Shown in pieces: positions 1-11,915 of a stretch of DNA of 11,915 nucleotides; positions within the stretch are counted from its first letter, which is position 1; each line of letters begins with the position of its first letter. A program made the position numbers and the translations under genes. Under the pieces are notes generated by a model. That model made no database searches. It was not told where the DNA came from and saw nothing but the letters and a program-made list of their open reading frames with translations. Source of the DNA: a bacterium (GTDB lineage: Bacteria; SM23-31; JAUVVT01); contig JAUWXV010000108.1 in assembly GCA_030616165.1 (NCBI GenBank), positions 1-11,915 of the forward strand. The letters are read 5' to 3'.

Positions 1-311
1 TTTTTATATTTGTATGATTTTCAAAAATATGTTAACGGACAGAACGCTGTTCTGTCCCTACATAATAATCATTTATGATTAAATATATTGTAGGGACAGG
101 ACATTGTCCTGTCCTTCTGTATAAAGTAAAAGTTGATTTTACGTCATTTATTATTTCTCCATTTCAAAAAATGTCAAGAAAATATATATCATTTATTATT
201 TAATAAGGCATTAGTATTGTTTTTGGGCTTAGTAAGTTATTTACAGAAAATTCTATTAATAAATCAGGCTAAAAATTTCGGATTGCAAAATTTTACAAAC
301 TACGAATATTG
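1..311. other. Gene-free left edge with palindromic repeats
   Basis: I see no coding region in this stretch. It contains the paired palindromes annotated separately at 37-114. The rest is AT-rich sequence without a clear promoter pair or Shine-Dalgarno sequence for the dehydrogenase gene that follows. It may belong to the 3' flank of a gene outside the window. Confidence 0.6.
37..114. repeat. Paired REP-like palindromes
   Basis: Two perfect 9-bp stem hairpins with 3-nt loops occur at 37-57 (GGACAGAAC gct GTTCTGTCC) and 94-114 (GGACAGGAC att GTCCTGTCC). The two units lie in opposite orientation: CTGTCCCTACA at 52-62 is the exact reverse complement of TGTAGGGACAG at 89-99, so the whole block can also fold into one large structure. 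The stems differ by a compensatory change (AAC/GTT versus GAC/GTC), so pairing is kept while sequence changes. This looks like a bacterial interspersed REP/BIME-type repeat. Such repeats are often mobilised by REP-associated tyrosine transposases; no transposase is in the window, so that link is inference. Confidence 0.8.
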
Positions 312-1265
312 ATGAAAGATTTTACTGTTTTACTTTATGAACCGATGCATAAGCGGGGAACTGCTATTTTAGAGGAATATTGTGAAGTGGTTTATCCTGA
401 ATCTTTAGAAGAGGAGTGCATATTAGAATTTGCACCGGAGGTTAACGGGATTATAATTCGGGCAAATGGGAAAGTTTCGGCTAAGATTATAAATTCTGCA
501 CCTGAACTTAAGGTCATTGGCCGTCATGGGATAGGAGTGGAAAATATCGATACAGAGACAGCAAGCAAAAAAGGGATATGGATTGTAAATACACCCGAAT
601 CAAATGCCGAATCGGTGGCGGAACATTTTCTAATGCTGGCATTGAATCTTTCAAAAAAGTTTTTCAGTTCCTTTACTGAACTCAAAAAGGGGAACTGGAA
701 TGCAAGACACATTTACACTGGAACGGAGATGTTCGGGAAGACTATTGGAATAATAGGTTTTGGCAGGATTGGTAGAACCATTGCTCGTAAATGTCGTTTT
801 GCCTTCTCATGTCCGATAATTTACCACGATATAAAGAGATATCCTGAAGCAGAAAAAGAACTCGACATAAAACCTGTTTCCTTGAATGAACTTCTTAAAA
901 ATGCAGATTATATTTCGCTGAATACCCCACTTATTCCTGAGACTTATCATCTAATCGGAGAAGATGAAATCTCATTGATGAAACCGACGGCATTTTTAAT
1001 TAATACTGCGAGAGGAAAGGTATGGAATGAGAAGGCGGTTTACAATGCTTTAATTGAAAAGCGAATTGCGGGTGCTGGCTCGGATGTTTTTGAAGATGAA
1101 CCACCGGGAATTGATAATCCTCTTTTTGCTCTCCATAACTTTATAGCCACTCCTCATATGGCGTCGCACACCGAGGAAGCATTAATCCGAATGAGTCTCG
1201 TTGCTGAAGATATTATAAGAGTTTTGAAAGGTGAGAAACCCAAATATCCGGTGAATTCGATATGA
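312..1265 (+). CDS. D-isomer-specific 2-hydroxyacid dehydrogenase
   Basis: This NAD(P)-dependent cytosolic oxidoreductase belongs to the SerA / glycerate / hydroxypyruvate dehydrogenase family. From the ATG at 312 it is 317 residues, a normal length for a two-domain family member without regulatory ACT domains. Visible signatures are the Rossmann loop GFGRIG near residues 149-154 followed by an acidic residue (Asp ~173) suggesting NAD preference, the catalytic Arg in NTARG (~234), the Glu in DVFEDEP (~263) and the His in TPHMASHT (~282). The catalytic Arg-Glu-His triad is therefore intact. A TTG at 309 is an alternative start; neither start has a clear Shine-Dalgarno sequence. The substrate cannot be assigned: phosphoglycerate-dehydrogenase-like enzymes, glyoxylate/hydroxypyruvate reductases and D-lactate-type enzymes share these motifs. 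A small unknown gene follows after 20 bp on the same strand, possibly co-transcribed. Confidence 0.93.
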   Translation: MKDFTVLLYEPMHKRGTAILEEYCEVVYPESLEEECILEFAPEVNGIIIRANGKVSAKIINSAPELKVIGRHGIGVENIDTETASKKGIWIVNTPESNAESVAEHFLMLALNLSKKFFSSFTELKKGNWNARHIYTGTEMFGKTIGIIGFGRIGRTIARKCRFAFSCPIIYHDIKRYPEAEKELDIKPVSLNELLKNADYISLNTPLIPETYHLIGEDEISLMKPTAFLINTARGKVWNEKAVYNALIEKRIAGAGSDVFEDEPPGIDNPLFALHNFIATPHMASHTEEALIRMSLVAEDIIRVLKGEKPKYPVNSI

Positions 1266-1285
1266 TGTAATGTTTAATTGATAAT

Positions 1286-1522
1286 ATGAAATATTTAGAG
1301 CAATATCTTTCTAAATTTGAGAAAAACGAGGAAGGATTATATAAGTTATATGACAGATTTTCTTTTGATAAATTTTTTAGACTGCTTTTAAACAATGATT
1401 TTGAGCATGAAGAGGCTTTGTATTTTATTCTCGGTAATTGTTTGTTGAGTACCCTGGTTTTCCAGGAAAGAATCTATAATAAGTATTATTTGAATATTTC
1501 TAATGAATATGCAGTTTCATAA
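1286..1522 (+). CDS. Small hypothetical protein (78 aa)
   Basis: I do not recognise this protein. It is a 78-residue product with a charged, aromatic-rich N-terminal half (many Lys, Glu, Tyr, Phe) and a more hydrophobic segment around residues 43-60 (ALYFILGNCLLSTLVF), probably an amphipathic helix rather than a secure membrane span. The ATG lies 20 bp after the dehydrogenase stop codon, so the two could share a transcript, but no convincing ribosome binding site precedes it. It ends about 100 bp before the convergent transporter gene, and I found no strong terminator between them. It may be a genuine small gene or a chance open frame; base composition does not separate these. Confidence 0.4.
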   Translation: MKYLEQYLSKFEKNEEGLYKLYDRFSFDKFFRLLLNNDFEHEEALYFILGNCLLSTLVFQERIYNKYYLNISNEYAVS

Positions 1523-1625
1523 AATTTGATTATTTAAGAAATTAATCTATCTTTTAAATCGTAGAAAAAATTACTGTTTTATGTCAGGCAGAGATAGAAA
1601 GTAGATTTTATTCTTCTTTTATATA

Positions 1626-3002
1626 TCACCCACCAATCCTCTGAAAGATATTGTAAACCGCAAAACAAAGAATAATTGCACTGCATATCCAGAGGAGAAT
1701 ATCAGTGATTTTTGTTGGCAGAATGTTCTTATTTGTATATTTGTATCTGAGATAAATTGTTGAGAATGCAATTACTGGAAGCATAATGGCTTGGGCGGTT
1801 CCGCCGATAATTATCATAAGTATAGGCTTCCCAATCAGGGAATATAGTGTAAAGCAAATAATTGGAATTATAATACACAACCTTCCCACATATTTCATGC
1901 GTTCTTTGTAACTGTTGATTTCTATCCATCCAATAATTTCGAATATGTCGGTAAATGTTCTTGAATGGGTTGCTACTGCTGAGATAAATGTTGAGAAGAA
2001 CACAAAAAAGGCACCTCCCAGGAAGATTGTAGAAGCCCAGACACCAACAGTGGAAGTATACATATTAGATAAAATTTTTATCATTTCGTCTTCTTTTGGA
2101 ACAATACCCATCTGATAGAGAACACTTGCCCCGAGAATAAAAAAGGCGATTGTGGTAATAGTATAAATGACCATAGAGAACAAAATGTCAATGTGCATAA
2201 CCCTTATCCATCCTCTTGCACGATTGACCCATGAACGGCTTTCTTCTACTGCTCCGGTGAACCTTGCGTATCCCTTTTCCAGACACCAATAAGGATACAT
2301 GATAAGTTCAGTGGCACCCACACCAACAATCCCGAAAACTGCCATTGAAGTTGTCAGTCCTCCCTTCGGAATGTGGAATTTAAATCCCTCAATAATGTCT
2401 GATGGAGTAATAGAGTATGGCGTCCATTTAATCATAACTGCGCAGAATAAAGTAAATATACTGAACACTGCAACCATAAAGGTTAAAGAGCGGACGATAA
2501 ATTTATATCTGCCTCTAATTAATATTGACATTCCGAAGAGTGTGATAATAACCGACCAGATTGTTGTATTTACTTTTGGGACAAGAAGGTGTAAAGCTTG
2601 ACTTATACCCCCTATCATAGCCCCAATCTGTAAGAAAACAAGCATAATCATAAAAAACCAGCACCATATAGGCCATGCAACCAGCAGTTTTGGTCCCGGG
2701 ACTTTGTTCAGGGCATTCATTGTGGTTTCGCCAGTAGAAATAGTATATTTGCCGAGTTCTCCCTGGATAATAACTTTAACCAGACAGCTGATTATGATAA
2801 GCCATAGGGCAGCGAACCCGACTTGAGCGCCGAGGGTTGGTGTGGCTATTAATTCACCCACACCCACTATATTTGCTGTGACAATCAAACCTGGTCCTAG
2901 ATGTTTAATAGAAGTTAAAATCGTTCGGGGAGGTTCCTGCACATAATCACGATGAAGTTTGTATGGATCCCAGTCAGAGGAGGGTATTGATTTCTCGGAC
3001 AT
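1626..3002 (-). CDS. Nramp-superfamily transporter with atypical metal-site motifs
   Basis: This is a polytopic inner-membrane protein of 458 residues with about 11-12 predicted helices and a LeuT-type fold as in the Nramp (MntH) superfamily. The family is recognisable from the TM1 region (LGPGLIVTA, ~35-43) and the TM6 region (GATELIMYPYW, ~229-239). The canonical Nramp DPGN motif in TM1 is absent and replaced by VGVGEL (46-51). The TM6 MPH motif is replaced by MYP (235-237). Both pseudo-symmetric helices instead carry a GVG...ELI pattern with Glu50 and Glu232. I recall a group of bacterial Nramp-like proteins with a G-x-GEL motif; their substrate is not established, so Mn/Fe transport should not be assumed. 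The start is supported by AAGGAG at 3009-3014, 6 nt before the ATG. A possible -10 (TATAAT) lies at 3046-3051 on the minus strand. Confidence 0.85.
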   Translation of the reverse strand: MSEKSIPSSDWDPYKLHRDYVQEPPRTILTSIKHLGPGLIVTANIVGVGELIATPTLGAQVGFAALWLIIISCLVKVIIQGELGKYTISTGETTMNALNKVPGPKLLVAWPIWCWFFMIMLVFLQIGAMIGGISQALHLLVPKVNTTIWSVIITLFGMSILIRGRYKFIVRSLTFMVAVFSIFTLFCAVMIKWTPYSITPSDIIEGFKFHIPKGGLTTSMAVFGIVGVGATELIMYPYWCLEKGYARFTGAVEESRSWVNRARGWIRVMHIDILFSMVIYTITTIAFFILGASVLYQMGIVPKEDEMIKILSNMYTSTVGVWASTIFLGGAFFVFFSTFISAVATHSRTFTDIFEIIGWIEINSYKERMKYVGRLCIIIPIICFTLYSLIGKPILMIIIGGTAQAIMLPVIAFSTIYLRYKYTNKNILPTKITDILLWICSAIILCFAVYNIFQRIGG

Positions 3003-3045
3003 AAAATTCTCCTTTTGTCATTTGAAAGGGATGAAATTTTACAAT

Positions 3046-3051
3046 ATTATA
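3046..3051 (-). promoter_or_regulatory. Possible -10 box for the Nramp-like gene
   Basis: Read on the minus strand this is a perfect TATAAT about 44 nt upstream of the transporter start codon. No convincing -35 hexamer sits 16-18 bp further upstream (the best is TTTTAA-like), and perfect TATAAT is common by chance in such AT-rich DNA. I see no manganese riboswitch or recognisable metal-regulator box next to it. Confidence 0.3.
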
Positions 3052-3537
3052 AAGTAAATCAATTATTTTTAAAAAGATAAATAAGAAAAAGCAGAAAATG
3101 AAGGGTTTTTTGATTAAATTTAAAAATATTTGATATTATCACAAAATTGCAATATATCTTTAAGGAGGCTGGACTAACAGGGTCTCGGAGAAAGAAATAC
3201 AGAATTAAGATGGATTTATGGTAGGTAAAAAAGATATTAAAAACATTTGAGAAGATGCAAATAGATGTAAAAGAATTATAGATACTATCTACTTAGAAAA
3301 GAAAATTATTTTTTTTCTTTACTTTTTATAAATTATACAATATATTTACAAATGGGAGAATAATCTTAAGCGTCCTGATTAATAATCCCCTCACAAGTTC
3401 TTGTATTATAAGAGCATACAAGATGTTCTTTTGCGGTCTTCAATAAACTCAAAGATTCTTATCATAAAGGTAATTCTGTTTTCATCTTACTATAATTCAA
3501 GCGGTTTTTTAATTAATTATTATCCAAAAAAATTTTA

Positions 3538-3544
3538 AAGGAGG
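3538..3544 (+). promoter_or_regulatory. Strong Shine-Dalgarno sequence for the small membrane protein
   Basis: AAGGAGG, a full match to the 3' end of 16S rRNA, lies 9 nt before the ATG at 3554. It is the best ribosome binding site in the window. It decides the start and is a main reason to accept this short frame as a real gene. Confidence 0.85.
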
Positions 3545-3553
3545 AGAAAAAAT

Positions 3554-3751
3554 ATGAAAAATTACAAGTTGCTTCTTTGGATAGGTTATATTCTTTCAGT
3601 TCTCAGTATTGTGGTGGGTATAATAGCAAAAATGTCTGGATTGGCAATTTTTAACCTTGATGCCCTTTCTTATTATAGGTTCAGCGTATTCTGCTTATTG
3701 TTTATCATTTCTCTTGGTTTGGTGCAGCTCACACTTACAAAAAAAGAATAG
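3554..3751 (+). CDS. Small two-helix membrane protein (65 aa)
   Basis: I do not recognise a family. The 65-residue product has two strongly hydrophobic segments at about residues 7-25 and 43-61, joined by a short polar linker (~26-42). A basic N-terminus (MKNYK) and a lysine-rich C-terminal tail (TKKE) predict both ends in the cytoplasm under the positive-inside rule. It has a near-perfect ribosome binding site, its own long upstream region and a strong terminator directly after the stop, so it looks like an independently transcribed and well expressed single gene. It faces the end of the rnf operon. The sequence does not indicate a function; toxins, small subunits of membrane complexes and orphan small proteins can all look like this. 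Confidence 0.7.
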   Translation: MKNYKLLLWIGYILSVLSIVVGIIAKMSGLAIFNLDALSYYRFSVFCLLFIISLGLVQLTLTKKE

Positions 3752-3755
3752 GTAT

Positions 3756-3803
3756 AAAAAACCACAGGATTAGCGTAGTATTTGGCAAATCCTGTGGTTT
3801 TTT
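3756..3803. terminator. Bidirectional intrinsic terminator
   Basis: A perfect 16-bp inverted repeat: the left arm 3756-3771 (six A, then CCACAGGATT) pairs with the right arm 3788-3803 (AATCCTGTGG, then six T), around a 16-nt loop. The GC-containing core with an A run on one side and a T run on the other gives a U-tract on either strand. It begins 4 bp after the stop of the 65-aa gene and lies about 180 bp beyond the end of rnfB, so it probably ends both transcripts. Confidence 0.93.
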
Positions 3804-3986
3804 GTATATTGAGGAAAAATTATAAATAATGCGTGGAGCCCCCCGAAAGTTTGTGTGGAAGATGAAACAATCTTTGGAAATAAAAAAAGATGATGGAACA
3901 GAAGTTTTCAAAGAGGTTGCTTCGCTTCCCCAGGGACTCGGGATCATTCCTGATAACATTTTTCACGTATTGCAATTTTCTGGAAA

Positions 3987-5003
3987 TTATAAAACTACCT
4001 CTTCCTTAACCTTCACTTCGATGGCGTTTTTCGGGCAGACCGGTTTGCATAGTCTGCATCCGATGCAGGTATCCGGATTAATTTGATATATATCTTTTTC
4101 TTCGTTCAGGGTAATGCAATTTTTTACCGGACATGTTTTGACGCATAATTGGGCAGGCTGGTCAACGCATTTATTGCAGTCTTCATTAATATGGAGAGGT
4201 TCGAATTTTATTTCCGTTACATAACTTTTAGTCGGGCATTTGTAAGCGGCGGCGACAAGATTAACATTTTTTGTAAAATTGACTGTTGGGAGATTTTCAT
4301 CCATAACAATATCTCCGGATGGAGTGGTTTTTGGGTTTGCGCATAGTGAACAACCTGTGCATCCAACCGGGCAAACATTCTTAACGTTTTTCCCTTTATC
4401 TTTTGAGACGCATGCGAGGTATATTTTCTGTGTAACAGGGATGAGTTTCATAATATTTCTCGGACAGGCTTTCACGCACAATCCGCATCCGGTGCACTGT
4501 TCCTCTATTACCACTGGTAGATTATCCGGACCCATAAATATAGCATTGTATGGACATGCCTCAACACATGAATCGAGACCAAGACATCCGTAAACGCATG
4601 CCTTTCCGCCGCCTGAAATAAGTTCTGCGGCATTACAGTCCTTTATTCCAGTATATTCAAAGAGTTGTTTTGCTTTATCTTTTCCCCCTTTACATTGGAC
4701 GACTGCTTTCATCTTCACAACTTCTTTAGCTTCTGTACCCAATATATCAGCGATTTTTTGTGCAGTTTCTTTACCTCCCGGAGCACATAAGTTTATATCA
4801 AGTTTCCCAATTACCACGGCTTCTGCATATCCGAAGCATCCTGGTGCCCCGCATGCACCACAGTTTGCACCGGGGAGCATTTCGAATATCTGGTCTATTC
4901 TCGGGTCAACTTTTACCTCGAAAATTTTCGATGCATAGGCAAGAATTGCTCCAAATATTATTCCAGAGACTCCAAGTATTATTATTGGTGCTAAAATTAG
5001 CAT
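3987..5003 (-). CDS. rnfB: Rnf complex subunit RnfB (polyferredoxin)
   Basis: RnfB is thought to accept electrons from reduced ferredoxin and pass them into the ion-pumping Rnf complex. The 338-residue protein has an N-terminal membrane anchor (~3-22), a Fes-type four-cysteine site (NCGACGAPGC, Cys48/51/56 plus Cys73) and a first double-cluster ferredoxin domain (Cys136/140/146/150 and Cys170/173/176/180). A middle domain has Cys215/218/221 and Cys256, and a C-terminal domain has Cys276/279/287/291 and a canonical CxxCxxCxxxCP at Cys313-323. That gives potential for about six [4Fe-4S] clusters. It is much longer than the roughly 190-residue gammaproteobacterial RsxB and closer to the long RnfB of acetogens. 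The middle domain appears to have lost one cluster. It is last in the operon, 388 bp after rnfA, with only a weak GGGGA before its start. Confidence 0.95.
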   Translation of the reverse strand: MLILAPIIILGVSGIIFGAILAYASKIFEVKVDPRIDQIFEMLPGANCGACGAPGCFGYAEAVVIGKLDINLCAPGGKETAQKIADILGTEAKEVVKMKAVVQCKGGKDKAKQLFEYTGIKDCNAAELISGGGKACVYGCLGLDSCVEACPYNAIFMGPDNLPVVIEEQCTGCGLCVKACPRNIMKLIPVTQKIYLACVSKDKGKNVKNVCPVGCTGCSLCANPKTTPSGDIVMDENLPTVNFTKNVNLVAAAYKCPTKSYVTEIKFEPLHINEDCNKCVDQPAQLCVKTCPVKNCITLNEEKDIYQINPDTCIGCRLCKPVCPKNAIEVKVKEEVVL

Positions 5004-5113
5004 TTTTATATATTTCCCCGAAGTTTTAAATTAACCTTTCAAAAGAATAAGTTTAATTTCATTCAAATATATAACAAATAGTATATACAAAAAGGTTCAA
5101 TATTTAATTTTAT

Positions 5114-5378
5114 AACTGAACTTTGGTAAATTTTATAAAATTCAATATTTTTCGCGAAATTTGCATATGACTTTTAAATAAAACCTACTACCTTGTCATT
5201 CCGATCCTGAAACATTACTGAATCAAGTTCAGCACAGGGTTCAGGTCTTCGGAATCTATTGTTTAATTATGATTTAGATGCTGAAACAATACTGAATCAA
5301 GTTCAGCACAGGATTCAGCATGACAGAATTCTTTAACTTTAATTTAAACTATTTAATAAATTTTACCAAAGTTCAGTT
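5114..5378. mobile_element. MITE-like element with 17-bp terminal inverted repeats
   Basis: AACTGAACTTTGGTAAA at 5114-5130 is exactly repeated in inverted orientation at 5362-5378, and the similarity continues inward imperfectly through an AT-rich stretch of about 8 bp. The 265-bp unit has no coding capacity. Flanks are TTTAT on the left and TATAA on the right, which would fit a TA-type target duplication but are too AT-rich to prove one. It carries internally the palindromic block 5194-5325. It lies inside the rnf operon 13 bp after the rnfA stop, so it should be transcribed and can fold as one long RNA hairpin. A miniature inverted-repeat transposable element is the best reading; a host regulatory structure is the alternative. 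Confidence 0.6.
5194..5325. repeat. Pair of 40-bp palindromic repeat units
   Basis: Two direct copies lie at 5206-5245 and 5280-5319, differing at 4 of 40 positions. Each unit has closing arms CCTGAA/TTCAGG (first) or GCTGAA/TTCAGC (second), a compensatory pair change that keeps the hairpin. Each also has an inner CTGAA-tcaag-TTCAG hairpin. The first unit is further enclosed by ATTCCGA (5198-5204) and TCGGAAT (5249-5255). The whole block is bounded by TGTCAT (5194-5199) and ATGACA (5320-5325). This resembles widespread interspersed palindromes of the TGTCATTCCGA...TTCAGCATGACA type that I have seen in many bacterial genomes. Confidence 0.8.
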
Positions 5379-5391
5379 TATAATATAATGT

Positions 5392-6042
5392 TTATAGAGT
5401 TAAACCAGAAAAACCGAGAAATGCAATTGCCATCAATCCGGCTGTAATAAATGCAATAGGAACCCCTTTAAGGGATTCAGGAATTTCTTTGAGTTCTAAT
5501 TTTTCTCTGAGTCCTGATATAAGAATGAGTATAATCAGGAATCCCGCTCCTGCTGAAAATCCCTGCACACCACTCTGAATAAATGTGAATTTGCCTTCAA
5601 TTCCAATGCTTGGATTTCCTTCAATATTTAACAACGCCACTCCAAGAACAGCACAATTTGTTGTTATTAAAGGAAGATAAATCCCAAGAGCCCGATAAAG
5701 GGAGGGGCTTGTTTTCTGAATGAACATTTCAATAAATTGGACGAGTGACGCTATTACCAGAATAAAAGCAATAGTCCGCAAGAAAGTCAAGTCAGGTGCT
5801 GTTCCTTCTGGCGAAAAGTATTTGAGTATGCTTGTAGTTGGGTCAAGAAAATAGTTATAGACCAACCACGTAACAATCGATGCTAATGTCATAACGAATA
5901 TTACAGCAAAGCCCATTCCAACAGCAGAACTCATTTTTTTTGAAACTCCTATGAAGGGACATAAACCTAAAAATCGGGTCAGGACAAAGTTCTGAATAAA
6001 TATTGAATATACCGCTATAATTAATAATAGTTTTAATTCCAT
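5392..6042 (-). CDS. rnfA: Rnf complex subunit RnfA
   Basis: RnfA is an integral membrane subunit paralogous to RnfE. The two form an inverted pair that binds a membrane-embedded iron-sulfur centre carrying electrons between ferredoxin-side and NAD-side modules. The 216-residue protein has six hydrophobic helices. The conserved cysteines are present: Cys28 in RFLGLCPF and Cys130 in TTNCAVLG. It is somewhat longer than the usual 190-200 residues, with extra residues in the loop around 66-86 ([15 protein letters not shown]). An AGAAGG sequence about 11 nt upstream serves as ribosome binding site. It follows rnfE by 26 bp and is followed by the repeat element that separates it from rnfB. Confidence 0.96.
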
Positions 6043-6068
6043 TTTGTTTTTTTACCTTCTGAGATTTT

Positions 6069-6728
6069 CTATTTAGGGTTTTCAGTAGTAATTAATTTTT
6101 TTTCTTTAAATTTTAGAAAGATTTTTTGATTTTTTCTTATCTCAATCCAGTTGATAGTTCCTAATATAAGCCCAATAAGTATGAAAGCCCCGGGCGGCAG
6201 AATCATAAGTAAGACTGGCTCAAATTCCGGTCCGAAAAGATAGTATCCCAGTAATTTCCCGTCTCCTATGATTTCTCTGACTGAACCGAGAAAGACGAGG
6301 ACAATGGTAAATCCAATGCCCATTCCTAAGGCGTCGATAATTGACCTTCCGAGCGAATTTTTGCTTGCGAACGCTTCTGCTCTTCCAAGTATAATACAAT
6401 TTACCACAATCAGGGGGACGTATATACCAAGAGCTCTAAATAGAGAAGGAATGAATCCTGCCATTATTAGCTCTACTATAGTAACAAATGTGGCAATTAT
6501 GACGATATATATTGGAATTCTAATCTTCCTTGGGACAATCCCCTTTACCGATGAGACTATTATGTTAGAAAATAGTAATACAAAAGCTGCTGCCAGACCC
6601 ATTCCCAGTCCGTTTATCAGAGATGTAGTAACAGCAAGTGTTGGGCATAATCCAAGAAATATTGCTGTTATTGGATTTTCTTTATAGATTCCTTTTATAA
6701 ATTCTTCAAATAAACCTTTGTTTTCCAT
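6069..6728 (-). CDS. rnfE: Rnf complex subunit RnfE
   Basis: RnfE is the membrane partner of RnfA in the central electron-transfer core. The 219-residue protein has six predicted helices and the paired cysteine motifs: Cys28 in FLGLCPTLAV and Cys111 in VVNCIILGRAEAFAS, the second being a typical RnfE/NqrD signature. The RALGIYVPLI segment (98-107) is nearly identical to the corresponding RnfA segment, reflecting their common origin. A lysine-rich cytoplasmic tail (about 198-219) ends the protein. It starts 26 bp after rnfG with only a weak AGAGA upstream, so translation may be partly coupled to the preceding gene. Confidence 0.96.
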   Translation of the reverse strand: MENKGLFEEFIKGIYKENPITAIFLGLCPTLAVTTSLINGLGMGLAAAFVLLFSNIIVSSVKGIVPRKIRIPIYIVIIATFVTIVELIMAGFIPSLFRALGIYVPLIVVNCIILGRAEAFASKNSLGRSIIDALGMGIGFTIVLVFLGSVREIIGDGKLLGYYLFGPEFEPVLLMILPPGAFILIGLILGTINWIEIRKNQKIFLKFKEKKLITTENPK

Positions 6729-6754
6729 TTTAAATCTCTAATTCAATTAGTAAG

Positions 6755-7345
6755 TTATTCAGTAATTGTTTTTTCTTTTTCAAATTTTACATAATCAGAT
6801 AACCATTCGATTCCCTCCTGAATAGAATTTGCCACTGCCCTCGATGTTATAGTTGCACCGGTGATACTTACGATTTCACCATTGTCTTTGTCAACTTTTA
6901 TGTCGGCTGCAAATTTTCCTGCAAACTGCTTTTGAAACCATGGTTTTTCTTCTCTAGGTCTTATCTCCGTTGATTTTGCTCCCAGCCCGGGTGTTTCCTG
7001 CTGAAAGAGGATTTCTATTGATTCTATAATCCCTTTATTATTTACTCCGACCATAGTTTGGATTCTGCTTGAATATCCCTGTCCATAAGCAATAAATGCA
7101 AATTCGTTAGGTCTTTGAGTAGTATCTTCGGCTGCATATCCCAGGTAGTAAGTTTTTTCATCTATGGTTTTGTTTTCTGTGATAATTTTTGCTCCGGGGA
7201 GAACATGTTCCAAAGCCTCTTTTATTACTCTTTTTCTTTCCATTTCGATACGTGGTCTTGTTATCTTATTTACCCCCGCCAGGGAAAAGGCAGCAGCGGT
7301 ACAAAAAATTCCCAGAATTAATGATAGTTTTATTATATCTTTCAT
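6755..7345 (-). CDS. rnfG: Rnf complex subunit RnfG (covalent FMN)
   Basis: RnfG is a flavoprotein on the outer face of the membrane, anchored by one N-terminal helix (about residues 5-24). It carries FMN attached to a threonine by ApbE. The FMN_bind domain is visible from about residue 85: a QETPGLGAKS segment (116-125) and the attachment motif TGATITS (162-168), with Thr167 the expected flavinylated residue. Its length of 196 residues is normal. No apbE gene is in the window, so flavinylation must rely on one elsewhere. It begins 7 bp after rnfD, and its GGGAG ribosome binding site lies inside the end of rnfD, which fits translational coupling. Confidence 0.96.
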   Translation of the reverse strand: MKDIIKLSLILGIFCTAAAFSLAGVNKITRPRIEMERKRVIKEALEHVLPGAKIITENKTIDEKTYYLGYAAEDTTQRPNEFAFIAYGQGYSSRIQTMVGVNNKGIIESIEILFQQETPGLGAKSTEIRPREEKPWFQKQFAGKFAADIKVDKDNGEIVSITGATITSRAVANSIQEGIEWLSDYVKFEKEKTITE

Positions 7346-7352
7346 ATATCTT

Positions 7353-8378
7353 TTAACTCCCGAATGGTTTAACTTTTAAATACCTGTCCAGAAGTGGTGT
7401 TGTAAGGTTCATCAGGAGGATAGAATATGATACCCCTTCAGGATAACCACCAACGCGGCGTATGATAACGGTAAAGATTCCGCAGCCCAAACCGAAAATC
7501 CACTGTCCTTTTGAGGTGGAAGGTGATGTTACCATATCAGTTGCCATAAAAAAGGCGCCGACGATTAATCCTCCAGAAAGAATATGAAAAAGAGGATCAC
7601 CACTGAAATTACCATTAGGTCCGCCAAATATATAGGTAAATATGGCTACGGTAGCAATATATGAAAGTGGTATTCTATAATTGATATATCCTTTGTAAAG
7701 GAGATAAATGGCTCCAATTAATAGGAGTAAGACCGATGTTTCTCCAATGCATCCCCCTACATTTCCCAAGAAGAGATTCCCATAAGAACCTTTAAGTTCA
7801 GCAATCGTTTGTAAAGCCTGCTGTGCTTTATCTTCAACACTTAGATTGTCTATCGCTTCTTTTAATACAGCGAGGGGTGTAGCAGTAGTAATGGCTGAGA
7901 TTCCGGATTTTGTTCCGTAAATAGGGGCGGTCCAGTCGGTGGTCATGTGAACGGGCCATGATGCAAGCAAAAATGCCCTGCCAAGAAGCGCAGGATTCAT
8001 AGGATTAAAACCTAATCCGCCAAATGCCTGTTTTCCTATTGATATTGCGAAAAATGACCCGGCGACCGGCATCCACCAGGGAACACCACCGGGAAGGTTG
8101 AATGCCAGAAGTATGCCTGTTACAATTGCACTCCCATTCGATAGCGTGGTCTCAACTTTTCTTAATTTCAGGATTGTCCATTCTGTAATAACAGCAGTTA
8201 TGATGGAAATCAGTGTCAGCCATAACGCTCTCACACCGAAAAAATATACAGACCCTAAAAGAGCAGGCATAAGCGAGATAACCACAGCAAACATTATTTT
8301 TTGAGTAGTGTCTTTGGCTCTTATATGGGGAGCGGATGAGACTGATAAGATTTCTTTGGTTGTGATTTGCTCTTCCAT
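7353..8378 (-). CDS. rnfD: Rnf complex subunit RnfD (covalent FMN)
   Basis: RnfD is a polytopic membrane subunit homologous to NqrB and part of the ion-translocating core. The 341-residue protein has about ten hydrophobic segments. The flavin attachment region TTATPLA (164-170) is present, with Thr167 in ATPL the expected FMN-linked threonine. Other family signatures are NGSAIVTGILLAFNLP (81-96), GGLGFNPMNPALLGRAFLL (120-138), GGCIGETS (208-215) and the C-terminal IIRRVGGYPEGVSYS region (305-319). It starts 40 bp after rnfC without a recognisable Shine-Dalgarno sequence, in a leader that contains a perfect 11-bp palindrome. Confidence 0.96.
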   Translation of the reverse strand: MEEQITTKEILSVSSAPHIRAKDTTQKIMFAVVISLMPALLGSVYFFGVRALWLTLISIITAVITEWTILKLRKVETTLSNGSAIVTGILLAFNLPGGVPWWMPVAGSFFAISIGKQAFGGLGFNPMNPALLGRAFLLASWPVHMTTDWTAPIYGTKSGISAITTATPLAVLKEAIDNLSVEDKAQQALQTIAELKGSYGNLFLGNVGGCIGETSVLLLLIGAIYLLYKGYINYRIPLSYIATVAIFTYIFGGPNGNFSGDPLFHILSGGLIVGAFFMATDMVTSPSTSKGQWIFGLGCGIFTVIIRRVGGYPEGVSYSILLMNLTTPLLDRYLKVKPFGS

Positions 8379-8392
8379 AATTTTTTATTTTT

Positions 8393-8417
8393 TTACTTTC
8401 TTTACTAAAGAAAGTAA
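8393..8417. repeat. Perfect 11-bp palindrome between rnfC and rnfD
   Basis: TTACTTTCTTT at 8393-8403 is mirrored by AAAGAAAGTAA at 8407-8417 around a 3-nt loop, directly after the rnfC stop codon. On the coding (minus) strand it is followed by an A-rich run rather than a U-tract, so it is not an intrinsic terminator for the operon. It could be a processing or stability hairpin in the polycistronic RNA. Confidence 0.7.
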
Positions 8418-8418
8418 G

Positions 8419-9744
8419 TTATTTTTTTGCTTCCTGCATAATTTTGAACTTTGCAAACTTTATGTTCTGGACAAGATTTATCCTTGCTGGGCATATATAT
8501 GAGCAGCATCCACATTCAATGCAGTCAAGTGCATTATATTCACCAGCGTCTTCAATTCTTCCGTTTTCTACAAGACTTGCTATAATATTTGGCGTAAGGT
8601 TCATAGGACATATTTCAACGCATTTACCGCAGTTTAGGCAAGGGGTTGTCTTTCCGAATCCTATTTGCTCTGACCTTAAAATTATAATACCTGAGGTGCC
8701 TTTAATCACCGGGGCATTGAGTGAATGCTGTGCTATGCCCATCATTGGTCCACCTATAATGATTTTTTTGGGTGAGTTTACAAAACCTCCGCAGTAGTCT
8801 GTCAGATTTTTTAAAGGGGTTCCAATTCTTACATTTAAATTTTTTTGATGCGTAATATCTCCTGCGACGGTGACGACTCTGTCAATGAGTGGTCTTTTAA
8901 AAGCAACTGCATCGTAGACAGCCTTTGCAGTTCCAACATTCTGAACTAAACATCCAACCTCCATAGGCAGTTTACCGGGTGGAACTTTCCTTCTGGTTAG
9001 GGCATAAATCAATTGTTTTTCAGCACCTTGTGGATATTTGACATCCAGTGAAACGACACCTATTTCGGGAAACTTTGATGAAACGTCTTCCATCTTTTTA
9101 ATAGCATCTGGTTTATTATTTTCAATTCCGACAATTCCTCTGTTCACGCCAAGGATTTTCATGATAATCCTGAACCCTTCGATAATTTCTTCTGTTTTCT
9201 CCAGCATTAACCTGTGATCGCTGGTCAGATAAGGTTCACATTCTGAACCGTTTAATATGGCTGTATCAATTTTCTTTTCTGGTGGGGGAGATAGTTTCAC
9301 ATGAGTAGGGAAAGTGGCGCCCCCCATTCCAGCAATCCCGGCTTCGTAAATCATATTTTTCATCTCTTCAGCAGGAAGATTCATATAATCGGGATTGAAC
9401 TCAATTTTTTCAGAATATTTATCCTCACCGTCACTTTCGATAATAACAGAGTTAACTTCTCCACCGAGTGGGTGAATATGGGGCTGTATTGCCTTGACTG
9501 TTCCCGATATTGAAGCGTGGCAGGGAACTGAAACAAACCCCCCTGCTTCACTTACAGGGTCTCCTGCATTAACCTTATCTCCTTTATTTACGATAATTTT
9601 CGATGGTTTTCCGATATGCTGCTGGAGAGGGATTATTACCTCTTCGGGCAGGGGAATCTCTTCTATGGGTTTTGACTCGGTGTATTTTTTGTTTTCTTTG
9701 GGATGAACACCCCCTTTGAAATTTCTTTTTAATATATCAAACAT
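8419..9744 (-). CDS. rnfC: Rnf complex subunit RnfC (NADH-binding)
   Basis: RnfC is the cytoplasmic NAD(H)-reacting subunit, related to the NuoF/Nqo1 51-kDa protein. The 441-residue protein begins with the typical FKGGVHPKENK segment (9-19). It has the nucleotide-binding loop GIAGMGGATFPTH (136-148) and the flavin-site segment NGSECEPYLTSDHRLM (165-180). Two ferredoxin motifs close the domain: C369-x2-C372-x2-C375-x3-C379P and C408-x2-C411-x2-C414-x3-C418P. The length is close to family members of about 440 residues. It is the first gene of the operon. The start matches family N-termini, yet the leader of AU-rich sequence shows no Shine-Dalgarno sequence. Confidence 0.97.
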   Translation of the reverse strand: MFDILKRNFKGGVHPKENKKYTESKPIEEIPLPEEVIIPLQQHIGKPSKIIVNKGDKVNAGDPVSEAGGFVSVPCHASISGTVKAIQPHIHPLGGEVNSVIIESDGEDKYSEKIEFNPDYMNLPAEEMKNMIYEAGIAGMGGATFPTHVKLSPPPEKKIDTAILNGSECEPYLTSDHRLMLEKTEEIIEGFRIIMKILGVNRGIVGIENNKPDAIKKMEDVSSKFPEIGVVSLDVKYPQGAEKQLIYALTRRKVPPGKLPMEVGCLVQNVGTAKAVYDAVAFKRPLIDRVVTVAGDITHQKNLNVRIGTPLKNLTDYCGGFVNSPKKIIIGGPMMGIAQHSLNAPVIKGTSGIIILRSEQIGFGKTTPCLNCGKCVEICPMNLTPNIIASLVENGRIEDAGEYNALDCIECGCCSYICPARINLVQNIKFAKFKIMQEAKK

Positions 9745-9770
9745 TTTAATTTAAATATTATTATTTTATT

Positions 9771-9799
9771 ATTACATTTGTAGGTGTTTGATTTGTCAA
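9771..9799 (-). promoter_or_regulatory. Sigma70-type promoter of the rnf operon
   Basis: On the minus strand a perfect -35 TTGACA (9799-9794) is followed after exactly 17 bp by TGTAAT (9776-9771), five of six matches to the -10 consensus. Transcription would start near 9764, leaving a leader of about 20 nt before rnfC. This is the best promoter match in the window. Confidence 0.75.
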
Positions 9800-9991
9800 T
9801 CCCTGTTTCATGAGGAATTAAAGATTAAAAAATTCAGACCTGAATTGAAAATAACACTTTTAATAAATTTTAACAAATTAAAAATATTTTTACAAAAATC
9901 AAATAATTATTTTTTGAATCATTTTTTGAATAAATTTTTCGTTTATTTTCGGACTCTTTTAATAAAAAAAAAATTTTTAGAAAAAAAGTAC

Positions 9992-10020
9992 TTGGAGTTT
10001 TAAAAAAGGAGTGTTACATT
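9992..10020 (+). promoter_or_regulatory. Possible nikR promoter overlapped by the operator
   Basis: TTGGAG (9992-9997) and TACATT (10015-10020) are spaced by 17 bp and are moderate matches to -35 and -10. The -10 lies inside the NikR operator, which would allow autorepression. The match is weak and the DNA is AT-rich, so this is a tentative placement. Confidence 0.35.
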
Positions 10021-10037
10021 ATTAAAAAAAATAACAC
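10011..10037 (+). promoter_or_regulatory. NikR operator upstream of nikR
   Basis: GTGTTAC (10011-10017), 13 nt, then ATAACAC (10031-10037): a dyad matching in 6 of 7 positions the NikR box I recall from comparative genomics of several non-enterobacterial groups (GTGTTAC-N13/14-GTAACAC). It ends directly before the GGAG ribosome binding site of nikR, so bound NikR would block its own transcription. A second, matching box lies at 10485-10511. Confidence 0.82.
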
Positions 10038-10048
10038 GGAGACATTTT

Positions 10049-10468
10049 ATGAGTTTTGTTAAGAGATTTGGGGTATCGATGGATGATGTTCTATTGGAAA
10101 AATTTGACGGACTTATTTCTGAGAAGGGTTACAAGAACCGCTCAGAGGCTATACGGGATATAATTAGAGAAAAACTTGTCAGTGATGAATGGAAAAGCGA
10201 AAAGGGTGAAAAGGTGGGAACTGTTACTCTGGTTTACAATCATCATAAGAGAGGGATTTCTGATAGTTTAAATGGCATTCAGCATCATATGAATAGATAT
10301 ATCATTTCAACAATGCACGTCCATCTTGATGAGGGTAACTGTCTTGAGGTAATTGTTGTAAAAGGAGCGGCAAAGAGAATAATGAGTCTTGTTGATAAAT
10401 TAATCGGGTTGAAGGGGGTAAAGCATGGTAGATTTGTGATGACAACAACCGGCAGAGATATAGTTTAA
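10049..10468 (+). CDS. nikR: Nickel-responsive transcriptional regulator NikR
   Basis: NikR is a tetrameric repressor that binds operator DNA when loaded with Ni(II). The 139-residue protein has an N-terminal ribbon-helix-helix DNA-binding domain (about 1-45, with strand RFGVSM and helix [14 protein letters not shown]) and a C-terminal ACT-like metal-binding domain. The square-planar nickel ligands are conserved with the spacing of the E. coli protein: His79, His90, His92 and Cys98 (equivalent to His76, His87, His89 and Cys95). The C-terminal KGVKHGRF is also typical. GGAG at 10038-10041, 7 nt before ATG, fixes the start. Operators flank the gene on both sides, indicating autoregulation and control of the downstream ECF genes. 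It is divergent from the rnf operon. Confidence 0.97.
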
Positions 10469-10484
10469 AAATTTTTATATTTAG

Positions 10485-10511
10485 ATGTTACAAATATTTT
10501 ATTAGTAACAC
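10485..10511 (+). promoter_or_regulatory. NikR operator upstream of the ECF operon
   Basis: ATGTTAC (10485-10491), 13 nt, then GTAACAC (10505-10511). Spacing and half-sites agree with the box before nikR, and the two boxes have their single mismatch on opposite arms. It lies between nikR and the S-component gene, directly upstream of a perfect -10 box, where a bound repressor would cover the -35 region. Confidence 0.85.
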
Positions 10512-10516
10512 TCGTT

Positions 10517-10522
10517 TATAAT
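10517..10522 (+). promoter_or_regulatory. -10 box of the ECF transporter operon
   Basis: A perfect TATAAT lies 5 bp after the NikR operator and 34 bp before the S-component start codon. The expected -35 position falls inside the operator and has no good TTGACA match. Its placement relative to the operator is what makes it credible. Confidence 0.55.
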
Positions 10523-10556
10523 AAAGGTTCTCATAAATAACCAATCAATAGGAAGA

Positions 10557-11066
10557 ATGTCATTCAGAGGAAGGGATATAGTTATAGGTTCAATTTTTAG
10601 CGGACTTGGAGTTGTTTTTCCGATAATGTTTCATCTTGTTGGACTTGGTTCGGTATTTTTACCGATGTTTTTGCCGGTAGTCACTGCTGGATTTTTGGTA
10701 TCTTTTCCCGTAGCGTTTTCTATAGGGTTAATAACACCTTTATTTTCGTCAGTGATTACAGGGATGCCGCCAATTTTTCCACCTGTAGCGCCTGTTATGT
10801 GCATTGAATTATCTATTCTTACGGGTTGTGCATCTCTATTTTATAGAAATTTGAGGTGGAATATCTGGTTAAGTTTAGTCTGTGCGATAGTTTTTTCAAG
10901 AACAGTCTATTTGGTCATTATTTTATTAATTGTGCCTTTAATGAAACTACCACCCGGTGTATTAACTATTGCTGCAGCAATTTCGGGGATTCCAGGAATT
11001 ATCCTTATGATTGCTGTTGTACCTCCAGCAGTAAAAATGGTTGAAAAAAAATTCCATTCTTTTTGA
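10557..11066 (+). CDS. ECF transporter substrate-binding (S) component, nickel-regulon type
   Basis: This is a 169-residue membrane protein with about five to six hydrophobic helices, of the size and pattern of ECF-type ABC transporter S components. Recognisable segments are LGSVFLPMFLPVVTAGF (30-46), SVITGMPPIFPPVAPVMCIEL (65-85) and the C-terminal SGIPGIILMIAVVPPAVK (143-160). I recall these from a family of ECF S proteins of unassigned substrate, often with LPMHIP where this protein has LPMFLP. It is not canonical NikM/CbiM: those begin with Met-His metal ligands and are longer, whereas this starts MSFRGRD. The operator before it and the CbiQ-type gene behind it argue for uptake of nickel or a nickel-linked compound. 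The start is preceded closely by AGGAAG, an unusually short spacing. The substrate is inference. Confidence 0.75.
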   Translation: MSFRGRDIVIGSIFSGLGVVFPIMFHLVGLGSVFLPMFLPVVTAGFLVSFPVAFSIGLITPLFSSVITGMPPIFPPVAPVMCIELSILTGCASLFYRNLRWNIWLSLVCAIVFSRTVYLVIILLIVPLMKLPPGVLTIAAAISGIPGIILMIAVVPPAVKMVEKKFHSF

Positions 11067-11096
11067 TAAACTTAAATTGTCTGTTAATTTATCAAA
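11062..11096 (+). repeat. Hairpin between the S-component and methyltransferase genes
   Basis: TTTGATAAA (11062-11070) pairs with TTTATCAAA (11088-11096). Continuing inward, TTAA pairs with TTAA after one bulged C, giving about 13 bp around an 8-nt loop. It overlaps the stop codon of the S gene and ends 14 nt before the methyltransferase ATG. It has no following U-tract, so it is more likely an RNA stability or translation element than a terminator. Confidence 0.6.
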
Positions 11097-11110
11097 TCAG
11101 GCAGTATAAA

Positions 11111-11701
11111 ATGGAAAATCATAGAAAATACTTTGATAGTATTGCTTCAGAATGGGATAGTTTATTTTCTGAGGAAGAAAGGATAAAGGAAGCGGTTGAT
11201 TTAATGAATATATCTCCGTATGAGATAATACTCGATGTCGGCTGTGGGACAGGAAGGCTTATCCCTCATCTTAAAAAAAGATTAAAAAATAGTGGAAGGG
11301 TTTTCAGTTTGGATTTATCATTGAAAATGCTGTTGAATGCAAAAATGAAGAAATATTCAAGATTGGCGGAATTTGTTAATGGATGTGTGGAACATCTGCC
11401 TTTTAAGGAAAAGAGGTTTAGCAGAATTATATGTTTTGCAGTTTTTCCACATATTATTGATAAAAAAATGTCGGTTAGAGAATTTAACAGACTTTTACAA
11501 AAAAAAGGGATACTGAATATTTTTCATCTGAGGAGCAGAGAAGAGTTAAATGAATTTCATAAGAATATAGGGGGAGTTTTAAGTGAAGATTTACTTCCAG
11601 ATGAAGATACTATGAGAAGAATTCTTGAAAATGGCGGCTTTAAGGATATTATTATCGTTAATAAGCCTTCTTTTTATCATACTCAATGTATAAAGGTTTA
11701 A
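11111..11701 (+). CDS. Class I SAM-dependent methyltransferase
   Basis: This is a soluble methyltransferase of 196 residues from the ATG at 11111. The SAM site is intact: motif I LDVGCGTG (41-48), an acidic residue ending strand 2 (Asp68 in SLDLS), and the VEHLPF segment (93-98) followed by an FSRIICF strand, as in UbiE/Methyltransf_11 proteins. The C-terminal half has a distinctive pattern HLRSREELNEFHKNIGG (139-155), then LLPDEDTMRRILENGGF, and several His and Cys residues (His139, His150, His190, Cys193). I recall relatives with this H-x-x-S/G-R-E-E-x-N-x-F-H segment but not their substrate. A TTG at 11063 is an alternative start overlapping the upstream stop; the ATG fits the usual N-terminus (YFDSIASEWD) better. 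It lies between S and T genes of an ECF transporter, 7 bp before the latter. Confidence 0.88.
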   Translation: MENHRKYFDSIASEWDSLFSEEERIKEAVDLMNISPYEIILDVGCGTGRLIPHLKKRLKNSGRVFSLDLSLKMLLNAKMKKYSRLAEFVNGCVEHLPFKEKRFSRIICFAVFPHIIDKKMSVREFNRLLQKKGILNIFHLRSREELNEFHKNIGGVLSEDLLPDEDTMRRILENGGFKDIIIVNKPSFYHTQCIKV

Positions 11702-11708
11702 TATAGAT

Positions 11709-11915
11709 ATGAGTGATGGGGCAAAAATTCTTATTTTTATAATTTTTGTTGTTTCAGCGATATTAATTCCTGAAAAGAATTTTTATTTATACATTTTGCA
11801 TTTTTCGATTGTAGTTTTTTCTCTCTTTTATTTTAAGATGAGGTTTATGGATTTTTTAAAAAGGTTATTGGTTGGTCTTCCTTTTGTTTTAGTTGTTTCT
11901 TCAACTGCCTTTTTG
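11709..11915 (+). CDS. cbiQ: ECF transporter transmembrane (T) protein, CbiQ-type, N-terminal part
   Basis: This gene is cut by the window end: 69 codons from the ATG at 11709 remain open. The product begins with a helix (about 6-20), a short loop with Pro21-Glu22, a second helix (about 26-42), then MRFMDFLKRLLVGLPFVLVVSS. The pattern of two short N-terminal helices followed by an amphipathic K/R-LL-LPFVL stretch is typical of the N-terminus of CbiQ/EcfT proteins, which couple S components to the ATPases. An AAAGG inside the end of the methyltransferase gene lies 11 nt upstream. The ATPase (CbiO/EcfA) is expected just outside the window. The family call rests on the N-terminus and context only. 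Confidence 0.7.
   Translation, partial: MSDGAKILIFIIFVVSAILIPEKNFYLYILHFSIVVFSLFYFKMRFMDFLKRLLVGLPFVLVVSSTAFL

Follow-up and report, generated by a model that had tools for sequence, protein, structure and literature searches.

In the ECF importers NikMNQO/CbiMNQO, the S unit belongs to PF01891 (NikM/CbiM) and a CbiQ-family T component is encoded with an ABC ATPase in one operon under a NikR box. The gene cluster described here has the same box consensus and, in relatives, the same pairing of T and ATPase, but its S component is a vitamin-type protein of PF12822, and a methyltransferase (MT) and a TonB receptor (TBDT) are added. The consensus itself, GTGTTAC-N13-GTAACAC, is the published NikR signal of delta-proteobacteria (PMC545781), the operator that marks a NikR regulon being written with a spacer of N13/14. 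In Caldithrix abyssi, nikR is followed by two cbi/nik homologues and then by a TonB receptor gene, the whole run standing under a NikR motif (PMC5317091); that paper names only Cabys_1316-1319, and the transporter is annotated as nikMNQO. The same gene order is found in one of the loci compared here (L072), but this locus continues with S and MT, which the paper does not discuss. No description of an S-MT module was found in the open-access literature, and the cluster is apparently a system for nickel acquisition not described before, recurring in many uncultured bacteria.

The window, a stretch of 11,915 nt, is the whole of contig C11 of a 3.74-Mb genome assembled in 343 contigs. The genes nikR, S, MT and T lie in the same direction at the end of this contig, and are listed here with the two NikR boxes:

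10011..10037, + strand: NikR box before nikR, GTGTTAC-N13-ATAACAC, 13/14
10049..10468, + strand: nikR, nickel-responsive repressor, 139 aa (domain and NCBIfam matches)
10485..10511, + strand: NikR box before the S gene, ATGTTAC-N13-GTAACAC, 13/14
10557..11066, + strand: ECF S component of an unnamed family, 169 aa, vitamin-type S fold (PF12822, predicted fold, conserved residues)
11111..11701, + strand: class I SAM-dependent methyltransferase (MT), 196 aa (Methyltransf_11, SAM motif, invariant H114/H139/H150)
11709..11915, + strand: EcfT (CbiQ-like), first 69 aa, gene cut by the contig end (similarity to the T protein of L013)

The initial annotation had proposed a NikR-controlled ECF module with these genes in one direction, two NikR boxes and an S protein other than NikM/CbiM. 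The domain matches, the box scan and the similarity of the T fragment to that of L013 bear out the arrangement, and the core of the reading, a NikR-controlled ECF module with this kind of S protein, is supported; its suggestion of a small nickel ligand would also fit. Divergent from nikR is an operon for the Rnf complex (rnfC, D, G, E, A, B; window 3987-9744), and an Nramp-family metal transporter gene lies at 1626-3002. In a sister genus (L188), the rnfC-nikR neighbourhood is kept and S is on a separate contig.

The nikR product matches NikR_C (PF08753) at 4.4e-31 (107.4 bits against a cut-off of 22) and RHH at 3.1e-6 in Pfam, and the NCBIfam NikR equivalog at 204 bits (cut-off 105). Each of the two boxes has one mismatch to the consensus; in shuffled sequence the expectation for a box with two or fewer mismatches is 0.01, and two sites occurred in 0 of 200 shuffles. 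No third site with at most one mismatch was found in the whole 3.74-Mb genome. Sites with two mismatches elsewhere in the genome were rejected as NikR boxes, because a reversed control pattern gave as many or more.

Relatives were gathered by protein search and profile search, the S family being found in 36 of the 386 sampled genomes at an E-value of 1e-8, and most of the weaker S relatives among the 36 are without MT. The loci, the majority of them from metagenome-assembled genomes, were picked by similarity to S or MT, so that the S-MT linkage arises partly by selection; nikR, boxes, TBDT, T and A (EcfA ATPase) were not selected for, and the evidence is comparative throughout. The module is present at least in the window's own family, in Calditrichota and Gemmatimonadota, and in one genome of the Aminicenantes. 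Its order is nikR-TBDT-S-MT-T-A in L022 (Aminicenantes), nikR-T-A-TBDT-S-MT in L072 and L074, TBDT-S-MT-T-A in L075 and L076, S-MT-T-A-TBDT in L013, nikR-TBDT-S-MT in L014 and L071, nikR-S-MT in L019 (Gemmatimonadota), T-A-S-MT in L025 (Calditrichia) and MT-T-A-S-TBDT in L070.

A nikR gene or NikR box is present in 13 of the 17 S-MT loci, the boxes of L023 and L075 being weak, and neither was recognised in L015, L070, L076 and L085. The possibility raised by the initial annotation, that S-MT pairs occur mainly apart from NikR boxes, is thus not what the survey shows. With upstream zones defined from gene starts, independently of the sites, 9 sites matching at least 13/14 positions lie upstream of the first module gene (8,360 tested positions in the 17 loci), against 1 in 466,638 positions elsewhere in the same loci (Fisher p 1.6e-15). 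NikR itself is encoded in 10 of 13 S-MT genomes and in 95 of 373 others (p 2e-4). The cluster appears to be under NikR control, and nickel-dependent repression is predicted from these sequence patterns.

TonB receptors are encoded in 12 of the 17 S-MT loci. Receptor, transporter and one enzyme of a biosynthetic type in a single operon are what might be seen if MT made a nickelophore for export, to be taken up again once loaded with nickel, an alternative already present in the initial annotation. This seems very improbable, given that no recurring exporter or second biosynthetic gene was seen in the loci inspected and that an FmdE-domain protein replaces MT between S and T in one locus (L024, see below); nor were ligand-biosynthesis genes recognised in the loci.

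The S gene product matches PF12822 (ECF_trnsprt) at 37.2 bits against a cut-off of 30.7; this is its sole Pfam family, with no match to PF01891, and a PDB sequence search with the protein gave no match. The predicted structure (pLDDT 86) has the fold of an ECF S component and aligns best with TmRibU (Z 17.2, rmsd 2.5, 158 aligned), followed by the S protein of 4hzu (Z 16.4) and PanT (Z 14.9), with CbiM at Z 8.8. As modelled, S resembles RibU/HmpT/PanT rather than CbiM. It shares the full-length S fold with the vitamin components RibU, HmpT, PanT, FolT and ThiT (Z 17 to 12), but has no detectable sequence relation to those that have been solved, is NikR-controlled and has pocket residues of its own. 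Residues H26 and E84 are invariant in all 31 S proteins compared and R115 is kept in 28 of them. NikM/CbiM S units carry a conserved N-terminal Met-His metal site; no N-terminal His is conserved across the 31. Judged by the order of the helices and by the topology usual for S components, H26, the loops GSVFLPM and TGMPP, and E84 would lie at the periplasmic, substrate-binding side of the model. In the tree of S proteins, few deep branches are supported.

MT matches Methyltransf_11 in Pfam (4e-18). ATG 11111 was preferred to TTG 11063 as its likely start, the L013 orthologue beginning at the equivalent position. As modelled (pLDDT 94), MT has a class I (Rossmann) fold, with Hvo_0019, UbiG and Coq5 as the closest structures (Z about 22 for UbiG and Coq5), and the SAM motif GxGxG is kept (D42, G44, G46, G48). 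Among the 34 family members, H114, H139 and H150 are invariant and N147 is found in 32. An equivalent of H114 is common among related methyltransferases, so this residue was discounted as special, H139 and H150 being the more distinctive.

The invariant H26 and E84 of S and the three invariant histidines of MT would suit uptake of nickel free of any ligand, with S coordinating Ni(II) by His26, Met37, Met70 and Glu84, and with MT or its FmdE counterpart as a cytoplasmic nickel acceptor or chaperone. We regard this as rather unlikely, since the S fold is only distantly like that of CbiM, the retained SAM motifs would be superfluous in a plain chaperone, and TonB receptors suggest a complex.

The 69-aa T fragment has no Pfam match by itself, but aligns at 64% identity with the beginning of the T protein of L013, from a genome of the same family (G001), which matches CbiQ at 57.8 bits. 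Full CbiQ-family T proteins are encoded in L013, L022, L025, L072, L074 and L075, and EcfA in L013, L022, L025, L070, L072 and L074-L076. The companion EcfA gene to which the initial annotation had pointed was therefore recovered in relatives, but an orthologue was not found in the window's own genome (best ATPase 39% identical), contig C11 ending inside T. An orthologue of the module TonB receptor, 77% identical, is encoded in this genome on contig C306. The module receptors, including L034/L038 on C306, share a His that is invariant and, apart from slight variation, the plug loop GRPxxMGxxG(H/C); this loop motif is absent from another receptor of the same genome, on contig C188. Neither contig could be accepted as the continuation of the window: on C306 the 280 bases before the receptor are without EcfA, while the T fragment at the end of C188 is not similar to the T protein of L013 and the receptor beside it lacks the module plug motif. 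A second EcfT fragment in this genome (L003, 6736-7158), with a different TonB receptor after it (4766-6739), is possibly another TonB-ECF pair.

Two features were absent from the initial annotation, the TonB receptor and the occurrence of MT beside transporters that are not of the ECF type. In the profile search, MT family members were found after ZnuABC-type transporters (L161-L163, L167, L168, L170 and L173), with nikR following at once upon the set and MT in L168; after a FecCD-type transporter (L176); after nikR-TBDT alone (L169, L171); and with no recognised adjoining transporter (L160, L172, L174). The ZnuA-type proteins carry CPGHxD where readable, and the ZnuABC-type sets beside the MT family are candidates for a nickel variant of ZnuABC. 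In L024 the place of MT is taken by an FmdE-domain protein (PF02663): the order is S-FmdE-T, and a nikM-T-A operon preceded by a NikR box lies just downstream. Such proteins also adjoin S in L073, L081, L080 and L069, nikR being present too in L080 and L069. In L182, where the ZnuA-type motif reads CPAHxD, one accompanies a ZnuABC-type set that has a NikR-like box in front of it, and in L179 one occurs with FecCD and nikR. They keep an FHxHLGP (FHGHLGP-like) motif and a Cys. In L069, L080, L177 and L178, a gene for a type IV pilin-like protein is situated beside the nikR and S/FmdE genes or between them.

The association of the MT family with several transporter types indicates that MT follows nickel uptake and not one transporter. 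That MT or the FmdE protein stands under nickel control across three transporter classes suggests that the imported substance, and not a particular transporter, is what they act on. Since bare ions are the usual substrate of ZnuA-type binding proteins, the linkage of MT to that class fits free nickel equally; the presence of MT beside ZnuA-type proteins bearing CPGHxD, and the motif and Cys retained by the FmdE-like proteins, are further points in favour of the chaperone role considered above.

A nickel context is also seen in the carriers. The window's own genome encodes LarC and, on contig C34, a NiFe-hydrogenase-like large subunit with both profile ends matched; weak PF00374 matches elsewhere may stem from complex I relatives, and no weight was placed on them as evidence. 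In L020, S-MT is followed directly by larE-larB-larC, the genes for the nickel pincer cofactor. LarC was found in 6 of 17 genomes with this S family and not found in 11. An S gene of the same family without MT (L021, 5668-7258) is convergent with hypB-hypA (hydrogenase nickel insertion). The importer search in these 17 genomes covered the NikM/CbiM family, and PF01891 was not found in 15 of the 17, the own genome included. A canonical nikM/cbiM, which the initial annotation had held would speak against its proposal, was thus not found in the genome.

The vitamin-type fold of S and the adjoining larE-larB-larC genes of L020, with LarC in 6 of 17 genomes, would also agree with the import of a nickel-free organic molecule for nickel enzymes or cofactors, such as a precursor of the nickel pincer cofactor, which MT would process. 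This is improbable: LarC was not found in the larger part of these genomes, repression by NikR at high nickel suits nickel uptake better, and most of the genomes would then be left without a recognised ECF nickel importer.

Judged from sequence comparison, the module very probably takes up nickel. The presence of a TonB receptor points to a substrate that is complexed or scarce; a nickel complex is favoured by this receptor together with the vitamin-type fold of S and the association of one enzyme with varied transporters. The reading preferred here, with a probability of about 0.55, is a NikR-repressed import of complexed nickel through a TonB receptor and a new family of ECF S components, with MT acting on the ligand or on nickel inside the cell. 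At sufficient nickel, NikR would repress the operon. The nickel species, most likely in complex with a small organic ligand, would pass the outer membrane through a BtuB-like TonB receptor; S would bind it at a periplasm-facing pocket, and EcfT and the EcfA ATPase would drive its inward movement. In the cytoplasm, MT may modify the ligand and thereby free the nickel for hydrogenase and LarC-type maturation, an FmdE-domain protein taking its place in other lineages. Gene identities, boxes, conserved linkage, the lack of NikM/CbiM, the S fold and the SAM motif are observed; nickel as the substrate, its complexed state and the part played by MT are inferred. After this reading come, in falling order of likelihood, the nickel chaperone, the organic precursor and ligand synthesis.

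HmuW, a methyltransferase of the class C radical SAM type, releases the iron of imported haem (PMC10404700). HmuW/ChuW operons resemble the present module in that a SAM-using methyltransferase is part of a metal-chelate uptake operon, but the module MT is class I and not radical SAM. HmuW is a precedent for the idea of a metal-freeing methyltransferase and not a relative of MT.

A wider and more doubtful extension of complexed-nickel import is that the complex might enter through several types of transporter (the new ECF S family, ZnuABC-like systems with CPGHxD, and FecCD-like systems), to be dismantled by the MT family or an FmdE-domain protein that frees the nickel, in what would be a widespread strategy. 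The findings give an unnamed family of ECF S components a likely substrate class, nickel, and tie the MT family and FmdE-domain proteins to nickel supply. Since NikM/CbiM, the importer family searched for, was not found in most module genomes, the module may be the main nickel route of these carriers, and the scavenging of complexed nickel by bacteria becomes a directly testable question.
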